A stretch of 64,000 nucleotides of DNA. Source: Candidatus Krumholzibacteriota bacterium (lineage in GTDB: Bacteria > Krumholzibacteriota > Krumholzibacteriia > JAJRXK01). The notes beneath the pieces were generated by a model. That model did not search any database. It was not told where the DNA came from and saw nothing but the letters and a program-made list of their open reading frames with translations. Both the position numbers and the translations under genes were made by a program. Each line of letters opens with the position of its first letter. The first letter of the stretch is position 1. Shown here piece by piece: positions 1 to 64,000 of the stretch. The stretch spans positions 62,001-126,000 of the forward strand of contig JAJDAC010000007.1 of the NCBI GenBank assembly GCA_029262065.1, in the 5' to 3' direction.

Positions 1-314
1 GGATCTTCCCGCTCGAGCAGAGCCGCCGCCAGCGCCACCGCGGGCGCGGTGTTGCGTCCCACGGGCTCGGCGATGATATGGTCGCGGGGAATGTCCGGCA
101 GCATCTGCGCCACGGCGGGCGCCAGGTCGTCGCTGGTAATCACCCATTGGCGTGACGCCGGAATCAGGGGCTCGATTCGATCGAGCGTGAGCGACAACAG
201 ACTGCCCTCGCCGGTGAAATCCAGCAACTGCTTGGGATTGGCATGACGCGACAGGGGCCAGAAGCGCGTGCCTCTACCGCCGGCCAGAATGAACGCGTGG
301 CTGGGCGCCGCCAT
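1..314 (-). CDS. manC: Mannose-1-phosphate guanylyltransferase, N-terminal part (3' end outside window)
   Basis: The first 104 residues of a sugar-nucleotide pyrophosphorylase are present; the rest lies beyond the left edge. The protein starts MAAPSHAFILAGG and carries the nucleotide-binding loop LAGGRGTRFWPLSR (about residues 10-23), a PKQ triplet at 27-29 and EPxGRNTAPA near 83-92, which together are typical of GDP-mannose pyrophosphorylases. The enzyme makes GDP-mannose from mannose-1-phosphate and GTP. The ATG lies 5 bases after the stop of the phosphomannomutase gene, with CAGGAG upstream as ribosome binding site, so the two consecutive steps of GDP-mannose synthesis are probably co-transcribed. 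Type II fused isomerase domains cannot be assessed because the 3' end is missing. Confidence 0.88.
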   Translation of the reverse strand, partial: MAAPSHAFILAGGRGTRFWPLSRHANPKQLLDFTGEGSLLSLTLDRIEPLIPASRQWVITSDDLAPAVAQMLPDIPRDHIIAEPVGRNTAPAVALAAALLERED

Positions 315-319
315 GGTGG

Positions 320-1672
320 TCAGGCTCCTGCCTGGGCGATGGCACGTTCCAGCTGGCCGCGGTAGTCATTCATGTGCTCCACGCTGCTGGCTTCGACCCG
401 CATGACCAACGCCGGCTGGGTGTTGCTGGCTCTCACCAGCCCCCATCCGTGTTCGAAGCGCACGCGCGCGCCGTCGATGTCCACAATATCGTGATTGGCC
501 CGAAACGCATCGGTGACTTTGCGTACCACTTCGAACTTCTGGTCGTCGGGACAGTCGATTCGAATCTCGGGCGTGGCCTGCAGCTCGGGCACGTCGGCCA
601 GCAATCCACTGACCGGAGTGTTGCCTCGGGCAACGATCTCCAGCAACTTGAGCGTGGCGTAGATCGCGTCGTCGAAGCCGTACCAGGTCTCGCCGAAAAA
701 CATGTGGCCGCTCATCTCGCCCGCCAACTTGGCGCCCGTTTCCTTCATCTTGGCCTTGATGAGCGAGTGCCCCGTTTTCCAGATCACCGGTTTGCCGCCC
801 GCTGCGGTAATGGCATCGGCCAGCGTCTGACTGCATTTCACGTCGAAGATGACAGGAGAGCCGGGCTGACGCGAAAGCAGGTCACGCGCGTACAGAATGA
901 GCAGACGGTCGCCCCAGATCACGCGTCCCTTCTCGTCGATCACACCGATTCGATCGGCATCGCCATCGTAGGCAACGCCCAGTTCCAGACCCTGCTCCAC
1001 CACCGCACGTTGAAGGTCTTCGAGGTTGGCGGGGACGCTGGGATCGGGATGGTGATTGGGAAAGGTGCCATCGGGCTCATCGAACAGCGCCACGGGTTCG
1101 AGACCGAGCCGCGCGAACAGGTCGGCGGCCATGAGGGCACCGGCCCCATTGCCGCAGTCGTAGGCGAACCGCGGCTTGCGCGCCAGGTTCACGCTCTTCA
1201 CCAGGTCGTCTAGATACGGCTGCATGGCGTCACGAGCCGTAAGAGTGCCCTGACCGGTTTCGAAGTCCTGGGCGTCGATCCAGCGGCGCACCTGCTGGAT
1301 GTCCTTCCCGAAGAAGCTGCCGCCCCCCATGGTGATCTTGAATCCGTTGAACTCGGGCGGATTGTGACTGCCAGTAATCTGGACGCCACCCTCTTCGTCG
1401 CCTACGGCCACCGCGTGGTAGGCGGCCGGAGTGGGCAACTGGCCCAGGTCGACCACGTCGCACCCGGTGCTCAGAAACCCTTCGGACAGCGATCGGAACA
1501 ACGAGAGTCCGCTTTCGCGTACGTCGCGACTGATCGCGACCTTCGACAATCCCGCCCGACGAAAGGCGGTGCCGAGACCTCGTCCCAGGTCTGAAACGAC
1601 GTCCGGGGTGAGATCGGTTTCGACCACACCCCGAATGTCATACTCGCGATAGATATGCGCGGGTGTCGGCAT
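320..1672 (-). CDS. manB: Phosphomannomutase/phosphoglucomutase
   Basis: This 450-residue alpha-D-phosphohexomutase has the full set of family signatures: the phosphoserine loop TGSHNP at about residues 100-105 (Ser102), the metal-binding loop DGDADR at 236-241, the sugar-binding GEMSGH at 318-323 and a C-terminal phosphate-binding segment containing RASNTQPA. It interconverts hexose-6-phosphate and hexose-1-phosphate, here most likely mannose given the adjacent guanylyltransferase; an AlgC-like dual specificity for glucose is possible. It begins 3 bases after the rplI stop codon, so it may be the distal part of the S6-S18-L9 transcript. Cytoplasmic; feeds GDP-mannose and surface glycan synthesis. 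Confidence 0.93.
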   Translation of the reverse strand: MPTPAHIYREYDIRGVVETDLTPDVVSDLGRGLGTAFRRAGLSKVAISRDVRESGLSLFRSLSEGFLSTGCDVVDLGQLPTPAAYHAVAVGDEEGGVQITGSHNPPEFNGFKITMGGGSFFGKDIQQVRRWIDAQDFETGQGTLTARDAMQPYLDDLVKSVNLARKPRFAYDCGNGAGALMAADLFARLGLEPVALFDEPDGTFPNHHPDPSVPANLEDLQRAVVEQGLELGVAYDGDADRIGVIDEKGRVIWGDRLLILYARDLLSRQPGSPVIFDVKCSQTLADAITAAGGKPVIWKTGHSLIKAKMKETGAKLAGEMSGHMFFGETWYGFDDAIYATLKLLEIVARGNTPVSGLLADVPELQATPEIRIDCPDDQKFEVVRKVTDAFRANHDIVDIDGARVRFEHGWGLVRASNTQPALVMRVEASSVEHMNDYRGQLERAIAQAGA

Positions 1673-1675
1673 GGA

Positions 1676-2119
1676 TCAGGCTCGCTCGATCCAGACCTGA
1701 ACCTCGACGTGCACATCCCGATGCAGGCGAACCGGCACGGTGTAGCTACCCAGGCTCTTGAGCGGCTCTTCGAGTTCCACCTGGCGCGCGTCGATCTTGT
1801 GGCCCTTGTCCACCAGCGCCGCCGCGATCATCTGCGCGGTGATGCTGCCGTACAGCGTGTCTTCGTCGCTGGCGTTGGCCTCGATCTTCACCGAGACATC
1901 CTTCATGGACTCGGCCAGCTCCTGCGAAGACTTGCGATCGCGGTCGTCCCGCGTTTGCAGCGCCGTAAGGCGGAGCTCAAGCTCTTTCTTCTTCGCCGTG
2001 TCGGCGCGGACCGCCAACGACTGCGGGAACAGAAAGTTCCGGGCGTAACCATTGGCCACCGCCACGGCGTCGCCGCGACGGCCCAGCTTGTCTACGTCAT
2101 GCAGCAAAATGATGTTCAT
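1676..2119 (-). CDS. rplI: 50S ribosomal protein bL9
   Basis: The 147-residue product begins MNIILLHDVDKLGRRGD and shows the bL9 N-terminal domain with the GYARNFLFP signature (about residues 24-32), followed by the long connecting helix and a C-terminal RNA-binding domain. Its length matches the family. The reading frame stays open far upstream, but the bL9 homology starts exactly at this ATG, a few bases after the S18 stop codon. It is the third gene of an S6-S18-L9 operon. bL9 binds 23S rRNA domain V and spans out of the 50S subunit. Confidence 0.97.
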   Translation of the reverse strand: MNIILLHDVDKLGRRGDAVAVANGYARNFLFPQSLAVRADTAKKKELELRLTALQTRDDRDRKSSQELAESMKDVSVKIEANASDEDTLYGSITAQMIAAALVDKGHKIDARQVELEEPLKSLGSYTVPVRLHRDVHVEVQVWIERA

Positions 2120-2127
2120 GGGCCCCC

Positions 2128-2391
2128 CTACCGGTAGTATTCGCGCACGAACGGCACGAGAGCAACTTGACGCGCGCGCTTGATCGCAAGCGCCAACATT
2201 CGCTGATACTTGGCACTGGTGCCCGTATTGCGACGCGGTGAAATCTTGCCTCGCTCGGACATGAACTTGCGCAGAAGCTCCACATCCTTGTAGTCGATTG
2301 CCACGAGGCCGTTTTCGGTGAAGTAGCACCGCTTGTTCTTGCCCCGAAACCGTGTGGCACGCTTCTTCTTGGTATCTCGCTTGCCGGCCAT
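2128..2391 (-). CDS. rpsR: 30S ribosomal protein bS18
   Basis: The product is 87 residues, with a basic N-terminus, a CYF motif in place of the usual C-F/Y segment, the conserved YKD..LL..F helix, and the ISPRR.TG....Y.R.L..AIKRAR core that binds 16S rRNA. It partners with S6 in the small-subunit platform. It starts 2 bases after the S6 stop. No single-stranded DNA-binding protein gene lies between S6 and S18, which is a common arrangement elsewhere. Confidence 0.97.
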
Positions 2392-2393
2392 GG

Positions 2394-2759
2394 TTATTCC
2401 TCCTCCACCGCGACGACTTCATCGCGCTCGCGTTTGGCCTGGGCGACGCGGTTGCGCTCGGCCCATTCCTCATCCCGCACGATCAGATGCCGCAGGACCT
2501 TTTCGTCCAGTCGCAGATCGCGGTCGGCCGCTTCCACGAGCTTGTTGTCAGCGGTGAAGCTGTACAGATAGTAGGTAGCACTGGTCTGCTTCTCGATAGG
2601 ATACGCCAGCGTCTTCATACCCCAATCGTCACGATTCTGGATCTCGCCGCCGTGATTCTTCACGGTCTCTTCGAAGCGATTGAGGATCCGCTCGTTGTCA
2701 TTGGTGGTCGCGCCCGGGTGGATTACCAGGACACACTCGTACTTACGTGTTTTGGTCAC
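2394..2759 (-). CDS. rpsF: 30S ribosomal protein bS6
   Basis: The 121-residue protein contains the S6 ferredoxin-like fold signature: YECVLVIHP near the start, GGEI..RDDWG.K.LAY.I.K around residues 38-57, the YYLY strand, and a charged C-terminal tail. The start is GTG at 2759, because it is preceded by a strong AAGGGGAG ribosome binding site and the homology begins there; the longer open frame upstream is untranslated leader. It is the first gene of the S6-S18-L9 operon. Confidence 0.95.
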
Positions 2760-2898
2760 GCGATTTCTCCCCTTGGTCCAAGGGCCCACCAGAATCCACT
2801 GGCGTGGAGGGTGGGCAGGGACGGCCCCTCGCGGAGCCAACTTGTTGTGAGCCCGAGGCCCCGGGTGCCAGAAGCACCCGGTTTCCCGGAGCCAGGTG
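2760..2898 (-). promoter_or_regulatory. Leader of the S6-S18-L9 operon with a stable hairpin; possible ribosomal protein leader
   Basis: About 130 bases separate the predicted promoter from the rpsF GTG. The leader contains a perfect 8-bp hairpin (arms 2861-2868 and 2874-2881, five-base loop) and a GC-rich region before the ribosome binding site. S6-type leaders that bind an S6:S18 complex are known in several phyla, but I cannot verify the diagnostic bulged CCG geometry here, so the assignment is tentative. Confidence 0.35.
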
Positions 2899-2927
2899 AG
2901 GATAGCGGCCCCGTCGTGGGGCCGCAA
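2899..2927 (-). promoter_or_regulatory. Sigma-70-like promoter for the rpsF operon
   Basis: On the minus strand, TTGCGG (-35) is followed by a 17-base spacer and TATCCT (-10). The spacer contains a GC-rich inverted repeat that extends into the -35 box (GCGGCCCC and GGGGCCGC). Spacing and position upstream of rpsF fit; it is unproven experimentally. Confidence 0.45.
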
Positions 2928-2962
2928 CCTACCAGGTGAATTCGACCGGTCCTGGACCACTG

Positions 2963-2983
2963 GACCCCGGCTTTGCCGGGGTC
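2963..2983 (-). terminator. GC-rich hairpin downstream of hppA
   Basis: This is a perfect 9-bp stem (GACCCCGGC / GCCGGGGTC) closing a TTT loop, between the hppA stop and the rpsF promoter. There is no clear U tract on the minus strand, so it is a candidate rather than a canonical Rho-independent terminator. Confidence 0.4.
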
Positions 2984-2994
2984 GTCGTCGCCGC

Positions 2995-3036
2995 CATCCC
3001 AGCTAAGCCTCGGCTGCGCCGGGCTTAGCTGGGATG
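2995..3036 (-). terminator. Long inverted repeat just after the hppA stop
   Basis: The perfect 15-bp arms (2995-3009 and 3022-3036) begin 8 bases after the hppA stop codon on the minus strand. The 12-base loop itself can form a small CGGC/GCCG stem. No U tract follows; it may end transcription or stabilise the 3' end of the hppA message. Confidence 0.5.
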
Positions 3037-3043
3037 ACCGCTC

Positions 3044-5086
<2,043 letters not shown>

Positions 5087-5135
5087 GAGGGGTGTTTACC
5101 TCCGTCAGCTTGTTAGTGGCCTAGGCTCGAGTGCC

Positions 5136-5738
5136 TCAGCCGTTGAACTTGCTCATCGTGGTCTGGGCGCCAACTTGCACCCAACTCTCCAAAGCGTCGG
5201 CGGCGCGTTCCAGTAGCGCCGTCACTGTTTCGCGCTCGTCCGGCGCGAACTCTTCCAGGACATAGTCCCCCATGTCCACGCCTTCGGGCACGGGTCCACA
5301 ACCCATGCGGATCCGTGTGAAGTCCGTCGTGCGTAGATGTTCTTCAATCGACTCGAGGCCATTGTGACCACCGGAGGCACCCCGCGGACGCATCCGTAGT
5401 CGACCCAGCGGAATGGCTACGTCGTCCACGGCAATCACGACGCGCGGCGACACGGGCTTTTCGATGGACAGGTACTGACGTACGGCGCGCCCGCTCAGGT
5501 TCATGAACGTAGTGGGCTTGATCACGTGAATCTCTGCTCCGCCAATTCGTCCGATTGCTCGGAAGTAGTCGGCACGGCCCGCGACCAGACGCTCCCCCAT
5601 GCGTTCGCACAGTAGGTCGACGAGCATCCAGCCCAGATTGTGTCGGGTTTCTGCGTAACGAATTCCGGGATTCCCCAGGCCGAACAAGAGCCACTGGGGA
5701 GGCGATGCGTCATCGTCTCCCCTCGCGGACCAGCCCAA
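5136..5738 (-). CDS. pth: Peptidyl-tRNA hydrolase
   Basis: The enzyme recycles peptidyl-tRNA released from stalled ribosomes. Family residues are all visible: GLGNPG with the conserved Asn, the catalytic His in ETRHNLG, TTFMNLSG, the Asp in AVDDVAIPLG, and GGHNGLES. The start is uncertain. No in-frame ATG exists between the rplY stop and the GLGNPG motif; an in-frame TTG at 5738, just after the rplY stop with GGAGGCG upstream, gives a normal 200-residue product, and a TTG directly before GLGNPG is an alternative. A nearby ATG with a good ribosome binding site is out of frame. The gene lies between rplY and hppA. Confidence 0.9.
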   Translation of the reverse strand: MGWSARGDDDASPPQWLLFGLGNPGIRYAETRHNLGWMLVDLLCERMGERLVAGRADYFRAIGRIGGAEIHVIKPTTFMNLSGRAVRQYLSIEKPVSPRVVIAVDDVAIPLGRLRMRPRGASGGHNGLESIEEHLRTTDFTRIRMGCGPVPEGVDMGDYVLEEFAPDERETVTALLERAADALESWVQVGAQTTMSKFNG

Positions 5739-5742
5739 GAGC

Positions 5743-6402
5743 CTACTCGCCTCCGTCGGGCTTCTTGCCCTCGTCGGTATCAGCAGCATCAGCCTCGGCC
5801 ACTTCGCCCTCGGCGAGTTCGGCCTCAACGGGTTCTTCCTCGATCTTCGTGCTGGCGACGCTGCAGATGGTCTGCTCGGGGTCTTCCAACACTTCGAACC
5901 CATCGGTCTTCAGATCGGACACATGTATGCTCATGCCCACGTGAAGCTCGGTTACGTCGACCTCGATGGACTCGGGAATGTTGCTGGGCAAGACCCTCAC
6001 CATCAGTTCGCGCTGGGCCCAGCCCAATACTCCGCCCTCGGTCTTGACGCCGATGGGCGTCCCGATCGCGTGGATCGGGATGTCGACTTCAACCGGCTGG
6101 GTAAAGTCGATCGCCAGCAGATCGGCGTGGAGGATGTCCTGGCTCAGGGGGTGACGCTGCACATCGCGAATGATAGCCACCCGCTTGTCGGCACCGTCCA
6201 CGGTCAGATTCAGGATGACGCGAAGGCCAGCCCGGGTCATGAGGGCCTTGCGGAAGGCCATGGACTGCATGGCGATGGGGCGCGCCCCGTCCATGTCATG
6301 GCCGTACAGCACCGCCGGGATCTGGTTGTCAGCACGCAATTTACGAGCGACACCCTTGCCATTGTCGGACCGCGAGGCCACGCTCAGATCGACGCTTGCC
6401 AT
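5743..6402 (-). CDS. rplY: 50S ribosomal protein bL25, Ctc/TL5 form
   Basis: The 219-residue protein has an N-terminal 5S rRNA-binding L25 domain (RSDNGKGVARKLRA..IPAVLYG near residues 10-35) and a C-terminal Ctc/TL5 beta domain (PIGVKTEGGVLG, LPSNIPESIEVDV), then an acidic Glu/Ala-rich tail. This two-domain form is the one found in most bacteria outside the gamma-proteobacteria. The start at 6402 is supported by the MASVDLSVASR beginning and an AGGAG about 12 bases upstream. It heads rplY-pth-hppA and lies downstream of prs. Confidence 0.94.
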   Translation of the reverse strand: MASVDLSVASRSDNGKGVARKLRADNQIPAVLYGHDMDGARPIAMQSMAFRKALMTRAGLRVILNLTVDGADKRVAIIRDVQRHPLSQDILHADLLAIDFTQPVEVDIPIHAIGTPIGVKTEGGVLGWAQRELMVRVLPSNIPESIEVDVTELHVGMSIHVSDLKTDGFEVLEDPEQTICSVASTKIEEEPVEAELAEGEVAEADAADTDEGKKPDGGE

Positions 6403-6596
6403 GACTTGTGGGACTCCTGCTTTCGGATTTCCAGGATCAGGGACGGAGCCGGCTTCGAAAAGCATCGGACCCAGCCCAGACTTCGTTGCCAGACCGATCA
6501 CGGCCTGCCAAAAACTGGCGAGCAACGAGCGGAGAAGTATAGAAAAACTCTTGGGAAATGGGTAGGGCTATCTGGATTTGGTCAGTCGGCGGGTAG
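6403..6596 (-). other. Leader region of rplY without a gene
   Basis: No credible coding sequence is present. A good -10 element, TATACT, lies at 6536-6541 on the minus strand, but no convincing -35 box stands at 17 bases. The transcript between it and rplY would carry a leader of about 130 bases, including a small GCCAG/TTGGC hairpin near 6508-6520. Nothing here matches a riboswitch class I recognise. Confidence 0.4.
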
Positions 6597-6711
6597 CCCC
6601 GCCCCAAGATAGCCCGCGCCACGAACCTCTTGTGGTAACCCACGCGTGAGTTGGCCCCGCCCCAAGATAGCCCCGCCACGAGCCTCTTGTGGTAACCCAC
6701 GCGTGAGTTGG
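6597..6711 (-). repeat. Two tandem copies of a 57-58 bp repeat after prs
   Basis: Copy one (6597-6654) and copy two (6655-6711) differ at only a few positions. Each contains the core AAGATAGCCC(G)CGCC, a CTCTTGTGG segment and CCCACGCGTGAGTTGG. The array ends against the prs stop codon, so prs mRNA carries it as its 3' untranslated region. A second tandem array with a similar core follows the gene at 49855. Confidence 0.8.
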
Positions 6712-6717
6712 CGGGGC
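6670..6717 (-). terminator. Branched hairpin overlapping the prs stop codon
   Basis: The 9-bp arms GCCCCGCCA (6670-6678) and TGGCGGGGC (6709-6717) enclose two smaller potential stems, a CCACGAG/CTTGTGG pair and a CACGCGTG palindrome. The right arm includes the first base of the prs stop codon. No U tract follows. Confidence 0.45.
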
Positions 6718-7664
6718 TAAATAAAAAGGGTCGAGACGCTCTGCTCCAGATGGATGCGCTTGATCGCTTCGGCCAACAGGGCGGAAACGTCGAGAACCTC
6801 CACTTTCGGGCACTCTTTGGTCCGAGTGAAGGGGATGGTGTTGGTCACCACCACGGCATCGATTGGAGAGTCGTTCAGCCGGTCGACAGCGGGTCCAGAT
6901 AGCAGCGGATGGGTGGCGCACACCTGAACGCTGGCCGCCCCCTGATTACCCACCAATTCCTTGGCCGCGTCGCACATGGTGCCCGCGGTATCGATCATAT
7001 CGTCGAAGATCACCACGTTCTTGCCCTTCACGTCGCCGATGAAGTTCATGACCTCGGCTTGGTTGGGCTTGGGGCGTCGCTTGTCGATGATGGACAGCGA
7101 TGCTTCCAGACGCTTGGAGAACGCGCGGGCCATCTTGACGCTACCCACATCGGGAGCCACCACGGCCAGATTGTCCACGCGACCCTTGTGCTCATAATAG
7201 TCCAGCAAGACGGGCGCGGCGTAGAGGTGATCGAGCGGAATGTCGAAGAAGCCCTGAATCTGGGCCGCGTGAAGATCCAATGTGAGTACCCGGTCGGTAC
7301 CCGCCTCGGCAATGAGATTGGCCATGAGTTTGGCGCCGATGGGAACGCGCGGTTGGTCCTTGCGATCCTGGCGCGCGTAACCGAAGTAGGGAATGACGGC
7401 CGTGATCCGCTGCGCCGAGCTACGACGCGCGGCATCGATCAGCAGCAGAAGTTCCACGAGGTTCTCGGCTGGCGGACACGTGGGTTGGATCACGAACACG
7501 TCCGATCCGCGGATGTTCTCCTGGATCTTGACGTTGATCTCGCCGTCGCTGAACGCAGTAAGCGATACGTCGGCCAGCGACACATCGAGGTAGTTGCAGA
7601 TTCTTCGTGAGAGTTGGGGATGAGCACGTCCGCTCAGGATCCTCAACCGTCTTCCCATCGCCAC
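6717..7664 (-). CDS. prs: Ribose-phosphate pyrophosphokinase (PRPP synthetase)
   Basis: The 315-residue class I enzyme transfers pyrophosphate from ATP to ribose-5-phosphate for nucleotide, His and Trp synthesis. Visible signatures are FSDGEINV.I.ENIRG (about 38-52), YFGYARQDRK (93-102), the metal-binding TLDLHAAQIQGFF (128-140), the catalytic DKRRPKPN loop (194-201) and the PRPP loop VVIFDDMIDTAGTM (217-230). The second Met (MGRRLRIL) is an equally possible start. It sits between spoVG and rplY, a gene order also known from Bacillus subtilis, though without glmU. Confidence 0.96.
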   Translation of the reverse strand: MAMGRRLRILSGRAHPQLSRRICNYLDVSLADVSLTAFSDGEINVKIQENIRGSDVFVIQPTCPPAENLVELLLLIDAARRSSAQRITAVIPYFGYARQDRKDQPRVPIGAKLMANLIAEAGTDRVLTLDLHAAQIQGFFDIPLDHLYAAPVLLDYYEHKGRVDNLAVVAPDVGSVKMARAFSKRLEASLSIIDKRRPKPNQAEVMNFIGDVKGKNVVIFDDMIDTAGTMCDAAKELVGNQGAASVQVCATHPLLSGPAVDRLNDSPIDAVVVTNTIPFTRTKECPKVEVLDVSALLAEAIKRIHLEQSVSTLFI

Positions 7665-7762
7665 GATGGTTACCTCGCGCGCATGAACCCTAGTGACTGC
7701 TGCTTGGTGGGCGCGATCTGTGTTCGCATCGTCGCCCGGAACACGACGATGCTGACCGAGGT

Positions 7763-8086
7763 CTAGTAGGCATCCTCAGCCGCAAGGTCCTCCGAATTTC
7801 CCCCGAACTTGGAAGGAAGTCCGTCGCCGACGCGTTGAATTTCTTCCTTGTACGCACCAATGACCAGACCCTCCAACCATTCCCGCGTCTCGCGGTTGAT
7901 CGGATGCGCTACGTCTTGGTACGTGCCGTCTTTACGCTGTCGCGACGGCATTGCGATAAACATTCCAGAAGAACCATCGATGATCTTGAGACCACGAATG
8001 ACGATCTTGTTGTCGAGTGTAATGCTCGCGAATGCTTTCAGCTTATCATCGTCGCGCAGCGTGATCCGAATTTCCGTGATGTTCAA
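7763..8086 (-). CDS. spoVG: SpoVG family RNA/DNA-binding regulator
   Basis: The 107-residue protein begins MNITEIRITL, has the conserved VIRG.KIIDG..G.FIAMPSR core (around residues 29-49) and DVAHPIN.ETR, with an acidic C-terminus. SpoVG proteins bind nucleic acid and influence septation, virulence or surface-polysaccharide genes in Firmicutes and spirochaetes; the role here is unknown. It lies between ispE and prs and may be co-transcribed with them. Confidence 0.95.
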   Translation of the reverse strand: MNITEIRITLRDDDKLKAFASITLDNKIVIRGLKIIDGSSGMFIAMPSRQRKDGTYQDVAHPINRETREWLEGLVIGAYKEEIQRVGDGLPSKFGGNSEDLAAEDAY

Positions 8087-8126
8087 TTGTCACCATCCAA
8101 TTCGTCTGCCGCACCTTGGTGCTGAT

Positions 8127-8145
8127 GTCCGCGCCGCACGCGGAC
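8127..8145 (-). terminator. Short perfect hairpin between ispE and spoVG
   Basis: Arms GTCCGCG and CGCGGAC (7 bp, five-base loop) lie in the 79-base gap between ispE and spoVG. No U tract follows on the minus strand, so it could equally be an intercistronic processing or attenuation element. Confidence 0.3.
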
Positions 8146-8165
8146 CGTGGTGGGAATCCATTCCC

Positions 8166-9053
8166 CTAGTCCACCAGCTTCACGCCTTCGCGTACCGATC
8201 GACCGACCCAGGTGAACCCGTCTGCAATGTCAATGGAAGTCCGGGCGACTTCGGCCTGCTCTCGTTCTGAATAGACCGCAAATAAACTTGGTCCACTGCC
8301 ACTAAGCAATGCCAATCTCGGTTCAGTGGCTTCGAGTTCGTCAAGAAGCCGTCGTAACGCAGGTCGACCGGGCAACACGACATCGCCCAATCGATTGGAC
8401 CCGGGCCACGTTCGTTCGGGGAACCGAGACAGCAAGGCCTTATAGCTCTGGAGGTTAACTTTGGGTGGAATGCGCGTCAACCCCATTCTAAGTTGGGAAT
8501 ATACGTCTGCAGTCGATAATTCGAGCTTCGGAGTAACTACGAGGTACCACCCCTCACCCGAGGAATGCAAAGGCGTAAGATCGGTTCCCCTGCCTCGGGC
8601 GAGTTGTGTTCCTCCACGAAGAAAGAAGGGAACGTCGGAACCCAGGCGCTCGGCCACCTCGACCAACAACTCGTCCTCCACGTCCACGCCCCAGATACGC
8701 GGCAAGGCCAGCAGGCACGCGGCGGCGTTGGACGAACCACCCCCCAGGCCCGCGGCAACGGGAATACGCTTCTCCAGTCGTATCTCCGCGCCCTTTTTGA
8801 GCCCCAACCTCATCCGTAATAGTTTCGCGGCGCGGTGGCAAAGATTCGACCGATCGACTGGGACCGACGGATGTTCACAAAGCACGCGGATCGGCCCGTC
8901 GGTAACCTCCAGGTGAAGCACGTCGTGAAGTTCGATCGTCTGCAGAATACTCTCGATTTCGTGGAATCCGTCTTCACGTTGCGACAGGACTTCCAGGTGA
9001 AGGTTCACCTTGGCGAACGAAAGCGCCTTTATGTTCGTTGCGCCGAGAGTCAT
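8166..9053 (-). CDS. ispE: 4-diphosphocytidyl-2-C-methyl-D-erythritol kinase
   Basis: This GHMP-family kinase of the MEP isoprenoid pathway has 295 residues. It shows the substrate-binding AKVNLHLEVL (about 14-23), the GHMP ATP loop PVAAGLGGGSSN (99-110) and LGSDVPFFLRGG with the catalytic Asp. Near the C-terminus, SGSGPSLFAV is the third GHMP motif. The ATG overlaps the stop of the upstream DUF362 gene by 4 bases, indicating translational coupling. Product supplies IPP/DMAPP, which also feed the polyprenyl-phosphate users encoded just upstream. Confidence 0.95.
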   Translation of the reverse strand: MTLGATNIKALSFAKVNLHLEVLSQREDGFHEIESILQTIELHDVLHLEVTDGPIRVLCEHPSVPVDRSNLCHRAAKLLRMRLGLKKGAEIRLEKRIPVAAGLGGGSSNAAACLLALPRIWGVDVEDELLVEVAERLGSDVPFFLRGGTQLARGRGTDLTPLHSSGEGWYLVVTPKLELSTADVYSQLRMGLTRIPPKVNLQSYKALLSRFPERTWPGSNRLGDVVLPGRPALRRLLDELEATEPRLALLSGSGPSLFAVYSEREQAEVARTSIDIADGFTWVGRSVREGVKLVD

Positions 9054-10084
9054 TGAGCCTTGCTTTCATAGTGGGCCATCAGGCGACCCCAGGGAGTACG
9101 ACGAAACTGGCGCAGCAAACCGCTGCCGACGAACGGGCACCAAAACAGATTCTCATAGGCGCGCGCCAGTTCTGGGCGCGCCCACCAACGACGCGGTCGA
9201 TCCTCGACGGCATTGGACAGATTGCGAGCCACGCGGAAACCGAAATCGACGCCGCGCAGGTCCTCACCACACAGCTCCATCGTATCGAGGTCGACGTTGC
9301 CTTGGCCACTGCGGCCGATCTCTCGCAACCATGGCAGCGAACGCGGATCGAGGCCCATGAGCTGAGCCGCGACGGCATCGACCGCGGCCGGATCGGTGGA
9401 GGCAATCAGGACGTTCTGCAAACTTGGATGCACCGTACGGGGACCCGCACCATCGCCGCACACGGTCCCATCCATCAGAACCAGAATTGGACCAAGCGCA
9501 TCGCGTGCGACCGCAAGGACTTCGGGTGCAATGCGCTCAAACGCCGCGTCCTCGGGCACGTCGCCCATGAGAAGCGACGCCAACGCCAACACCGCCCCCC
9601 CTACGCCAACCCCCCGATGGGTCTTGAGCGAGGGAAGCAGAATCGTCGTCTTACCCTCGACGCCGAGCGGCAGCGGCAATCCGCGGGGAAAGTGTTGCCG
9701 CAGATTGACGTGTTCAGTCTCGATCGACCGCGGTGGACACGAAGCCGCCGAAGGGACCGCCAGCTGAAGCCCCGCGCCACGCAGGACCACATCCAGCCGA
9801 TGCGCCCGCGCGGCCGCTTGTGGATCAAGCCCCTGACGCGGCGTTTCGACGACCTGGATTCGTTCGGCGCCAACGTGGTGGCGATCGAGCGCGCGCAGGA
9901 CGCCATCGAGTTGCCACGGCTGCGTGCCCGTTCCCGGGAACCCCCGATTCCAACCCAGGTCGAGCTTGATTACTGCATCGGCGCCCAGGTGAACCGACGC
10001 GCCCGACATGATCAACGCGCGTTGCGTATCTTCGAGAACCGTCTCTGGAGTTGTACTGAGAACCGCGACCTTCGTGCGCGCCAT
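9050..10084 (-). CDS. DUF362 domain protein
   Basis: The 344-residue protein resembles the DUF362 family: ALIMSGASVHLGADAVIKLDLGWN at the N-terminus, the LPSLKTHRGVGVGGAVLALASL segment (around 165-185) in the place of the family's PK.K.H...T...K core, and a C-terminal NVLIASTDPAAVDAVAAQLMG stretch (about 245-265) that is strongly characteristic. The ferredoxin-like cysteine clusters found in many DUF362 members are absent. The biochemical function is not known. It overlaps ispE by 4 bases and follows the UbiA-type gene by 13 bases, so it probably belongs to the isoprenoid/polyprenyl block. Confidence 0.75.
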   Translation of the reverse strand: MARTKVAVLSTTPETVLEDTQRALIMSGASVHLGADAVIKLDLGWNRGFPGTGTQPWQLDGVLRALDRHHVGAERIQVVETPRQGLDPQAAARAHRLDVVLRGAGLQLAVPSAASCPPRSIETEHVNLRQHFPRGLPLPLGVEGKTTILLPSLKTHRGVGVGGAVLALASLLMGDVPEDAAFERIAPEVLAVARDALGPILVLMDGTVCGDGAGPRTVHPSLQNVLIASTDPAAVDAVAAQLMGLDPRSLPWLREIGRSGQGNVDLDTMELCGEDLRGVDFGFRVARNLSNAVEDRPRRWWARPELARAYENLFWCPFVGSGLLRQFRRTPWGRLMAHYESKAQ

Positions 10085-10097
10085 GAATGCAGCCTCG

Positions 10098-10982
10098 TCA
10101 GTTTCGGGCGTACAGGATCCAGGCCACGCAAAGGATCCAGAGGACCACGGTGGCTAGAATTGATCGATCACTAAGAAGCATCTCAGACGGATCGCCACCC
10201 TTGTCTTCTTCGACCACCAGATAGATGTAGCGACTAAGGCCGAAGAACACGAACGGAATGGTATAGATGAGGTTCTCGGTTCCGAAATGCGCCACCGTGT
10301 CAGGCCAGATGGTGTAGATACTGTAGCTCATGATCGTGACCGCCACGGTAATCGCGGTGAGCCGGTCAACCAGCTGGATACTGTAGTTGCGAAGGCTGGC
10401 TCGGTGCGAGCTGCCCACCGCCATGAGCTCGTGACGGCGCTTGCCGAGCCCCAAAAACAGTGAAAGAAAGAACGTGCACATGAGCAACCAGGCCGAGATG
10501 TCCACACGGGACTCCGGCGTCGAAATGGCTTCGCCACCGGCGATCGCCCGTAGCACGAACCCGGTGGAGATACCCATGACATCGAGAATGACCATGTTTC
10601 GCAGCACGAACGAATACAGGATATTCAGCGTAACGTAGGCCACCGAGACGATGAGGAAATTGGTCCCCAACCGCGACGCAGCAAACAGGCCGACGCTGAA
10701 CAACACAACCAGGGCGCCCCACGCCACCGGCGGCGATAGCGCGCCCGATGCGATCGGCCGGTTCTTCTTGCGCGGGTGCAACGCATCCTGCTCGCGATCC
10801 TTCAGATCGTTCAGCATGTACACCACGCCACTCAACACACAGAAAGTGGCGAAGCCAGCCACCGCCCGCAGCACCAACTCGCGGTCGAACAGATGGAGGG
10901 AAAATATGACGGCCGCGAACAACACCAGGTTCTTCGTCCACTGGCGAGGTCGCATGCTCTGGAGAATGGCAATCAGGGGCAT
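10098..10982 (-). CDS. UbiA-family prenyltransferase, decaprenyl-phosphate phosphoribosyltransferase-like
   Basis: The 294-residue multi-pass membrane protein starts with the RPRQWTKNLVLFA segment typical of the phosphoribosyltransferase branch of UbiA. The aspartate-rich motif NDLKDREQD lies at about residues 58-66 and RKKNRPIASG follows at 71-80. A second Asp-rich region normally found in UbiA enzymes is replaced by the GLGKRRHEL segment, as in this branch. By family knowledge it would attach phosphoribosyl from PRPP to a polyprenyl phosphate, en route to arabinosyl or related donors; DprE1/DprE2 partners are not in the window. It lies directly downstream of the sugar-phosphate transferase gene. 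Confidence 0.82.
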   Translation of the reverse strand: MPLIAILQSMRPRQWTKNLVLFAAVIFSLHLFDRELVLRAVAGFATFCVLSGVVYMLNDLKDREQDALHPRKKNRPIASGALSPPVAWGALVVLFSVGLFAASRLGTNFLIVSVAYVTLNILYSFVLRNMVILDVMGISTGFVLRAIAGGEAISTPESRVDISAWLLMCTFFLSLFLGLGKRRHELMAVGSSHRASLRNYSIQLVDRLTAITVAVTIMSYSIYTIWPDTVAHFGTENLIYTIPFVFFGLSRYIYLVVEEDKGGDPSEMLLSDRSILATVVLWILCVAWILYARN

Positions 10983-11049
10983 GACTCAGCTGGCGGGTTG
11001 CGGGAAAAAAGATCCGGGCAGGGCATCGGTAAGCGCATTGGAAGTCGCA

Positions 11050-12483
11050 CTAGTAGGCATTGTCACCACGAATCACATGGATGACCGTGCGCAGGAGAAT
11101 ACGCAGGTCGAGTCCCAAAGACCAGTTTTCTACATAGTGGAGATCGTAAATGGTTCGCAGCTCAATGGGAGTGTTGCCTCGCAGGCCATTCACCTGGGCC
11201 CAGCCGGTCAACCCGCTCCGCACGCGATGACGCTCGAGATAGCGCGGCACATCGGTCTGGAACTGCTGGGCGAAGTGGGCGCGCTCGGGCCTCGGACCCA
11301 CCAGGCTCATGTCCCCCACCAGGACGTTCCAGAGTTGAGGCAACTCGTCCAGGCTGAAACGTCGCAGGAACGACCCTATCATCGTTTTTCGCGGATCGTC
11401 TTCCACCGTCCACACCGGACCCGATCCCGCCTCAGCGTCTTCGCGCATCGTGCGGAATTTCAGCATGTCAAATGGCCGGTTATCGCGCCCCAGACGCTCC
11501 TGGCGATACAGAATTGATCCCGGCGAGCTTAGACGCACGAGCAACGCGAGCAGGAGCAACACCGGCGACAGCACTACCAGCCCCACCCCCGTCAGCACCA
11601 CGTCCAGCGTGCGCTTGACAATGCGATCAAACCCAGACAAGCCGCTTTCTCGAACGCCCAGCAGGGGAATTCCGGCAATATCGTGCGACCGCATCCGACT
11701 GATCTTCAGCTCGGCGAGGTCGGGCACGAACTGCACGTCCACGTGCTGCGGTCCCAGACGATCAGCCAGCTCTCCCAGCAACACCAGCTGGTGGAACGGC
11801 AGGGTCAGAAGCACCTGGTCGACCGCGTGCTCTTCCACCACGGCTTCCAGATCGTCGATTCCCCCCAACGACGGGGGAACCAGGTATTCGTGATCTGGAT
11901 CCGGCACCGGTTCGGGCTCGCCCGGCAACGAAATACAACCCACGGTGGTGAAACCCAGGCCGGGCATGCGATGGAACGTTTCCAGAATGCGCAGACGCGC
12001 CTGGCTGTTTCCCACCAGCAAGACCCGCGTGATGCCCACGCCGCGGCGGTAGTAGGCGCGCAGCACCGCTCGGGCCAGCACGCGTCCCATGGTCAGAAGT
12101 AGCAGGCTGGTAAGAAAGAACAGACCGAAGAACGAGCGGGAATAGCTGATGCCGCGAAAGAAGAACGCCACCGCCAACACCAACAGACTTCCCAGGATGA
12201 CACCCTTGACCAACCCGTACACGTCTTCGTCGATTCGCTTGCGACGCGAGCTGTCGTATAGGCCCTGGGCGTGAAAGATACCCGCCCAGACGACCAACAG
12301 TCCGAAACTCGTGAGCGTGTAGATGTGCAGGGATGGCACGCCCAGCGGTACCAGGAACCAACCGCTGTGGAACCGCAGCCAGAAGGTGCCCAGGAAGGCG
12401 GCCTCCAACGCTACCATGTCGATCAGCGCGAAGATGGCGGGACGAACCAGGTCGAAACTTCTATCGGGAGGACGCGGTATCAT
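11050..12483 (-). CDS. Polyprenyl-phosphate sugar-1-phosphate transferase (exopolysaccharide initiating enzyme)
   Basis: The 477-residue protein has an N-terminal four-helix membrane region, a central CoA-binding-like Rossmann segment (RVLLVGNSQARLRILE) and a C-terminal bacterial sugar transferase domain with a fifth membrane segment. In the catalytic domain KRTLDVVLTG, YRQERLGRDN..F.M.KFRTM, LDELPQLWNVL.GDMSLVGPRPE and GLTGWAQVNG are all present. It would load the first sugar phosphate onto undecaprenyl phosphate. ATG at 12483 is chosen because it lies one base after the GT4 stop; the frame stays open further upstream within that gene. Confidence 0.93.
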   Translation of the reverse strand: MIPRPPDRSFDLVRPAIFALIDMVALEAAFLGTFWLRFHSGWFLVPLGVPSLHIYTLTSFGLLVVWAGIFHAQGLYDSSRRKRIDEDVYGLVKGVILGSLLVLAVAFFFRGISYSRSFFGLFFLTSLLLLTMGRVLARAVLRAYYRRGVGITRVLLVGNSQARLRILETFHRMPGLGFTTVGCISLPGEPEPVPDPDHEYLVPPSLGGIDDLEAVVEEHAVDQVLLTLPFHQLVLLGELADRLGPQHVDVQFVPDLAELKISRMRSHDIAGIPLLGVRESGLSGFDRIVKRTLDVVLTGVGLVVLSPVLLLLALLVRLSSPGSILYRQERLGRDNRPFDMLKFRTMREDAEAGSGPVWTVEDDPRKTMIGSFLRRFSLDELPQLWNVLVGDMSLVGPRPERAHFAQQFQTDVPRYLERHRVRSGLTGWAQVNGLRGNTPIELRTIYDLHYVENWSLGLDLRILLRTVIHVIRGDNAY

Positions 12484-12484
12484 T

Positions 12485-13681
12485 TCATGGTCTCCGGGAT
12501 TCGCGTACGGGCCCACGCTCGACGGCTTCCTCGAGCGAGGCAGCCAGCTCGTGTTTGAATCGGTCGCGGCTGAACCTCGTCGCATGCTGGCGCAGGGCGG
12601 CTTCGTCCCATGGCTCTTGGCGGGCCTCGAAGCGGTCCAGCGCCTCCACGAGACCATCCACGCCCGCGCGTGGGTAGAGCATGCCCGTAACTCCATCGAC
12701 CACCGTGTCCAGGGCACCACCTTCTCCGAAGGCAATCACCGGCATGCCGCTGGCCATGGCCTCGAGTGGTGTGATGCCGAAGTCCTCCACGTTGGGAAAC
12801 AAGAACGCCCGGTGACGCACCAACCGCTGGCGTAGCTCGTTGTCGTCGACCCGCCCCAACAATTCGATACGATCGCCCACGCCCCATTTCCCGATCAGCG
12901 CCTCGAGCCGCGTCCGCTCGGGCCCGCTACCGGCCACGGCCAGCCGTCGGCCCGATTTTGCGCACGCTTCGACCGCGACATGAACCAGCTTGTACGGTAC
13001 CAGCGCCGAAACCAGAAAGTACGTTTCGTCGCGGGAAGATGCCGATGGAGGCGCCGGGAATGCCTCCAGGTCGACGGGAGGAAACACGACCTCCACGCGA
13101 TTGGCGTCCACGGTGTAGAACCTGCGAATACGATCCTCGACGAAATGGCTGTTGGCCACGAACCGGTCCACTCGATCGCTGGTGGAAGCGTCCCAGGCCC
13201 GCAGACGCTTGGCCTGGCGCGTGACCATCCATCGTTTGAGTCCGCGCATATGTCCAAAGTAGTCTTCGAAACGATCCCACACGTACCGCATGGGCGTATG
13301 GCAGTAGCACACGTGTACCGCATCGGGTCGAACCCGTGCCCCCTTGGCCACGCAGTGACTGCTGCTGACCACGAGGTCATAGGCTGAAAGATCCAACCCG
13401 TCGATCCAAGTGGGGAAGAACGGCAGCATGTAGCGATAGTAGCGGGCGATACCAGGCAGTCGGTTCATCCACGACGCACGGACCCGACGACGTTCGATCG
13501 TGGGATGGGTCGAGCCGGGCACGAACACCAACGTGAAGAGGTCGGCCTGGGGAAAAAGCTCTCCCATGACCTCGAGGACCTTTTCACCGCCTCGAAAGCC
13601 CGTGAGCCAATCGTGCACGAGGGCCACCCTGAGCCCGCGAGCCCAAGGAAGATCCGACTCAATCGGGGCCGCACTCACCAT
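12485..13681 (-). CDS. Glycosyltransferase family 4 protein
   Basis: This is a GT-B fold retaining glycosyltransferase of about 398 residues. The N-terminal domain has LRVALVHDWLTGFRGGEKVL and the CYCHTPMRYVWD segment. The C-terminal domain has RLAVAGSGPERTRLEAL, and FLFPNVEDFGITPLEAMASGMPVIAFGEGG contains the GT4 E-x7-E signature. It probably extends the lipid-linked sugar made by the next gene. Three Met codons at the start (13696, 13687, 13681) all overlap the recX stop; the third is used here. Substrate unknown. Confidence 0.9.
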   Translation of the reverse strand: MVSAAPIESDLPWARGLRVALVHDWLTGFRGGEKVLEVMGELFPQADLFTLVFVPGSTHPTIERRRVRASWMNRLPGIARYYRYMLPFFPTWIDGLDLSAYDLVVSSSHCVAKGARVRPDAVHVCYCHTPMRYVWDRFEDYFGHMRGLKRWMVTRQAKRLRAWDASTSDRVDRFVANSHFVEDRIRRFYTVDANRVEVVFPPVDLEAFPAPPSASSRDETYFLVSALVPYKLVHVAVEACAKSGRRLAVAGSGPERTRLEALIGKWGVGDRIELLGRVDDNELRQRLVRHRAFLFPNVEDFGITPLEAMASGMPVIAFGEGGALDTVVDGVTGMLYPRAGVDGLVEALDRFEARQEPWDEAALRQHATRFSRDRFKHELAASLEEAVERGPVRESRRP

Positions 13682-14321
13682 CGTCATCCAGACCATCCAG
13701 GATCAGGCGCCGCGCCAACGAATCGGGAAAACCCCGCGAGGCCAGGAAACGGACCGCCCGAGCGCGACCTTTGGGCTCGTCCACCGAGTACTTTCTAGAA
13801 CCCAGTGCCTGCTTCGCAAGTGCCAATTCGTTGAACTCGCTGAACGTCGCGTCGAGGGCCGCGGCCACGTGGTCGCTGCTGATGCTTTTCTGCCTCAACT
13901 GGGAGCGAAGCCATCGCCGCCCCACTGGCCGACGACGAATCTGGTCGCGGCAGTAGAGCATGGCGAAGTGGAGGTCGTCGACCAGTCCTTGGCGCTCGCA
14001 CTGCTCGAGTACGGCATCCACCGCCGGTTCTGAGAGTCCCCGGCCCAGGAGCTTCGTGCGGAGTCCATCGCGGGGGTAGGCCCGCCGTGCCAGGAGCTCC
14101 AGGGCGGATCGAGCCGCCGTCTTGCGTTCCGCCGCCAGCTCGAGGGCAGCGCGACGCTCGGCCCCCACGCTGCCACCCACGACCAGATCAGCCGCCTCAG
14201 GTGCGTCAGGGGCGACCTCAAAGGTCGCCCCATCAGAGAGTCCCACCGTCAGGCAGTTGCCGACTTCGTCGTGGATCAGAGCCCGGACGACTTCGCTGTC
14301 GACGCCGAGCTCGGGCTTCAC
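13659..14321 (-). CDS. recX: Regulatory protein RecX
   Basis: The 220-residue, helix-rich protein has the three-helix repeats of Rec[24 protein letters not shown], then [32 protein letters not shown], then [20 protein letters not shown]. RecX binds the groove of RecA filaments and limits recombinase activity. The N-terminal 60 residues (Asp/Glu-rich, with [11 protein letters not shown]) form a small beta region seen in some longer RecX proteins. The start overlaps the recA stop by 4 bases. Confidence 0.88.
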
Positions 14322-15499
14322 GCCGAGGCCGTGCGAGACCGTGGCTTGCCAGCGGCGACCGGCGCTGCCGCGGCGGCCGCCGGCGCAGCTGCAGCGGGTT
14401 TCGCCTCGGCCTTGCTATCCTTGTCGACCTTGGCCGTGCCGTCACCGTTTCCGTTCTTGGACTTGTCGGCGCTGACTTTGCCATGACTGGCCAACTGGAT
14501 GCCGTAATGGTCGAACACCTCGCGCTCGATGCGACTGCGCAGATCGGCGTTCTCTTTCAGGAACAGACGAACGTTCTCGCGCCCCTGGCCCAAACGCTCT
14601 TCGCCGTAACTGAACCAGGCGCCGCTCTTGCGCACGACTTCGGCCTCGACGCCCAGGTCGATCAGGTCGCCCTCGCGGGAAATGCCTTCGCCGTAGAGAA
14701 TGTCGAACTCGGTCTTGCGGAAAGGCGGCGCGACCTTGTTCTTCACCACTTTGACCCGAACGCGACTACCGGTAACGATTTCACCCTCGGTAATGGCACC
14801 GATACGACGGATATCCAGACGCACGGAAGAATAGAACTTCAGGGCGTTGCCACCCGACGTGGTTTCGGGGTTACCGAACATGACGCCGATCTTCATGCGG
14901 ATCTGGTTGGTAAACATAACCAACGTGTTCGTCTTCTTGATGGCGCCCGTGAGCTTGCGTAACGCCTGGCTCATGAGGCGCGCCTGCAGACCGACGTGGG
15001 CATCGCCCATCTCGCCCTCGATTTCGGCGCGGGGCACGAGAGCGGCCACCGAATCGATCACGATGACGTCCACGGCTCCGCTTCGGACGAGCATCTCGGT
15101 GATCTCCAACGCCTGTTCACCGGTATCTGGCTGCGACACCAACAAGTTGTCGATATCTACGCCCAGCTTGCGTGCATAGATGGGATCGACCGCGTGCTCG
15201 GCGTCGATGAACGCCGCCGTGCCACCGGCGGCCTGACAGTTGGCGACGACCGACAGACACACGGTGGTCTTACCGCTGCCTTCGGGGCCGAAGATCTCGA
15301 CCACGCGACCGCGCGGCAACCCTCCTACTCCCAGGGCAACATCGAGTGCCAGACTTCCGGTGGAAACCGGGTCCACCACATCATCGACGGCACCTTCGTC
15401 GCCCATACGAATGAGGGCGCCTTTTCCGTATTGTTTTTCGATCTGGGCTCGCGTCAGTTGCAGCGCCTGTAGGCGCTCATCACGGGGATCCTTGGCCAT
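14318..15499 (-). CDS. recA: Recombinase RecA
   Basis: The 393-residue recombinase is central to homologous recombination and the SOS response. Walker [10 protein letters not shown] is at residues 71-79, the catalytic Glu lies in [10 protein letters not shown], Walker B is [22 protein letters not shown], and loop L2 ([19 protein letters not shown]) and the C-terminal domain are intact. After residue 345 the tail is Lys/Asp-rich and then Ala/Pro-rich, a common but variable feature. It lies between the ThpR-like gene and recX. A perfect palindrome upstream (15566-15584) may be the SOS operator. Confidence 0.98.
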
Positions 15500-15565
15500 T
15501 GCCGATGCCTTTCTTGGGAAGCCTGCGTCCCGACCATCGGCCGGAACAGACTACGTAACCTATGT

Positions 15566-15584
15566 GTTGGGAACACTTCCCAAC
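15566..15584 (-). promoter_or_regulatory. Perfect palindrome upstream of recA, candidate LexA/SOS operator
   Basis: GTTGGGAA-CAC-TTCCCAAC is an inverted repeat with 8-bp arms, centred about 75 bases before the recA start. Position and symmetry fit a repressor operator, and LexA boxes differ widely among phyla. No lexA gene or second copy of this palindrome was noticed in the window. Confidence 0.5.
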
Positions 15585-15736
15585 CCGAATCCGGGAGGTC
15601 GATCTGGGAGAATGCCGGGCCAATTTCGCTCGTGGGGTTAGCGAAAGAGTGGGGTTACCCGACCAACGCGGCGGCAATGTAGCATGGCCCCGGGCCTACT
15701 TCAACCCCGAAAAGAAACATTTGTTTGGACCCGGGT

Positions 15737-16291
15737 TCAACCACCCGAGGCGGGCAGCTTGCCGCTGTGGATCTCCTGGAACGAGCCGTCCTCGGCCACC
15801 CGGTAGACTCCCATGGCCTTGATCGTCATCTCGATTCGGATCCGATGCACCAGCGCCTGCATACGCAGGCGATCGAGATCGGCCAGACGATCGAAGGTGG
15901 CGACGCGCAGCAACGGACGCCACGGTTCCTCGTAGCTCAGCGAAACCCGGTTACCCACCCGCTCGCCGAACGAGAAGGTCATGGCCTGGAGCATGCCGGC
16001 GTTTTCCTGCACCGGCACGATCAGGTGCGTCTTACCCTTCCCCCCGGCCACGAAATCGACATTCCCCAACTGGACCTTGAATCCCTGGTGCGCATTGGTC
16101 GCCTTGGCCAGAGCCACCTCGACCCGCTCGGCGTTCGCATCGACTTCGCCAGCGTCCAGATCGGCCAGGTGGATACGAAGCGCGGCGTCGGGAAGCCACG
16201 ATCCCGAAGCGACGCCCTCGATATCGGCACGAAGTTCGGCGAAGGCCGGGTAGACCTTATCGAGAACGGGTACGGTGAGAACGGTCTGCAT
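15737..16291 (-). CDS. Degenerate ThpR/LigT-family (2H phosphoesterase-like) protein
   Basis: The 184-residue product has the length and layout of RNA 2',3'-cyclic phosphodiesterase ThpR, and sits between cinA and recA where thpR is often found. The segment RIHLADLDAGEVDANAERV matches the region around the first HxTx motif, but Thr is Ala (His41, Ala43). The second motif appears as RPLLRV around residues 125-130, with the catalytic His replaced by Leu127 and Thr by Arg129. It is therefore probably not an active 2H phosphodiesterase. The ATG at 16291 is used; the longer frame would run into cinA. Confidence 0.6.
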   Translation of the reverse strand: MQTVLTVPVLDKVYPAFAELRADIEGVASGSWLPDAALRIHLADLDAGEVDANAERVEVALAKATNAHQGFKVQLGNVDFVAGGKGKTHLIVPVQENAGMLQAMTFSFGERVGNRVSLSYEEPWRPLLRVATFDRLADLDRLRMQALVHRIRIEMTIKAMGVYRVAEDGSFQEIHSGKLPASGG

Positions 16292-16368
16292 GAAACGTGG
16301 CTCCGAAAGTCCAGAGGAGGGCGGCAAACGCCACCGAGAATGCCGTTTCGGCGTAGGTTCGTCCAGTC

Positions 16369-17601
16369 CTAGCGGGCCTGGGAACGAATCTGCTCGAATA
16401 ACAGGCCCAGGGCACTCCCCACCGCCCACTGACGGTTCTGGTCGCGATCGCCGGGCAGCCGTAGTTCCAGAGCCCGCTCACCCTGGCTGTGCGACAGGCC
16501 AAGCCACACGGTGCCCACGGGCTTGTCCTCGGTGCCACCGCCGGGACCGGCGACACCGGTGATCGAAACACCCCAGTCGGCGTCCAGCCGGTCGCGCACG
16601 CCCCGCGCCATGGCCAACGCCACCGGCTCACTGACCGCGCCGTGCTCCTGCACGAGCACGGCGGGCACTCCCAGTTGGTTGGTCTTCACCGCGTTCGAAT
16701 ACGCTACCACCGCACCGACGAACACGTCACTGGAACCCGGTGCGTCGGTCATGACCTTGCTCAACAAGCCGCCCGTGCACGACTCCGCCGCCGCCAGCGT
16801 CTCTCCACGTGAGCGCAGCGAATCCAGGATCACGTCGGGCAACGATACGCCTTCCTCGGCGTAGATCCGATCGCCAATCATGTGCTTCAGCTCATCGCGC
16901 ACCGACGTCAGGTCCTGGTCGGGCGATGAGCCCACGGCCAACACATCCACGCCGAAGTCGTGGACGCAGAACGCCACCTCAATGCCGTCGTGCGCGTCCA
17001 CGGCCTTGACCACGCGTTGAGCCAGCGTCGACTCCGCCGTGCGCAGGACCCGGAGTCGAATGCGAGCGGGAGCCTGGCCGCCAAGCCGCGGTCGCAGCAT
17101 CTCGCGTACCGAATCGCTCCACATCCGACGCATCTCGGACGGCACGCCAGGCACCAGAATCACGGCCACGTCGCCCACCTCATGCCACAAACCGGGCGCG
17201 CTGCCAATCGGGTTGGGAATGGAGCGTCCCGTCGGCGTACGCATGGCCTGTTGGAGGTTGTTGGAAGTCATGTGTCGTCCGCGCGATTCGAAACGCGCCG
17301 TCAACGTGGCCACCAGTTCGTCGTCGAGCACCAGCTCTTCGCCCGCGAACTGCGCCAAGGCTTCACGCGTGAGATCGTCGGGGGTGGGACCCAACCCACC
17401 GGACACCACAACCGCGGAGGCACGCTTGCAGGCCCGGTCCAACGCTTCGGCGATACGACCCTGATCGTCGGCCACGACCTCGAGTGACACGACGCGACCG
17501 CGCATGGCCGCGACTTCCTCGATCAGAAACCGGCTATTGGATTCGGCGACCCGGCCGTCGAGCAGCTCGTCGCCCACCATGATCAGAGCGAGTCGACTCA
17601 C
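16369..17601 (-). CDS. cinA: CinA family protein (competence/damage-inducible, NMN amidohydrolase type)
   Basis: The 410-residue two-domain protein begins with a molybdopterin-binding-like domain (ALIMVGDELLDGRVAESNS, VVVSGGLGPTPDDLTREA, VPGVPSEM), the ADP-ribose pyrophosphatase module of CinA. It ends with the CinA C-terminal deamidase domain (LAAAESCTGGLLSKVMTD, GAVVAYSNAVKTNQLGV, VSITGVAGPGGGTEDKPVGTVW), including the nucleophile Ser in AESCTGG. It is involved in NAD recycling and is often linked to recA. GTG at 17601 overlaps the pgpA stop by 4 bases and begins right at the homology. Confidence 0.95.
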   Translation of the reverse strand: MSRLALIMVGDELLDGRVAESNSRFLIEEVAAMRGRVVSLEVVADDQGRIAEALDRACKRASAVVVSGGLGPTPDDLTREALAQFAGEELVLDDELVATLTARFESRGRHMTSNNLQQAMRTPTGRSIPNPIGSAPGLWHEVGDVAVILVPGVPSEMRRMWSDSVREMLRPRLGGQAPARIRLRVLRTAESTLAQRVVKAVDAHDGIEVAFCVHDFGVDVLAVGSSPDQDLTSVRDELKHMIGDRIYAEEGVSLPDVILDSLRSRGETLAAAESCTGGLLSKVMTDAPGSSDVFVGAVVAYSNAVKTNQLGVPAVLVQEHGAVSEPVALAMARGVRDRLDADWGVSITGVAGPGGGTEDKPVGTVWLGLSHSQGERALELRLPGDRDQNRQWAVGSALGLLFEQIRSQAR

Positions 17602-18062
17602 AACCCCACCTGCGGCGCGAGCCACAGGAAAACGGCCATGGCCAACCGGGTGTAGATTCCCGCCATGACGTCGTCGGCCATGATCCCCCAACCGCCCGGA
17701 AACGATTCGAAGCTGCGCGCAGGCGGTGGCTTCACCACATCGAAGATGCGAAACAGCACGAAGGCCACCAGGACGTTCAGCGCGGTCATCGGTATCGCAA
17801 GCAGGCCAATGACCATGCCGGCTACCTCGTCGGCGGTGGCCTGCTTGGGGTCCTCACCGTACTCGCGCTCGAGCGCGCCGCAGGCCGGAACACCCAGCAC
17901 CAGGAACACGGCCAGGAACACGAGTTGGGGAACCAGCTCGTGCAGTGGTGACACCAGGTAGAACAGTATGGCCACGGCCAGGCTGGTCCACGTGGCCGGA
18001 ATGACGGGGATGTGTCCCACGCCGAAGAAGGTGCCGATGGCATGTGCGAATAGTCTGGGCAT
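17598..18062 (-). CDS. pgpA: Phosphatidylglycerophosphatase A
   Basis: The 154-residue membrane protein has the PgpA signatures GTFFGVGHIPVIPATWTS at the N-terminus, the metal site DEVAGM in the middle, FRIFDVVKPPPA, and GGWGIMADDVMAGIY near the C-terminus, with about four membrane segments. It dephosphorylates phosphatidylglycerophosphate in phosphatidylglycerol synthesis. The Met at 18062 (MPRLFAH) is preferred to the one 12 codons upstream because the family homology starts there. First gene of pgpA-cinA-thpR-like-recA-recX. Confidence 0.94.
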   Translation of the reverse strand: MPRLFAHAIGTFFGVGHIPVIPATWTSLAVAILFYLVSPLHELVPQLVFLAVFLVLGVPACGALEREYGEDPKQATADEVAGMVIGLLAIPMTALNVLVAFVLFRIFDVVKPPPARSFESFPGGWGIMADDVMAGIYTRLAMAVFLWLAPQVGL

Positions 18063-18123
18063 GGCGGGCAGGTTAGGGAGGCCCGAGGCGGCGGTCAAGG
18101 GCAGTGGCTCACGGGCAAAAATA

Positions 18124-18173
18124 AAGGGCCTCTCGACCCGGACCCGGCATATAGCCGGCGGGGAGAGGCCCTT
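18124..18173 (-). terminator. Rho-independent terminator after mglA
   Basis: Perfect 11-bp arms (AAGGGCCTCTC at 18124-18134, GAGAGGCCCTT at 18163-18173) are followed on the minus strand by TTATTTTTG. The loop contains a further CCGGC/GCCGG stem. It closes the dnaX-ybaB-recR-mglB-mglA series. Confidence 0.85.
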
Positions 18174-18268
18174 CGCCCGTCGTTTGGAAACCGCGGACTT
18201 GCCCCGCCCTCCCGCCCGAGCCCGCGCGGGAACTGGCTAGAGAGCGAATCGCACGAGCTCGCGCGGTC

Positions 18269-18847
18269 TCAATTCAACTTGTGCAGAACCATCTTCGACA
18301 CCGCCTTGAGCGTGTCGAAAACACCATCACCCTTGATCGCGATTGCTTCGTAGCTGTTGTGCGATTCGGGGTTCAGCTCTGCTTCCATCTCGGCCACCGG
18401 CAAGGCACTGGGCATGTCGCGTTTGTTCCACTGCATGACCAGGGGAATGTCCTTCAAATCCAGCTTATGCTCGGCCAGGTTGTCGTGCAGGTTGTACAGA
18501 CACTCCAGGTTGGCGTCGATGCGATGCTCATCGCTGTCGGCCACGAATACCAGGCCATCCACGCCGCGCAGAATGAGCTTCCGCGATGCGTTGTAGTAGA
18601 CCTGACCGGGTACCGTATACAAGTGGAACCGCGTCTTGAAACCCTTCACGGTTCCCAACTCGAGCGGCAGAAAATCAAAGAACAGCGTCCGATCCATTTC
18701 GGTCGCCAAGGAGACGAGCTTGCCCTTGGTATCGGGGTTGAGCTTGTCGTAGACGTACTGGATGTTGGTCGTCTTCCCACCGAGACCAGGACCGTAGTAC
18801 ACGATCTTGCAGTTGATTTCGCGGGAACTGTAATTGATCAGAGACAC
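18269..18847 (-). CDS. mglA: MglA-type Ras-like GTPase
   Basis: The 192-residue protein starts [19 protein letters not shown] and has the P-loop GPGLGGKTT (19-27), the switch region [12 protein letters not shown], the TVPGQVYY segment in place of the canonical DTAGQ, and NKRD as base-recognition motif. MglA sets cell polarity and motility in myxobacteria and Thermus; here the output is unknown. GTG at 18847 is the start because GAGGAAG precedes it and MglA homology begins there. Its partner MglB is encoded immediately upstream, 34 bases away. Confidence 0.92.
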
Positions 18848-18881
18848 GTTTTGCTTCCTCGAGCTGAATTGGCTGTTCTGG

Positions 18882-19385
18882 TCAGTCCGCGAAGAGACTG
18901 TCGATTTCGGCTTCGACACCCTCGGTGAAATCACTGTCGGCTAGCGGGTCGTCATATTCTTCGTTGCGGTATTCGAGCTTCTCGAAGAGTTGATCGAAGA
19001 TGGCCGAGAGTTCGTCGACCGAGCGCTTCACGCGCAGCCGCACGAGACCCAGGGTCGTGCTCTTGTCGAACAGCACCACGAGAATCACGTCGCGCGCGAT
19101 CCGGCTCAGGTACATGCTCTCTTCCACACCCTGGTGGTATAGGGTGGAGAAATCCTTCTCGCCGATGAGCTTTGCCAACTGGCTGTTCGCCTCGAAGTCG
19201 GCCGCGCACAAGCTGGCGAAGGCCACCACATCGAACTCCGGGGGCGTTCCGGCGTTGGTGATGAGCTGTCCGGTCCGGTCAATCAGCAGCGAACTCTGAG
19301 AGTTGCTGCTCTTGAGCAGGTCACTCAGGACACTGTTGATGGCCCAGTAATCTTCTTCGAAGATTGCCCAATCGGCCTTTGGCAT
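18882..19385 (-). CDS. mglB: Roadblock/LC7 domain protein, MglB-like GTPase-activating protein
   Basis: The 167-residue protein has a roadblock/LC7 fold: a first helix ([15 protein letters not shown]), the strand [16 protein letters not shown], then the helix-strand pattern ending in [20 protein letters not shown]. MglB proteins dimerise and act as GAPs for MglA, which is encoded next door. The acidic C-terminal tail ([19 protein letters not shown]) is an extra feature. The ATG at 19385 is chosen because the domain begins there. Confidence 0.88.
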
Positions 19386-19593
19386 TGCTGAGATCCCATC
19401 CGTAGCGCAAAAAGGCTGTTTCAGCTGGGTCAAGGCGAGAGACGGCCGCGGATCGGCGTAACACCACCCAACTTCGAGGTCGGTCTCGCAAGAAGCATGC
19501 ACACTCTGGCCGCTTGGATAACCGGGGACCTCGTCACGGCCTTCTGAGGCACGCTGCGGACGGGAGCGGAACAATATTCCCCAGCGGGAACCA

Positions 19594-20202
19594 TCAAACC
19601 AGCGGCAGCCGCCCCGAAAAAGCCCGCTCGAGCGTTACATCGTCCACGAATTCCAGGTGCCCCCCTACCGGAATGCCGGTAGCCAGGCGCGAAGTGCGAA
19701 CCGAATGTCCTTCGAGCAGGCGCGCAACGTACAAGGACGTAGCCTCGCCCTCCACACTGGCCGAAAGGGCCACAACGACCTCTTCCACACCCTCTTCCTC
19801 CACGCGATGGCGCAGGGCATGGAGCCTGAGGTCGTCTGGTTCAACGCCATCCAGGGGTGACAAGAGACCACCCAGGACGTGGTACCGGCCACGGAAGATC
19901 GCCGCCCGCTCGAGTGAGAACACGTCGGTGGGTTGCTCGACGATACATAGCACCGAGGGGTTGCGGCGGGGATCGCGGCAGATCACGCATTCGGGTTCTT
20001 CGGTGATGGCACCGCAGCGATCACAGGCACGAACGTGCGTCCGCATCTCGACCATGGCCTGGGCCAGGGTCTCGGCGTCAGTGGCATGCGCCTGAAGAAG
20101 GTGCAGCGCGATCCGGGTGGCCGACTTCGACCCAATTCCGGGGAGACGCGAGAGAACCTTTACGAGGCGCTCGAGGCGCGGCGAACCCAGGGAGGCGGAC
20201 AT
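19594..20202 (-). CDS. recR: Recombination protein RecR
   Basis: The 202-residue protein has the RecR order: helix-hairpin-helix (LSRLPGIGSKSATRIALHLL), a C4 zinc site (Cys60, Cys63, Cys72, Cys75), the Toprim domain (VCIVEQPTDVF, ATSLYVARLL) and a Walker B-like C-terminus. RecR works with RecO/RecF in gap repair. It follows ybaB by 3 bases, in the widespread dnaX-ybaB-recR order. Confidence 0.96.
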   Translation of the reverse strand: MSASLGSPRLERLVKVLSRLPGIGSKSATRIALHLLQAHATDAETLAQAMVEMRTHVRACDRCGAITEEPECVICRDPRRNPSVLCIVEQPTDVFSLERAAIFRGRYHVLGGLLSPLDGVEPDDLRLHALRHRVEEEGVEEVVVALSASVEGEATSLYVARLLEGHSVRTSRLATGIPVGGHLEFVDDVTLERAFSGRLPLV

Positions 20203-20205
20203 CTT

Positions 20206-20517
20206 CTAGAACATTCCTCCGGGTAGCGGCATGCCCCCCGTGGCCTGCTTCATTTCGTCGGCGGCCATGCTGCCCGCCTTCTTGTGACCCTCCTGCACGG
20301 CCGAGAGGATCAGGTCTTCCAGAAAATCCACTTCTGCGGGATCCACCACGGAAGCGTCGATGGCAATGGACATCAGCTCCTGGTGTCCGTTGAACACCAC
20401 CTTCACCATGCCGCCGCCGCTCTGGGCGTCGACGGTCTTGTCCTTCAGGCCCTCCTGGATCTTGGCCATCTTCTGCTGCATCTGCTGGGCCTGCTGCATG
20501 AGCTTGTTCATATCCAC
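20206..20517 (-). CDS. ybaB: YbaB/EbfC nucleoid-associated protein
   Basis: The 103-residue protein starts MDMNKLMQQAQQMQQKMAKIQ and has the GGGMVKVVFNG.QE..SI.ID strand pair, with VDFLEDLILSAV and a Met/Gly-rich tail (GGMPLPGGMF). YbaB dimers bind DNA and coat the nucleoid. Located between dnaX and recR as in most bacteria. Confidence 0.95.
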   Translation of the reverse strand: MDMNKLMQQAQQMQQKMAKIQEGLKDKTVDAQSGGGMVKVVFNGHQELMSIAIDASVVDPAEVDFLEDLILSAVQEGHKKAGSMAADEMKQATGGMPLPGGMF

Positions 20518-20556
20518 GGTCGAATTTCCCTCTCGTCTGCGTAGGTGGTGTTCCGG

Positions 20557-22386
20557 CTATTCGCCATCGACGACGTGTCCGCCCAAACCTTCCAGGAGGC
20601 GCCCCAGTTCGGGGTTGTTGCGTGCGTGTCGTTCCAGCTCCTGCTTCTCGCTGGGTGCGACCTCGCGCTGCACTTCCTTGCGCATGGTCTCTTCTTCGGC
20701 ACCGGGCTCATCGCTCACCAACGACACCTCGAGTGCCTGCCCGAAGCACTCGCTGGCCAACGAGGTCAACCAGCGCATGGTCGCCGCGTCCGAGACCTGA
20801 TCGCGATGGAAGGCGTGCTCGGGCCGGAACGTCAGGACCAGGGTGTGGCCCTCGAGTCGGGGAGCGGCTTCCAGCAGGCAGGTTCCTACGCCCATGTTCT
20901 CTTCGCGCGCGCGCGCAAGGAGTTTCGCGTAGGGCTCACGCAGCTGAGGGTCGAGTTGAGAGCCGGCTTCCGGCGCCACGATGTTGGGCGGAGCTTCCGA
21001 CTCGGTCTGAAACGTCTCGACCGGCAACGAAGTGAAATCATCCTGGGCTGCGGACGGCGGCGGCGGAGCAATTTCGCTTGGCGGCGGAGCAACCTGGCTT
21101 GGCGGCGGACCAGAAGGGGCCACCATGTCGGTCGTGGTCGCGACCTTGGCCGCTGCCTTGGCGCGACCGGCCGCCTTCGGCGGTGTCCCGCCGCCCGGCG
21201 CGCGTCCGGCTCCGCCCGGGGCCGAAGGGGCTCCCTGCGAAGGGCCACCACTACCGAGGGCATCGAGGCGACCGAGAATGTCGCTGAGCAACACCTGGCT
21301 CTCCAAGCGCGAGTACTCGACCACCTGGGCTTCCAACAACCAACGCGGCTGCGGCGCGCGTTCGAGAAGCAGATATTGATCGGCGGCGCGCTGCGTCAAC
21401 GCCAGTAGATCCTGCACTTCGAAACGGGAGGCCTGTTCCACCATTTGCTTGCGCACGGCCTCGGGCTTTTCCACGCGGGCCGCCAATTCGGCGTCGAGGC
21501 GCAGCAGCAGAAGATCGCGAAAGTTGCCCACCAGGCCGCGGCCGAACTCGACCAGGTCGTGTCCCGCCTGCGCCAGCTCTTCCACCAGATCGAGCGCCGC
21601 GCGCGTATCACGCTGGAGGATGGCATCGTTCAGTTGCAGGTAACGCTCGGGACCGATCAAACCGTAGAGCTCGACCACGCCCTTCTTGTCCAGGGTACCT
21701 TCTGAAGAGCTGACCGCCTGGTCGAAAAGGCTGAGCGCGTCGCGCATGCTGCCTTCGGCCATGCTGGCCAGCAGCTCGATCGCCTCGTCGTCGATGTCGA
21801 CCGACTCGCTCTTGGCGATGGTGGCGATTCGCTGGCGCAACTCGTCGAGCTTGAACAACCGAAAGTCGAAGCGCTGACACCGCGACAGGATGGTGCGTGG
21901 AATTCGCACGGGCTCGGTAGTGGCAAACACGAAGTGCACGTGCTCGGGCGGTTCTTCCAACGTCTTCAGCAACGCGTTGAACGCGCCTTTGCTCAGCATG
22001 TGGACTTCATCGATGATGAAGACACGTCGCTTGCCCGCGGAAGGCTGATACTGCGCGTTCTCGCGCAGCTCGCGAATGTTGTCTACGCCGGTGTTGCTGG
22101 CCGCATCGATCTCGAGCACGTCGAGAAACGAACCCGAGGCGATGGCCTGGCAGCTTTCACACTTGCCACACGGTGTAGGGGTAGGACCCTCGTCGCAGTT
22201 GAGTGCCTTGGCCAACAACCGCGCCATGGTTGTCTTGCCGCACCCACGTGGACCCGTGAACAGATACGCGTGGGCGACGCGACCGCGGGTGAGGGCGTTG
22301 GAGAGCGTCTGCGTGACGTGCTCCTGCCCCACCATCTCGCCGAAGGTCTGGGGACGCCATTTGCGAGCGAGCACCTGATAGGACAT
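20557..22386 (-). CDS. dnaX: DNA polymerase III subunit gamma/tau
   Basis: The 609-residue clamp-loader ATPase starts MSYQVLARKWRPQTF, with Walker A GPRGCGKTT (45-53), zinc-binding Cys64/73/76/79, Walker B FIIDEVHML and the SRCQRFDFR arginine-finger region. After the AAA+ and collar domains there is a Pro/Ala/Gly-rich linker (around residues 380-470) and a C-terminal domain that would bind the polymerase. I see no A-rich slippery site for a gamma frameshift. The SRP RNA gene lies 35 bases upstream of its start. Confidence 0.95.
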   Translation of the reverse strand: MSYQVLARKWRPQTFGEMVGQEHVTQTLSNALTRGRVAHAYLFTGPRGCGKTTMARLLAKALNCDEGPTPTPCGKCESCQAIASGSFLDVLEIDAASNTGVDNIRELRENAQYQPSAGKRRVFIIDEVHMLSKGAFNALLKTLEEPPEHVHFVFATTEPVRIPRTILSRCQRFDFRLFKLDELRQRIATIAKSESVDIDDEAIELLASMAEGSMRDALSLFDQAVSSSEGTLDKKGVVELYGLIGPERYLQLNDAILQRDTRAALDLVEELAQAGHDLVEFGRGLVGNFRDLLLLRLDAELAARVEKPEAVRKQMVEQASRFEVQDLLALTQRAADQYLLLERAPQPRWLLEAQVVEYSRLESQVLLSDILGRLDALGSGGPSQGAPSAPGGAGRAPGGGTPPKAAGRAKAAAKVATTTDMVAPSGPPPSQVAPPPSEIAPPPPSAAQDDFTSLPVETFQTESEAPPNIVAPEAGSQLDPQLREPYAKLLARAREENMGVGTCLLEAAPRLEGHTLVLTFRPEHAFHRDQVSDAATMRWLTSLASECFGQALEVSLVSDEPGAEEETMRKEVQREVAPSEKQELERHARNNPELGRLLEGLGGHVVDGE

Positions 22387-22421
22387 GGCGATCTCGAGCT
22401 CGTCGGGAGAATAGGAAAGAT

Positions 22422-22520
22422 GGGCCAGGCGATCTACGGCACACAACAGGACTTACGTTCGGCTGCTACCTTCCAGTCCTGACCGGGTTGGTAAGACTGC
22501 CGCTGCGTAGGGCCTGACCC
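22422..22520 (-). ncRNA. ffs: Signal recognition particle RNA, small bacterial (4.5S) type
   Basis: The minus strand carries the universally conserved SRP domain IV: GGTCAGGACTGGAAGGTAGCA around 22463-22484, with its GGAA tetraloop. The 5' end GGGTCAGGC pairs with the 3' end GCCTGGCCC over 9 bp (one G-T), and TACG pairs with CGTA further in. The helix closure defines a transcript of about 99 nt. It lies directly upstream of dnaX, as in several other bacteria. Confidence 0.92.
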
Positions 22521-22578
22521 AAGTTGTTTCGGGGTCGGCGACCGGGGCCGGGGCCGAATCCTCGAACTAGAGGTATCT

Positions 22579-22654
22579 TGGTGGAGATGAGCGGGCTCGA
22601 ACCGCCGACCTCCTCGTTGCGAACGAGGCGCTCTCCCAGCTGAGCTACATCCCC
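22579..22654 (-). tRNA. tRNA-Ala (anticodon CGC)
   Basis: The cloverleaf has acceptor GGGGATG paired to CATCTCC (one G-T), anticodon stem CCTCG/CGAGG with loop TTCGCAA, T loop TTCGAGC, and an encoded CCA end. It reads GCG. It lies on the same strand as ffs, about 60 bases upstream. Confidence 0.95.
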
Positions 22655-22730
22655 TGACCGGTCATAGGTAACACGCGCGCAGGGACTTGTCAACGCGACC
22701 GCGCGGCCGCCCCAGCCCTGGAAGCAGTCC

Positions 22731-23198
22731 ATGAGCCGACGACGGCAACCCAAACCCTCGCCAGAAGATACCCAGGACGCGCACCGCGAGATCCTGGAGC
22801 ACCTGGAGCAGAATCCGCCGCCCAAACCGACCACGAAAAAGTCAGCGGCGTCGCCTTCCAAAGGCCAGAAGTCCAAAGCAAAGCCCAAGCGGGAAGCCGA
22901 GCCGTCGGCCCCGCGATCTACCGCCATGCCCACGCTGATGCTGCGCCAACTGCGATTGCAGGTGGCCGAGGATCGCCTGCTCCACTTCCTGCGCGTCCAG
23001 CAGCGTGCGGGCACCACCGAAGTGCTGGTGATCGTGGGTCGGGGCCGCCACAGCCCCGGTGGCGAGCCGGTCCTGGGCCCGGCCATCCGCGACCTGTGCA
23101 ATCAACGCAAGAGCCTGGTGGAGTCGTGGTCTGAGGCCCCGGCCAACCTTGGAGGGGCCGGGGCCATCGTCGTACAACTGCGCCGCGTGGAGGGCTGA
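22731..23198 (+). CDS. Smr/MutS2 C-terminal domain protein, variant lacking the LDxH motif
   Basis: The 155-residue protein has a Lys/Pro-rich N-terminal half (residues 1-65), then an Smr-like fold: a helix (VAEDRLLHFLRVQQRAG), the strand TTEVLVIVGRGRHSPGG (the Smr HGKG region) and the final GGAGAIVVQL strand. The first strand is TLMLRQL where active Smr proteins have LDLHG, so the usual nuclease histidine is missing. It ends one base before the convergent lipoprotein gene. Function unknown. Confidence 0.7.
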   Translation: MSRRRQPKPSPEDTQDAHREILEHLEQNPPPKPTTKKSAASPSKGQKSKAKPKREAEPSAPRSTAMPTLMLRQLRLQVAEDRLLHFLRVQQRAGTTEVLVIVGRGRHSPGGEPVLGPAIRDLCNQRKSLVESWSEAPANLGGAGAIVVQLRRVEG

Positions 23199-24362
23199 TC
23201 AGGGGGCTGTGATCAACACCTGGATCGCGTTCACGTCCAAGCCAAACCAGGTCGTAACGGCGCCCGGTACATCGCGCGCCTGCACCGCGAACAGGTAGAG
23301 CTCCCCTTCCGCCGCCGGCGGCAGGTCGAGTTGACCCAATTGGGAGGCCGGACTGGGATGCTCCTGCCACTCGCTCCAGCGGTCCTCGAGCGAGGGGGCC
23401 AGAAGATCCACAGCCTCGAATTCGGTTTGGGAAGCAAAGCAGGCCGGCTGGCCAAGGTCGGCGAGCGGCACCAGCAACACGCGCACGAACGCTGGGTCGT
23501 CTTCGGCATCGGCGTCGTCCACGGTCCAACCGACCAACGCGTTCCGCGCCAACGATGCACAGCCTGGACCACCGCGTCGCTTACCGGGCGGGTCGATGAC
23601 TGCAATCGGCGTGTTGGTTACCGCAACGAACGAGAACTGCGCGGGCGTGGGGTCAAATTCGCCCCGGTCATCCTGGGCGCGAACGAAGAACGTGTGGGTT
23701 TGCCACGAACGCTGATCCCGCTCGGGCAACGCCGCGTCACCAGGCAGGCCAGGGAGGTTGGCTGAAACATTGATTCTCTGGTCGGTGAACGTGGTCGAAG
23801 TCCAGGGCAGCCCCATGGTGTCACCCACGTCGACCATCCCATCGGCGCCGTTGTCACTCACGCGCCACGCGTAGCCCCTGACCTCGCCATCGGTATCTGA
23901 CCCGGTCCAGAAGAAAGCAGGGCTGGTGGACGAGTCGGGTGGCGCCGCGGTTACCTGGGTGTCGGGTGGAGAGTTGGGAGTCAGGGTACGGACCGAGTCC
24001 AGCGCCGTCGAAACGGTGCCGCCCGCGTTCGTCGCGGTGAGCCGGTAGTAGTACCAGGTCAGCGGCACCAGCGCATCGAGGGTGGCGCTCACGGGAACCC
24101 CCACTTCTCCGTCGTCCAGACTTTGATCGGCGGACTGCAGCCCCAGGCTGCGTTGGGTGCCATAGTCGAAGCGAGCCGTGGTCTCGCTCCCCTCGGGATT
24201 CACTGTACCGTTCAGGGCAATCGAATTGCTGCTCGCGAAGGCCGCCCCCAGACTGACCGTGGGTTTCGGTTTCTGCATGGGAGGATCGGTGCTGCTCTCG
24301 CAGCCGATTCCAAGTACAACGCAGCAAGCAAGCATGGTGGAGTTCCGCGAAAAGCGGTTCAT
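23199..24362 (-). CDS. Fibronectin type III-like lipoprotein
   Basis: The 387-residue protein starts with a lipoprotein signal (lipobox LGIGC, Cys21). A first domain (LNGTVNPEGSETTARFDYG, TWYYYRLTATNAGGT) resembles fibronectin-like modules of surface proteins. Two further domains have SPPDTQVTAAP..FFWTGSDTDGEV, a pattern common in FCB exported proteins. No enzyme motif is visible. GGAGG precedes the ATG. The gene ends flush against the convergent Smr-like gene and starts 26 bases from tRNA-Ser(UGA). Likely anchored in a membrane facing the periplasm or outside. Confidence 0.7.
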   Translation of the reverse strand: MNRFSRNSTMLACCVVLGIGCESSTDPPMQKPKPTVSLGAAFASSNSIALNGTVNPEGSETTARFDYGTQRSLGLQSADQSLDDGEVGVPVSATLDALVPLTWYYYRLTATNAGGTVSTALDSVRTLTPNSPPDTQVTAAPPDSSTSPAFFWTGSDTDGEVRGYAWRVSDNGADGMVDVGDTMGLPWTSTTFTDQRINVSANLPGLPGDAALPERDQRSWQTHTFFVRAQDDRGEFDPTPAQFSFVAVTNTPIAVIDPPGKRRGGPGCASLARNALVGWTVDDADAEDDPAFVRVLLVPLADLGQPACFASQTEFEAVDLLAPSLEDRWSEWQEHPSPASQLGQLDLPPAAEGELYLFAVQARDVPGAVTTWFGLDVNAIQVLITAP

Positions 24363-24388
24363 ATCAACCTCCGGGCGTAGGGTCGATG

Positions 24389-24478
24389 TGGCGGAGAGGC
24401 AGGGATTCGAACCCTGGGTCCCCTTGCGGGGACAGCGGTTTTCAAGACCGCCCCGTTCGACCGCTCCGGCACCTCTCC
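24389..24478 (-). tRNA. tRNA-Ser (anticodon TGA)
   Basis: This type II tRNA of about 90 nt has acceptor GGAGAGG/CCTCTCC, anticodon loop CTTGAAA, a long variable arm (GTCCCC/GGGGAC), T loop TTCGAAT and encoded CCA. First of three serine tRNA genes in 400 bases. Confidence 0.96.
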
Positions 24479-24534
24479 GTGGAGTCCTTCGCGGCGGCCG
24501 GGACCTTGGCCAGCACGAAGAACGCTGTAATCAG

Positions 24535-24624
24535 TGGCGGAGAGGCAGGGATTCGAACCCTGGGTCCCCTTGCGGGGACAACGGTTTTCGAGACCGTCCC
24601 GTTCGACCGCTCCGGCACCTCTCC
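24535..24624 (-). tRNA. tRNA-Ser (anticodon CGA)
   Basis: It is nearly identical to the tRNA-Ser(TGA) copy alongside, differing mainly in the anticodon stem and loop (CTCGAAA), which suggests a local duplication. The long variable arm and CCA end are present. Confidence 0.96.
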
Positions 24625-24699
24625 GCAATTCTACGCTGGTCCGAAGGAGCGGTTCCGGACACTTGACCCTGGGAACGGTCGATTTCCCGCAGGTCGTCT

Positions 24700-24788
<89 letters not shown>

Positions 24789-24848
24789 GCGAAGGCGAAC
24801 CGATAAGTTATAGCTACACTTGCGTGGGTTTTCAACCTGCAGGGATGA

Positions 24849-25361
24849 TCACGAACCGGTGGGGCCCCGCAAGCGGCGGTAGAACTCCTGCAGCAGGTGC
24901 CGACAATCGTCCTCAAGGCATCCGTCGGTCACCAGGATATCGTGGCCCAGAACGTTGGCTTGCAGCAAGTCGAGGCGGCTGCCGCAGGCCCCGGCTCGTA
25001 CGTCACGCGCGCCGTACACGAGCCTGAAGACGCGGGCCAGGAGGATGGCCCCCGCGCACATGGCGCAGGGCTCCATGGTCACGTACAGCGTAGTCTCGGC
25101 CAGGCGCCAATCCTGGAGTGACTCCCCCGCCGCCCCCAACGCCACGATCTCAGCGTGGGCCGTGGCGTCGTGCAGCGCTTCGGTGCGGTTGTGGCCGCGT
25201 CCAATGACCCGACCCTCGCGTACCGCCACCGCGCCCACCGGCGTCTCGCCCGCCTCGGCGGCCCGTTCGGCCTCGGCCAGCGCCAAACGCATGAAACGCT
25301 CGTCGTCTCCGGGACCAGGCACGCTGTGCTCAAAACTGAATTTGAAACCCTCGTCCATCAT
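24849..25361 (-). CDS. tadA: tRNA-specific adenosine deaminase
   Basis: The 170-residue deaminase makes inosine at tRNA position 34. The zinc ligands and catalytic Glu are visible: HAE at residues 69-71 and PCAMC at 98-102. GETPVGAVAV and a GRGHN motif precede them, as in all TadA proteins. Its usual substrate, tRNA-Arg(ACG), is encoded at 30177-30253. The start shares one base with the stop of the upstream exported-protein gene; a second Met one codon on is an alternative. Confidence 0.95.
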   Translation of the reverse strand: MMDEGFKFSFEHSVPGPGDDERFMRLALAEAERAAEAGETPVGAVAVREGRVIGRGHNRTEALHDATAHAEIVALGAAGESLQDWRLAETTLYVTMEPCAMCAGAILLARVFRLVYGARDVRAGACGSRLDLLQANVLGHDILVTDGCLEDDCRHLLQEFYRRLRGPTGS

Positions 25362-27397
25362 CAGCGCCGTGGTAGATCCTTAAGGGCCACATTTCCCGCC
25401 GCATCGACCGCCCGCACCCATAATCGGGAGCCCGCACTCGTCAGGGGAACCTCGAATCGCTCTCGGGGAGCGTCGAGCACTCCGTCCTGAGGCTCGATCG
25501 GAGTCCAGATTTCATCGTCGATGCGAACGGAGACCTCGACCAACACCGAAGACTCGTCATCGACCTCGGCCAGCAGCATGCCTCGTTCCTTGTTCCATTC
25601 CAATCTTCGGATCCTCGGCGCCGCATTGTCCACGAAAACCGGAGCGCTGACCGCGCTGGTCGTACGTTGTTGCGGCGGGGTGTTGCTGTGTCCGTCGTGC
25701 GCGGTGACGCGCACGCGATAGCTACCGTCCTCGAAGCTTCGGGTGTCCCAGGCGTAGACCCGCTCGGAACTATTGGTGGCCACGGCGGTCCAATCGCCCT
25801 CGGGATCGCGGCGAACTTCTACTTCGTAGCGTAGCTCGTCCCCGTTGGGGTCTTCCCCCGACCACACCACCGTGCGGATGCCACGAGCCCATGCCGCCAG
25901 GTCGGGAGCGGCCGTCTGGCGCGACTTGTATACCGAATACTCGACGGCGAGGCCGTCCTCAAAGCGTTGGCTGACGGGAGGTGGCGAGCTGCTCGCGCCA
26001 CCCAGCATCAGTTCGCCCCCGGTTGATTCCACGCGCAGGCCACGCACCCGTGGGGCCAGGTTGCGCTCGGAATACGCCACGCGCACACCGGTGACCGTCG
26101 CCTTGTTGCCATCGCCCCACTGCAGGCGATATTGAAGGTAAGGGGCCACCGGCGAATCGACGACTTCGCCCGCTCGACGCGGCGAGCTCCAATCGCTCCA
26201 CGTGTCGTCGGGCTCGGGGCGCACACCCGACCGTGTCGATACGCGAACCCCGGAGGCTTCGCCGTCGATCCAAAGCCTTCCCCACCGTTGGTTGTGGTTG
26301 GCTTCGAGCACCGCGGAAACGAACTCGCCGCCACCCTTCTCGCCCGGTGACAGCCGCACCACCTGTCCCAGGTTGCCCAGACCCACGACGCAGACTCCAT
26401 CGGGGTCGACGATCATGCAAAGAGGGTCGCCAGCTCCAAGCTCGGCGTACAACGAGCGGGCGCCGCCGCGCGTGAATCGATGCAAACGTCCGTTCTCGCG
26501 CTCGCCGGCCAAGATCGATCCGTCGGGCAACCGGGCCAGGCTCAGTAGAGCCTCGTCCCCTTCATACAAGGTTTCCCATCCGCCGTCCGACGCCAGCCAC
26601 GTAATGCGGCTCGTCGCCAAGGGCTTGTCGTCCTTGGTATCCAGTTCGAGGCTCAAGACGTACAGGCCGCCCTCGGCGTCGGACACGATGGAGCGTATCT
26701 CGCCCTCTTTCGTTTCGAGTACCAAGCGCGGTGTGGATGCCTCGTCGCCGTCGATTCGGTACAGAAGACCCGGACCCTGGGTCGCAACCCATAGAGTTTC
26801 GCCGTCGCGGACCATCGCCGTGAGATTGGTGGCGGGAAACTCGTGTAGCTGTTCACCTGCACTGGCCGAAGATGACACCCGAACCAGACGCGCACCGGGA
26901 CCGCCACCCGCCAACCAACTTCCAGAGTCACGGGCGGGGGCAAGTGCCCACACCGACTGCAGGGGCAGGTCCAACGCCACTCGGTGCTCCCCCGCTTCGT
27001 CGATGCGGTAGATCACCCCATCGGGGCTCGTACCCGCCAGGATGTCATCGCCCCAAGGCATGAGACTGAGTACTTCCAAGGCCAGCGTCTTCACCCAGGG
27101 TTCCAACTCGTCGCCATTCTCTCGATGCAGCGTGCCACCATCGCCGGTACCGGCGACGATGCGTCCACGCGCGTCACGGGCCAACGACCAAACGTAGAAG
27201 TCGGAGGTGCTCCAGGTGTGCGCCGACACCGGAGCTGGACGCAACTGCAACAATTCATCGAGAACCACGCCATCCATTTCGCCGTCGAGAAACTTGATGC
27301 CGTCATTCACCAATCGGCGTGTGCCAGCCGCGTGGGCATCAAACACCGCGACCGAAATCAACGCGACAAATGCAATCGTCCGCACGGTTCTGCTCAC
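25361..27397 (-). CDS. Exported beta-propeller protein with C-terminal Ig/FN3-like domains
   Basis: The 678-residue protein has a signal peptide (cleavage likely after AHA, residue 24). Residues 60-360 contain repeated strands of the type WSLARDARGRIVAGTGDGGTL, SLMPWGDDILAGTSPDG and LARLPDGSILAGE, consistent with a seven-bladed propeller. The rest has beta-sandwich segments (VEYSVYKSR..VVWSGEDPNGDELRYEVEVR, SVRIDDEIW). No catalytic motif is evident. It overlaps the S55-protease-like gene upstream by 4 bases and tadA downstream by one, so the three are translationally linked. Probably periplasmic or surface-exposed. Confidence 0.72.
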   Translation of the reverse strand: MSRTVRTIAFVALISVAVFDAHAAGTRRLVNDGIKFLDGEMDGVVLDELLQLRPAPVSAHTWSTSDFYVWSLARDARGRIVAGTGDGGTLHRENGDELEPWVKTLALEVLSLMPWGDDILAGTSPDGVIYRIDEAGEHRVALDLPLQSVWALAPARDSGSWLAGGGPGARLVRVSSSASAGEQLHEFPATNLTAMVRDGETLWVATQGPGLLYRIDGDEASTPRLVLETKEGEIRSIVSDAEGGLYVLSLELDTKDDKPLATSRITWLASDGGWETLYEGDEALLSLARLPDGSILAGERENGRLHRFTRGGARSLYAELGAGDPLCMIVDPDGVCVVGLGNLGQVVRLSPGEKGGGEFVSAVLEANHNQRWGRLWIDGEASGVRVSTRSGVRPEPDDTWSDWSSPRRAGEVVDSPVAPYLQYRLQWGDGNKATVTGVRVAYSERNLAPRVRGLRVESTGGELMLGGASSSPPPVSQRFEDGLAVEYSVYKSRQTAAPDLAAWARGIRTVVWSGEDPNGDELRYEVEVRRDPEGDWTAVATNSSERVYAWDTRSFEDGSYRVRVTAHDGHSNTPPQQRTTSAVSAPVFVDNAAPRIRRLEWNKERGMLLAEVDDESSVLVEVSVRIDDEIWTPIEPQDGVLDAPRERFEVPLTSAGSRLWVRAVDAAGNVALKDLPRR

Positions 27398-29211
27398 TGC
27401 TTCGCCTCCGTAACCTGCAGGGTGACTTGTCTCGATCCCCGCAATACCCAGGGCGTTTCCGCCACATCTGAATCCAAGCGCGTGGCGGGAACCGGCGGCG
27501 TCGAGGAGCTTCCACGGGTCTCGCGCAATACCGAAAGCACGCTCGGTGGAAGTCGCTCGAGTTCGACACCGCGAACCACGGCCGAGCGGGAAGGGGCGTA
27601 GAGGTAAGCGACGAGGTGGCTGGCTGGCTCGCGCATGGAAAAAGCCTCGCGCAGGACCTGTACGCTGGGAAAATTCCAGCGAGTCGCGCCGCGTACCAAT
27701 TCGTCGCGGAAGGCACTCGCGCCGTCACCCACGTGCACGCGCACCGGACCCGCCGGCATGTCCACCGGAACGGTGAGCTTGAGATCAACCCAGTACGGCG
27801 AATCCCGGTACGGAAGCACCTCCGCCCTTACGGTCAGTTCATCTCCGGGCGCGGCCGTGGGTGGCGAAACCATCACCCGACCCAGTTGCGCCGGGCGAAT
27901 ACCGGGCTCGATATCGAGTTCAACCTCAACGCGTTCAATCCGCAGTTTACGTTCGGCGTTTCCACCGAGCACCGAGAGCGGCAGCCGAACCTCATTGGCC
28001 AGATCAACGCCCACCGACGCGCCACTGGTAGCCAGGCGCGTCACCAGGTCATCCTCGCCGGCAAAAGAAAACGTCAGCTTGGCCCGAGCGGTGCTGTCAC
28101 CGGAATACTCGTCCTGGTCGAGAACCGAACTCTGAATCGTCCACGCAACCAGGTTGGCCATGAACTGGGGCATACGAGCAACCTCGTAGACGAACTCACG
28201 CGACTGCGACTCGTTGGGTGTGCGAAGGTGCACGCGCACCGGCAGGGTATCGGCCCGCACGCCCAACTTGCCCGACACACCGCTACGGCGGTCCACCAGT
28301 AGCGCCCCCACCGTGGTGGTGGGCTCGGCCATCTTGAAACTGATTTCCTGACTGGGCATGAGCGCGACCACGCGAGCGCGCGCCATCGGCAAACTCACCG
28401 GACCCGCACTTTGGAACGGATGGCCGAATCCCAACACTGTGTCGCCCACACGCTCGGTCACGGTGCCCACGGCCGACAGCACCGCATCGCCGTCGACCAA
28501 CAAGACCGCCATGGCATCTCCGGCGTTGAGTACACCGTTGGGATCGAATGGTGTCACGCCGCGGCCGGCGCGCGCGCCCGCCTGTTGCACGGGCTGCCCC
28601 AGTGCCGCCTCCATGACCCCCATCAGGGCCGGAGAAAATCCGGTGCTCGACCAGACCAGGCTAGGTGAATACGGAGTAGCCGGCCTGACGGGGGCGGCAA
28701 GGGTTTCCCCTTGGGCCCAGGCTTCCAGGGCGGTGCTGACGTTGGTGTACATCGGATCCACCGACGCGGGCGGCGCGGCCACCGTTCGCTGGCCGGGCAC
28801 CCAGGTTGGATGCGAGCCGCGATCGAGGAACTGGCCCAATGGGCGCATTTCGTCGATCGGTCGAATGCCCGCCATCGCGTCCTTGGCAAACGCCCACGTG
28901 GACATGACGGCGCCAATGAGTTCGCCATTCACCCACACCGGGCTGCCACTCATGCCCTGGAGCACACCGGTCTTTTCCACGATCGGGCCCCTCAGACGGG
29001 CCAGAATAACGTCTCCGGTCGCTCCCCAATCGTGGAGAGTACCCAGGATCTCGACGTCGAATCGCTCAACCGTTTCGCCCTGAAACACGCTTTCGCCGTA
29101 ACCGATGTCACCGGCTTCCACTGCCCAAGCCAGGCCTACCAACGCACTGACCGTGACCCACGCGATCATCAGGGTGCTCAAAACCAATACGGTTCGGTTG
29201 GATATTTTCAT
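27394..29211 (-). CDS. SpoIVB peptidase S55-domain exported protein
   Basis: The 605-residue protein has an N-terminal signal/membrane segment and a SpoIVB S55-like domain. It contains EILGTLHDWGATGDVILARL and the serine-protease signature GVLQGMSGSPVWVNGELIGAV (around residues 83-103), with the putative nucleophile Ser in GMSGSPV. A matching catalytic His is less certain. The rest carries a FGHPF motif (VLGFGHPFQSAGPVSLPM), typical of this family. In Bacillus SpoIVB starts a signalling protease cascade; a similar role in a non-sporulating diderm is not established. Followed by the propeller gene with a 4-base overlap. Confidence 0.8.
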   Translation of the reverse strand: MKISNRTVLVLSTLMIAWVTVSALVGLAWAVEAGDIGYGESVFQGETVERFDVEILGTLHDWGATGDVILARLRGPIVEKTGVLQGMSGSPVWVNGELIGAVMSTWAFAKDAMAGIRPIDEMRPLGQFLDRGSHPTWVPGQRTVAAPPASVDPMYTNVSTALEAWAQGETLAAPVRPATPYSPSLVWSSTGFSPALMGVMEAALGQPVQQAGARAGRGVTPFDPNGVLNAGDAMAVLLVDGDAVLSAVGTVTERVGDTVLGFGHPFQSAGPVSLPMARARVVALMPSQEISFKMAEPTTTVGALLVDRRSGVSGKLGVRADTLPVRVHLRTPNESQSREFVYEVARMPQFMANLVAWTIQSSVLDQDEYSGDSTARAKLTFSFAGEDDLVTRLATSGASVGVDLANEVRLPLSVLGGNAERKLRIERVEVELDIEPGIRPAQLGRVMVSPPTAAPGDELTVRAEVLPYRDSPYWVDLKLTVPVDMPAGPVRVHVGDGASAFRDELVRGATRWNFPSVQVLREAFSMREPASHLVAYLYAPSRSAVVRGVELERLPPSVLSVLRETRGSSSTPPVPATRLDSDVAETPWVLRGSRQVTLQVTEAKQ

Positions 29212-29330
29212 GGCCGCGTGGGAGGAGGGTGAACGGAAACGAAGAGATTTCAGGGGCTCCCGCCGCCACGGGGCCTATTGGATCTACGCAGTACCATCAG
29301 GAACCGTTCCAACCTTGGCACAAAGCAAAC

Positions 29331-29360
29331 GGCCCCCATTCCGGGCGGGGAATGGGGGCC
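29331..29360 (-). terminator. Rho-independent-like terminator after the cyclophilin gene
   Basis: Perfect 12-bp arms GGCCCCCATTCC (29331-29342) and GGAATGGGGGCC (29349-29360) are followed on the minus strand by the T-rich GTTTGCTTTG. It lies 29 bases after the cyclophilin stop. Confidence 0.75.
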
Positions 29361-29389
29361 GATAAATGGGGCAGCGCCCAAGCTCCGAA

Positions 29390-30028
29390 TCAGTCGTCTT
29401 CGTGTAGCTTTACCGACTCCATCACGATGTCCTTCACAGGCTTGTCGCGCGGTCCGGTCTCGGCCAGGCTGATGGCCTCGATCAGCTCCATGCCCTCTAC
29501 GACCTCACCGAAGATGGTGTGACGGTCGTTGAGCCACGGGGTGGGCTTCACGGTAATGAAGAACTGGCTGCCGTTGGTCTTGGGACCCGCGTTGGCCATG
29601 GCCAATATGCCCTTCTTGTCGAACCGGTGGTCGGCGTGGAACTCGTCTTCGAATGGGAGCTCCCAAAGACTCTTGCCACCCATGCCGGTTCCCGTGGGAT
29701 CTCCGGTCTGAACCATGAAATCCTTGATGACGCGGTGGAAGATCACGCCCTCGTAGTAACCCTTCTTGGCCAGGCCAAGGAAGTTCTCGACGGCCTTGGG
29801 AGCTACGTCGGGGAACAGACGGACCACGATGTCGCCCTCGTTCGTCGCTATCGTCACCATGGTTCCCTTTTCCTCCTTGCCATTGGCCTCGGCCTTCATG
29901 GTTTTCTTATCCATTTTCTCGGAGGCCTCATCGGCTCCCTCGTGGTTATCAGCCATCGCCGGAACGGCAAACGCGAGCACGAGGACGGCCATGAGCATGG
30001 CCCGCGAGATCAATTGCAAACGATTCAT
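29390..30028 (-). CDS. Peptidyl-prolyl cis-trans isomerase, cyclophilin type, exported
   Basis: The 212-residue protein has a signal peptide (ending AMA, about residue 26), a charged Lys/Glu linker and a cyclophilin domain: FHRVIKDFMVQTGDPTGTG with the catalytic Arg, then FEDEF, ILAMANAGPKTNGSQFFIT, and WLNDRHTIFGEV. All core active-site residues are present. It would assist protein folding in the periplasm. The ATG at 30028 is preferred over the long upstream frame, which runs through the tRNA-Arg gene. Confidence 0.93.
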   Translation of the reverse strand: MNRLQLISRAMLMAVLVLAFAVPAMADNHEGADEASEKMDKKTMKAEANGKEEKGTMVTIATNEGDIVVRLFPDVAPKAVENFLGLAKKGYYEGVIFHRVIKDFMVQTGDPTGTGMGGKSLWELPFEDEFHADHRFDKKGILAMANAGPKTNGSQFFITVKPTPWLNDRHTIFGEVVEGMELIEAISLAETGPRDKPVKDIVMESVKLHEDD

Positions 30029-30176
30029 CTTGATGAACTCTCCTACGAGGGAAGCGGCCCTCGGCACGCGAACGTTGCGAGCAACCGCGGACCCGAACCC
30101 GGTTGCGATACCGGTACTTGAACGCGACCGGCGGTGCAAGGTTCCCTGACACCATCGAGCCGGAACGGAAAGAACA

Positions 30177-30253
30177 TGGTGCGCCCAGGAGGACTCGAAC
30201 CCCCAACCTCCTGGTCCGTAGCCAGACGCTCTATCCAATTGAGCTATGGGCGC
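30177..30253 (-). tRNA. tRNA-Arg (anticodon ACG)
   Basis: Acceptor GCGCCCA/TGGGCGC, anticodon stem TCTGG/CCAGG with loop CTACGGA, T loop TTCGAGT, encoded CCA. A34 is the standard substrate for TadA, also encoded in this window. Confidence 0.96.
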
Positions 30254-30298
30254 ACATTTCAAATTCTAAGAAGAAGCAGCCAGAAGAACACAGGACAG

Positions 30299-30390
<92 letters not shown>

Positions 30391-30514
30391 TGAAAACCGT
30401 GCAGAGCGGCCATCGGAGCCGCTAAACCGTTACCAAGACAAAGTTTAGCTTTCCTTCTATCCTGGCAACGGTCGGACAATCTACCACCGAGGTGCGGGGG
30501 TGTCAAGCCGACGC

Positions 30515-33076
30515 CTAGCCGCCGCCCTTTTTACGCCGCAACCCGCCCAGCAATCCGTCCAGTTTGTCCTTCAGGCCGTTGGACACCGTGCTATCGGGGG
30601 TCGTAGGGACCAGATCCTTCAGGCGATCTTTCAGATCCGAGCTGGCGCGGTCACCAGCGCGAGCCATGGCCATGCGTTCGAGTTCCTTGGTATCCACCGA
30701 AATGGTCGGACGCTTGGCTTGGCCGTGAACCCGGACGCCAAACGTGATGCGTTGGTCCTCGTCTCGCAGGAACTGCTCGAGCGGCGCGAGCGCACCCAGA
30801 TTCGGCGTGGCACCGGGAGGCAGTCGAAGCCGCAACGAGTAGTCACAGGTACCATCGAGCCCGACCCAGCCTCCCACCGCCACCGACGTGGGCCCCTTGA
30901 GGGCCATTTCGTCGAACACGACGCGGCCACCCTCGATGTGAACCTTGGCCGCCATGTTGTCGAAGTCGATCTGCCGCACCTGTGGGGCGGCCTCGCCCAG
31001 GAACTGCCAGAGTCGGTCACCGAAGAAAGATTCGGTAACGATGCGACCGTGCTGGCTCAAGGCGACCCCCTCGCCACCGAGCGATTTTCGCATGGCCGCG
31101 GTGTCGTCGGTAATGGCCCCTTCGAAATCAAACGTCCCGTTGATCTTCGCGGTCAACGCCGAGGCAACGCTCGAGACCAACGGCTCCATGAGTTCCGTCG
31201 CGGGCACCGAGTCAGCCTTGGCCTGGGCGTGCCAACGCGGCGGCGTCTGCGACCAATCAACTCCACCTTTGCCGGTAACCGCTCCGTCGCCCAGGCGACC
31301 GTCCAGGTCCACGAACTCCAATACCTGCGACTTCATGGTGGCGCGCCCGGAAACGTCGCGCACGCGGTAACCCTGATACGAAACCTGGGCCGCGGTGAGA
31401 TCCCAAACCATATCCAGATTGGCCGGCGGTCCAGCCGAGGCAGTTTCCTGGGCATGGGCCTCGGGCACCAAGGCGAACCCACGTGAGGCGTGCTCTTCAC
31501 CCATTGCCTGCTGCAACGCGTCCATGTCGAATTCTTCGAGGGCCGCTTTGCCTTCCACGCGCACCACGTCGGGCCAGCCGAAGGTGACGAACGAACCTTG
31601 CCCGGACACACCGGGGCCAGTAGCCGTCGTCTCCTTGACGGCAACCCGCTTCCAGGTGCCCGAGTAGGTGCCGCCCTGCATGACGAACGCCTCGGACCAA
31701 CCCGCGAGTTGCGCCGAAACACTACCGACGTTGCCGTCGACTCGAATGTGATCATCAGCGAGTTCCCCGTCGGCCGGCCAGGTCATGTTCAGGTTGACCT
31801 CGGAATTCCCCGCGAAGCGTGGCCATTCGGCGGGGCGGGCCGCATCGGCATCGGGCATGATCAACGGCCAGACATCGTCCAACCAACCCTGGAACGTTTG
31901 CAGCGCCAGCTGTGCCTGCAGGTTGGCCACGATGTCGCCGTCGGCGAGAATCGGCCCCTCTATCGTTCCCCGCGTGAGCGCCCCCGGAATCTGCAACTCC
32001 AGGTCGAACAAACGGAAGCCACCGGAAAGAAGCGACCACTTACCCTTGGCCCCCATTGTGTCGGCGCCGTCCATGCTCAAGCGCAACCCGTCGATCGCAC
32101 CCTCGCCCGCGATCCTGTGCGTCCAGGCGTCGGGCGTGTCGCCGGGAAACTCACCGTCGAACGCCAGGGATCCCTGTACGAACCCCGTGTCGACCGACAC
32201 ACCCTTCATGGGCGATTCAGCATCCAGGGCGCCCACGATCACGAGTTGGTGCAACTCGGCCAGGTCGCCATTGAATTCCATGTTGGCGCGAAGGGCAGTT
32301 CGATCTTCGGCCGGCAACCATTCGATCCGACCCGACGACGTGACCCCGTAGGCTTTCATTTCCTCCACATCGATTGCGCCCGCCCCGGACCCGGCCGCGA
32401 CCAGATCGCCCACCAACTCCAGGCGCTGCGACACGAACGGAGACGCTTGTTGGTCCTTACGAAACGTGACCTGCTCCACCACCGCCGCGATTTTTCCCGA
32501 CGCGACGCCGCCGGCACCAAGCTCGAGATTCATTTCGGTCTGCAACCCCGTGATCAGCAGGTCCATACCGGCCGCATCGGACACGTGGACTCGACCGTTC
32601 TTGAGATCCAGGAGCCCCAACGCCGCCGCCATCTTTCCGCGCTGGTCGATCGCTTCTTCGCCGCTCGCTTCATCGCGCTTGGCGTCTTCGCCGATCGTTT
32701 CCTTGGCCACTGCCAATTCAACCTCGACCACGGGGTCGACGAGGCGCACTTCCTGTACGCGAGGATTCCTGCGAAGGATCGACATGAGATCGGCCCGCAC
32801 CACGACCTCTCGCGCCGTGACGTCCAGCTTCTGGTACGCCCGGTCGGTCGCTTCGTCGTTCAGCGTGAGCCCGTGTAGTTCCAGTGCCAACGGGAAGACA
32901 GACAGCGATGCCCGCTCGGCTTGCGCCGTGATCCCCGTCTGCGCTTCGAACTGGCGCAGCGCGTAGTCCTTCAGTTCTTCCGGCGATACGAACAATCGTA
33001 CCGCCACCGTGGCCAACAATCCGATGGCCACCAACACTCCGAGCGTGATTCCCACTACCCGCGAAATCCGTTTCAT
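30515..33076 (-). CDS. AsmA-like envelope protein
   Basis: The 853-residue protein has one N-terminal membrane anchor (VVGITLGVLVAIGLLATVAV) and the AsmA start: LRQFEAQTGITAQAERASLSVFPLALELHGLTL, then RADLMSILRRNPRVQEVRLVDPVVEVE. The long beta-rich body and the C-terminal NMAAKVHIEGGRVVFDEMALKGPTSVAVGGWVGLDG segment match the AsmA/YhdP/TamB group, thought to bridge lipids between inner and outer membrane. It overlaps mnmA by 4 bases and ends the long minus-strand series starting at 42099. Confidence 0.85.
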   Translation of the reverse strand: MKRISRVVGITLGVLVAIGLLATVAVRLFVSPEELKDYALRQFEAQTGITAQAERASLSVFPLALELHGLTLNDEATDRAYQKLDVTAREVVVRADLMSILRRNPRVQEVRLVDPVVEVELAVAKETIGEDAKRDEASGEEAIDQRGKMAAALGLLDLKNGRVHVSDAAGMDLLITGLQTEMNLELGAGGVASGKIAAVVEQVTFRKDQQASPFVSQRLELVGDLVAAGSGAGAIDVEEMKAYGVTSSGRIEWLPAEDRTALRANMEFNGDLAELHQLVIVGALDAESPMKGVSVDTGFVQGSLAFDGEFPGDTPDAWTHRIAGEGAIDGLRLSMDGADTMGAKGKWSLLSGGFRLFDLELQIPGALTRGTIEGPILADGDIVANLQAQLALQTFQGWLDDVWPLIMPDADAARPAEWPRFAGNSEVNLNMTWPADGELADDHIRVDGNVGSVSAQLAGWSEAFVMQGGTYSGTWKRVAVKETTATGPGVSGQGSFVTFGWPDVVRVEGKAALEEFDMDALQQAMGEEHASRGFALVPEAHAQETASAGPPANLDMVWDLTAAQVSYQGYRVRDVSGRATMKSQVLEFVDLDGRLGDGAVTGKGGVDWSQTPPRWHAQAKADSVPATELMEPLVSSVASALTAKINGTFDFEGAITDDTAAMRKSLGGEGVALSQHGRIVTESFFGDRLWQFLGEAAPQVRQIDFDNMAAKVHIEGGRVVFDEMALKGPTSVAVGGWVGLDGTCDYSLRLRLPPGATPNLGALAPLEQFLRDEDQRITFGVRVHGQAKRPTISVDTKELERMAMARAGDRASSDLKDRLKDLVPTTPDSTVSNGLKDKLDGLLGGLRRKKGGG

Positions 33077-34227
33077 CCCAGTATCTCCCCGTGCGATGCC
33101 GGCATCGGCATCTTGGTCATTCGCGCGCCGCCCACGACTACATCGCCCCGATAGACGACAACCGATTGTCCGGGAGCCGGAGCTCTATCGGGCGCACTCA
33201 CTTCGATCTCTACACTGTCCTGTTGCCACTGCACCGACTTCACCGGTAGACCGACGTGTCGGTACCGGGTCTTGACCCAAAGTCCTTCCGCGCCATGGTG
33301 GGGATCGCGACACACGACCTGATCGCCACGAATCACGCTCTGCGCCAACGCCGACTCGGGGCCCACGATGACCTGATGCGTTGAAGCATCGACGGCCAAC
33401 ACGTACTGCGCTTCGGCCGAGGCAATCCCCAGGCCCTTGCGCTGCCCCACGGTAAAGAATTCGACGCCGCGATGGCGGCCCACCACCTGACCCCGTTGAT
33501 CAACGATGTCACCGGGAACCGCGGTCGCCGCCAGCAGTCGATCACGATTTCCGTCGGGAACGAAGCAAAGCTCCTGACTGTCGGGCGTGCGCGCCACCGC
33601 CAGTCCGTGCTCGGCGGCTTCCTCGCGTACAGCCGGTTTCACGTCACTACCCAGGGGAAAGGTCAATCGGGCCAAAGTGGAAGACGGCAGCCGAAACAGA
33701 AAATAGGACTGATCCTTGGCGGCATCCGTCCCGCGCGCCACGAAGAATTCGCCGCGGCTGTCGCGAACGATGCGCGCGTAGTGCCCGGTGGCCACCCACT
33801 GCGCCCCCACCTGGTCGGCGAACGCCAACAACTGGGGAAAACGTACGAAAGAATTGCAGCGCACACACGGACTGGGCGTCAGGCCCGCCTGGAACTGGTG
33901 CACGTAGTCATCGATGACTTCACCACGGAACGGCTCGGTGAGGTCCAGCACCGAATGCGAAGCACCCAGCTGCGCGCTCAGGTCCCGCGCCGCCAGCACG
34001 GCGTCCTGACTGCAGCAGCTGCCGCTATCGGCAATCTGATCGAACGGTGCGGTATCGAAACAGAAGTTCTTGGTGGTTACCGCGACCACATCGCAGCCTC
34101 GATCGACCAGACGCTGCATGGCCACGGCGCTGTCCACGCCACCGGAAACGCCGATCACCACGCGATCGCCGGCGCTCGGCTCGGGCGCCGGTTCGCATCC
34201 CCAGAACGGGTCGGCTGCGGCGCTCAT
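33073..34227 (-). CDS. mnmA: tRNA-specific 2-thiouridylase MnmA
   Basis: The 384-residue enzyme adds sulfur at U34 of tRNA. Signatures are the PP-loop GVSGGVDSAVA (26-36), ATGHYARI, the two catalytic cysteines in SPCVRCN (Cys121) and SQELCFVPDG (Cys221), and FTVGQRKGLGI. An N-terminal region around DSGSCCSQDAVLAARDL (68-84) is the short MnmA form seen in several phyla. The ATG at 34227 is used as the frame is open but unrelated upstream. Between the TPR and AsmA genes. Confidence 0.94.
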   Translation of the reverse strand: MSAAADPFWGCEPAPEPSAGDRVVIGVSGGVDSAVAMQRLVDRGCDVVAVTTKNFCFDTAPFDQIADSGSCCSQDAVLAARDLSAQLGASHSVLDLTEPFRGEVIDDYVHQFQAGLTPSPCVRCNSFVRFPQLLAFADQVGAQWVATGHYARIVRDSRGEFFVARGTDAAKDQSYFLFRLPSSTLARLTFPLGSDVKPAVREEAAEHGLAVARTPDSQELCFVPDGNRDRLLAATAVPGDIVDQRGQVVGRHRGVEFFTVGQRKGLGIASAEAQYVLAVDASTHQVIVGPESALAQSVIRGDQVVCRDPHHGAEGLWVKTRYRHVGLPVKSVQWQQDSVEIEVSAPDRAPAPGQSVVVYRGDVVVGGARMTKMPMPASHGEILG

Positions 34228-34255
34228 GCTTTGCGCCTCCTCGCTGTGTCGCGAA

Positions 34256-34984
34256 TCAGTGCGAGTGGCCAGAATGGTCGCCTTCGGCGCCGTGGGCCTG
34301 GTCCCCTTCGAGCTCGGGAGTCTCGGCCGACTGCATCTGTCGAATGATTCCGATGTTGTCGTTGGACCGCTGTCCCAGATCACTCGCCGGATCCAACGCG
34401 GCCGCCTTTTCCCATTCGGCGATGGCCTCGCCGAAGATGCCGGCGTCCGCGAACAGGATGGCCAGGTTGTAGTGCGCCAATTGCGAGGTTGGATTCACTT
34501 CAAGCGCCTTGAGGAACGAAGCCATGGCCTGGTCGATCTGCCGCTTGCGAAAATACACGCCACCGATGTTGCACAGCGTCTTGTCTTCGTTCGGTTCGAT
34601 TTCCAAGGCCTTGTGATACGTCTGCAATGCCTTGTCCAACTGATTCATCTCGTCGTAGGCATTGCCCAGGTTCACGTAGGCCTTGACGAAATCGGGCTTG
34701 AGCTCGATGGCGCGTGACAGGTGCTTGACCGCCTCTTCCATCTTGGCCACGTCGAAGTAGCTATTGCCGGCGTGGAAGTGGTAGCGAAAATCGCCGTCGT
34801 TCTTGGCCACCAGATCGCGCAGGTATTCGTTGCGGGTGGTGTCGTCGGGCAGACTGTCCAGGTGCTCTTGCTGGTCGGCCGGCAGGTCAGAACCATCGGC
34901 CAGTACCGGCGACGAAACCGCGCAGACGAGGGCAACCGCCGCCGTCGCAATGCACAGGAACAGCTTTGTGAAGGAATACCGCAT
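34256..34984 (-). CDS. Exported TPR-repeat protein with His-rich C-terminus
   Basis: The 242-residue protein has a signal peptide (ending VLA, about residue 29), then four tetratricopeptide repeats (AGNSYFDVAKMEEAVKHLSR, NLGNAYDEMNQLDKALQTYH, and the next two). It ends in the metal-binding-like HGAEGDHSGHSH. TPR proteins assemble complexes; no enzyme motif is visible. It lies between the outer-membrane barrel gene and mnmA, and its periplasmic location suggests work with the Exb/barrel genes upstream. Confidence 0.82.
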   Translation of the reverse strand: MRYSFTKLFLCIATAAVALVCAVSSPVLADGSDLPADQQEHLDSLPDDTTRNEYLRDLVAKNDGDFRYHFHAGNSYFDVAKMEEAVKHLSRAIELKPDFVKAYVNLGNAYDEMNQLDKALQTYHKALEIEPNEDKTLCNIGGVYFRKRQIDQAMASFLKALEVNPTSQLAHYNLAILFADAGIFGEAIAEWEKAAALDPASDLGQRSNDNIGIIRQMQSAETPELEGDQAHGAEGDHSGHSH

Positions 34985-35025
34985 CGAACTATTTCCTTTC
35001 CATTCGTCGGTCGCGGAGGGTGGCA

Positions 35026-36213
35026 TCAGTACCACTTCTCTCCGGCGCTTACGCTCACGACGATTCGAAATACGTCTTCTTCGACCCCGTTGTCGGACAG
35101 GGAGCCGATTCTACCATAAGTCACCGCGAGATCGGCGCGGGCGCGACCACCGCGAAACGGAATACCGGTACCCAGTGTGGCCCCCCACTCGTTGACGTCG
35201 TTGCCGTTGAGTTGGTAGTTCCATTTACGCATGTAGAAGCCAGCCCGCCAGGGGGTGGTCCAATCACTGCCCAGGACCGGCACCGCGCTGCGTTCAACGC
35301 CCAGGCGCAGGGTTTCTTCGTCCTGGAGAGTCACTTCGTCGCCCGCCTGATCGAAGAACCGGCGCCCCTTGTACTCGCTCCACATCTCGCGTTCTACATC
35401 TACTCCTACGCTCCAGCGGCCAGGAAGATCCAACTTGCCGCCCACGGCCCAGCGAGCCGGGCGGGTGTCGGTGCGCGAAATGTCCTCGCGGTTGCTCAGC
35501 GCCCGCCCACGTACCTTGACGTCCACATCGGCATCATGCTCGGGCACGAAGAAAGCCGTGGCCGATACCGGCCCCAGATCGTGGACCGCGCCGGCAATGC
35601 GCCACGCCTCTCCCCGGTGGGTTTCCTCGCGTACTTCCTCGGGGTCGATCAAACCGCCACCCAGCCGCAGGTCGTAGCGATCGCGAACGGTGCCGCGTTC
35701 TACCAGCAACCCGCCACCGACACTGAACTTCGGATGCAATCGCAGTCCCAACTCGAACGGCACGACGAACGCCGTACCCTCACGTACGATGGACTCTTCG
35801 ACGGTATCGTCATCGGCGAAGGGCCGCACGACGCTCCACTGCGTGTTGCGCGCCGCCTCGAAACCAAATCCCAACCCCAAGCGTCGGGTCAGGGGCAACG
35901 CGACTTTGGCGGTGGGAATGATCAGGTTGGTTCGACTCAGGCTGCCGATGGCGTCGGTGGCATCGCGCGTGTCGAGCGTGCTGGTGATGGTCACCGTGAG
36001 CCGTCGGATATCCGGCAACTGGGTCGGAGACTTCACACCCGCGTTCAGCGAATCCAGGTACGCCAGCCCCACGCCGCCGCGCCCCTCGGCGCGGGCGTCG
36101 GCGAAACGAATGTCACCACCGAAGTACGAAAGACCAAACACCGACTCGGCGCGCGCGGAGGCCGCGGCGAAAGTCACGAAGAGAATCATGAAGACAATGG
36201 GTCGAATCGACAT
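35026..36213 (-). CDS. Outer-membrane beta-barrel protein (PorV/FadL-like)
   Basis: The product has about 395 residues with a signal peptide (SIRPIVFMILFVTFAAASARA). Early in the mature part is DARAEGRGGVGLAYLDSLNA, the pattern seen in PorV/FadL-type barrels. Alternating strands such as LGLGFGFEAARNTQW and KFSVGGGLLVERG follow, and it ends SVSAGEKWY, a C-terminal aromatic typical of barrels. The ATG at 36213 has GAGGA 8 bases upstream; a Met five codons earlier overlaps the lipoprotein stop by one base. Cargo unknown. Confidence 0.75.
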   Translation of the reverse strand: MSIRPIVFMILFVTFAAASARAESVFGLSYFGGDIRFADARAEGRGGVGLAYLDSLNAGVKSPTQLPDIRRLTVTITSTLDTRDATDAIGSLSRTNLIIPTAKVALPLTRRLGLGFGFEAARNTQWSVVRPFADDDTVEESIVREGTAFVVPFELGLRLHPKFSVGGGLLVERGTVRDRYDLRLGGGLIDPEEVREETHRGEAWRIAGAVHDLGPVSATAFFVPEHDADVDVKVRGRALSNREDISRTDTRPARWAVGGKLDLPGRWSVGVDVEREMWSEYKGRRFFDQAGDEVTLQDEETLRLGVERSAVPVLGSDWTTPWRAGFYMRKWNYQLNGNDVNEWGATLGTGIPFRGGRARADLAVTYGRIGSLSDNGVEEDVFRIVVSVSAGEKWY

Positions 36214-36227
36214 GCCGTTGGTCCTCA

Positions 36228-37484
36228 TCAGTCGCGAAAGTCAGCGGGGGGCGTGAACGTGATTTCCAGTCGCGGGCGTAAGCTGTCGACGGCGGCGGTC
36301 TGGTCGAAGAAGTCGACCACGTTCAGGTTCAAACTCTCGCCGATCAACTTGACCATTATTCCATCGTCGGCGCCGAGCACTCCGTTGACACCGCGTTGCA
36401 CGAAGTCGGTAACCTCGATCACCAATTCCGTGCCATCGGTGAAATCGAAACTCGAACTGGAGTCCAGGATGAGCTCGAGATTGCTCAAGGTGCCGGCGTC
36501 CGCGTCGGCCAGCGGTGTGCGGTAGGCCCGCGCACTGAACGTACCATCACCGAATCGCAGCTGACGATTCGTGCGCAGCCGCAGCTGCGCGAAATTGACC
36601 GTGGCGTTGCTGGGAATCGAGCCAAACTCGAATTGCAACCAAACCCGCGAAGCCAAATGAGAACCCAACGTAACGGTGCCCGCGGTTTCGTCGCGAGCAA
36701 AGTGCGTCAGATCTTCGAGCATATCGAACGCCACGAACGACCCGTCGGCGAGTTCAATTACGATTTCCCCGGCGACCGTCTCATCTGCGCCGGCCAAATC
36801 GATCAACGTAAACTGTCGCAATTCGTCCGAGGCAAGCTCGGCGAAGTTTCCTTCGTCGAACGAAGCCGTGGGCGTCGTGTCAAAAAGGGCAACTCCCGTA
36901 TGGGCACCGTCACGGATCCAGGCCTCGACCTGGGTCCGATCCAGGTCAAACTCAAGCAGGCCCGTACCGTTGGTCGCTTCATCGAAGCTGTAGAGCTGAG
37001 GCCCGAGCGAGCTTTGTAACGCCACATCCGCCATATCCGCCGACAGTGTATCGGCCAACGCGAAGAGTATCGCTGAGCGGTCGATGCTCGGACTATCCAG
37101 GGTTCGCTCGAGCGCGAGCCTTACGCTCGTCCAATTGCCATCGAAGAGCAAATCGAAATCAACCGGCCGCTCCTCGTTGATGATGTCTTCACCGGAGCTG
37201 AAGAACATCCGGGAAAAATTGAAACGGAACAAAGGCGTCGCCCGCCACCCACCGCTCGATCTCGTTCCCGAGAACAACAATTCCCGATCGATGAAGGCCT
37301 GCGTCAGAGCTGGAACCACGGACGCGCTCGTGCTGGCATCGATGGGAGCGGCCTGGACGGCCAACGAGTCCTGACTCACGTCGATGGGCATTCCACCGCC
37401 CACAAGGCCAAACTCGTCGCTGCCGCACGCCGCCAAGGCGAGCAACACCGCGAACACAGTCACCAAAACGGCTCGTGCTATCAA
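36228..37484 (-). CDS. Lipoprotein of unknown function with DNRLRE-like beta domain
   Basis: The 418-residue protein has a lipobox LALAAC (Cys20). Most of the rest is beta-rich and acidic: ASRVWLQFEFGSIPSNATVNFAQLRLRTN (around 285-310) resembles the strand pattern of DNRLRE/CBM-type modules, followed by VTDFVQRGVNG and LRPRLEITFTP. No catalytic motif is seen. It overlaps exbD by 4 bases upstream and shares one or a few bases with the barrel gene downstream, so it is tightly coupled to both. Confidence 0.65.
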   Translation of the reverse strand: MIARAVLVTVFAVLLALAACGSDEFGLVGGGMPIDVSQDSLAVQAAPIDASTSASVVPALTQAFIDRELLFSGTRSSGGWRATPLFRFNFSRMFFSSGEDIINEERPVDFDLLFDGNWTSVRLALERTLDSPSIDRSAILFALADTLSADMADVALQSSLGPQLYSFDEATNGTGLLEFDLDRTQVEAWIRDGAHTGVALFDTTPTASFDEGNFAELASDELRQFTLIDLAGADETVAGEIVIELADGSFVAFDMLEDLTHFARDETAGTVTLGSHLASRVWLQFEFGSIPSNATVNFAQLRLRTNRQLRFGDGTFSARAYRTPLADADAGTLSNLELILDSSSSFDFTDGTELVIEVTDFVQRGVNGVLGADDGIMVKLIGESLNLNVVDFFDQTAAVDSLRPRLEITFTPPADFRD

Positions 37485-37924
37485 TTCCCATCCTCCTGCC
37501 GCACCAACGGCACCTCAGTACCGATGCTTACGCCGGCAAACCCCGCTTCACGTACCAGATCCAACACTCGCACCACGTCGGCGTGACGCGCCGAAGACTC
37601 CGCGTTGAGCAACACCTTGGGCACCGCGGCGCCCTGCGCCAGGTCACGAAGCCTGGCCGCCAACTGACTCGCCTCCATGGGCTGGCCATCGATGGCGACC
37701 GAACCGTCGGCTCGCAGCACGACCTCCGTCGGCCGTTCGCCCGACGAGTTCGCCGGCGATGCCGTGGTCGAGGACGGCAATTGCAGCTCCAACTCTCCCG
37801 CCTGCCGGAACGTAGAGGTGAGCATGAAGAAAATCAGCAGCAGGAACAACACGTCGATCAGCGAGGTGAGGTTGACCTGGGCTCGCCGACGCCGGGCGTT
37901 CGGTCGAAAAGTGAACGAACTCAC
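37481..37924 (-). CDS. exbD: ExbD/TolR family protein
   Basis: The 147-residue protein has a cytoplasmic N-terminus (ARRRRAQVNLTSLIDVLFLLLIFFMLTS) with the proton-sensing Asp in the membrane helix, and a periplasmic domain with the TEVVLRADGSVAIDGQP and VLLNAES strands of ExbD. It works with ExbB to convert proton motive force into movement of TonB. Overlaps exbB by 4 bases and the lipoprotein gene by 4 bases. Confidence 0.93.
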   Translation of the reverse strand: MSSFTFRPNARRRRAQVNLTSLIDVLFLLLIFFMLTSTFRQAGELELQLPSSTTASPANSSGERPTEVVLRADGSVAIDGQPMEASQLAARLRDLAQGAAVPKVLLNAESSARHADVVRVLDLVREAGFAGVSIGTEVPLVRQEDGN

Positions 37925-38547
37925 GACATCACGCTCTCGTGCGATTCGTTGGGCTTGAGGCGCATGACCAAGCGGCTGGCGCTGGCTTCGATTTCGGTAA
38001 TGAGCGACTCGCTACGGGCGCGTAGAAGGTTGTGCGCAACCAGGGTGGGAATGCCGATCGCCAGCCCCACCGCGGTGGTAATCATGGCCTGGCTGATTCC
38101 CTCGGAAAGAACCTGCGGATCGCCCAGTCCCTGGATCGAAATAGCCGCGAAGGTCTTGATCATGCCAAGCACCGTCCCAAGCAACCCCAACAACGGAGCC
38201 ACGGCCGCGATCGTTTCCAGCCACACCAGGTGCTTTTCAAGTTTGGGAGTCTCCTGGCGACCGGCATCGAGCACGGCGTCGCGGATGGCGTCCCACGAAT
38301 CGTGGGATCGTTCGAGGCCCACGCGCATGATGTCGCTGAAGGCGCCGGGGTTACGGCTACAAATGGATATGGCCACGCTCAGGTCCTTACGTGGCTCGAC
38401 CGACTCGATCACGTTGACGATCTCGCGGGGCATGACCTGACTGCGACGCAGTCCGATGATGCGCTCCACGGTGATCATGGCGGCCAGGACGCTGCAGACG
38501 CCCAACGGAATCATGACGGGGCCGCCCCGCACGAAAAAGTCCCACAT
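37921..38547 (-). CDS. exbB: ExbB/TolQ/MotA-type proton channel protein
   Basis: The 208-residue protein has the ExbB layout of three membrane segments: near residues 9-28 (GPVMIPLGVCSVLAAMITVE), around 115-140 (LETIAAVAPLLGLLGTVLGMIKTF) and 155-180 (ISQAMITTAVGLAIGIPTLV). These are the MotA/TolQ/ExbB signatures. ATG at 38547 starts the homology. Forms a motor with the overlapping ExbD and the TonB-like protein next to it. Confidence 0.93.
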   Translation of the reverse strand: MWDFFVRGGPVMIPLGVCSVLAAMITVERIIGLRRSQVMPREIVNVIESVEPRKDLSVAISICSRNPGAFSDIMRVGLERSHDSWDAIRDAVLDAGRQETPKLEKHLVWLETIAAVAPLLGLLGTVLGMIKTFAAISIQGLGDPQVLSEGISQAMITTAVGLAIGIPTLVAHNLLRARSESLITEIEASASRLVMRLKPNESHESVMS

Positions 38548-38634
38548 AACCGGTTCGTTTCCTCCACCCCAGTTGGCCGCGTAAACGGCCCCCAACCTTA
38601 GGCGCAACCCATGCCGCTGGCAAGGAAGGGAGCG

Positions 38635-39645
38635 CTAGCGTCGTTTGAACTCCGGATAGATCAACTTGAACTTGAGGATGAGAGATTCCTCGGGGAAATC
38701 ATCCGGCAGGGGCTTGAACGGTGCCGTGGCATTCAGGGCGGCCAAGCTCGCCCGACTCAGTGATTCGTGCCCTTCGTGATCCAACATGTCGGCCCGCAGC
38801 ATGCGGCCGTTCTGGGCCACCTCGATCTCGACCAGGTCGAAACCATGGATCAGTCCCAAGCCATACGCGTAGGGAGCGCTCCAGTTCCGACGGAAGTCGC
38901 GGATGAACCGCTGCAGCCAGGGCGCATAGGCCCAGGCCACGGTGTTCAGCGAGACGTTGCCAAAATAGGCCACGTTGCCCACCGGATGCGACATCTCTTC
39001 CTGGTAGACGTCGGTGATCGAAGAGCGTGAGAGCAGAATGAGCTCTTCCTGCGTGGCAGGAGTCCGGAACATCTCAGCCGAGCTCTCGGTCGAAGGATTC
39101 ACCGCGAAATCCTCCGCCGGCGTGCCTTCGGCGGGATCCAGCGGGTCCACGCCACTGGTCGACGGAGCAATGTGCTCGGCGGCCCCCCCGTCCTGCCCGG
39201 CCTTCACATCCTGCGGCGGCTGGACTTCGGCTGGCTCGGATGTGGCCGATTGATCTTCGAGCTGCACGTGCGGCGCCTCTGAGTCGCCTTCGAGACGTGG
39301 CATTCCGGTCTCTTCTCCGCCCTCGGCACGATCGCGGGCTCGGCTATTCAGATTGCTGAGAAAATCGGGGTTCTCGGGCGCCACGTCCTCACGATCGGGC
39401 GGCAGTTCGCTGAATTCGGACGGCTCGTCGGCAGGATCGGGCACACGCTCGGAAATCGGGTCCGCGAAGACAACTTCAACCGGCTGACGCGGTCTGACGG
39501 CCTGGGCGTCGGCACTGGTCGGGTCGAACAGCCACAAGCCAGCCACGGCCAGGGCATTGAGCAGGAGAGCCAGGACGAACGCCACGGCCCACCTCTGCGG
39601 AGAAGACTCCGCCCTGCGATGGAATTGGGTTGAGAAGGCTGTCAT
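38635..39645 (-). CDS. TonB-like energy-transducing protein
   Basis: The 336-residue protein has a single N-terminal membrane helix (AVAFVLALLLNALAVAGLWLF) and a long acidic, Glu/Pro/Asp-rich periplasmic spacer. The C-terminal domain (GFDLVEIEVAQNGRMLRADMLDHEGHESLSRASLAALNATAPFKPLP, residues 268-313) matches the TonB/TolA C-terminal fold. It precedes exbB and exbD. TonB proteins transfer energy to outer-membrane transporters; no TonB-dependent receptor plug domain was seen in this window, so its partner is unclear. Confidence 0.8.
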   Translation of the reverse strand: MTAFSTQFHRRAESSPQRWAVAFVLALLLNALAVAGLWLFDPTSADAQAVRPRQPVEVVFADPISERVPDPADEPSEFSELPPDREDVAPENPDFLSNLNSRARDRAEGGEETGMPRLEGDSEAPHVQLEDQSATSEPAEVQPPQDVKAGQDGGAAEHIAPSTSGVDPLDPAEGTPAEDFAVNPSTESSAEMFRTPATQEELILLSRSSITDVYQEEMSHPVGNVAYFGNVSLNTVAWAYAPWLQRFIRDFRRNWSAPYAYGLGLIHGFDLVEIEVAQNGRMLRADMLDHEGHESLSRASLAALNATAPFKPLPDDFPEESLILKFKLIYPEFKRR

Positions 39646-39663
39646 GCCTGCGAAGTGCCATTC

Positions 39664-42099
39664 TCAGGGGTGCTGCAGAATGAAGGATCGCGAAGAACGG
39701 CGACCTCCCGCCTCGACCTGCATAACATAACGCCCAGCGGCCACTCTCCGCCCCTGTTGGTCCTGTCCTGTCCAACGCGCCTCGTACCAATCGGTTCCCA
39801 CGGCGGTGGCCGTTACGTTGGCCACCCGTCGACCGCGAATGTCCAAAACCCGCACCAGCGGCGCGGCCGCCCGCGGCGACTGGAATCGTAGCGTCACGCC
39901 GGCCGCGGTTGGATTGGGGTAGGGCGCCGCCAGTACCAGCGTACGGTCAGACGCGGTGACGGCACTCGGAAGGTCTCCCGGCGCCTGATTCGGGTCAGGC
40001 GCCAGCAGGGTCACGACCACGTCGCCCAACGAATCCAGCACCAGAAGATCCGGATTGTTGTTCCCATCGACCTCGTGCAGAAGGAAGTCCAGGGGAGCAG
40101 AGGAGCATCGAGTTCGAGTGGCCACGGCGAAACTCGCCGGCCCGATGTTGAAGTGCACCGATACGGAAGTCGAGTTGGGACCACCAAACACGAGGTCCAC
40201 GGTGCCGTCATTGTTCACATCGGTGGCGGCGGCGATCTGGGATCCGCTGGGCGCTATTCGATTCTGTTCGGCGAACGCGAACGAACGCTCAAACAACGAA
40301 ACCAATACCGAGAACGTTCCCTCGCCGGGCAATCCCACCGCGAAGTCGGGGCGTTGATCGGCGTTGAAATCGCCGCCGGTGAAACCACGGGGAGAATCGC
40401 CGACCTGCAACGTCGTTATCTCATTGAATCCACCGGGGTCGTTGTAGGCCAGACACATCGCGGTCAGATCACCCAAGATGATCAGGTCATCGCGTCCGTC
40501 AGGATCCAGATCGTAGGTTTCCAGGAGGGCCGGCGCGGTAGAGCAAGCGACATCGCTCGCCGCTTGAAAGACCGCATCGCCATCGTTGCTGAACCGTCTT
40601 ACCGCAGTGACGTCAAGGTCGGCTACCAACACGTCGACGCGCGAGCCCGTCCCGGTTACCAGGAGCTCGATGTCGCGTAGGTCTCCGTCGACGACAATGG
40701 TCTGATCGAATGCGAAACCGGCGCCCTGCGCCAGATAGATGTCGATTCCCCGCGTCGGGTCGAGAACCGCCAGGTCCGGCAGGTCGTCGGCATCAATGAG
40801 TCCCCACCGGAAGCGAATCGCATCGGCGGCGATGTCCAGCGTACTCACCGGAGTCAGGCTGGAGTTGATGACCTCGTAGAACCATATGTCTCCGGAGTTG
40901 GCGCACAAGACGGCGACGCGCGGCGGCAGGCCACCGGCCGCCTCGACCGACTCGATCTGACGCGGGCTCGCCCCGCTGATAGCCGCCCGCGGCGCATCGA
41001 CTCCCGTTGGCGTTTGAGAAAGCACCAACACAATGCCTTCGTCGGCGACGGGGACAAAAATCTCGTCGTCGCCATCGCCGTCGGCATCGGCCAGCAGCAG
41101 TCGTTCCACGCCGGCTCCGACCCAATACGCCTCGCGCTGATCGACCGGCCCCGTGGCCGGCCCCTCGTAGAGCGCAACCCGGTGACGGTCGCTCTCGACG
41201 ACCAGGGCTCGGCGATTGGCTCCCGCATTGTCGAGGGCCGCCACGGCGCTCGCGCCGGGTTGAATCGGCCACGTCAGTTCGGGTGCGTAGGATCCACCCG
41301 GCTGCCCCGCATACACGTGACTACTGCCTTCACCATCGGTGATCAGCAGATCAAGCAGCCCATCGTCGGTCCACAACGTATGGACGGCCGACGCCGCGCT
41401 CGCCACGGGCAGTACCTGAAGCGGGGTGAAGCTCTGGTCGAAGATCACGGCGTTGTTGGACAGGAGACCAGACTGCAGGGCCAGAAAACGGACCTGGCCA
41501 CCGGCGCTGACATCCAGAATCCGAGCCGGGCCGTCGCCGACGCCGTAGTTCACCGGGCGGGACAGCGTACCTTGATCGTTGTAGAAAACAGAGATGGTGT
41601 CGGCTCCACGGTTGGCCACGACCACATCCAGCTGCTGATTGCCGTCCATGTCGCGCAGTACGAACGACTCGGGCTCATCCTCACCAATCGTCATGACCGT
41701 CAGGTACGACGTGGGTTGTTGGCCGATGGAGAAGATGATCCCGACGCGCCCGAACTGACGGTCGACGAACACCACGTCGTCCTGGCCGTTGCCGTCCATG
41801 TCGGCCGACGCCACGGCAATCGGCTCCCCCCCGACCGCGATGGTGGTGGGCGACCGAAACGACCCATCGCCGTTCCCGTCGTGGATGACGACATTGCCCG
41901 CTTCTGAGGCAGTGACGACGAGATCGTCGATTCCATCCAGATCCATGTCGGCCAAGACCACCGAGGTGGGCCCATTGAGAGCGGTGACCGTGGGCGGCGA
42001 CCGGAACGACTGAGACCAGGCCGTGGAAGAAAAAACCGCGATGAGCCCCAGGGCCAGGACGGCCCGGGGACACCGCGATGCAAATGCAGGGCTTCGCAA
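39664..42099 (-). CDS. Exported VCBS/FG-GAP-repeat protein with FlgD-like sorting domain
   Basis: About 811 residues. The start is a guess: an in-frame TTG at 42099 directly before a signal peptide (CPRAVLALGLIAVFSSTAWSQ); there is no nearer ATG. The body has many FG-GAP/VCBS units (LADMDLDGIDDLVVTAS, SADMDGNGQDDVVFVD, LRDMDGNQQLDVVVAN) that form a calcium-binding beta-propeller. The C-terminus (APYPNPTAAGVTLRF, DIRGRRVA, GRYVMQVEAGG) is the FlgD/T9SS-like sorting Ig domain. It is the first gene of the series that includes TonB, ExbB and ExbD. Confidence 0.8.
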   Translation of the reverse strand: MRSPAFASRCPRAVLALGLIAVFSSTAWSQSFRSPPTVTALNGPTSVVLADMDLDGIDDLVVTASEAGNVVIHDGNGDGSFRSPTTIAVGGEPIAVASADMDGNGQDDVVFVDRQFGRVGIIFSIGQQPTSYLTVMTIGEDEPESFVLRDMDGNQQLDVVVANRGADTISVFYNDQGTLSRPVNYGVGDGPARILDVSAGGQVRFLALQSGLLSNNAVIFDQSFTPLQVLPVASAASAVHTLWTDDGLLDLLITDGEGSSHVYAGQPGGSYAPELTWPIQPGASAVAALDNAGANRRALVVESDRHRVALYEGPATGPVDQREAYWVGAGVERLLLADADGDGDDEIFVPVADEGIVLVLSQTPTGVDAPRAAISGASPRQIESVEAAGGLPPRVAVLCANSGDIWFYEVINSSLTPVSTLDIAADAIRFRWGLIDADDLPDLAVLDPTRGIDIYLAQGAGFAFDQTIVVDGDLRDIELLVTGTGSRVDVLVADLDVTAVRRFSNDGDAVFQAASDVACSTAPALLETYDLDPDGRDDLIILGDLTAMCLAYNDPGGFNEITTLQVGDSPRGFTGGDFNADQRPDFAVGLPGEGTFSVLVSLFERSFAFAEQNRIAPSGSQIAAATDVNNDGTVDLVFGGPNSTSVSVHFNIGPASFAVATRTRCSSAPLDFLLHEVDGNNNPDLLVLDSLGDVVVTLLAPDPNQAPGDLPSAVTASDRTLVLAAPYPNPTAAGVTLRFQSPRAAAPLVRVLDIRGRRVANVTATAVGTDWYEARWTGQDQQGRRVAAGRYVMQVEAGGRRSSRSFILQHP

Positions 42100-42196
42100 G
42101 GGTTCGAGCGCCTTTCGAGCGAGGAGGGGGTCAGAATCACCCGTCCCAATATCGGGCCCCACCCCCCATCCACGCAAATGCAAGTGGTGACCCTCA

Positions 42197-42226
42197 TTGA
42201 CAATGCTCGAATCACTGGGGTAATTA
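42197..42226 (+). promoter_or_regulatory. Sigma-70-like promoter upstream of the outer-membrane protein gene
   Basis: TTGACA (42197-42202), an 18-base spacer and TAATTA (42221-42226) lie in the divergent gap between the VCBS protein and the gene at 42398. It implies a leader of about 165 bases. The rest of the gap shows no gene. Confidence 0.5.
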
Positions 42227-42397
42227 TTGTAGCCTGTCAGTTCGCTTGGACCGGTGCCACCGTGTGCCCTGAGCGACGTGATCTCCCCACCTCCGCGCCC
42301 AGAGCTCTTTCTCTCGTCGAGAAAGCTGGCTCGTGCAAGGATTCTCGACAGGCGATCTCGAAGCATGAGTAGAACCGTTGCCAAGGAGCACTGGACG

Positions 42398-43387
42398 ATG
42401 CGTCATTCCGCCTTTCCTGGAGCTGGCTCGGCCGGGTCCAGGGCCGATTTCGGGCCCAACCTGGCGGCTGGGCTGGGGACCAGTTTGGCCTTGGTAGCCC
42501 TGGTCCTCATCGCGGTCGTGCCCACGGCACTGGCCCAGGACCTTGACGAACTCGATGAAGGCGTCGTGGTGGAAGCACCGTTCGTTCACGGCATCGAGCC
42601 CAACGTCTGGGAACTCGGCCTCCAGACCGGCTACATGAACCTCGACAAGACTCTCCTGAGCATCGACAACGTCGTGGTCGACGTGGAGAATCCGATCGAC
42701 GCCATCTTCGGCAGCATGTCCCTCAAGGGACAGCAATCGTTCTCGCCGCGGATGTTCGTGAACCGCACGTTCGGTCGCCACTTCGCCCTCGATAACGCCG
42801 TGGGGTTCACCATCGGTGACTTCGCCCAATCGGTGGACGCCGACAGCGAAGTCAAGTGGCAGGACACCAACAGCGTGAACGAACTCACCGAGGAAGAACT
42901 CGAAAAGGGTTCGCTATTCGTCTGGAACCACGAACACAGCCTGACCTACTACCCGCGCGGCGAAGGACGGGTTCAGCCCTACCTGTCGGCCGGCGCGGGA
43001 ACCATGACCTACTCGGTCGATAGCGACTATATCGACAGCGCCAAGCGCGCTTTCACCCTGTCGTACGGTGGCGGCCTTCGCATCGTCGGTGACGACCTGT
43101 TTTCATTCCGGCTCGACGTGCGCATGTACCGCAATCAGATCCAGTTCGATCCGAGCGACAGCTTTCGCCGCATTGTGAACCTGGAAGGCGACGCCCGCGT
43201 CGACTTCCCGGTGAGCGAACTGGTCGACACCTCCGAGCTTGGCTTGACCGACGCCGAGCTACGGGCGCTCTTGGGCCTGGGCCCCACCGACCCCATTCCG
43301 GGCAGCCTGGTGGTACTGATCGATCAATTCGAAGAGCGCACCTTCAACAACATCTGGATCTCGGTGGGCTTTACCGCCGCCTTCTAG
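42398..43387 (+). CDS. Outer-membrane beta-barrel protein
   Basis: The 329-residue protein has an N-terminal export signal preceded by a polar leader (LGTSLALVALVLIAVVPTALAQ). It then has beta strands typical of OmpA-like barrels (WELGLQTGYMN, RMFVNRTFGRHFALDNAVGFT, VQPYLSAGAGTMTY, FTLSYGGGLRIVGDDLFSFRLDVRMY) and a C-terminal NIWISVGFTAAF ending in Phe. The ATG at 42398 is chosen for its AAGGAG 9-10 bases upstream; an earlier ATG at 42365 has none. It stands alone, convergent with comM. Confidence 0.78.
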   Translation: MRHSAFPGAGSAGSRADFGPNLAAGLGTSLALVALVLIAVVPTALAQDLDELDEGVVVEAPFVHGIEPNVWELGLQTGYMNLDKTLLSIDNVVVDVENPIDAIFGSMSLKGQQSFSPRMFVNRTFGRHFALDNAVGFTIGDFAQSVDADSEVKWQDTNSVNELTEEELEKGSLFVWNHEHSLTYYPRGEGRVQPYLSAGAGTMTYSVDSDYIDSAKRAFTLSYGGGLRIVGDDLFSFRLDVRMYRNQIQFDPSDSFRRIVNLEGDARVDFPVSELVDTSELGLTDAELRALLGLGPTDPIPGSLVVLIDQFEERTFNNIWISVGFTAAF

Positions 43388-43417
43388 ACCTCACAAACCA
43401 GCTCAGGCCCCGCTGCT

Positions 43418-44935
43418 TCATGGCCTTCGAAACGCCATGGCCTCGGCCAGATCCTTACGCTCTACCTGGTGGTCGCCGCGAAGATCAGCAATGGTGCGCG
43501 CCACCCGCAGCGTGCTGGCGACAGCGCGTAGACTCAACGTGCCCCGATCGGCCCACTGCGATGTCACCTCCTGGGTATCGGCATCGAGCACTACCGCGCG
43601 GGCCAGCGCGTCGCCCCGAAGATCACGGTTCAATGCTCCGCGCGCGTTGGCCACGGCACGGGCGGCGTCAATGGCGGCCAGCGTGTCTTCGAGCCCCTCG
43701 CCTTCTCCGTTGACCAGCCCGTCACCCCACCAGTTCCGCGCCGACTCGCGTTCCATCGGAACCCACAGGTCAATGCGATCCACCAACGGACCGCTGAGGC
43801 GCCGCCGGTACCGAGCCACCTCGAACGGAAGGCACCGGCAGTTGCCGGTCGTCCGTCCGAAAAATCCGCATGGACAGGGGTTGGTGGTAAGCACGAGCTG
43901 AAATCGCGCCGGGAAACTGACGTTCTCACCGGACCGGGAATGAGAGATCTCACCGCTCGAAAGGGGCTCGCGCAGCAGGTCAAGACGACCGGCGGCGAAC
44001 TCCCCCGCCTCGTCCAGCAGCAGGACGCCGCCGTGGGCCAATGTGGCCTCGCCCGCGCCAAGGGGCCGTCCGCCGCCAATCAGACCCGCCGCGGTAACGG
44101 TGTGATGAGGAGCCCGAAAGGGCGGACGACGAATGTTGGTAGCGTCCAGCACCGCTCCCGAACAGCTGAGAATGCGCAGGCGATCCCGCGCCACAACCTC
44201 GTCAAGCGGTGGAAGCAGGTCCGGCAACCGTCTGGCCAACATGGTCTTGCCACATCCAGGAGGACCTTCGAGCGCCAGGTGATGTCCACCGGCCGCGGCG
44301 ATCACCAATGCCCGTTTCGCTCGCCTCTGTCCATGGACTCCGATCAGCCCCGGACCCCGGCGCTCGGGCGCGGGCAACTCGCGCCGGGTGACCGACGCAC
44401 CACTTTCAAGGCGCGCCAGGGCAGAAGCCAGCTCCGACAGGTGCGCCACGCCCACCACCCGCAGATCCGGCACCAGGCTCAGATCGACAACCTGCTCCTG
44501 CGCTGCAAGCGCCGCCTGGGCCCCCAGAGCCCGCGCATCGAGACCCAGGGCCACGGCCCCCTTCGCGCGACGCAGAGCCCCGTCCAGCGCCAGCTCGCCC
44601 ACGACGAGCGTGCTGGCCAGGGTGGTGTCACTCAGTTCCAGCTGACCCGAGGCCACCAGGATACCGAGGGCCAGGGCCAGATCCATGGCCGCACCGTCTT
44701 TACGCAGGTCAGCCGGCGCCAGGTTCACGGTGATTCGATGATCGGGCCAATGGAACCCAGCGTTGCGAAGCGCCGAGTGAAGGCGTTGCTCGGACTCGCG
44801 CAAGGTGGTGCTGGGCAGCCCCACCAACGAGAACCCAGGCAGCGTGGGCGCGAGGTCGACCTCGACCACCACGCGTTGCCCCGACAAACCCTGCAATGAA
44901 CCGGTGAGTACGCGAACGATTCCGCGCTGCGTCAT
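43418..44935 (-). CDS. comM: ComM/YifB family Mg-chelatase-like AAA+ helicase
   Basis: The 505-residue protein has the YifB layout: an N-terminal Lon-like subdomain (VVEVDLAPTLPGFSLVGLPS..RESEQRLHSALRNAGF), Walker A EGPPGCGKTML (around 212-222), Walker B GVLLLDEAGEF, and NPCPCGFFG..TGNCRC, a cysteine-rich signature of the family. ComM is a helicase for branch migration in natural transformation. The ATG at 44935 begins the homology. Divergent from the epimerase gene. Confidence 0.94.
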   Translation of the reverse strand: MTQRGIVRVLTGSLQGLSGQRVVVEVDLAPTLPGFSLVGLPSTTLRESEQRLHSALRNAGFHWPDHRITVNLAPADLRKDGAAMDLALALGILVASGQLELSDTTLASTLVVGELALDGALRRAKGAVALGLDARALGAQAALAAQEQVVDLSLVPDLRVVGVAHLSELASALARLESGASVTRRELPAPERRGPGLIGVHGQRRAKRALVIAAAGGHHLALEGPPGCGKTMLARRLPDLLPPLDEVVARDRLRILSCSGAVLDATNIRRPPFRAPHHTVTAAGLIGGGRPLGAGEATLAHGGVLLLDEAGEFAAGRLDLLREPLSSGEISHSRSGENVSFPARFQLVLTTNPCPCGFFGRTTGNCRCLPFEVARYRRRLSGPLVDRIDLWVPMERESARNWWGDGLVNGEGEGLEDTLAAIDAARAVANARGALNRDLRGDALARAVVLDADTQEVTSQWADRGTLSLRAVASTLRVARTIADLRGDHQVERKDLAEAMAFRRP

Positions 44936-45063
44936 GCCCGTCTCCAGACCGGGAGGACATGGCGGGAGGCGTCGAGTCCGACGCCCTGCTAGACTATCGC
45001 CGTCCCCGCGCGCGGACAACCCAGCGCGCGAATCCCCGGCCCCCAACGACAAAGAATGGAACC

Positions 45064-46095
45064 GTGTCCGGTCTGATCATCGATGCCGAGCCGATGGACC
45101 TGCGCCTGCGGCGACCATTTACCATATCTCGTGGAACGAAAACCCACGCCGCCAATGTCCTGGTGCATGTACAGGCGCAGGGCGTGGTGGGACTGGGCGA
45201 AGCGGCCCCCAACGCCCGCTACGGTCAATCCCAGGCGTCTTCGCTCGAGGCGCTACGAAGTTTCAATGTCGACGAAGAAATCGATCCGCTCGACATGCCG
45301 GCCGTGCTCCAGCAGTTCGATCTGGCCCACCCCGACGAGGTGTCGGCACGCGCGGCGCTGGAAATGGCGCTGTGGGATTGGGCCGGTAAGCACGTTGGAC
45401 TGCCCGTGCACCAGATGTTGCGGCTGGAACCGGTCGTGAGAGCGGTCAGCTCGTTCACCATATCCATCGACCAGGCCCAGGGCATCGAAGAGCGCGTGGG
45501 CGAAGCCAGCGCCTGGCCGGTGCTGAAGGTGAAGATGGGTGGCGGCGATGCCGACGTGAAGGCCATCGAACATTTGCGCAAGATCACCGACAAGCCCTTC
45601 CGCGTGGACGCCAACGAGGCCTGGGACGAACCCGAGGCGGCCGAGCGTATTCCATGGCTGCACGAAATGGGCTGCGAGCTGGTGGAACAACCGTTACCGG
45701 CCGGCAGCCTGGAAGCCATGGCCAGACTGAAGAGTGCCAGCCCCGTGCCCCTGGTAGCCGACGAGGATATCCAGGATGCCGCCGCGGTGGCGGATCTGGC
45801 CGAGGCATTCCATGGGGTGAACGTGAAGCTCATGAAGACCGGCGGCATTGGGCCCGCGATCGCGCTCATCCACGCCGCGCGGGAAGCCCAGCTCGGCGTG
45901 ATGCTCGGCTGCATGGTGGAAAGCAGCGTGGCTATCTCCGCCGCCGCGCAGCTTGCGCCCATGGCGCACTGGCTCGACCTGGACGGCGCGGCGTTGCTGG
46001 CCGAAGACCCCTACGAAGGGGCCCTGGTGAACAACGGTCTGGTGCAACTACCACCACGACCAGGCCTGGGTGTGTTGCCCCGATCCCAGACCTGA
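45064..46095 (+). CDS. Dipeptide epimerase of the enolase superfamily
   Basis: The 343-residue protein has the muconate-lactonizing/mandelate racemase fold. Catalytic residues visible are the KxK in WPVLKVKMGG (about 156-165), metal ligands in RVDANEAW, VEQPLP and VADEDI, and the second-face Lys in VNVKLMKTGGI. These match the L-Ala-D/L-Glu epimerase group, which recycles murein peptides. Substrate within the group cannot be fixed by eye. The GTG at 45064 is chosen as the first start before the homology; ribosome binding site is weak. Confidence 0.85.
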   Translation: MSGLIIDAEPMDLRLRRPFTISRGTKTHAANVLVHVQAQGVVGLGEAAPNARYGQSQASSLEALRSFNVDEEIDPLDMPAVLQQFDLAHPDEVSARAALEMALWDWAGKHVGLPVHQMLRLEPVVRAVSSFTISIDQAQGIEERVGEASAWPVLKVKMGGGDADVKAIEHLRKITDKPFRVDANEAWDEPEAAERIPWLHEMGCELVEQPLPAGSLEAMARLKSASPVPLVADEDIQDAAAVADLAEAFHGVNVKLMKTGGIGPAIALIHAAREAQLGVMLGCMVESSVAISAAAQLAPMAHWLDLDGAALLAEDPYEGALVNNGLVQLPPRPGLGVLPRSQT

Positions 46096-46107
46096 CAAAC
46101 GCAAAAA

Positions 46108-46130
46108 GGGGCCCGCTTGAAGCGGGCCCC
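46108..46130 (-). terminator. Rho-independent terminator for the histone-fold gene
   Basis: Perfect 9-bp arms (GGGGCCCGC / GCGGGCCCC) with a 5-base loop are followed by T5 on the minus strand. It lies 64 bases after the stop at 46194 and could also act weakly on the epimerase transcript. Confidence 0.8.
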
Positions 46131-46193
46131 AATTCGCACACCTGAGCGACCCCGAACGCGCGAACGCGTAGGAGGCCTGGAGCAGTCAGAAGA

Positions 46194-46364
46194 CTACAGG
46201 TCGTGAGGCCGAAGCGTCTTGCGACTGTTGGCCAGCGCGCGCTCTTCGGCGCTCGAAATCATCTGGCGCACCTTCTTGTCGAGAGCGTCGTAGAATTCGC
46301 TGGAGATATTGCACTTCTCGCTGGCTGCCTTGGTGCGGCTCTTCGAAATGATCATGTCGGCCAT
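46194..46364 (-). CDS. Bacterial single-histone-fold protein (56 residues)
   Basis: This very short gene has a strong ribosome binding site (GGGAGG, 6 bases before ATG), a U-tract terminator downstream, and encodes MADMIISKSRTKAASEKCNI onward. The layout fits the short bacterial histone-fold proteins related to Bdellovibrio Bd0055: a first helix (SKSRTKAASE), a central helix (SSEFYDALDKKVRQMISSAEERALAN), then the diagnostic SRKTLRPHDL (47-56), comparable with the GRKT..A.D motif of archaeal histones. It likely dimerises and binds DNA. It stands alone between the epimerase and BtpA-like genes. I am fairly confident of the gene and moderately of the family. Confidence 0.72.
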   Translation of the reverse strand: MADMIISKSRTKAASEKCNISSEFYDALDKKVRQMISSAEERALANSRKTLRPHDL

Positions 46365-46505
46365 GGATACCCTCCCAAAGGGTGGAATTGAGATGCCCGG
46401 GCGGCGTTGACGCCGGTATAGTGTTCAGCGTCAGAACCGCTGTCAAACGAAAATTCCCACCCCAAACCGGCAGCAAACGGGCATTTGGCCCGCCCCAGGA
46501 AACGC

Positions 46506-47321
46506 ATGACCACTTCTCCACTGTCCTCGTCCCTGCGAAAAGGCCGATTCGTGATCGGCATGATCCACGTTCCCGCCACCCCGGGGTCGCCCGGTCACGG
46601 GGCCGTGGAGGAGAGCATGTTCAACGTGATCAAACAGGCCCAAGTGCTTGTCGATTGTGGATTTGACATGATTCTCCTGGAGAACATGCATGACTTCCCG
46701 CCGCTCCGGGAAGAGCACATGGGGCCCGAAATTCCGGCCTATCTCACGGCCCTGGCCACGGCCGTGCGGGCCGAGGTCCCCGCCGGATTTCCCATGGGAA
46801 TCCAGGTGCTTTTCGCCGCCCATCGGGTGGCCCTGGCGGTGGCCCATGCCGCCGGATTGCAGGCCATCCGGGCCGAGGCGTGGACCTACGGCCACCTTTC
46901 GGACAAGGGGTGGGCCGAGGCCAGCGCGGCCACGAGCGTCCGCTACGCGCAGTCGATCGGAGCCCAGGACGTCCAGATCTGGGCCGACGTGAAGAAGAAA
47001 CACGCCAGCCATGCGGCCACCTCCGACCTGAGCACCGGCGACGTGCTGTCGACGCTGGAACTGCATGGCGCCGACGTGGCTATCTTGACTGGGGTTTCCA
47101 CCGGCATCGCCCCCGCCCCCGGAGACTTCTCGGCCGGACGCCGAGCCAGCCGACTCCCACTGGTGCTCGGAAGCGGCTTGACGGTGCAAAATGCGCCTAC
47201 CTTTGCGGCGGTCGCGGACGGGTTCATCGTGGGTACTTCGATCAAGGAAGGGGGAAACTGGAGGAATCCGGTGGATCCCGAGCGCGCACGCGCCCTCTTG
47301 GAGGCTATCAAGACCTCTTGA
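46506..47321 (+). CDS. BtpA/SgcQ family TIM-barrel protein
   Basis: The 271-residue protein starts MTTSPLSSSLRKGRFVIGMIHVPATPGSP and has the BtpA-family features: GFDMILLENMHDFP (about 53-66), MGIQVLFAAHRVALAVAHAAG, WADVKKKHASHA (around 160-171) and GSGLTVQNAPTFAAVADGFIVGTSIKEGG. Cyanobacterial BtpA stabilises photosystem I, but wider members are uncharacterised TIM-barrel proteins, often with sugar or nucleoside genes. The Met at 46506 is used; a Met seven codons upstream is possible. Followed by the kinase gene after about 60 bases. Confidence 0.85.
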   Translation: MTTSPLSSSLRKGRFVIGMIHVPATPGSPGHGAVEESMFNVIKQAQVLVDCGFDMILLENMHDFPPLREEHMGPEIPAYLTALATAVRAEVPAGFPMGIQVLFAAHRVALAVAHAAGLQAIRAEAWTYGHLSDKGWAEASAATSVRYAQSIGAQDVQIWADVKKKHASHAATSDLSTGDVLSTLELHGADVAILTGVSTGIAPAPGDFSAGRRASRLPLVLGSGLTVQNAPTFAAVADGFIVGTSIKEGGNWRNPVDPERARALLEAIKTS

Positions 47322-47380
47322 GGAATCCCTTGGCCGCGGCCGGTCTAACTGGCACACGGGTTGATGCAGTCTGTGGTGCC

Positions 47381-49024
47381 ATGCAAGGAAATCGCTTCAA
47401 ACACTTCCAGATCCAGAAGCTGCTCGGCCAGGGCGGCATGGGCGAGGTCTATCTTGCCCTCGACACCACGCTTGAGCGCAAGGTAGCGCTGAAGTTCCTG
47501 CCGCGGTCGCTCATGGGGGACCCCGCGGCTCAGGGCCGCCTGTTCGATGAGGCCCGCAGCTGTAGCCGCATCCAGCATCCCAATATCGCGGTAATCCACT
47601 CGATCGAGGAAGACGGTGGCGTCTACGCGCTCTGCCTCGAATACGTGGAAGGCCACACCCTGCGCGAGGTTCTGGCCGACCATCAGCTGTCCATGAACCA
47701 GATTGCCCGCATCGGTAGAGCCGTCGCCGCAGGCATGACGGCCGCGCATGAACAGGGCGTGATCCACCGCGACCTCAAGCCAGCGAACGTGATGCTGACC
47801 GTGCGCGGCGAAGTGAAGATCATGGACTTCGGGTTGGCGCTTCGGCCCCAACGCATCGTCCACACGATGGGCCCCAATTCGTACGGCACCGTCAGCTATA
47901 TGTCGCCCGAGCAGGCACGGGGCGAAACACCGACGCACCTCAGTGACATCTTCTCGTTCGGAAGCCTGTTCTACGAACTCATTACGAGTCGTCCGCCGTT
48001 TTCTGGCCAGAACGATCTGGCCGTGCTGCACAAGATCATCCAGGACGATCCGTTCCCCATTCAGGAACTCCGTCGGGAAACTCCACCGGCACTCGAGCGA
48101 GTGGTCCGTCGATGCATGCAGAAGGACGCGATCAACCGCTTTCCTTCCATGAACGACGTGGCCGCCGAACTTCATTTCGTGGAGCCGGTGGTTGAATCGG
48201 GCCCGAAAGACCTGATCCTGGAATTGGGCAGCGACCTGAGCGCTCCCGACACCCAGGAGGCGGCACCCAAACCCAGCGGACGGGTACCACGCCCGGCCCC
48301 GCGACGCGACACCGGCAACGTACCCCAGGATGGCCTGCCCCACATCGGCGAGCTGCTTACGGTGCCATTTGGCGAACTGGAAATGCCCAAATCCGGCGGC
48401 AGCCCGTCGGCCAGCTTCCGCACGCACATGACGACAGGACCAACCAAGGCCGACCCGCGTGAAACGCGGCGCGTCGAGATCGTCAAAGAGGTCAAGAGCC
48501 GCAGCGGACACGTGCCCACGCGAAAAACATCGCGACCGGGACCCGATCGCGCGGCGTTCATCGGACTGGCTGAAGAAGCGTCGCGCACCTACAGCTCGGG
48601 TCGCCGCAACATCATGTCGTCCAAGCGTCGCCCGTGGATGAACGCGGTAGGATTGATCCTGGCCTTGGCCCTGGCGGCCGCCGGATTCATCACCTTGATG
48701 CGCGCGGCCGGTATCGATCCGTGGCCGTTCGAGTTCCCGGCCAACAACGAGGCGTCGGTCCAACAGGGCTCAATGGTCACGCCCCCGACACCGCCGCCGG
48801 CGAAGAAGCCCAAACCCAAACCGAAGGCCGCCAGCAAGCCAGTGGAACAGCCGGCGGTGGAAACGGTGCCAGTAGAATCGGCCGACACTCCGAAAGACGG
48901 TGCGCCGCCGCAGGACGGCCCCGTGGATTCAAACGGCGAGGCGCCCCAAGAGCAGAAGACCGGGGATACCGGGAACCAATCTAGCCCGGACGAGCCTGCG
49001 CCAGACGAGCCAGCAGATCAGTAA
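47381..49024 (+). CDS. Serine/threonine protein kinase with one membrane segment
   Basis: The 547-residue protein begins with a PknB-type kinase domain: glycine loop GQGGMGEVY (16-24), Lys38 in VALK, catalytic HRDLKPAN (129-136), DFG (149-151) and SYMSPEQARGE. After it come a long polar linker, a membrane helix at about 423-442 (AVGLILALALAAAGFITLM) and a Lys/Pro/Glu-rich extracytoplasmic tail without PASTA domains. Signal and targets unknown. The 3' end overlaps the Nudix gene on the other strand by 44 bases. Confidence 0.92.
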   Translation: MQGNRFKHFQIQKLLGQGGMGEVYLALDTTLERKVALKFLPRSLMGDPAAQGRLFDEARSCSRIQHPNIAVIHSIEEDGGVYALCLEYVEGHTLREVLADHQLSMNQIARIGRAVAAGMTAAHEQGVIHRDLKPANVMLTVRGEVKIMDFGLALRPQRIVHTMGPNSYGTVSYMSPEQARGETPTHLSDIFSFGSLFYELITSRPPFSGQNDLAVLHKIIQDDPFPIQELRRETPPALERVVRRCMQKDAINRFPSMNDVAAELHFVEPVVESGPKDLILELGSDLSAPDTQEAAPKPSGRVPRPAPRRDTGNVPQDGLPHIGELLTVPFGELEMPKSGGSPSASFRTHMTTGPTKADPRETRRVEIVKEVKSRSGHVPTRKTSRPGPDRAAFIGLAEEASRTYSSGRRNIMSSKRRPWMNAVGLILALALAAAGFITLMRAAGIDPWPFEFPANNEASVQQGSMVTPPTPPPAKKPKPKPKAASKPVEQPAVETVPVESADTPKDGAPPQDGPVDSNGEAPQEQKTGDTGNQSSPDEPAPDEPADQ

Positions 49025-49592
49025 GGATCATGGCCGTCGCGCCCCAGACCTTTCCCTCGGGCAGGCGCCAGCAGGGCAGCGAACGATCCGCTCGCTCAAA
49101 GGTCGAACGAAGTTCTGCGCGACTCAACTCTTCCACCGAACTCACGATCACCGATTCCACTTCGCGGGCGTCTGGTGTGAACTCGAACGGTCCACGACCG
49201 ACCGCCACGAACGGATACACAATGTATCCGCTCACGGGAATCCATAGCGGGTCAATGGAACCCACCACCTGGGATTCGGCGATCTGAACCCCAATCTCTT
49301 CGTGGGTTTCTCGCAGGGCAGCTTGCCTTAGCGACTCATTGGCCTCGCGACGGCCTCCGGGCAGGGAGATCTGCCCCGAGTGAACGTCGCCATCTACCGA
49401 AGTCCGCCGCATGAGCGGCAATCGCATTTCCCCCTCGTGGGGATACAGGAGAATGAGCACCGCCGCTTCGGTAGCGTCGTCGGCTGGCGTTCGAGCCCGG
49501 TGCAGGCTGGCTTGCGGCCAGAGCGCGGCCTTCTGCTCGTCCGTGGGCGAATGGCCCTTTACAGCGCTGAGAATCTCTTCGTGATCGAACAT
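48981..49592 (-). CDS. Nudix hydrolase, CoA pyrophosphatase type
   Basis: The 203-residue protein has a complete Nudix box (GRREANESLRQAALRETHEE from residue 80, ending with IGV) preceded by the NuCoA signature (LMRRTSVDGDVHSGQISLPGG, 60-80). NuCoA enzymes split CoA and its derivatives into 4'-phosphopantetheine and 3',5'-ADP. The ATG at 49592 begins the homology. Its last 44 bases overlap the kinase gene in antisense. Confidence 0.9.
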   Translation of the reverse strand: MFDHEEILSAVKGHSPTDEQKAALWPQASLHRARTPADDATEAAVLILLYPHEGEMRLPLMRRTSVDGDVHSGQISLPGGRREANESLRQAALRETHEEIGVQIAESQVVGSIDPLWIPVSGYIVYPFVAVGRGPFEFTPDAREVESVIVSSVEELSRAELRSTFERADRSLPCWRLPEGKVWGATAMILTDLLARLAQARPG

Positions 49593-49708
49593 CGGTACCA
49601 AAGCATCCGGGTTCCAGAGGACGGACAAACTAGCCGCGCATCCTATCCTACTTTGGTAGCGAGATCTTGCGACGGTTGCAACAGGGTCCTCGGGTGGCGG
49701 GATTGAAA

Positions 49709-49740
49709 ATGGCCCCTCGATCGGTTGATCGAGGGGCCAT
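49709..49740 (-). terminator. Hairpin terminator for the large exported protein
   Basis: A perfect 14-bp stem (49709-49722 / 49727-49740) with loop GGTT is followed on the minus strand by TTTTC after an A. It lies beyond the tandem repeats that follow the gene at 49855. Confidence 0.7.
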
Positions 49741-49753
49741 CTCGTGAGAGCCG

Positions 49754-49855
49754 GATAGCCTGCGCCGGTACATTGCGGCACAAGCTCTCCCGAGCTGGCT
49801 CGAAGATAGCCTGCGCCGGTACATTGCGGCGCAAGCTCTCCCGAGCTGGCTCGGC
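49754..49855 (-). repeat. Two tandem copies of a 51 bp repeat downstream of the lamin-tail protein gene
   Basis: Copies start at 49754 and 49805 and are nearly identical. Each contains GATAGCCTGCGCCGGTACAT, then AAGCTCTCCCGAGCTGGCTCG with a CGAGC/GCTCG hairpin. Between prs and here the core AAGATAGCC.GCGCC is shared. The array lies in the 3' untranslated region and touches the stop codon. Confidence 0.8.
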
Positions 49856-52536
49856 TATTTAATCAAGACCATCTTCATGGTTTCTTCGTAGCCCGAGGCC
49901 GTGACCAGGCGGAAGAAGTAGGTACCGCTGGTAACCTGCTTGCCCGCTTCGTCCAGTCCGTTCCAGGCGTAACCATCGTGCAGACCGGCCTCGAGGACAT
50001 CCTCGACTACCGTGCGCACGAGCTGGCCACGCAGGTTGAACACGCGCAGGGCCACGTGCTCACGATCCTTCAGCGTGAAGCGGAAGGTCGTGATGGGGTT
50101 GAACGGGTTCGGATAATTGCCAAACAACTTGTTGGCGGAAATGACCGTCGGCGGAGCCGGGGTGGTCGTGTCGTTCATGCTACCCGGGGTGCCACGATCG
50201 CCGGTGCCGAACAGCGGAGCACCCGTGCCCGACCAGTTCGCGCCGATGTTGTTGTCGGCCTGCGTCTCGTCGAACTGCATGGACTGACCACTGGGGTCGG
50301 GCCACAGCGTGCCGCCGTCGTATTCGACGCGATCCACCTCTTGCAGCGACGCGTTGAGCAGGATGACCTCGTCGGCCGAGTTACCCAACGTGATACCCGC
50401 GTAGGTGTAGAGCGCGGTGATGCCTTCAGCCACCAGGGCCGCACCGTTGCGCGCCAGAACCGCGTACGCACCGGCCGCGACGTTCAGCGCGCCGCCCGAA
50501 GCGATCACGTGCGACTCACCACCCGCGTCCTGGATGGTCCAGCCCTCGATATCGACGGTGGATGCACCCGCGTTGTAGATCTCGAACCATTCGCCGTCGG
50601 TGTCCGACAGGACGAATGGGTTCTGCATGATCTCGTTGATACGGACCAACTCGGGCGCGGCGGGATCGAACACCGGCAGACATTCCTGCGCCGCTTGCGC
50701 GTTGCCCGCAGTGTCTTCGACGTTCTCGGCGCACACGGTGTAGGCCACGCCCGCCGAAAGCGCCGAGCCGAGGGTCAGCACCACGTCGGTGCCGGCCACG
50801 TTGGCCGCGGTCACGGACACGGTGTTGGCCGGGGTCGCCGTCTCGAACACGGAGTAGTTCCCCGTGGTACCGCCGGTGACCGGATCGATCGCCTCGTCCC
50901 AGCCCAGGGTGATCTCCGAGGCGCCGCTGATGTCGGCCGTCAACAGAACCGGAGGACAGACATCGCCGGTGATGCCACCAGCCGAAATTTCCGACGCCGA
51001 ACAGACCAGAATCTGTCCCTGGCCACCGAAGTTCGCGCCCGCACCCGAAGCAGTGAGCTGCTGGCCCACCACGTAGGGTACCGGCTGGGCCACCACGTCG
51101 GCATCGATACGAATGATCACCGGACCCGAACAATCGGTGATGGTGACGTTCGTGGCCGTGGCCGACGACGAATCGATATCGGAGATGACACCGCTCGCCT
51201 CGATGTACGTTCCTTCGTTGCTCGCGGCGGCGGCGGCCAGCGTCGAGGCCTGTACGGCCGGACTCAGCGGCGGGTTGCCGGAGCTGATCAATTCAACCTC
51301 GTAGCTCACGATTTCCACCGTCGTGAAGAACACGGCCACGGTACCGGTGATCTTCACGATGTTGCCCGTGTTGTTCAGATCGGTGAAACCGGTGCTGAAG
51401 TTGGTGCCAAAGAGGTTGATACCACGACCCGAGGCGTCCTGGACGTAGCCGCTGACGTTGCCGTCGTTGCGATAGTCACCCGGGCAATACACCTGTCCCT
51501 GGATCTGCACGACGGTGCCCGTCAAGGCCCCGAGATTCGCGTGGATGTCGGCGATGGGCGTGATGGTCTCGGGCGCAACGGTGTAGTCGAACAGCGTGGT
51601 GGGCGCGTCCGAGGGGTTGGTCCCCGTGCCCCCGTCGTTGTCCGTGGCTTCCACGTAGTACTCCACAAAGGCACCGTTGACTTGACCCGGAATGGTGGCT
51701 TCCCACGAACCGGCGTTGTCGACCATGGCTACCTGGGTGAATAAGAATGCTCCATCCACGCGGTAGAAAAGACTGACACCGGTGACCGTGCCGTCCTGGT
51801 CGGCGGCTTCGGTGGATACCAGCGCCGCCTCACCCGGGATGGGCAACAGCGGACGATGGATGGTGTTGTCGGCGGTGGGCGGTACCAGACACTGGTTGGC
51901 CACGCCGGGCGTGTCGTTCACACCGACGGTGAAATCACCAATGAGAAAGCCGCCGGGGCAGCGAAACACGTGAGCGGGGACGAATGTACCGTCCGGACCC
52001 ACGGTGTCGGCGCCGTAGACACATTCGCCCGAGGCCGGGATGTCGAAGGTCTCCACGAGCGCGATGCTGTCCACGATGCTCGTCCAAGGCGTCACGTCAA
52101 AGGCACAGTCGTCGTTGGTGTCCAGGTCGTCACCGTTCGCACCGGTGAAACCGCTGACGATCATGTGCGTGACGTTGTCGCTGTTCTCGAAGTTCAGGTC
52201 GGTGACCACATCGGCGGTACCGAGCGTGAACGTGTCTTCGGCAATGACCAGGAAGCCCGAGCCGTTCAGCGACAGAGCGCCGAGGTCGAGGACAAACTCG
52301 ATCGTGCCACTGGCGGTGGCCCCGTCACCGATGACCAGGTAGGTCAGTCCGGCCAGACTCTCGTTGTTGGCGCCAATGAACTCGACGTACTCGTCCACGT
52401 CGGCGCCGACATTATCGATGCGGATTTCGTTGATCTGCACGGCGCTCGCGGGAGCGGCCATGAAACAGAAGGAAGCCAGGAATAGCGTCAGTGCACCCAA
52501 CAAAGGGGCACCGGCAATGCAATTACGGAGGCGCAT
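49855..52536 (-). CDS. Large exported protein with lamin-tail, OB-fold and FlgD-like sorting domains
   Basis: The 893-residue protein has a signal peptide (cleavage near ASA, residue 32). In order, I see: a lamin-tail domain (VQINEIRIDNVGADVDEYVEFIG, 33-180), a YhcR-type OB-fold (ITPIADIHANLGALTGTVVQI to EVELI, about 320-415), an Ig-like domain with DVVLTLGSALSAGVAYTVCAENV (530-620), a second lamin-tail domain (LVRINEIMQNPFVLSDTDGEWFEIY, 630-760), and a C-terminal FlgD/T9SS-like sorting domain (KLFGNYPNPFNPITTFRF, then YFFRLVTASG). Such combinations occur in cell-surface proteins and secreted nucleases, but no nuclease motif is visible here. The ATG at 52536 begins the signal peptide. Confidence 0.85.
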   Translation of the reverse strand: MRLRNCIAGAPLLGALTLFLASFCFMAAPASAVQINEIRIDNVGADVDEYVEFIGANNESLAGLTYLVIGDGATASGTIEFVLDLGALSLNGSGFLVIAEDTFTLGTADVVTDLNFENSDNVTHMIVSGFTGANGDDLDTNDDCAFDVTPWTSIVDSIALVETFDIPASGECVYGADTVGPDGTFVPAHVFRCPGGFLIGDFTVGVNDTPGVANQCLVPPTADNTIHRPLLPIPGEAALVSTEAADQDGTVTGVSLFYRVDGAFLFTQVAMVDNAGSWEATIPGQVNGAFVEYYVEATDNDGGTGTNPSDAPTTLFDYTVAPETITPIADIHANLGALTGTVVQIQGQVYCPGDYRNDGNVSGYVQDASGRGINLFGTNFSTGFTDLNNTGNIVKITGTVAVFFTTVEIVSYEVELISSGNPPLSPAVQASTLAAAAASNEGTYIEASGVISDIDSSSATATNVTITDCSGPVIIRIDADVVAQPVPYVVGQQLTASGAGANFGGQGQILVCSASEISAGGITGDVCPPVLLTADISGASEITLGWDEAIDPVTGGTTGNYSVFETATPANTVSVTAANVAGTDVVLTLGSALSAGVAYTVCAENVEDTAGNAQAAQECLPVFDPAAPELVRINEIMQNPFVLSDTDGEWFEIYNAGASTVDIEGWTIQDAGGESHVIASGGALNVAAGAYAVLARNGAALVAEGITALYTYAGITLGNSADEVILLNASLQEVDRVEYDGGTLWPDPSGQSMQFDETQADNNIGANWSGTGAPLFGTGDRGTPGSMNDTTTPAPPTVISANKLFGNYPNPFNPITTFRFTLKDREHVALRVFNLRGQLVRTVVEDVLEAGLHDGYAWNGLDEAGKQVTSGTYFFRLVTASGYEETMKMVLIK

Positions 52537-52688
52537 ATGGGTCGCTTTCTCCAGTGATGTCAGGCCAGGGCAGAACCTGTGGTGATGGTTGGCAAACGGA
52601 TGGATACCGCATTTTATCACAACCACCGCAAACTGATAGGGAAGCTGCGTCCAGGAACGTCCAAATGTTGTGATCGGTACTCCTATAT

Positions 52689-53297
52689 TCACCTTTTTTG
52701 CGATGGGTCCAGAGCCAGGACATCCTTCCACTGTGACCGGTACAGAAGAGCAGCCAGCGCGATCGGGACCACGAAAAGACCCACTTCGCGAAAAAACATG
52801 TCCACGAAGTAGGCAGACCACCCACGCCAATTGTCAAACAGGCCCAGGAACGGCTCGACGTCCAGATTGGCGTATCCCAGGTGGACCCGAGCGACCAGGA
52901 TCAACAGGGCCAGGATCCCGGTAATCAAGGTCCCCAGGGCCAACCCCAGCAGTCGATCGCGGATGGCAAGCTTGGGCACCGCCGCCATCAGTCCCCACCA
53001 CACGGGCCCGCCTTGCACCAGGTGATCCACGCGCACGGTGGGCGTGCGGGGGACGCGCGCCGTGAACTCGTGGAAGACCTGAAGGGTCTGACCGCCCTCG
53101 ATGAGCTCCAGGTGATCGGTCAGCGGGGTCGGCTCGAAGGTCCGCAGGATGCCCTCGCCCAGAGGCACATAGAGCGGCGACCACCATGGCAGGGTAGACC
53201 GAAGAAGCACCCAGCCTGCCCCCATTCCCAACACGAATCGAAGTGCCAACCACAGCATTGGCCGCCAACGAATGCCGTGGAGGCGGGATTCGCTCAT
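52689..53297 (-). CDS. Exosortase H-associated membrane protein
   Basis: The 202-residue protein has an N-terminal membrane segment (ALRFVLGMGAGWVLL), a periplasmic stretch, and two more hydrophobic segments near the C-terminus (GLALGTLITGILALLILVARV and FFREVGLFVVPIALAALLYRS). It contains no known catalytic motif. The start overlaps the exosortase stop by 4 bases (ATGA), so the two are translationally coupled. A hydrophobic partner of this size beside exosortase H matches the associated membrane protein described for that system; I rely on context and topology more than sequence identity. Confidence 0.72.
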   Translation of the reverse strand: MSESRLHGIRWRPMLWLALRFVLGMGAGWVLLRSTLPWWSPLYVPLGEGILRTFEPTPLTDHLELIEGGQTLQVFHEFTARVPRTPTVRVDHLVQGGPVWWGLMAAVPKLAIRDRLLGLALGTLITGILALLILVARVHLGYANLDVEPFLGLFDNWRGWSAYFVDMFFREVGLFVVPIALAALLYRSQWKDVLALDPSQKR

Positions 53298-53836
53298 GAC
53301 GCCCGCGCGGGTGGCGGGGGTGGGGGAAGCGCCCACTTGAGATACACGATGAACACACCCACGGTGGCCACGATCAGTACCGCCTGCCAGAAGAAGAGGT
53401 GCGACAGGTCAAACATGCCGGGCAGGTATCGGCCCGTCAGAAACAGGCCGACGATTCGGGACAGGTTGATGATCGAAAGCAGCGGTAGCCCCACGGCCAA
53501 CCCCGCGAGCTTGGATCGCAACGGGGCTGGGAACGCCACGACCGCCGCCGTGAACAGCACCCACAGATCGGTGCCGTTGCAGACATTGAGCACGCGAACC
53601 GCGAACACGCCGTCGTCGATGACCTCGGCCTGACCGCCAACGGCCGGCAGGAACAGCGACAACAGCCCTCGGCTCAGCCGGGTGACCAGGCTTGTGTAGT
53701 CGCCCAGAAACCACCTGGTGGTGGCCGGCAAAGCCAGCCCTGCGTGGAGCGCGAAGGCCACCACCAGGAAGATTCCGACCGAGGCCCATGGCCCCCGATA
53801 CCAAGCATGTTTGGATTCTCTTTGGGCTTCCGACAT
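53294..53836 (-). CDS. xrtH: Exosortase (exosortase H type)
   Basis: The 180-residue multi-pass membrane protein has the three active-site residues of exosortases in order: Cys86 in LNVCNGTD, Arg127 in LSRIVGLF and His146 in DLSHLFFWQ. Exosortases cut and transfer proteins that carry PEP-CTERM-like tails. The next gene across the divergent promoter ends in an IPTL-CTERM signal, the target of the H class. The second Met (53836) is used; the frame has another Met 8 codons earlier. Membrane segments lie at about 18-36, 52-64, 90-104, 111-132 and 148-168. Confidence 0.88.
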   Translation of the reverse strand: MSEAQRESKHAWYRGPWASVGIFLVVAFALHAGLALPATTRWFLGDYTSLVTRLSRGLLSLFLPAVGGQAEVIDDGVFAVRVLNVCNGTDLWVLFTAAVVAFPAPLRSKLAGLAVGLPLLSIINLSRIVGLFLTGRYLPGMFDLSHLFFWQAVLIVATVGVFIVYLKWALPPPPPPARAS

Positions 53837-53874
53837 AGCTGACTCTCTGCGAGGTCTCATTCTGGCAAGGATCT

Positions 53875-53904
53875 TTGCACTTTCGCGGCCGAGCCGCCTA
53901 TACT
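53875..53904 (+). promoter_or_regulatory. Sigma-70-like promoter of the IPTL-CTERM cupredoxin gene
   Basis: TTGCAC (53875-53880), an 18-base spacer and TATACT (53899-53904). The spacer holds the inverted repeat GCGGC-CGA-GCCGC, a possible operator, and the predicted transcript start falls in GGGGA-CTC-TCCCC, another small palindrome. Confidence 0.6.
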
Positions 53905-53940
53905 AGGGGGACTCTCCCCAACCCTTCAAGGAGGCAACAA

Positions 53941-54387
53941 GTGCCTTTGTATCGCATCGCGCTCGCCGCGCTGGTTAGTGGTCTGCTGGCGACTCCTGCT
54001 CTCGCTGCCACCGTCCAGGTCAACCAGGTCGGACTCACGTTCGACCCCGCCGACATCACCATCAACGTAGGTGACACCGTGGAATGGGTCTGGACCACCG
54101 GGGTCCACACCGTCACCAACGGGACCGGCGCGGCTGACCCCAACGTTGGCATCCTGTTCGATGATGCCCTTACGGTCGGCAACCCGACCCCAAGCTATAC
54201 TTTCACCACCGTGGGCGACGTGGACTACTTCTGTCGACCTCACGAGTTCTTCAATATGAATGGCATCATTCGTGTGCAGTCGGTCGGCCAGCCCGTGCCC
54301 ACGCTGGGCGAATGGGCATTCGGAGCGACGGCCTTGCTGATGCTCGCCGCCGGTTTCGTGATGGCCCGGCGACGATCCATCGCCTGA
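53941..54387 (+). CDS. Cupredoxin with IPTL-CTERM sorting signal, candidate exosortase H substrate
   Basis: The 148-residue protein has a signal peptide (to about residue 22), a plastocyanin-like domain (VNQVGLTFDPADITINVGDTVEWVW) and the full type 1 copper ligand set: His56 in GVHTV, Cys98, His101 and Met106 in YFCRPHEFFNM. It ends with VPTLGEWA (119-126), a hydrophobic helix and MARRRS. This tripartite tail is the IPTL-CTERM sorting signal, with Ala in place of the usual final Gly of IPTLxxWG. Start is GTG at 53941 after a perfect AAGGAGG. Diverges from the exosortase gene. Likely an electron carrier fixed to the cell envelope. Confidence 0.88.
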   Translation: MPLYRIALAALVSGLLATPALAATVQVNQVGLTFDPADITINVGDTVEWVWTTGVHTVTNGTGAADPNVGILFDDALTVGNPTPSYTFTTVGDVDYFCRPHEFFNMNGIIRVQSVGQPVPTLGEWAFGATALLMLAAGFVMARRRSIA

Positions 54388-54411
54388 GTCGAAACCCGCA
54401 GCAACGATTGG

Positions 54412-54439
54412 AAGGGGGCCCCTTGGGGCCCCCTTTTTT
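54412..54439 (+). terminator. Rho-independent terminator after the cupredoxin gene
   Basis: An 11-bp stem (AAGGGGGCCCC / GGGGCCCCCTT) with a TT loop is followed by T6 counting the stem end. It lies 25 bases after the stop codon. A textbook plus-strand terminator that isolates the cupredoxin as a single-gene unit. Confidence 0.9.
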
Positions 54440-54556
54440 CTTGTCACACCGACTCGGCGTGGACCAAACACCGGTTGGACTGGTGTTAACCCCGCGATGT
54501 GATAGGTTTTCGATCAACTCCCCTGAGCCTTCTAGTTGAATAAGGAGAAGGATGCC

Positions 54557-55546
54557 ATGAGCCAGGGACCGTTTGGCGAAGACCTGAACATGCGAACGAT
54601 CCAGGTGCCCAGGCCCCAAGGCCGCATCGTGGCCCTGGTCGTAGTGGCCATCGTGGCGTTCGTCGTGATCAGTTCGTCGTTCTACACCGTGGACCCAGAA
54701 GAAATCGGCGTGGTCATGCGCTTCGGCAAGTTCGTACGCGACACCGACCCCGGTTTACATTTCAAGCTGCCAGCCGGAATCGAAACCGTTGAGAAAGTGC
54801 CCATACAACGGCAGAAGAAAGTGGAATTCGGGTTCCGCACGCGAGAACCCGGAATACGAACGCAATACACCACCGCCGGATTCACCGACGAATCATTGAT
54901 GCTGACCGGCGACCTCAACGCTGCCGTGGTGGATTGGGTGGTTCAGTACCGCATCACCGACCCCTTCATGTATCTGTTCAAAGTTCGTGACGTGGACAAC
55001 ACCTTCCGGGCCATGACCGAGGCGGTCATGCGGAAGGTGGTCGGAGACCGTACGGTCAACGAGGTCCTTACCATCGGTCGTCAGGAAGTAGCCGACCTCA
55101 TCGAGGTCCAACTGCAGGAATTATGCGAGCAATACGAAATCGGCATCAAGGTCGACCAGGTCGTGCTGCAGGATGTGAACCCGCCGGACCCGGTGAAACC
55201 TTCGTTCAACGAAGTGAACGAGGCGCAACAGGAGCGCGAGAAGCTCATCAATGAGGCGCAGTCCGAGTACAACCGCGTAATTCCCCGCGCACTGGGCGAA
55301 GCCCAACAAACCATCCAGGTAGCCGAGGGCTACGCGCTCGATCGCGTCAACCGCGCCGAGGGCGAAGCCAACCGATTCGCGTCGATCTTCGACGCCTACC
55401 GCCTATCCCCCGAAGTGACGCGCAAGCGCATCTATCTCGAAACCATGGGCGAGGTGCTTCCCAAGGTGAAGAACAAGATCATCGTCGATGGAGATCTCAA
55501 GGGAGTTCTTCCGCTTCTGAACCTGAACCCGGGCGGAGGTGAGTGA
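54557..55546 (+). CDS. hflK: HflK, SPFH-domain subunit of the FtsH modulator
   Basis: The 329-residue protein has one N-terminal membrane helix (VALVVVAIVAFVVISSSFYTV) and a band-7/SPFH domain: EEIGVVMRFGKFVRDTDPGLHFKLP, then LTGDLNAAVVDWVVQYRITDP, and the coiled-coil region with YNRVIPRALGEAQQTI..AEGYALDRVNRAEGEANRF. HflK and HflC form a ring that limits FtsH proteolysis of membrane proteins; ftsH is not in the window. ATG at 54557 is used with AAGGAG upstream. Confidence 0.92.
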   Translation: MSQGPFGEDLNMRTIQVPRPQGRIVALVVVAIVAFVVISSSFYTVDPEEIGVVMRFGKFVRDTDPGLHFKLPAGIETVEKVPIQRQKKVEFGFRTREPGIRTQYTTAGFTDESLMLTGDLNAAVVDWVVQYRITDPFMYLFKVRDVDNTFRAMTEAVMRKVVGDRTVNEVLTIGRQEVADLIEVQLQELCEQYEIGIKVDQVVLQDVNPPDPVKPSFNEVNEAQQEREKLINEAQSEYNRVIPRALGEAQQTIQVAEGYALDRVNRAEGEANRFASIFDAYRLSPEVTRKRIYLETMGEVLPKVKNKIIVDGDLKGVLPLLNLNPGGGE

Positions 55547-56487
55547 TGCGGTACTTCTACATCTTCCTGGTGGTCTTCGGCGCCATACTACTGAACAGCG
55601 GTGTATTCGTGGTCAACGAGCGACACCAGGCCATCATCACCCGTCTGGGCAAGCCGGTGCGCGAACCCATCACCACGCCGGGCTTGAAATTCAAGATGCC
55701 CTTTCTCGAGAAAGTCCATCGGTTCGACAAGCGATTCCTGGAATGGGACGGGGACCAGAACGAACTGCCCACGAAGGACAAACGGTTCATCTGGGTCGAC
55801 ACCTACGCACGATGGAGAATCAGCGATCCGCTGCTGTTCTTCCAACGTCTGCGCGACGAGCGCGGAGCTCAGATGCGACTGGATGACATCCTCGACGGTG
55901 AAACGCGCAACGCCATTGCGAACAACAACCTCGTCGAGGTCATTCGAACTTCCAATCGTGAGCCAGAGGTCGACCCGCTGACGGCCGACGACGAATCGGG
56001 ACTCGCACCGATCTTGGTGGGACGCGAGGTCATTCGCATGGAAGTGCTCACCAAGGCGCAGACACGCACCTCGGACCTGGGCATCGAGATCCTGGACGTT
56101 CAGTTCAAGCGTATCAACTACGTCGAAGAGGTGCGCTTGAAGGTCTACGAGCGCATGATCGCCGAGCGCCGGAGAATCGCCGATCGATTCCGCTCCGAGG
56201 GTCAAGGTGAAGCGTCGCGTATCCTGGGTGAGAAGGATCGTGAACTCAAACGCATCCAGTCCGAAGCCTACCGAACGGCGCAGGAAATCGTGGGTCGGGC
56301 CGACGCCGAAGCTACGCAGATCTATGCGCGAGCCTACGACCGTTCGCCGGACAGCCGGGCGTTCTACGAGTACGTCCGGACCATGGAGAGCTACGCGACC
56401 ACACTGGATGCGGAGACCTCGCTGATACTCTCGTCCGATGGCGAGTTCTACAAGTTCCTCAAGCAGTCCGATTTGGGCGGCAACTAG
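55546..56487 (+). CDS. hflC: HflC, SPFH-domain partner of HflK
   Basis: The 313-residue protein shares the N-terminal helix and SPFH domain (VVNERHQAIITRLGKPVREPITTPGLKFKMPF), WVDTYARWRISDPLLFF, and the ERRRIADRFRSEGQGEASRI..EKDRELKRI coiled coil, then FYKFLKQ at the end as in other HflC. The ATG at 55546 overlaps the hflK stop by one base and has GGAGG 5 bases before it; a GTG one codon earlier would overlap by four. Confidence 0.92.
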   Translation: MRYFYIFLVVFGAILLNSGVFVVNERHQAIITRLGKPVREPITTPGLKFKMPFLEKVHRFDKRFLEWDGDQNELPTKDKRFIWVDTYARWRISDPLLFFQRLRDERGAQMRLDDILDGETRNAIANNNLVEVIRTSNREPEVDPLTADDESGLAPILVGREVIRMEVLTKAQTRTSDLGIEILDVQFKRINYVEEVRLKVYERMIAERRRIADRFRSEGQGEASRILGEKDRELKRIQSEAYRTAQEIVGRADAEATQIYARAYDRSPDSRAFYEYVRTMESYATTLDAETSLILSSDGEFYKFLKQSDLGGN

Positions 56488-56499
56488 GAAACCGGTATT

Positions 56500-56523
56500 C
56501 CCCGGGGGAGATTGCCCCCGGGG
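56500..56523 (+). promoter_or_regulatory. Hairpin holding the likely ribosome binding site of the adenylate cyclase gene
   Basis: Perfect 9-bp arms CCCCGGGGG / CCCCCGGGG with loop AGATTG. The GGGG of the right arm plus the next AAA is the only ribosome-binding-like sequence before the ATG at 56536, so the stem could block translation initiation. It may alternatively be the hflKC terminator, but no U tract follows. Confidence 0.5.
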
Positions 56524-56535
56524 AAATCGCTGCGC

Positions 56536-58083
56536 ATGACGCTCCATCGCCGTTTCGCACTCTCTTTCGTCCTCATCCTGGTGCTCGTGGGAGTAGCCGC
56601 GGGACTGCACGCCTGGAACTCGGCCCGGGTCGCGCAGCGACTGGATGATTTCGAGACCAGCGTGCGCGACGAAGAACGCGTGCGGGACCTACGCCTGGAG
56701 ATCGAGCGCCTCCACAAGGAGCTGGAGTCGCTGCCGTCACTCCTCAAAGGCGATGACGAGCGCGAGACTGCGCGCCAGGAAAACCGCTTTGCCGCGCGCG
56801 TGCAAGCCTCCTTGGATCGCATCGAAACGCTTGCGCAGGGCGTTACCGGCCACGGTCTACAGCCCGAGCTCGGGCGATGGAGTCAGGCCTGGGCTAGCTA
56901 TCCCGAACGGGCAAGAGACGACCTGGCCGCCGCCACCGACTCGTTGCGAGCGTCCACTTTGAGCCCCTACCGAAAAATGGCGCACGAGACGCTGCCGGCG
57001 TTGAGCCGCCGGGCATCGTTGCGTCGTGGAGCCTCGTGGACCGGCGCGCAGCCCGACAATGCCGATCTATGGTTGTTCCTGCTGCTGGGCGGGCTGGCGT
57101 TGATATGCGTACTACTGGCGGTGTCCGGACTCTCCACGTTCCGCTCCCGATTCCGTACGCTGCTCCACGGCGCCGCGGCCATCGGCGGCGGTGATCTACA
57201 CCATGTCATCAAGTTGCGGGGGAAAGACGAATTCACCGATCTGGGTCGCGTGTTCAACAACATGTCCCACGACCTCCAACTGACCCAGCGCCAGCTCACC
57301 ATGAGCAATCAGGAGTTGGAGAAACGAAACAAGGAAATCGACGAGCAGCGGAAGGTGAGCGAATCGCTGCTCCGCAACATCTTGCCCGCCGAAATCGCCG
57401 ACGAGCTCAGTGCCAAAGGCGAGGTAACGCCGAAGCTCTTCGACGACGTCAGCATTCTGTTCACCGATTTCGTGGGATTCACGCCGTCCACCGAATCACT
57501 GGGCGCGCAGGAGCTGGTGCGGTACCTGAACGGATACTTCACCGACTTCGACAAGATCGCACGCCGGTACCGTCTGGAAAAACTGAAGACGATCGGCGAC
57601 AGCTACATGTGCGCCGGCGGTCTGCCTGCTCCCCGGGCTTCGCATGCGGTCGACACGGTACTGGCCGCGCTCGAGATGGTGCACGTCGTCCGCGACCGGG
57701 CCACGCGCGCCGACCAACCCGGTTGGGCCGTACGCCTGGGCATCCACAGCGGACCCGTCGTAGCCGGCGTGGTTGGCATCGACAAATTCGCGTTCGACAT
57801 CTGGGGCAAGACCGTGAACTTCAGTAGCCGGGTGGAAACCACCGGCGCGCCCGACCGCATCAACATCTCGACCGAGACCTACGAGCGCGTGAAGGATCTA
57901 TTCGACTGCGAGGCGCGTGGCAAGGTCCGAACAAAAGAACAGCGCGAGTTCGACATGTACTTCGTTCGCGGCGTCCACCCCCACCTGCTCGACGAAAAAG
58001 TAGCGGGAGTTCCGTCGGGTTTCCTACAAGCCTACCAGCGCGCCTACAACGCACAGCCGCCCGCGTTTCCCAGCTTCTTGTAG
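56536..58083 (+). CDS. Membrane-bound class III adenylate cyclase with HAMP domain
   Basis: The 515-residue protein has two membrane helices (about 6-26 and 176-198) enclosing a periplasmic helical sensor region, then HAMP (LLHGAAAIGGGDLHHVIKL), a coiled coil (LEKRNKEIDEQRKVSESLLRNILP) and the cyclase domain. Catalytic residues: metal Asp in ILFTDFVGFT, substrate Lys in LKTIGDSYM, Asp in FDIWGKTVNFSSR, and the Asn and Arg of the latter. Lys plus Asp at the purine site favours ATP over GTP. Downstream of hflC by 48 bases. Signal sensed unknown. Confidence 0.9.
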   Translation: MTLHRRFALSFVLILVLVGVAAGLHAWNSARVAQRLDDFETSVRDEERVRDLRLEIERLHKELESLPSLLKGDDERETARQENRFAARVQASLDRIETLAQGVTGHGLQPELGRWSQAWASYPERARDDLAAATDSLRASTLSPYRKMAHETLPALSRRASLRRGASWTGAQPDNADLWLFLLLGGLALICVLLAVSGLSTFRSRFRTLLHGAAAIGGGDLHHVIKLRGKDEFTDLGRVFNNMSHDLQLTQRQLTMSNQELEKRNKEIDEQRKVSESLLRNILPAEIADELSAKGEVTPKLFDDVSILFTDFVGFTPSTESLGAQELVRYLNGYFTDFDKIARRYRLEKLKTIGDSYMCAGGLPAPRASHAVDTVLAALEMVHVVRDRATRADQPGWAVRLGIHSGPVVAGVVGIDKFAFDIWGKTVNFSSRVETTGAPDRINISTETYERVKDLFDCEARGKVRTKEQREFDMYFVRGVHPHLLDEKVAGVPSGFLQAYQRAYNAQPPAFPSFL

Positions 58084-58103
58084 ACGCAAACCAGAACGCC
58101 CCG

Positions 58104-60491
58104 CTACCGGCGGGGCAGCAGCGTGAGGGTTCGCGTGGTAGGACCGGCCAGGAATGGCGTGGGGCGACCTTCCGCCCAGTCGGTATGACCATCACCGTAG
58201 TGCGGCGACATCGGGTGGCCGCTCTGTCCCGCGGGCATATGGAACAGGCCGTGCTCTTCACGCCCGGGGGCCACGACCATGCGCTGGGAAGCGCCGTGAC
58301 GAGGGTGCTGCACGCGGGGCATCCAGCTATCGCCAGGCAGCGCCAGCCTCGGCATATCGAGCCAGCTCGAAAGGAACGGCACGGCCGCACTCAAAGGGTG
58401 CGTGATCCGGGTCGCGTTGCGTTCACCCCAATTGCGGCCCGCCAGGCTGGAACGCCCCGCGCGCAGTCGATCGGCCGTGGAATCGGCCTGGGCAATCAGG
58501 AATTCGCCCCAGCCGGCGTAGCCCGGTGGTGTGAGATGGGCGGGGCGGGCTTCCAGCAACGCCCAAACGGGACCCTCGGGCCGCGGCAGATCGCCCGGAT
58601 CGAATTCGGGGGCCTGGGAACGAACGGAACTGGTGAGGCCTCGATAGACCTCCGCGACCACCGAGCCCCGGAACTCCCGAACCAAGCGGTACCCCACCGA
58701 CTCGACCGCGGCGCGGCCACCCCACTGCCGCACGAACGACAAGATTTCCGATCGTGAGGGCGTGTCGCCCGCATCTTCCAGTACGCGCGTCAGCAACTGT
58801 TGCCACGGCGTCAGAAATCGAGCTTCGTCGTCGAGTTGGACCGCCAGCATGTCGTGCTCGTCGAACTGGTCCATGGCCAGCAGGCGATCGCGAATCTGTT
58901 GGGCGCGAGCGCCCAGCGCGTAGCCGTCGTCACCGATCTTGGCCAGGTCCTCCCCCCCCACCACCCGGGCGTTCGCCGTCCAGATACGTCCACTGGCCGG
59001 GCGAATCACCGCCGGCGTTTCCTCGGGCAACAACCAACCCTGCCAACCTTCACCGTCGGCCCAACTACGCGGGCGGTCCCCGGGTACAACGCGGCGTGGA
59101 ATGCGGCCCATGACGGTCCAGGCGATGTCGCCGTCACGGTGGGCGACCACGAAGTTCTGGTGGGGGATGCCGCACCTAGGCGCCAACTCCACCGCCGCCT
59201 CCAACTCCACCACCCGTTCCATATCCAACAGGTTGAAATTCACGGCCGCTTCGTCGTGGGCCACCCAGCGCAACACGCGGACGCGGCCCGCGTGGTCTTG
59301 ACCGAGTACTGGACCCCAAATCGACCATTGCACCACTTCGGTGACGGGGTCACCGCCGCGAACGCGAATGACTTCCTCCACGCTCTCGATCGACTTCCAT
59401 CCACCGGGCGTGCGATACCTGCGTGCATCGCCCGGATCCAACTCCAGCAGGACCACATCGGCGTAGTCGCCGTAGCTGTTGGTATACCCCCAGGCGATCG
59501 ACGTGTTGCTACCCACGATGATGGCGGGAGCTCCGGGCAACGTCACGCCGGCCAAGCGGTAGGCCTGTCCTTGTTCGTTCCAACGCAACTGCGCGCGGTA
59601 CCAGATCGACGGAACACGCAGCCCCAGGTGCATATCGTTGGCCAACATGGCCGCGCCGTGGTTGGTATGGGTGCCATCCACCGCCCAATTGTTGCTGCCC
59701 AGGAAGACACCGTCAGAGAATGGGTGACTCCGGATTGCCGCGTCACCAGACGCGGCCGCGCGGCGCTGCCGCAGATCGAGGATGTCGGAAGATGGTATGG
59801 GCGGTTGCGTGTACGTCGTGCTGTCGATGGCGGCGTCCCACCGCTGTGAGCCCACCGGCGTCAAGAACTCCGCCAACGCCGCCGGCGCCAGATCGAACAG
59901 TGCGCCGCGAGCCGATTCGCGATCGCCGTTCTCGTCCTGTAGATCGATGAACATGGTCAACAAGACCAGCACCGAGTCCTGCGGACGCCACGCTCGCGGC
60001 TTGGATTGCAGCAGGTAGTACTCGAACGGTCTCGCCGCCTGCTCCTGCAGGCCCGCGTTCACTCCGCGCGAGTAGGCCTCCAGAATCGTTCGAGTACGCC
60101 CTTCCATGGCCCGCACCACGCGTTCCGCCACCGCGCGGAACCGATGGCGACGAAACGACCGATCGAGCTCAACGGTGGCTGAACCCAACAATTCGGAAAG
60201 CTCGCCGGCCGACGTGCGACGAAGCAGATCCATTTGAAAAAATCGATCCTGGGCGTGGACGAAACCGGTGGCGAACGCCGCGTCTTCGCGCGTACTACCC
60301 ACGATGGTGGGAATGCCGCGGCCGTCGCGCTCGACGTTCACGGCGGCACCAAGTCCGTCGACGGTGCGAAGCCCCTGGGTCAGCGGCAGGCTACGGCGCA
60401 GCTGCACGAAGGCGAGGACAGCAATCACTATCGCGATCAGCGTGACGACCGCCAACAGACGGCCCAATCCCAGCCATACGCGCCGCGCCAC
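58104..60491 (-). CDS. Penicillin acylase family (Ntn-hydrolase) protein
   Basis: The 795-residue protein has an N-terminal membrane helix (LLAVVTLIAIVIAVLAFV), then RDGRGIPTIVGSTREDAAFATGFVHAQDRFFQMDLLRR at the start of the alpha region. The autocatalytic nucleophile Ser, at about residue 264, lies in FLGSNNWAVDG. TNHGAAMLANDMHLGLRVPSIWY and NTSIAWGYTNSYGDYADV follow, as in penicillin/AHL acylases. The natural substrate could be an N-acyl amide or signal lactone. GTG at 60491 is chosen 10 bases after the peptidase stop; ribosome binding site is weak. Confidence 0.87.
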   Translation of the reverse strand: MARRVWLGLGRLLAVVTLIAIVIAVLAFVQLRRSLPLTQGLRTVDGLGAAVNVERDGRGIPTIVGSTREDAAFATGFVHAQDRFFQMDLLRRTSAGELSELLGSATVELDRSFRRHRFRAVAERVVRAMEGRTRTILEAYSRGVNAGLQEQAARPFEYYLLQSKPRAWRPQDSVLVLLTMFIDLQDENGDRESARGALFDLAPAALAEFLTPVGSQRWDAAIDSTTYTQPPIPSSDILDLRQRRAAASGDAAIRSHPFSDGVFLGSNNWAVDGTHTNHGAAMLANDMHLGLRVPSIWYRAQLRWNEQGQAYRLAGVTLPGAPAIIVGSNTSIAWGYTNSYGDYADVVLLELDPGDARRYRTPGGWKSIESVEEVIRVRGGDPVTEVVQWSIWGPVLGQDHAGRVRVLRWVAHDEAAVNFNLLDMERVVELEAAVELAPRCGIPHQNFVVAHRDGDIAWTVMGRIPRRVVPGDRPRSWADGEGWQGWLLPEETPAVIRPASGRIWTANARVVGGEDLAKIGDDGYALGARAQQIRDRLLAMDQFDEHDMLAVQLDDEARFLTPWQQLLTRVLEDAGDTPSRSEILSFVRQWGGRAAVESVGYRLVREFRGSVVAEVYRGLTSSVRSQAPEFDPGDLPRPEGPVWALLEARPAHLTPPGYAGWGEFLIAQADSTADRLRAGRSSLAGRNWGERNATRITHPLSAAVPFLSSWLDMPRLALPGDSWMPRVQHPRHGASQRMVVAPGREEHGLFHMPAGQSGHPMSPHYGDGHTDWAEGRPTPFLAGPTTRTLTLLPRR

Positions 60492-60501
60492 GGCGCTCAG
60501 C

Positions 60502-62349
60502 TCAGCCGGTCCATCCGAGTACCTCGTCGATGGCCTTCGTGGCCAGCGGGTGATAGCTACCCCGCGCCCGACGGTAGATGTCGCGACCCAACTCGCGCCC
60601 CTCCTGCGTCTGCGCCAGAGCCCCGTAGATGGGCCGCAGGAACTTGCCCCGGCCCATGTCCAACAGGAAGGACTCCATTGCCGCAAACGCTGGCTGATAC
60701 CACGCCCGCACGGCGATCTGAACCCACTGGTTCAGGATTTCGGAGTTCTTGGTGTTGCTGAAATCGAACGCCGCATCGAGCTTCGCCATCTGGTCGCGCG
60801 AGATATCGTTGGGCAGTCGCCGCAGGAAGTGCAGCCAATGATGCGAGGTCCAGCCCTCGACATCCAGCGTGGCCGGGTCGGCGCCGTTGTTCCAGGCGGT
60901 CAGCTGACGTTCGACCGCCTCCAGGGCCTGGCTGCGCGGTTGTGGACAATTGAACGGAATCCCCGGTCCGTACACCCATGCCTTCATGTCGACCGTTTCG
61001 AAGAACTTGGGGTGCGTCTGCGCGAACGCCGCTTCGGTTTCCTCCAGGAAACCCTGGGTGTCGACGCTGGAGAACCGATGGCGTTGGAAGTACGAACGCA
61101 GGTACGGATCCCAGTTCTCGCGCCCCACCGTTTCCTCCAGTAGCCGCAGGAAAAAGTACCCTTTCTCATAGGCTATGTCGGTGAAACCATCGTCGGGGTC
61201 TCGCCCCGCCAGATCCAACTTGAGTCGCGTATCGGGACTGGTCTCGCCCAACGTCGCAACGTCTTCTTCCAGGTCCTGGTATCCCAGTCGTGCCAACATC
61301 TCCGAGTAGTCGCGCCCCTCGATCGCCTCCATGATCCGACGTTCCAGGTACACCGTGAACCCTTCGTTCAACCAGAAGTGATCCCAGGTTCGATTGGTCA
61401 CGAGGTTCCCTGACCAGGAATGCGCCAGTTCGTGCGCTACCAACGCCACCAGACTGCGATCGCCAGCCAGGATCGTGGGCGTCGCAAACGTCAGGCGTGG
61501 GTTTTCCATACCGCCGTAGGGAAAGTACGGAGGCAAAACCAACAGGTCGTAGCGGCCCCAATCGTAGGGGCCGTAGAGTTCTTCCACCGCCAGCATCATG
61601 TCTTCGGTATCGGCGAATTCCCACGCCGATGCCTTCACCAGACCCGGCTCCGCGTACACGCCCACCCTCTTGCCGATGGAAGCGAATTCGAGATTTCCCA
61701 CCGCCAGAGCCAACAGGTAGGCCGGCACCGGCTGGGGCATGCTGAACTCATAGACACCGTCGCTGGAAATCCTGGTGGGATTCTCGGCGCTCATGAGGGC
61801 CATGAGGCCGCGCGGTACCGTCACCCGCGCATCGTAGGTAAAGCGCATGCCCGGGCTGTCGGGGCAGGGAATCCAACTGCGCGCATACACCGACTGCGAT
61901 TGGCTGAACAGAAACGGAGCTTTCTTGTCGTGCGTCTGCGACGGCTCGAGCCACAGCAACGCTTCGGCGTTGGGCTGCGTTTCGTATTGTATGGTTACGA
62001 TCTGCGTGGACGGCGCAATGGCAATCGTCAATGACCGACCCAGGTAGGGCTGGGCTTTACCCAGGGAAAAATCCTGGGATCCCACACCGTCGAGCGATAC
62101 CGCGTGGATGATGAGGTCCGATGTGTCGAGCACCAGCTCATCGGTCCCCGAATGGTTCGATACATGCAGCTCGGCCGTGCCCGAGAGCACGCGGCGGTCG
62201 AAGTCCACGGCCAGATCCAGGGCCAGGTGCTCCACCGTGACCTTGTCCGGTCGGGCGAAGCTATGCGGATCGGGGCGCGATCCCGTGGACGCACATCCGA
62301 TGACCATGAGAAGCACCAAACACGAAGCGAATCCACGCGGTCGCAACAC
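60502..62349 (-). CDS. M1 family metallopeptidase lipoprotein
   Basis: The 615-residue protein has a lipobox (MVIGC, Cys19), the exopeptidase motif GGMENP, and the zinc site HELAHSW..WLNEGFTVYLE (HExxH at about residue 305, Glu 18 residues on). The C-terminal third has helical repeats like leukotriene A4 hydrolase/aminopeptidases. It removes N-terminal residues from peptides, likely in the periplasm. GTG at 62349 is chosen because AAGGAG precedes it by 7 bases and a clean lipoprotein signal follows. Followed by the penicillin acylase gene after 10 bases. Confidence 0.9.
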   Translation of the reverse strand: MLRPRGFASCLVLLMVIGCASTGSRPDPHSFARPDKVTVEHLALDLAVDFDRRVLSGTAELHVSNHSGTDELVLDTSDLIIHAVSLDGVGSQDFSLGKAQPYLGRSLTIAIAPSTQIVTIQYETQPNAEALLWLEPSQTHDKKAPFLFSQSQSVYARSWIPCPDSPGMRFTYDARVTVPRGLMALMSAENPTRISSDGVYEFSMPQPVPAYLLALAVGNLEFASIGKRVGVYAEPGLVKASAWEFADTEDMMLAVEELYGPYDWGRYDLLVLPPYFPYGGMENPRLTFATPTILAGDRSLVALVAHELAHSWSGNLVTNRTWDHFWLNEGFTVYLERRIMEAIEGRDYSEMLARLGYQDLEEDVATLGETSPDTRLKLDLAGRDPDDGFTDIAYEKGYFFLRLLEETVGRENWDPYLRSYFQRHRFSSVDTQGFLEETEAAFAQTHPKFFETVDMKAWVYGPGIPFNCPQPRSQALEAVERQLTAWNNGADPATLDVEGWTSHHWLHFLRRLPNDISRDQMAKLDAAFDFSNTKNSEILNQWVQIAVRAWYQPAFAAMESFLLDMGRGKFLRPIYGALAQTQEGRELGRDIYRRARGSYHPLATKAIDEVLGWTG

Positions 62350-62450
62350 TATTTCTCCTTGGAAATCATGATGAGGGGAAGCAGGAAGGTAACACCGAAT
62401 CAAGGCGTCCATCCAGTCCCGATCGGTCGTAGCCTGGAATCCCACAAAAA

Positions 62451-62479
62451 ACGGGGGGCGCCTTGGTAGCGCCCCCCGT
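62451..62479 (-). terminator. Rho-independent terminator after the repeat protein gene
   Basis: Perfect 11-bp arms (ACGGGGGGCGC / GCGCCCCCCGT) with a 7-base loop are followed on the minus strand by T5G. It lies 30 bases after the stop at 62510. Confidence 0.88.
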
Positions 62480-62509
62480 CTTGAGTACGGTGGTTCGGAT
62501 CAGTTCCGA

Positions 62510-64000
62510 TCACTTCGCCTTTTTGACCGTGATTCCCCACCCCATGGGGTCATCGGGGCGGCGATCGTTCCAGCCCTCGAACGAGTGCGATCCGTCGGTC
62601 TCATACACGACCTCGTAGGTGCCCGCCGGCAGCTCGATCTCGTCGTCGATCATGCGGTTCTTGCTGGCGCCCCCGGCGTGATCGGTGTCGCGATAGTCCA
62701 TTTCCCAGACGGTTCGATTGCGTTCGCGATCACGGATGAAACCGTAGTCGTACATGTGTCCCGAGCTACCTTCGCCCAGCGCGTAGATCTGCACGCGCGT
62801 GGTCTCGGTCAACTCGAACCGCTCACGTTCGCGCTCGTGGTCACCGACCCGAACGATGCGAGCCAGAACCCCACTTTCACGTTTCAGATCCTCGGCGGCA
62901 ATCAGCGCAAAGCCACCGTCGTTGCCACCCGACGGATAGATCCGCATGCCCCAAGCGTCGCCATCAAACGGCGCCGCGGAGTTCCAATCGTCGAAAGCAT
63001 GTGAGTCGTCGGCTACGTAGAACGCTATGTAGTCACCCGCGGGCAGGCGAACCAGGTCGTCGAACATGACGTTCTTCTCGCTGCCGCCGGCCGGAACCAC
63101 ATTCCGATCGTCCATTTCCCAGACGGTCTGTCCGGTCTCGGCGTCGGCAATCCAACCGTAGTCGTGAAAGTCCCAATGGTCGGAGGTGGCTTCACCCAAC
63201 GCATACACGTGCAGGTCAGCGTCGCGGGATAGACGAAATCCACGCTCGAAGAAGTCTCCGTCACGGGCCCGGCTGAAATCAATCAGCGGCTCGCCCCGCT
63301 CGGCCACGTCGAACATGGAGAAGCTCGAAGCATTGAAGTCGCGTCCGGGCAACAGCGTGATGCCCCAGTTCAACGGATCGTGCGGAGGATTCGCGTTGAA
63401 CTGTTCGAAAGAATGCGAATCATCGGTGCCGTAGTACAGCATGTAGCGACCGGCATCGAGGCGAACGTCCCGGTCGATCAGACGGTTCTTGCGCGCGCCG
63501 CCGGCGTTCTTGCCCCGGCGATCACTCCCGTCCCAAACGCGCTTGCCCGTATCCGCGTTTACGATCCAACCAAAGTCGGCCGCGTTGTCGTCGCCGCGCC
63601 CATACTCGAGCGTGGCGTAGATGCGCACCGAGCCTTCCTGTGAAAGTGAAAACCCCTGCTTCACCAATTGCGAGTCGCCCAGTTGCGTCGCCCGGAACAG
63701 GGCGCCGGGCAAGCCACCGTCTACCTCGAAGGTACGCACATCGCCGCCGGAAAGATCCGAGGACGTCAGGGTGACCCGGCAATCGCGCAGGTCTTCCTCT
63801 ACTTCTTCCAGGTCGCGCGACATACGGCGCCACTCCCGCGACGATTCTTTTCGATTGTCGCGATCGCGCAGGTTCGCGATCCATCCGTGGCCCGAGTACT
63901 GATACAGCTCATACTGGCCGGCATCCAGTTTCAGCGACACCTCGGCCATGCGCAGCGTGCGACTGCGTTCGTAGCGCTCGGTATCTTCACCGTACAGAAC
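62510..64000 (-). CDS. Repeat protein of unknown function, C-terminal part (5' end outside window)
   Basis: The frame is open to the right edge, so the true start is not in the window; 497 residues are visible. At least three copies of a module of about 110-150 residues can be read. Each has FxLSxxxxVxIYALGE, DYGWI.D..TG..VW.MDDR, AGG..KNRMID, LPAG.Y...Y.TDDSHSFE.WN and DP..WGI. A partial earlier copy (AEVSLKLDAGQYELYQYSGHGWIAN) and a charged segment precede them. Conserved Trp, His and Asp could be structural or ligand-binding. I do not recognise the family. The repeated AGG-KNR-DSHSF pattern suggests a beta-sandwich for exported proteins. Confidence 0.7.
   Translation of the reverse strand, partial: VLYGEDTERYERSRTLRMAEVSLKLDAGQYELYQYSGHGWIANLRDRDNRKESSREWRRMSRDLEEVEEDLRDCRVTLTSSDLSGGDVRTFEVDGGLPGALFRATQLGDSQLVKQGFSLSQEGSVRIYATLEYGRGDDNAADFGWIVNADTGKRVWDGSDRRGKNAGGARKNRLIDRDVRLDAGRYMLYYGTDDSHSFEQFNANPPHDPLNWGITLLPGRDFNASSFSMFDVAERGEPLIDFSRARDGDFFERGFRLSRDADLHVYALGEATSDHWDFHDYGWIADAETGQTVWEMDDRNVVPAGGSEKNVMFDDLVRLPAGDYIAFYVADDSHAFDDWNSAAPFDGDAWGMRIYPSGGNDGGFALIAAEDLKRESGVLARIVRVGDHERERERFELTETTRVQIYALGEGSSGHMYDYGFIRDRERNRTVWEMDYRDTDHAGGASKNRMIDDEIELPAGTYEVVYETDGSHSFEGWNDRRPDDPMGWGITVKKAK

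Follow-up and report, generated by a model that had tools for sequence, protein, structure and literature searches.

An XrtH-like exosortase gene pair and a divergently encoded cupredoxin with an IPTL-CTERM tail in Candidatus Krumholzibacteriota

Related sorting systems and layout of the locus

Reports on exosortases and on archaeosortase A are the source of a scheme in which proteins are exported, arrested in the membrane, cleaved and transferred (PMC12188702, PMC7157517). For the archaeosortase A of Haloferax volcanii, processing at the C-terminus accompanied by lipid attachment has been reported (PMC7157517). In Flavobacterium johnsoniae, XrtF and the exosortase F system-associated protein both came up as colonisation genes (PMC10936215), and an IPTL-CTERM tail has been noted on an S-layer protein (PMC8671808). 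Among the papers accessible to the search, there was no direct precedent for the pairing of an exosortase with a cupredoxin, and no description of a characterised XrtH enzyme-cargo pair.

The locus described here lies in a 64,000-nt stretch of a Candidatus Krumholzibacteriota genome (“the window”), and its features are listed in Table 1. It resembles the exosortase H/IPTL-CTERM system in its best enzyme model, a tripartite tail above the cut-offs, the catalytic triad and a coupled membrane partner. It differs in that the enzyme stays 6 bits under the family cut-off, that the motif is VPTLGEWA instead of IPTLxxWG (two departures, V for I and A for G), and that only two recognisable cargos exist, one of them a cupredoxin adjoining the enzyme. 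Archaeosortase A belongs to the same enzyme superfamily and likewise goes with a tripartite tail, whereas the PGF motif and the archaeal lipid are found on the archaeal side. In the XrtF system, too, the gene of a small exosortase lies next to that of a partner (PMC10936215), but XrtF is of another subfamily, and the likeness of the partners is one of gene position. The cupredoxin shares the fold family and all four type-1 copper ligands with plastocyanin/amicyanin-type proteins (PF00127); in contrast to these, it bears a C-terminal sorting tail. Overall, the locus probably adds a further case, from a poorly studied lineage, to an established type of protein sorting, and its cargo is unusual.

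Table 1. Features of the exosortase/cupredoxin locus, in window coordinates
Feature	Position	Strand	Description
XrtH-like exosortase	53294..53860	(-)	188 aa; Cys94, Arg135, His154; TIGR04177 and TIGR04178 matches; AlphaFold
Alternative start of the exosortase	53836	(-)	second Met; yields 180 aa
Partner membrane protein	52689..53297	(-)	202 aa; putative remote relative of NF041730, exosortase H-associated membrane protein
Cupredoxin	53941..54387	(+)	148 aa; GTG start; PF00127 match
IPTL-CTERM tail of the cupredoxin	54295..54384	(+)	VPTLGEWA, hydrophobic helix, RRR; TIGR04174, PF18203
Shine-Dalgarno-like AAGGAGG	53928..53934	(+)	precedes the cupredoxin GTG; read from sequence
Divergent intergenic region	53861..53940		80 bp between exosortase and cupredoxin; promoters of both units presumed
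Hairpin and T run, intrinsic terminator-like	54410..54437	(+)	3′ of the cupredoxin

The genes, their coupling, the motif, the catalytic residues and the copper ligands can all be read from the DNA. The exosortase and partner genes overlap by four bases (ATGA), with the partner start at 53297 and the exosortase stop ending at 53294. An earlier, sequence-only reading had already described this overlap, and it had placed the catalytic residues at Cys86, Arg127 and His146, which is numbering from the second Met and corresponds to Cys94, Arg135 and His154 of the full ORF. Its description of a cupredoxin on the opposite strand that ends in VPTLGEWA, a hydrophobic helix and RRR holds as well, and the tail scores above both curated cut-offs. 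The GTG at 53941, which AAGGAGG precedes, is most likely the start codon of the cupredoxin gene, rather than an upstream TTG. No sigma-70 consensus was found in the divergent region, and an Rfam search of positions 50000-58000 gave no match.

The neighbouring genes, as read by eye, include an HflK/HflC-like pair and an adenylate-cyclase-like gene. The sequence-only reading had also proposed a link between sorting and respiration; this is still a guess, because no respiratory genes were recognised beside the locus, and nothing that we examined ties the cupredoxin to a respiratory chain. The minus-strand gene at 49855-52830, directly downstream of the exosortase unit, codes for a large protein whose C-terminal domain is of the T9SS type (FNPITTF...VLIK).

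The exosortase and its partner

The window exosortase matches TIGR04177 (exosortase H) with 79.6 bits, which is below the curated cut-off of 86, and it is therefore named XrtH-like here. TIGR04177 is nevertheless its best NCBIfam model, 21 bits ahead of the next one (58.2 bits), and the cut-off of 23 for the exosortase/archaeosortase superfamily model TIGR04178 is passed with 48.9 bits. Of the proposal that the enzyme is an exosortase H, closeness to that family thus stands, and strict membership does not. Cys94, Arg135 and His154 are invariant in an alignment of 16 related exosortases, and the AlphaFold model of the enzyme has a pLDDT of 89.9. Foldseek comparisons of the exosortase and partner models with the PDB gave nothing significant, and a sequence search for a solved exosortase relative found none.

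In the exosortase tree, the window enzyme sits on a long branch whose exact placement is not fixed, and its identity to any relative included is 33% or less. It falls outside a separate, well supported clade (100/99) of the 19 f4 and f5 exosortases, and its nearest neighbours by path are from genomes with IPTL tails. Among the genomes of the f4/f5 clade enzymes, an IPTL tail above the cut-off occurs only in G013, which encodes one exosortase inside the clade and a second outside of it, the latter about 1 kb from an IPTL-tailed gene. For comparison, G079, a genome of the same class as the window, encodes six IPTL tails and an XrtH that passes the cut-off with 97.5 bits; this XrtH scores 24 bits higher with its best model than with the next, versus a difference of 5 bits in the one f4/f5 clade member that was measured.

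The f4/f5 clade, made up of short XrtH-like exosortases, comes from the genomes G010-G030 and G033 (e.g. L063, L066, and L067), which have almost no IPTL tails.

The partner protein (P0002) alone has no family match, and NF041730 (cut-off 35 bits) gave none at E-values up to 1. Its comparison with a partner profile group that contains NF041730 members yielded 91.6% over 166 columns, along its length; the partners of L080 and L088 pass the NF041730 cut-off. The window partner is therefore like NF041730 in position, size and remote profile similarity, and unlike it in that the protein itself does not match the model. By this profile evidence it is a remote relative of the exosortase H-associated membrane protein. 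Such an arrangement is common: among 20 related exosortases of named genomes that are not fused to a partner, 19 have the gene of a membrane protein (about 165-230 aa) close behind their own, in several cases with a start-stop overlap; directly behind the L082 exosortase, no partner could be made out clearly. In a Hydrogenedentes MAG (L095:7392-8942), exosortase and partner are fused to a single protein of 516 aa, while the relatives L093, L094 and L096 have separate genes with an ATGA overlap.

The profile of the partner family matches the exosortase profile with 95% over about 100 columns. A repetition with trimmed alignments gave 91%, versus <1% for reversed controls. Block-shuffled controls reached 39 (A4) and 45 (A6), where 47 and 49 had been observed. 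Taken by itself, the subset that includes accepted NF041730 members attained only 4%. P0002 alone gave 3.6%, which is not significant, so that significance is confined to the family profile. One partner was matched by the XrtH model itself (E 8e-4). The partner AlphaFold model (pLDDT 81.5) has the same order of elements as that of the exosortase, i.e. long N-terminal helices, a beta hairpin, a short helix, and two long helices. The catalytic Cys and His of the exosortase are not conserved among the partners. The partner is thus probably a degenerate exosortase; because the shuffled controls come near the observed values and the NF041730 subset reaches only 4%, this homology is regarded as probable, not as proven.

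The cupredoxin tail and the number of cargos

The cupredoxin matches PF00127 (Pfam Copper-bind) with 40 bits (cut-off 21.2), and its relatives in the PDB are plastocyanin and amicyanin. The type-1 copper ligands His56, Cys98, His101, and Met106 were read from the sequence, and residues 1-22 are a probable signal peptide, as judged by eye. The tail, VPTLGEWA-FGATALLMLAAGFVMA-RRR, scores 25.3 bits with TIGR04174 (cut-off 20.5) and 24.7 bits with PF18203 (Pfam IPTL-CTERM, cut-off 20.8). As had been noted before, no other tail in the window passes.

The HMM search of the whole 5.77-Mb genome gave a different picture from that of a minimal, self-contained system with one cargo. IPTL tails above the cut-off occur in two places only (versus none in 14 control genomes), and the unit is therefore not dedicated to a single cargo. 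The second protein (L002:1474-2424, minus strand, contig 27) has 316 aa, looks secreted, and ends with VGIPSLQTWSMLILSALLVLVGLGHGRRPS...; apart from its tail, no NCBIfam domain scored above the cut-off. In addition to the XrtH-like enzyme, the genome carries an EpsH-type exosortase on contig 14, so that contig 27 encodes neither of the two exosortases. As at least 150 T9SS type A tails are present versus two IPTL tails, XrtH appears to be a minor route in this organism. We estimated the chance that one of two randomly placed tails lies within about 5 kb of the exosortase to be roughly 0.002.

A survey of 80 genomes of the phylum revealed IPTL tails above the cut-off in four of them (kinship ignored). 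In three of the four, an XrtH-like enzyme is encoded that does not belong to the IPTL-free f4/f5 clade; the fourth, G076, is an assembly of 65% completeness. Among named genomes with a related exosortase, 15 of 21 contain IPTL tails (again ignoring kinship), and in L065, L085, and L086 the exosortase is adjoined by an IPTL-like tail. A gene divergent from an XrtH-like exosortase, the layout of the window, is also present at L060:6312-7805 (on the contig of L097); its product ends with GGATPAVGSTGLVVLGLSILTGGGVLVRRSRRGA, which was not scored as IPTL-CTERM.

Proposed sorting, alternatives and exchange of tails

We consider it likely that the two genes form an XrtH-type exosortase unit that sorts the cupredoxin encoded divergently beside it, one of its two recognisable cargos. 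Following what is described for the exosortase and archaeosortase families, the signal peptide would send the copper protein out through Sec, and the C-terminal hydrophobic helix together with RRR would keep it in the inner membrane. VPTLGEWA would then be read by the exosortase, probably in a complex with the partner, which lacks an active site, and the Cys/Arg/His site would cleave close to the motif. The copper domain may finally be handed to an acceptor in the envelope, perhaps a lipid, and be fixed there. This view is supported by the scores of the tail, the invariant triad, the position of one of only two such tails next to the enzyme, the co-occurrence of IPTL tails with related exosortases in other genomes, and the absence of the tail from orthologous cupredoxins where XrtH is missing. 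Against it speak the score below the TIGR04177 cut-off, the long branch and low identity of the enzyme, and the two departures of the motif from IPTLxxWG.

A hydrophobic helix followed by RRR could also anchor a protein unaided. The tail might thus be a plain C-terminal membrane anchor, the cupredoxin remaining unprocessed and the exosortase acting on the contig-27 protein or on an unrecognised cargo. However, the motif-specific models TIGR04174 and PF18203 score the tail above their cut-offs, cupredoxin orthologues without an XrtH neighbour lack it, and it adjoins the exosortase though the genome has just two such tails; we therefore regard a plain anchor as unlikely. The enzyme itself might represent another short-exosortase subfamily with an unknown tag, next to which the IPTL tail stands by coincidence. 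Its score below the XrtH cut-off and the large XrtH-like clade without IPTL tails in the same phylum would fit this explanation, but the window enzyme is not a member of that clade and is close by path to enzymes from IPTL genomes, and its margin of 21 bits resembles that of the G079 XrtH and not that of the measured clade member, which makes such a coincidence quite improbable. Least probable of all, in our judgement, is that the tail is processed by the EpsH-type exosortase, the window enzyme acting on a different substrate. The genome does encode this second exosortase, but of the nine genomes in the phylum that combine an EpsH-type enzyme with no XrtH match, not one has an IPTL tail above the cut-off (kinship ignored), which disfavours processing by EpsH.

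Sorting of the cupredoxin by the XrtH-like unit can be compared with the fate of its relatives. In sister lineages, family f6 genomes that have no XrtH match encode close relatives (44-58% identity). These orthologues lack the IPTL tail; most have a C-terminal domain of the FNPxT/FlgD type (T9SS-like), and the remaining ones end with a few residues of the kind ATWSNVKNLFD or ATWNAVKGLFR, a short tail. An XrtH-like enzyme and 39 IPTL matches are present in a Phycisphaerae MAG, and its cupredoxin, 45% identical, ends with VPTVSEWGLGAMTLVLLAVGTLMLRRR, so that the genome studied here is not alone in having an IPTL tail on a cupredoxin. Because orthologous cupredoxins carry different C-termini, the tail is modular and, as far as sequence comparison can indicate, behaves like a swappable address label.

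A more far-reaching proposal is that the partner is a dead exosortase that associates with the active one and aids cargo recognition, and that the copper protein switches between unrelated routes (XrtH, T9SS-type, and short W-x-x-V-K-x-L-F) by exchange of its C-terminus; we see the chances for and against it as evenly balanced. The copper cargo beside its enzyme, the tail exchange among orthologues and the reading of the partner as a dead exosortase are the less ordinary aspects of the locus. The latter two lead to specific hypotheses on cargo choice by exosortases and on the evolution of surface addresses, and a small redox protein of known fold next to its likely enzyme would be a convenient test pair.

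A short C-terminal peptide, W-x-x-[VI]-K-x-L-[FYW], was observed at L104:1477-1878 and 2887-3327, L108:453-854, L109:1315-1899, and L111:1480-1887. It is found on cupredoxins as well as on an unrelated neighbour protein, and is possibly an undescribed C-terminal tag.
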